Assembly (NCBI GenBank): GCA_008501785.1
Contig: QQUD01000901.1
Coordinates: 1-5,288, forward strand
Direction of reading: 5' to 3'
Length of the DNA: 5,288 bases
DNA from: Chloroflexota bacterium
GTDB taxonomy: Bacteria; Chloroflexota; Anaerolineae; Promineifilales; Promineifilaceae
Under the pieces are notes generated by a model. That model was not told the origin of the DNA. It did not search any database and saw only the letters and a list, made by a program, of their open reading frames with translations. Position numbers and translations under genes: made by a program. Positions 1-5,288 of this stretch are shown here, piece by piece (within the stretch, counting starts at the first letter, position 1; every line of letters begins with the position of its first letter).

Positions 1-575
1 TGATTCTGGCAACGTTTGATGATCCTGATTGGGTACATGAACTGCTGCGTATACTTTACCGTCGCAAAGAGACGTATGTGCGTTCGCTGACAGGGGCAAA
101 GTATGATTTATTAGAGCTAGGTGGCGGCGATGCATCAAACACAGTTATTTCTCCCAAGATTTTTAGGAAATTTGTGGCTCCATATGACACAAAGCTGATA
201 GAATTAGCGCACGAAGCCGGACAGCGGATTGCGTACCATACTTGTGGCGGCATGATGCGGATTTTAGAAGACATTGCGGCAATGAATCCGGATGCGATGG
301 AGACGTTTACACCCCCAGACATGGGTGGGGATGCGCGATTAGCAGAAGCGAAGCAGCGAATTGGAACTAAGGTTTGTATGATTGGTGGGTTTGACCAGCA
401 CCATTACTTTGTGGGGTGCAGTGAGGAAGAGACGAGAACGGCCGTTAAGCGCTGTTTTGCCGCAGCCGGAGTAGGTGGCGGCTACATCCTCAGCCCGTCT
501 GACCACTTTTTTGATGCTGATCCGAAATTATTAGCCGCGTTTGCAGATGAAGCGCGGAATTGTGTTTATGAATAA
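1..575 (+). CDS. UROD/MtaA-family corrinoid-linked methyltransferase, C-terminal part
   Basis: The open frame enters at the left edge (first complete codon at 3) and gives 190 residues ending at TAA 573-575, so the N-terminal part, probably 150-190 residues, lies outside. The visible part matches the C-terminal half of the uroporphyrinogen-decarboxylase superfamily: H-T-C-G-G at visible residues 79-83, E-T-F-T-P-P at 100-105, and I-L-S-P-S-D-H-F-F near the end. In the methylcobamide methyltransferases MtaA and MtbA, the H-x-C pair binds the zinc that activates the methyl-accepting thiol. A third zinc ligand, a Cys after the I-L-x-P-x segment, is not seen there; the sequence reads S-D-H instead, so the metal site or acceptor may differ. 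The corrinoid protein gene 61 bp downstream argues for methyl transfer rather than heme synthesis. The substrate is unknown. The acceptor could be tetrahydrofolate or a thiol. Confidence 0.85.
   Translation, partial: ILATFDDPDWVHELLRILYRRKETYVRSLTGAKYDLLELGGGDASNTVISPKIFRKFVAPYDTKLIELAHEAGQRIAYHTCGGMMRILEDIAAMNPDAMETFTPPDMGGDARLAEAKQRIGTKVCMIGGFDQHHYFVGCSEEETRTAVKRCFAAAGVGGGYILSPSDHFFDADPKLLAAFADEARNCVYE
437..446. repeat. Iterated palindrome copy 1 (AACGGCCGTT)
   Basis: This is a full decamer copy inside the methyltransferase gene. It is read as ACG-GCC-GTT (Thr-Ala-Val) with the octamer in codon phase 1. It is one of nine ACGGCCGT copies in the window. Confidence 0.85.
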
Positions 576-582
576 TGAGTCC

Positions 583-616
583 AGGTGCATTGCACTTTCC
601 TAAGTGCGTTGCACCT
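583..616 (+). other. Intercistronic hairpin between methyltransferase and corrinoid genes
   Basis: The arms 583-597 and 602-616 pair around a TCCT loop. There are 7 bp at the base (AGGTGCA with TGCACCT), then one T-T mismatch, one T-G wobble and 6 bp at the top (GCACTT with AAGTGC). The element starts 7 nt after the upstream stop codon and ends 9 nt before the Shine-Dalgarno of the next gene. No T-run follows, so it does not look like an intrinsic terminator. By inference it is an mRNA processing or stability element that sets the ratio of the two products, or a protein-binding site. Confidence 0.7.
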
Positions 617-625
617 CACAAAATA

Positions 626-631
626 GAGGTG
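626..631 (+). promoter_or_regulatory. Shine-Dalgarno of the corrinoid protein gene
   Basis: GAGGTG lies 4 nt before the ATG at 636 (GAGG core 6 nt before). This supports 636 as the start. Confidence 0.7.
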
Positions 632-635
632 TGAG

Positions 636-1268
636 ATGGAAAATGTTCTAGACAAAATTTTTGATGCAATTTTAGATGGTGATATGAAGACTGTGCCAGA
701 AGGGGTACAAGCTGCTTTAGATAGCGGCATTGCGGCTGAGAAAATTTTGCATGAAGGCATGATTGCTGCCATGGAAGAGGTCGGACAACTCTTTGAGGAT
801 GGCGAATATTTTGTACCCGAGATGTTGATTGCTGCGCGAGCAATGAAAGCTGGCTTAGAAAAACTGCGACCCCATCTGGTCGATTCTGGCATTGAGCCAA
901 TTGGCAAAGTCGCGCTGGGTACGGTTGAAGGCGACTTGCACGATATTGGCAAAAACCTGGTAGCGATGATGTTGGAAGGAGCCGGATTTGAGATTAATGA
1001 TTTGGGAACCGATGTAACCCCAGCTCAATTTGTCGAAGCTGTGCAAGATGGCGCAAATATCATTGGGTTGTCAGCATTGTTGACCACCACATTAACCAGC
1101 ATGGAAGGAACCGTAAAAGCAATTGAAGCCGCTGGACTGCGTGACAATACCAAGATTATGGTAGGCGGTGCGCCAGTAACGGTCGATTATGCCAAACGCA
1201 TTGGTGCCGATGGTTACGCTCAAGATGCCAGTCAAGCCGTTTCAATGGCCAAGTCATTGATAGCTTGA
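636..1268 (+). CDS. Corrinoid (B12-binding) methyl-carrier protein, MtbC/MtaC/MttC family
   Basis: The gene encodes a complete 210-residue protein, the usual length of MtaC/MtbC/MttC-type corrinoid proteins. Residues 1-85 form the helical cap domain (M-I-A-A-M-E-E-V-G near 42-50, then P-E-M-L-I-A-A-R-A-M at 61-70). Residues about 88-210 form the Rossmann-like B12-binding domain. D100-L-H102-D-I-G105 is the DxHxxG motif, in which the His is the lower axial cobalt ligand. S146-x-L148 and G177-G178 match the SxL and GG motifs that contact the corrinoid tail. It is a cytosolic carrier that shuttles a methyl group on cobalt between a substrate-specific methyltransferase and an acceptor enzyme. The UROD-fold enzyme encoded just upstream is the probable partner. 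No substrate methyltransferase (MttB-like) or reductive activator (RamA-like) is in view, so the methyl donor cannot be named. Lone UROD-corrinoid pairs also occur in demethylation pathways for methoxylated or methylamine compounds. Confidence 0.93.
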   Translation: MENVLDKIFDAILDGDMKTVPEGVQAALDSGIAAEKILHEGMIAAMEEVGQLFEDGEYFVPEMLIAARAMKAGLEKLRPHLVDSGIEPIGKVALGTVEGDLHDIGKNLVAMMLEGAGFEINDLGTDVTPAQFVEAVQDGANIIGLSALLTTTLTSMEGTVKAIEAAGLRDNTKIMVGGAPVTVDYAKRIGADGYAQDASQAVSMAKSLIA

Positions 1269-1304
1269 GTAATTGTAAAATAGAATGAACCGTAGATGAC
1301 ACTC

Positions 1305-1369
1305 AAATAAGTTAGTCAAGATTGGTTCAATCTCCGAAGATTGAACCAATCTAAACGAGCAAGTTATTT
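1305..1369. repeat. Long imperfect inverted repeat with perfect 15-bp core stem
   Basis: The core arms 1319-1333 (AGATTGGTTCAATCT) and 1338-1352 are perfect reverse complements around the tetraloop CCGA. An outer pair, AAATAAGTT at 1305-1313 and AAGTTATTT at 1361-1369, extends the structure with 8 of 9 pairs across unpaired stretches of 5 and 8 nt. It starts 36 bp after the corrinoid gene. There is no T-run after the stem on either strand, so a simple intrinsic terminator is unlikely. A nearby shorter pair, AACGAG 1354-1359 with CTCGTT 1374-1379, would compete with the outer arms. It could be a REP/MITE-like dispersed repeat or a structured 3' end of the corrinoid transcript. Confidence 0.8.
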
Positions 1370-1491
1370 AATTCTCGTTCTTAAGAAATATGGTAGGTTC
1401 CACGTAGAAGTAAAAGCCAGCCCCCTGGTTTTCCGAAACAAAAAGCTCATTGGGTATAAAAAACTACACAGAAAAACTGTGTTCTAAATAA
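1370..1491. other. AT-rich intergenic stretch with no gene
   Basis: No convincing reading frame or exporter N-terminus is found here. A short perfect hairpin lies at 1466-1482 (ACACAG, loop AAAAA, CTGTGT). A TATAAA box at 1455-1460 has only a poor -35 candidate (TTCCGA, 1431-1436, 18 bp spacing). An in-frame TAA at 1489-1491 closes the upstream side of the LysE remnant frame. Confidence 0.5.
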
Positions 1492-1503
1492 GCTCTGACT
1501 AGT

Positions 1504-1555
1504 ACAGTCCGGCTGAAGTACGTGGTCGATAACGAAAGGGTGATCGCCGGACTGT
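1504..1555. repeat. Inverted repeat straddling the 5' break of the LysE remnant
   Basis: ACAGTCCGGC at 1504-1513 is the exact reverse complement of GCCGGACTGT at 1546-1555, with 32 bp between. The right arm lies in recognisable exporter coding sequence (Ala-Gly-Leu-Phe). The left arm lies in sequence without exporter similarity. The arrangement fits a fold-back rearrangement at the truncation point, or chance secondary structure. Confidence 0.6.
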
Positions 1556-1848
1556 TTGTGATTGTCAATGTTTTGAATCCGAAAACCGCCCTATTCTTCT
1601 TTGCTTTTTTGCCACAATTTGTATCTCCATCTGTGGAACCAGTGGCTCCACAAATCTTATTTTTGGGTGCTCTTTTTGTGGGAATGGCTATTGTGAGTGA
1701 TGGTATTTATGCGTTGATTGCGGGGACGGCGGGACAGTTTTTATCGGGAAATGTGCGGGTTGCGCGTTTTCAAAAGAGAATGGCGGGCACGATTTATATT
1801 TTGTTGGGAATAACAACGGCCGTTTCTGGAAACGGCCGTTCACAATAA
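1522..1848 (+). pseudogene. LysE/RhtB-family amino-acid exporter, C-terminal remnant
   Basis: From a GTG at 1522 the frame gives 108 residues, against about 200-210 for intact LysE/RhtB exporters. V-N-V-L-N-P-K-T-A-L-F-F-F-A-F-L-P-Q-F (residues 15-33) is the hallmark mid-protein N-P-K segment. Hydrophobic stretches at about 8-30, 44-70 and 87-101 correspond to the last membrane helices. The N-terminal half with its P-G-P motif is absent, and the frame is closed upstream by TAA at 1489-1491. No good Shine-Dalgarno precedes the GTG: the AAGG-like bases at 1537-1540 are inside the frame. Similarity starts close to residue 6, near an inverted repeat. The last codons (T-A-V-S-G-N-G-R-S-Q) are made of two ACGGCCGT palindromes. 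The intact family exports amino acids such as homoserine, threonine or lysine through the inner membrane; this piece is very unlikely to work. A short functional half-transporter is the less likely alternative. Confidence 0.8.
1815..1840. terminator. 12-bp palindromic hairpin at a convergent gene junction (weak terminator candidate)
   Basis: AACGGCCGTTTC at 1815-1826 and GAAACGGCCGTT at 1829-1840 are perfect reverse complements separated by TG, so about 11 bp can form around a 4-nt loop. It covers the final codons of the LysE remnant and ends 24 bp from the stop codon of the convergent MOSC gene. Its position suits bidirectional termination, but there is no T-run on either side. The stem is made of two adjacent copies of the iterated palindrome (octamers at 1816-1823 and 1832-1839). 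The first copy is read Thr-Ala-Val and the second Asn-Gly-Arg, so neighbouring copies use different codon phases. Confidence 0.5.
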
Positions 1849-1864
1849 CCAAATTAAATCGAAC

Positions 1865-2425
1865 TCAGTTCACTTTCGAAACAACATCATCAGCACGCAC
1901 AATTCCTGGCTGCACAACTTTTGCATTCAGTCCGCGCAGTTTGAGCGATTTGTACGTGGGGCCATTCACAAATCTGAGTGCGTCCCGGCCAAAGCGAGTT
2001 GCAAATTTATCACATCCAGCATGAACCTGGTCGGTGATTTCGATAACGGCCGTTCCCACCCTCAACTGCGTCCCCGGTGGCAAATTGTCAACACTCAAGT
2101 CTAAATCAACAAATAGCTGATCACCAGCCAGTTCCCACCGTTCCTTATCTTGTGCCAGCAAATCAATAACACGGCTGTTCATGATGTTGAGCTGCATCTC
2201 TGGATGAGATGAACCGTCTGGTGTGCGACCGCTGCCGCGCTCTTTCCAGCAATCACCAACGAGTCCTTCGCTGAGCGAGAGTTCGCCTTCGCTGAGGACA
2301 ACGCGGTTGTTGGAAGACGGCCGTTTTACAATCATCTTTAACAGTCCGTTATCCTTTGGTGATTGCCGAATCTCATCTAATCCCGCTTCCAATTCCGCCA
2401 TCGATAAATGCACTAAGGTTTTCAT
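1865..2425 (-). CDS. MOSC domain-containing protein
   Basis: The gene encodes a complete 186-residue protein with ATG at 2425-2423. The MOSC (molybdenum cofactor sulfurase C-terminal) core begins at G-L-V-G-D (54-58) and contains Q-L-N-I-M-N (78-83), W-E-L-A-G-D-Q-L-F-V-D-L-D-L (97-110) and H-A-G-C138-D-K-F. It closes with the R-G-L-N-A/V-V-Q-P-G-I-V-R segment near 164-177. C138 matches the conserved Cys of the superfamily, which is thought to carry sulfur or bind the molybdopterin ligand. No signal peptide or membrane helix is seen, so the protein is probably cytosolic. Stand-alone MOSC proteins include YiiM- and YuaD-type proteins (the former linked to N-hydroxylated purine detoxification with molybdenum cofactor), but nothing here fixes the substrate. 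It converges with the LysE remnant (16-bp gap) and diverges from the ankyrin gene. Confidence 0.9.
   Translation of the reverse strand: MKTLVHLSMAELEAGLDEIRQSPKDNGLLKMIVKRPSSNNRVVLSEGELSLSEGLVGDCWKERGSGRTPDGSSHPEMQLNIMNSRVIDLLAQDKERWELAGDQLFVDLDLSVDNLPPGTQLRVGTAVIEITDQVHAGCDKFATRFGRDALRFVNGPTYKSLKLRGLNAKVVQPGIVRADDVVSKVN
2045..2054. repeat. Iterated palindrome copy 4 (AACGGCCGTT)
   Basis: A full decamer in the MOSC gene, read on the minus strand as Thr-Ala-Val within G-T-A-V-I-E-I (124-130). Confidence 0.85.
2317..2324. repeat. Iterated palindrome copy 5 (ACGGCCGT)
   Basis: An octamer in the MOSC gene, read on the minus strand across AAA-CGG-CCG-TCT (Lys-Arg-Pro-Ser, residues 34-37). This is the third possible codon phase and the only copy using it. 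Confidence 0.85.
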
Positions 2426-2431
2426 AGCATG

Positions 2432-2437
2432 TCTCCT
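2432..2437 (-). promoter_or_regulatory. Shine-Dalgarno of the MOSC gene
   Basis: The minus strand reads AGGAGA 6 nt before the ATG at 2425. An overlapping ATG at 2430 runs into TGA two codons later, so 2425 is the real start. Confidence 0.75.
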
Positions 2438-2492
2438 ATCTCAAAAAATTTTGCTGTAAACAAGCCTCCTACGCCTGAATCACAACTTTTCC

Positions 2493-2500
2493 ATTATAAT
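2493..2500. promoter_or_regulatory. Symmetric -10 box in the divergent MOSC/ankyrin gap
   Basis: ATTATAAT is its own reverse complement, so a consensus TATAAT is present on both strands (plus 2495-2500, minus 2498-2493). On the plus strand it lies 32 bp before the ankyrin ATG; on the minus strand it lies about 68 bp before the MOSC ATG. No good -35 hexamer is visible at 16-18 bp on either side. A single shared bidirectional promoter is an inference. Confidence 0.5.
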
Positions 2501-2526
2501 GAACTTCCAAAACGGAGCATAAGCCT

Positions 2527-3897
2527 ATGTCAAATTGGTTCAACCGTCTGAGAAACCGATTAACAAATCAAAAAAGTGACCCACAACCCGATCATTCGCA
2601 AACAATCAATCGCTTTTTACCCATTATCGAGGGTGACGATTTTGATTCAATTGAGGAAGCTCGCGGCTTTGTGCAGCCAGAAGATATCGAACCATTGATT
2701 GCACTATACTGGCGGCTGGACAGTTGGCAGCAAAAACGGGCGCTGGTGGATGTGATGCAGGATCAATACCATCCCGATATGCAAAAGATGATGCTCGATT
2801 TTTTGCGAGCACCGATGGCTGAGGGGGATGAATGGGTGGAGTTGGCAAAGGCAGTCGCGCTGGGCTTTATGGATGAAAAGTATGATCGGTTTATGACCTA
2901 TTACAACGACCGCAAGCTGTTGGCCCACGACGTAAAAGAAGTGCTGCGCAAAAATGGTTTGGCGGCTAAACCTGTGCCTGAACCCGAAAAACTGGCACCG
3001 AAACCAGCGCAGAAAATTGATGAAACCAAGTCGCCGAATCAGCGGTTGATGGATGCGGCGACGGTGGGGGAGTTAACGGCCGTTAAAACAGCCCTCACTG
3101 ACGGTGCCAACATCAACGTCACCATTGGTGGCGGCAACTACGATGGCTGTTCGGCGCTGATGATGGCGCTGATGCGCAAACGATTCGATGTGGCCGACTA
3201 CCTGATTGACCTGGGAGCCGACGTGAACCACAAACGCCCTGCAAAACACACACCAGACCGCACACGCGGACAAACGCCACTTTGGTGGGCAGCCAATCAT
3301 GGGCATCTGGCAGTTGCACGAAAACTGATTGATAAAGGCGCTGATGTGAACACAGCGGACCATCACGGCGGCACGCCGCTGACCACTTCTGCAAGTTCAG
3401 GGCATTTGGATATGGTCAAATTTTTGGTTGCTGAAGGGGCTGATGTACACGCGCAGATTTATGACGGCCGTAAAGCGTTTAATCTAGCGGTGACAAACGG
3501 CCGTAAACGCGTCGCCGAATATCTGCTGATGGTTGGCAACGAACCCAACGAATCTGGCAGCAGCGGCTACACACCGCTCATGATTGCTGCCGAAAATAAC
3601 TTTATGGACCTGGCAAAGCTGCTGCTCAAACAGGGCGCGGATGTGAACGCGGTGCATTCTGGCCCAGGTATTTACGTGGCAATGCGTGGGTGGACACCTC
3701 TGGTTTTCGCGGTTCGATCAGGCTATGTGCGAATGACCAAACTGTTGATTCAGTCGGGGGCAGATGTGAATCATGTGGTGGCGGCTGGTCAAAACTACGA
3801 TGGCAAGCCGCTGCCCGAGCGGCGCGTAATCGATTTTGCCAAAGGCAAACGTGCCGAAAGCATCCTCAAATTACTCCGTGACGCGGGTGCGGAGTAG
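2527..3897 (+). CDS. Ankyrin-repeat protein with uncharacterised helical N-terminal domain
   Basis: The gene encodes 456 residues with ATG at 2527, preceded by GGAG at 2514-2517 (9 nt spacing). Residues 1-30 are basic then polar and unlikely to be structured. Residues 30-145 form a helix-rich, acidic region (E-E-A-R-G-F-V-Q-P-E-D-I-E-P-L-I, W-Q-Q-K-R-A-L-V-D-V-M) that I cannot assign to a family; HEAT-like helices are possible. Residues 146-170 are a Pro/Lys/Glu-rich linker. Ankyrin repeats follow at about 172-204, 205-236, 247-278, 279-311, 312-343, 345-378, 386-418 and a degenerate one at 425-455. Clear examples are T-P-L-W-W-A-A-N-H-G-H-L and the recurring G-A-D-V-N. Loops between repeats 2 and 3 (about 237-246) and 6 and 7 (about 377-386) are longer than usual. 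There is no signal peptide or membrane helix, so the protein is probably cytosolic. Ankyrin repeats bind proteins; the partner is unknown. No toxin, protease or effector domain is attached. Confidence 0.93.
   Translation: MSNWFNRLRNRLTNQKSDPQPDHSQTINRFLPIIEGDDFDSIEEARGFVQPEDIEPLIALYWRLDSWQQKRALVDVMQDQYHPDMQKMMLDFLRAPMAEGDEWVELAKAVALGFMDEKYDRFMTYYNDRKLLAHDVKEVLRKNGLAAKPVPEPEKLAPKPAQKIDETKSPNQRLMDAATVGELTAVKTALTDGANINVTIGGGNYDGCSALMMALMRKRFDVADYLIDLGADVNHKRPAKHTPDRTRGQTPLWWAANHGHLAVARKLIDKGADVNTADHHGGTPLTTSASSGHLDMVKFLVAEGADVHAQIYDGRKAFNLAVTNGRKRVAEYLLMVGNEPNESGSSGYTPLMIAAENNFMDLAKLLLKQGADVNAVHSGPGIYVAMRGWTPLVFAVRSGYVRMTKLLIQSGADVNHVVAAGQNYDGKPLPERRVIDFAKGKRAESILKLLRDAGAE
3073..3086. repeat. 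Iterated palindrome copy 6, extended to 14 bp
   Basis: TTAACGGCCGTTAA is a perfect 14-bp palindrome and the longest extension of the core in the window. It encodes Leu-Thr-Ala-Val-Lys (183-187) at the start of the first ankyrin repeat. Confidence 0.85.
3464..3471. repeat. Iterated palindrome copy 7 (ACGGCCGT)
   Basis: An octamer in the ankyrin gene, read GAC-GGC-CGT-AAA (Asp-Gly-Arg-Lys, 313-316). The next copy starts 33 bp downstream, exactly 11 codons later and in the same phase, but within the same ankyrin repeat (312-343). Confidence 0.85.
3497..3504. repeat. Iterated palindrome copy 8 (ACGGCCGT)
   Basis: An octamer in the ankyrin gene, read AAC-GGC-CGT-AAA (Asn-Gly-Arg-Lys, 324-327). 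It occupies the loop where canonical repeats have N-G-H-x-x-V. Confidence 0.85.
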
Positions 3898-3978
3898 TTT
3901 TTAGACCCCAAAGGTCCAAACCATATTTGCACACGAACGAATGCCGCGCAATACTAAGGTCATAGCCGTTGTCGCAAA

Positions 3979-3983
3979 GAGGG
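3979..3983 (+). promoter_or_regulatory. Shine-Dalgarno of the thioesterase gene
   Basis: GAGGG lies 7 nt before the ATG at 3991. This favours that start over the in-frame ATG at 4000, whose spacing would be 16 nt. Confidence 0.65.
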
Positions 3984-3990
3984 CAACACA

Positions 3991-4428
3991 ATGAATGAGA
4001 TGTCGAAAATGCCGATAACAATCGAAGACTTTCCTTTCAAAACCTTTGACAAAGTGCGTTATGGCGATACCGATCGGCAGGGGCATGTGAACAATGCCGC
4101 CTTTTCTACCTATTTAGAAACCGGCCGCGTCGAGTTTCTCTATAATGTACAAAACTTATTAACGGCAGACAATGCGTCCTTTGTTATTGTTAGTCTCAGT
4201 TTGAATTTTGTGGCCGAAGTCAACTGGCCCGGGCAGATTGACATTGGCACCGGCGTCACGAAGGTTGGCAATAGTTCTGTAAGCTTCTATCAAGGTTTGT
4301 TTCAAAATGGGCGCTGTGTGGCCACGGCCGAAACTGTCATTGTGCAAATAAGTGAGCACACCAGAAAGTCGTCCCCATTGTCTGACAAAGCAAAGGACTT
4401 TTTCACACAACATAAGTTAACACCGTAG
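3991..4428 (+). CDS. Acyl-CoA thioesterase, 4HBT-type hotdog fold
   Basis: The gene encodes a complete 145-residue protein, typical for single-hotdog thioesterases of the 4HBT/YbgC/FadM group. The signature is V-R-Y-G-D-T-D28-R-Q-G-H-V-N-N (22-35), where D28 aligns with the catalytic Asp of Pseudomonas 4-hydroxybenzoyl-CoA thioesterase. F-S-T-Y-L-E-T-G-R-V-E-F-L follows and forms the long hot-dog helix. The remaining sequence alternates beta strands (I-D-I-G-T-G-V-T-K-V-G, S-S-V-S-F-Y-Q-G-L-F, V-A-T-A-E-T-V-I-V). Such enzymes act as cytosolic dimers or tetramers and hydrolyse acyl-CoA to the free acid and CoA. Chain preference cannot be read from the sequence. The gene lies 93 bp after the ankyrin gene on the same strand. 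Co-transcription is possible because no terminator is seen between them. No functional link to its neighbours is apparent. Confidence 0.9.
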   Translation: MNEMSKMPITIEDFPFKTFDKVRYGDTDRQGHVNNAAFSTYLETGRVEFLYNVQNLLTADNASFVIVSLSLNFVAEVNWPGQIDIGTGVTKVGNSSVSFYQGLFQNGRCVATAETVIVQISEHTRKSSPLSDKAKDFFTQHKLTP

Positions 4429-4464
4429 AATTCCATGATGACGCAAAAGGTAGAGAGAAAAAAT

Positions 4465-4476
4465 TAACGGCCGTTA
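4465..4476. repeat. Iterated palindrome copy 9, intergenic, extended to 12 bp
   Basis: TAACGGCCGTTA is the only copy outside coding sequence. It sits 37 bp after the thioesterase stop codon and has no T-run beside it. Confidence 0.85.
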
Positions 4477-4589
4477 TCTCCCAATCATTTCATCCTAATT
4501 CACTTCTCCCTCATCAACCATCTGCTAAAATCAATTCGTCATATAGAAAACAGACGATTTTTACGCCATTCAAAGGAAATAATTACGAG

Positions 4590-4595
4590 TATAAT
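4590..4595 (+). promoter_or_regulatory. -10 box for the PAS-sensor gene
   Basis: The perfect TATAAT would place the transcription start near 4602, about 33 nt before the ATG. The best -35 candidates nearby (for example TTCAAA at 4569-4574, 15 bp spacing) are poor, so an activator may be needed. Confidence 0.4.
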
Positions 4596-4634
4596 CATAA
4601 ATAACCGCCAAAATGATAGATCCTATCGAGAGGA

Positions 4635-5288
4635 ATGATGCCCATTCATCAACCAAACAAACAAATCGAAGAACTTCAGCAAAAAGTCTTATTGCTTGAG
4701 AAAGAAAACCGCAAGCTGCATATAAAAAACCAGGAACGTATCAATACCGAAAAAGCTTTAAAGGAAAGCGTTGAAAAACACAAATTACTCTTTGAAAGTT
4801 TGGGGGATGGAATTGCTTATTATGACCTGAGTGGTCGGGTAATATTGATTAATGAGAAGGGTGCTCGTAATCTCGGTGGCATACCAGCAGACTTTGTCGA
4901 TAAGTCTCTTAGAGACTTTCTTGATCATGAAATGGCTGATTTATTGCTAGAGAGATTAGATCGCACGATCACGTCAGGCAAATCGACAGAACAGTATGAT
5001 TATTTGGAACTCCCTCCTGGAGGAATGTATCTGTCATCGACTTTTCACCCAGTGCGAGATGCGGGCAACAAAATCATTGGTGTTCAGATAATCTCAAAAG
5101 ACGTTAGCCAACAAAAGCTCGCTGAAGAAGAATTGCTGAAAAGCGAGCAGCGATTCCAATATGCGATGGAAGCTACCCAAGATGGCCTTTATGATTGGAA
5201 TCTAGTCACCAACGAGATTTATTATTCGCCGGGTTGGAAGCGCATGTTGGGTTATGAGGTCGATGAATTGCCCGATGATTTTTCTGTG
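4635..5288 (+). CDS. PAS-domain sensor protein, N-terminal part (probable histidine kinase)
   Basis: The frame opens at tandem ATGs (4635 and 4638) and stays open for 218 residues to the right edge. GAGAGGA at 4628-4634 touches the first ATG, so the second at 4638 has the better spacing and may be the true start. Residues 7-50 (I-E-E-L-Q-Q-K-V-L-L-L-E-K-E-N, then K-A-L-K-E-S-V-E-K-H-K) are a predicted coiled coil. Residues 48-157 form a first PAS domain (L-L-F-E-S-L-G-D-G-I-A-Y-Y-D-L-S-G-R-V) ending in H-P-V-R-D-A-G-N-K-I-I-G-V. D-V-S-Q-Q-K-L-A-E-E-E-L-L-K-S-E-Q-R-F (156-174) is the classic linker into a second PAS domain, visible to W-K-R-M-L-G-Y (201-207). No membrane helix appears before the PAS domains, so sensing is probably cytosolic. 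Proteins with this layout usually end in a histidine kinase, less often a GGDEF domain; the output domain lies beyond the window. Confidence 0.88.
   Translation, partial: MMPIHQPNKQIEELQQKVLLLEKENRKLHIKNQERINTEKALKESVEKHKLLFESLGDGIAYYDLSGRVILINEKGARNLGGIPADFVDKSLRDFLDHEMADLLLERLDRTITSGKSTEQYDYLELPPGGMYLSSTFHPVRDAGNKIIGVQIISKDVSQQKLAEEELLKSEQRFQYAMEATQDGLYDWNLVTNEIYYSPGWKRMLGYEVDELPDDFSV

What the first reader, a model, noticed from the sequence alone, without database searches (positions are those of the whole stretch)
437..4476. HIP1-like highly iterated palindrome ACGGCCGT: nine copies in 5.3 kb
Nine exact copies of the octamer are present (starts 438, 1816, 1832, 2046, 2317, 3076, 3464, 3497, 4467). 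With equal base frequencies about 0.08 would be expected (5,281 positions / 65,536). Six are the decamer AACGGCCGTT (437, 1815, 1831, 2045, 3075, 4466), with extensions to 12 bp (4465) and 14 bp (3073). They lie in four unrelated genes on both strands and once between genes. All three codon phases are used: Thr-Ala-Val four times, Asn/Asp-Gly-Arg three times, and Arg-Pro once. Selection or bias at the DNA level therefore explains them better than protein sequence. Cyanobacterial HIP1 (GCGATCGC) is the known parallel, but this is a different word. It could be a methylase site, a nucleoid or segregation mark, or the product of biased repair. I know of no description of this element.
Basis: partly seen in the sequence, partly recalled or inferred. 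Interest (0 to 1): 0.75.

Follow-up and report, generated by a model that had tools for sequence, protein, structure and literature searches.

The report
Genome-wide iterated DNA palindrome in Chloroflexota
An eight-letter DNA palindrome is repeated thousands of times through the genomes of one group of mostly uncultured bacteria, is protected from mutation even where the protein code does not care, and has changed its outer letter in sister lineages, giving what looks like an independent counterpart of the puzzling "highly iterated palindromes" known from cyanobacteria.

Summary
The window's own genome is not held, but relatives show a genome-wide word. Of 396 genomes of one Chloroflexota class, 19 carry 396-5,060 AACGGCCGTT, 3 carry 79-149 and 374 carry 29 or fewer; all 22 are among the 31 best SecA matches. 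In six sampled genomes the octamer occurs 1.1-2.2 times per kb, 37-162 times Markov expectation, in genes, between genes and on phage-like contigs. Closest pairs keep 85-98% of sites while comparable octamers are kept 33-63%; fourfold-degenerate bases are 97-100% identical inside sites, 64-83% outside. It reshapes proteins: Thr-Ala-Val is over-represented 6-8 fold. Two relatives iterate TCGGCCGA and GCGGCCGC instead, three the bare CGGCCG. No cytosine-5 methylase, Vsr or tested amino-methylase subfamily tracks the trait; one solitary amino-methylase nearly does but also occurs without it. I read it as a HIP1-like system: a mark kept by selection through a site-specific DNA-binding factor (inferred); biased repair is the main rival.

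The parts
438..445 (.). ACGGCCGT copy 1 (in AACGGCCGTT), Thr-Ala-Val in the uroporphyrinogen-decarboxylase-like gene
1816..1823 (.). ACGGCCGT copy 2 (in AACGGCCGTT), Thr-Ala-Val in the partial LysE-like gene
1832..1839 (.). ACGGCCGT copy 3 (in AACGGCCGTT), Asn-Gly-Arg in the same reading frame, 16 bp after copy 2
2046..2053 (.). ACGGCCGT copy 4 (in AACGGCCGTT), Thr-Ala-Val in the MOSC gene (minus strand); four close MOSC relatives also have TAV, six more distant ones SAV or EAV
2317..2324 (.). ACGGCCGT copy 5, Lys-Arg-Pro in the MOSC gene
3076..3083 (.). ACGGCCGT copy 6, centre of the 14-bp palindrome TTAACGGCCGTTAA, Thr-Ala-Val in the ankyrin gene
3464..3471 (.). ACGGCCGT copy 7, Asp-Gly-Arg in the ankyrin gene
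3497..3504 (.). ACGGCCGT copy 8, Asn-Gly-Arg in the ankyrin gene
4467..4474 (.). ACGGCCGT copy 9, centre of the 12-bp palindrome TAACGGCCGTTA, between genes
3..572 (+). partial uroporphyrinogen-decarboxylase-like gene (PF01208), carries copy 1
636..1265 (+). corrinoid (B12-binding) protein gene, no copy; used to find relatives
1522..1845 (+). partial LysE-type translocator (profile 104-191 of 193), carries copies 2 and 3
1868..2425 (-). MOSC-domain gene, carries copies 4 and 5
2527..3894 (+). ankyrin-repeat gene, carries copies 6 to 8

Best explanation
SHOWN in relatives: ACGGCCGT is a genome-wide highly iterated palindrome of one Chloroflexota lineage, held in place at the DNA level in genes, between genes and on phage-like DNA, strongly enough to change protein sequence; relatives iterate the same CGGCCG core with a T.A or G.C outer pair, or the bare hexamer. 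INFERRED: the window belongs to a member of this lineage. INFERRED mechanism: a two-fold symmetric DNA-recognising protein (nucleoid, segregation or DNA-processing factor) contacts CGGCCG and one outer base pair; each site gives a small advantage, so near-misses that mutate into the word are fixed and losses are purged. When the outer contact of the protein changes, the whole genome slowly follows. Mobile DNA that lives in these cells acquires the word for the same reason.
For: Copy numbers: 19 of 396 class genomes with 396-5,060 AACGGCCGTT, 3 with 79-149, 374 with at most 29; octamer 1.1-2.2 per kb in six sampled genomes and 37-162 times a third-order, word-masked Markov expectation. All 22 are among the 31 best SecA matches. 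Coding and intergenic densities are alike (G371 2.25 and 2.29 per kb; other five 1.1-2.2 and 0.7-1.5). Retention in the four closest pairs 85-98% of sites against 33-63% for other octamers with six G/C; fourfold third bases 97-100% identical inside, 64-83% outside. SecA: with identical amino acids the octamer is identical in 214 of 238 ordered comparisons among 18 genomes, controls 39,417 of 214,408 (comparisons overlap). Three outer pairs on one core: G114 TCGGCCGA 194 in 140 kb, G198 GCGGCCGC 96 in 54 kb, each with its own tripeptide excess, SAE and AAA. Sites are rarely closer than about 20 bp: 2 gaps of 8-14 bp against 21.2 expected, 11 of 15-21 bp against 20.9, normal beyond; 480 control words show no such gap (40 against 19.1), as a protein footprint would give. 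Phage-like contigs: 14 of 86 viral loci of 5 kb or more carry at least 1 per kb outside the pairs used to find them, 70 of 86 under 0.3; some bear terminase, helicase-loader, antirepressor or integrase genes.
Against: No binding protein was identified. All of this would also follow from biased repair acting as strongly as selection. Coding density exceeds intergenic in five of six genomes, which composition may explain. The short-gap deficit may partly reflect what proteins tolerate. Viral loci were found through close pairs, so their densities are biased upwards; no viral locus with the TCGGCCGA form was found (0 of 95 of 5 kb or more). The HIP-poor sister clade also mostly codes Thr-Ala-Val with ACGGCCGTN (G087 11 of 16, G341 6 of 9), so that single measure is partly codon usage; the other phases are not (Tyr/His/Asn/Asp-Gly-Arg 0 of 45 and 1 of 19 there, 69-91% in carriers). 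More distant pairs keep 58-100% on few sites.
Confidence: 0.5

Rival explanations
1. Biased repair or gene conversion: a mismatch-repair or nicking system that reads a mark at CGGCCG preserves mutations that create the word and reverses those that destroy it, as Elhai proposed for cyanobacterial HIP1; the word itself may have no function.
For: Intergenic, coding and mobile DNA are all affected; amino-acid sequence is overridden; differences between close pairs are mostly one base and mostly transitions; the force needed is modest (excess of 37-162 fold, log about 4).
Against: Elhai's version needs a methylated C next to G made by a cytosine methylase (PMC4390886 section 3.4, part 1); 9 of 22 carriers show no cytosine-5 methylase and outer A or T is not what that model selects. 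Vsr is in 5 of 20 octamer carriers. One-off neighbours are not specifically depleted: the deficit at position 3 also occurs in genomes without the word (0.50 against 0.30).
Confidence: 0.32
2. Methylation mark: a solitary amino-methyltransferase of about 660-700 residues (motif I before the DPPY motif, zinc-ribbon insert) modifies the word and the modified word is what is maintained (self-mark, repair signal or replication signal).
For: Orthologues in 19 of 20 octamer-type genomes (missing in G151) and in 0 of 4 hexamer-type ones; no restriction gene seen beside it in the loci read.
Against: Also in all five HIP-poor sister genomes, in five of 48 genomes outside the clade plus two fragments; its tree follows descent and gives no carrier-only group. 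Its target is unknown; a TDPPY motif fits adenine as well as cytosine, and GCGGCCGC has no adenine.
Confidence: 0.13
3. Composition, codon usage or protein-level selection alone.
For: In GC-rich sister genomes xCG-GCC-Gxx codon runs are common.
Against: Markov excess 37-162 fold; all three phases and intergenic sites; synonymous conservation; the outer base, and with it the favoured tripeptide, differs between relatives.
Confidence: 0.02

Closest known systems
HIP1 and alternate HIPs of cyanobacteria (GCGATCGC; TCGATCGA, GGGATCCC, GGCGCC and others; Elhai 2015, PMC4390886)
   Same: Palindromic octamer at about 500-2500 per Mb with very high observed/expected ratio, genome-wide, with relatives that keep the core and change the first and last base (TCGATCGA)
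   Different: Other phylum, other core (CGGCCG, not CGATCG); outer pair A.T, T.A or G.C; no single methylase family found that follows it, whereas Elhai reports a methylase for every alternate HIP; a bare-hexamer form exists here
Chi and Chi-like recombination sites (recalled, not looked up)
   Same: Short, over-represented, genome-wide; a reason for phages to carry it would be similar
   Different: The Chi sites I recall are non-palindromic and strand-oriented; the word here is palindromic and several times denser
DNA uptake sequences of Neisseria and Pasteurellaceae (title and start of abstract of PMC1939737; otherwise recalled)
   Same: Thousands of copies of one short word, all codon phases
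   Different: Those I recall are not palindromes; uptake genes were not examined here
EagI/NotI-type restriction-modification sites (CGGCCG, GCGGCCGC; recalled)
   Same: Same words as the core and as the G198 octamer
   Different: Restriction sites are expected to be avoided, not iterated; no cognate pair was found or sought by name

Membership tests
Highly iterated palindromes (HIPs, Elhai 2015) | Perfect palindrome, the dominant octamer | tested here: met
   Top palindromic octamer in the window and in G371, G260, G375, G385, G380, G250
Highly iterated palindromes (HIPs, Elhai 2015) | Density about 500-2500 per Mb | tested here: met
   Window 9 in 5,288 bases, about 1,700 per Mb; six genomes 1,090-2,230 per Mb in the stretches sampled; range
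Highly iterated palindromes (HIPs, Elhai 2015) | Genome-wide, in coding and non-coding DNA | tested here: met
   Whole-genome counts in relatives, coding and intergenic densities; not testable in the window's own genome
Highly iterated palindromes (HIPs, Elhai 2015) | One-off variants mostly at the first and last base | tested here: inconclusive
   Pooled excess 1.97 at position 1, 0.5-0.9 inside, but genomes without the word show 1.46 and the same deficit at position 3
Highly iterated palindromes (HIPs, Elhai 2015) | A methyltransferase able to methylate the word is present | tested here: inconclusive
   Cytosine-5 methylase absent in 9 of 22; a candidate amino-methylase in 19 of 20 octamer types but also elsewhere; specificity unknown
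HIP1 proper | Sequence GCGATCGC with CGATCG core, in a cyanobacterium | tested here: not met
   Core is CGGCCG; Chloroflexota relatives
Restriction-modification recognition site | Site avoided, with cognate restriction enzyme and methylase | tested here: not met
   Site over-represented; enzymes not tested
DNA uptake sequence | Taken up preferentially by competent cells | not testable with these tools
   No uptake genes examined

The most novel reading that the evidence does not exclude
A HIP system that arose independently of the cyanobacterial one, read by a factor whose core specificity (CGGCCG) is fixed but whose outer contact has evolved from none to A.T, T.A or G.C, each time rewriting thousands of genomic sites and with them the proteome; phages and plasmids of the hosts must carry the word too, so it acts as a replicon-wide identity or processing mark.
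Probability: 0.4. Interest if true: 0.93.

Novelty: new variant of a known kind. Interest (0 to 1): 0.8.

Why it matters
HIP1 has had no settled function for decades. A second system in another phylum, with members that differ only in the outer base pair, that lack the word, or that iterate just the hexamer, allows the comparison cyanobacteria hardly permit: which gene changes when the word changes. It also shows a DNA word bending protein sequence across whole proteomes (Thr-Ala-Val, Ser-Ala-Glu or Ala-Ala-Ala, by lineage), which matters for reading selection from protein alignments, and it gives a cheap signature for assigning metagenome contigs and phages to these hosts.

Tried and rejected
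Cytosine-5 methylase (PF00145) as the cause: matches in 19 of 40 genomes, 13 of 22 carriers and 6 of 18 others; later in 4 of 9 more clade members. Amino-methylase subfamily of locus L134: 10 of 22 carriers but also 48 of the other 374 genomes at 52% identity or more (counted from its list). Vsr repair nuclease: 9 of 49 genomes, 5 of 20 octamer carriers. Depletion of one-off neighbours as a sign of conversion: dropped, because genomes without the word show it too. The share of Thr-Ala-Val coded by the word as a clean measure: weakened, because sister genomes without the word also favour that codon run. Strict periodicity: gaps look near random apart from the short-range deficit; G371 is more uneven than random (CV 1.23 against 0.998, one 7.4-kb gap). 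A TCGGCCGA class of viral contigs: 0 of 95 loci of 5 kb or more. Structure prediction was not used.

Limits: the window's genome is not held; the phylum sample held none of the 22 carriers; the kinship tree rests on one protein, with 30 genomes and one far outgroup, and leaves out G168 and G348; genome completeness is not told, so absences of genes may be gaps; the ORF caller in my scripts is simple; G375, G198 and G341 hold masked N runs that appeared as XXX in the tripeptide lists and were ignored.
Full report
CHECK OF THE OBSERVATION. The octamer is the commonest octamer of the window; next among palindromes is AAAATTTT with 3. The decamers, the 12-mer and 14-mer extensions and the codon phases also check out.

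WHERE IT COMES FROM. No whole genome is held for the window. Its corrinoid protein finds, at 51-70% identity, 80 loci, many of them Chloroflexota metagenome bins; the best hit, 70%, is labelled gamma proteobacterium. The MOSC protein's nearest named relative is a MAG 'Anaerolineales bacterium' at 75-76%. I take the window to be from a Chloroflexota bin of this neighbourhood; that is an inference. The 22 named relatives tried first do not carry the word in excess (2-221 copies per genome).

GENOME-WIDE COUNTS. In 396 genomes of the class of locus L002's genome (titled Thermoflexales bacterium; Chloroflexota), AACGGCCGTT has 396-5,060 copies in 19 genomes, 79-149 in three, and 29 or fewer in 374; the reversed control word stays at 0-135. 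In 350 genomes drawn from the phylum, ACGGCCGT never exceeds about 180 per Mb (646 in 3.6 Mb, G055); that sample happens to contain none of the 22. A SecA search over the same 396 genomes places all 22 among the 31 best-scoring genomes. In a SecA tree of 30 genomes the carriers are clustered (4 changes needed, shuffled mean 7.8), and five carriers' neighbours without the word form a fully supported group; two of the 22 were treated as intermediate there and G168 was not in the tree.

STRENGTH. In 80-220 kb of each of six genomes (G371, G260, G375, G385, G380, G250) the octamer occurs 402, 318, 212, 87, 145 and 198 times, 1.09-2.23 per kb, and 37-162 times a third-order Markov expectation computed with the word masked. 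No other palindromic octamer with at least six copies passes 4.1-fold in those samples under the second-order model. The preference for a further outer A/T pair is mild.

ONE CORE, SEVERAL FORMS. G114 iterates TCGGCCGA (194 in 140 kb; 194 of 247 CGGCCG) and G198 GCGGCCGC (96 in 54 kb; 96 of 108). G220, G365 and G168 iterate the bare hexamer: 327, 216 and 226 copies against 35, 13 and 13 expected from base composition, with no strong outer preference; G297 is mixed. G348, G026 and G321 are at chance in small samples of 10, 10 and 20 kb. The five word-less sister genomes have CGGCCG three to four times above base composition but at most 1.65-fold by the second-order model where shown.

HELD AT THE DNA LEVEL. 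In close pairs the word is kept: G371/G400 (90% nucleotide identity) 113 shared, 8 and 5 unshared; G250/G270 61, 1 and 11; G250/G375 84, 8 and 7; G270/G375 59, 5 and 3, that is 85-98% kept by either count, while other octamers with six G/C are identical in 50.7, 62.8, 33.2 and 35.9%. Three more distant pairs give 3, 14 and 6 shared sites and 58-100% kept, against 35, 20 and 14%. Fourfold-degenerate third bases differ at 3 of 223 inside sites against 1,843 of 8,379 outside for G371/G400, and 2 of 171 against 2,333 of 6,567 for G250/G375. Intergenic copies are kept too, on small numbers (8 of 9, 5 of 7, 3 of 3, 5 of 5, 3 of 3, 4 of 4). Over SecA, with identical residues, 214 of 238 ordered comparisons among 18 carriers keep the octamer, controls 18.4%; from carriers to word-less relatives 0 of 37. 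These comparisons are not independent.

IT CHANGES PROTEINS. Thr-Ala-Val occurs 5.8-8.4 times as often as residue frequencies predict in the six A-type genomes and tops their lists of tripeptides seen 15 times or more (masked XXX aside); in G114 it is Ser-Ala-Glu (5.5-fold), in G198 Ala-Ala-Ala (4.2-fold); the word-less G087 and G341 show 0.97 and 1.1 for Thr-Ala-Val. Tyr/His/Asn/Asp-Gly-Arg is coded by the word in 69-91% of cases in A-type genomes, 0 of 45 and 1 of 19 in G087 and G341. Thr-Ala-Val is so coded in 89-98%, but also in 11 of 16 and 6 of 9 in those two, so part of that figure is codon usage. In the window's MOSC protein the word codes Thr-Ala-Val; four close relatives share it and six others have Ser or Glu in place of Thr.

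SPACING AND MOBILE DNA. Over eight genomes gaps of 8-14 bp are nearly missing (2 against 21.2) and 15-21 bp halved (11 against 20.9), normal beyond; 480 frequent control words show no deficit. Two of the 14 are pieces of one contig (L303, L358), and L291 and L299 share identical ORFs. Ten proteins of four of these loci scanned against PHROGs include a terminase small subunit, a DnaC-like loader, ParA, an antirepressor, an FtsK-like protein and an integrase. The same scan with TCGGCCGA gave no such class (0 of 95).

LOOKING FOR THE AGENT. Cytosine-5 methylases are missing from 9 of 22 carriers. Of amino-methylases, one subfamily was followed and does not track. A second, about 660-700 residues, with motif I before DPPY and cysteine pairs between (weak matches to DUF1156-type and type II methylase models), is in 19 of 20 octamer-type genomes, 0 of 4 hexamer types, 5 of 5 word-less sisters, 0 of 2 further word-less ones (G321, G348), and nearly full-length in 5 of 48 genomes outside, with fragments in 2 more (G026 holds only a distant relative). 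Its tree follows descent. It may be needed; it is not enough. Vsr does not track.

MECHANISM. Both selection for a binding mark and biased repair explain maintenance. I lean to selection for a symmetric DNA-binding factor (0.5) because of the short-range exclusion of about 20 bp, the concerted change of the outer pair, and the spread onto phage-like DNA; I give biased repair 0.32. Elhai's model requires a methylated C beside G, which outer A or T and missing cytosine-5 methylases do not fit well. A test that looked favourable to conversion, the deficit of one-off words, failed its control.

LITERATURE. From Elhai 2015 (PMC4390886) I read the abstract, sections 2.3, 2.5, 2.6 and the first part of 3.4. 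From Hiraoka 2019 (PMC6329791) I saw passages: Anaerolineae CL500-11 bins there show GANTC, TTAA and GCWGC methylation, no CGGCCG in the passages. Searches for the word itself (196 papers, 20 titles seen), for HIP1 with Chloroflexi (12 listed), for iterated palindromes with Anaerolineae (827 hits, 15 listed) and for CGGCCG with Chloroflexota (13 hits, 10 listed) showed no description of this element in the titles and abstract starts listed. A 2018 study arguing for selection on HIP1 is recalled only; a search for it did not find it in the library.

Noticed in passing
window 1815-1840: Two copies form a 26-bp near-perfect inverted repeat (24 of 26 positions self-complementary) at the 3' end of the LysE-like frame; could be a hairpin.
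   Followed up: no
window 1522-1845: The LysE-like gene matches only the last half of its family profile (104-191 of 193); probably a truncated or frameshifted copy.
   Followed up: no
window 3-1265: A uroporphyrinogen-decarboxylase-like gene followed by a corrinoid protein looks like a methyl-transfer pair.
   Followed up: no
L171-L190 (G371, G260): GGGCCC is absent (0 against 89 and 115 expected) and AGGCCT rare (10 and 8 against 62 and 58); GGGCCC is also rare in word-less G087 (2 copies in 120 kb).
   Followed up: partly
L440-L468: Solitary 660-700-residue amino-methyltransferase with zinc-ribbon-like cysteine pairs, conserved through the clade and in a few genomes outside; target unknown.
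   Followed up: partly
L291, L299, L303, L358, L340: Phage or plasmid-like contigs with 2.1-2.9 copies per kb outside close pairs, as dense as or denser than the host stretches sampled.
   Followed up: partly
L001: The best corrinoid match (70%) lies on a contig labelled uncultured gamma proteobacterium, above all Chloroflexota hits: transfer or a wrong label.
   Followed up: no
L134 and relatives: A DPPY-type amino-methyltransferase subfamily (52% identity or more) is in 58 of the 396 class genomes (counted from its list).
   Followed up: partly
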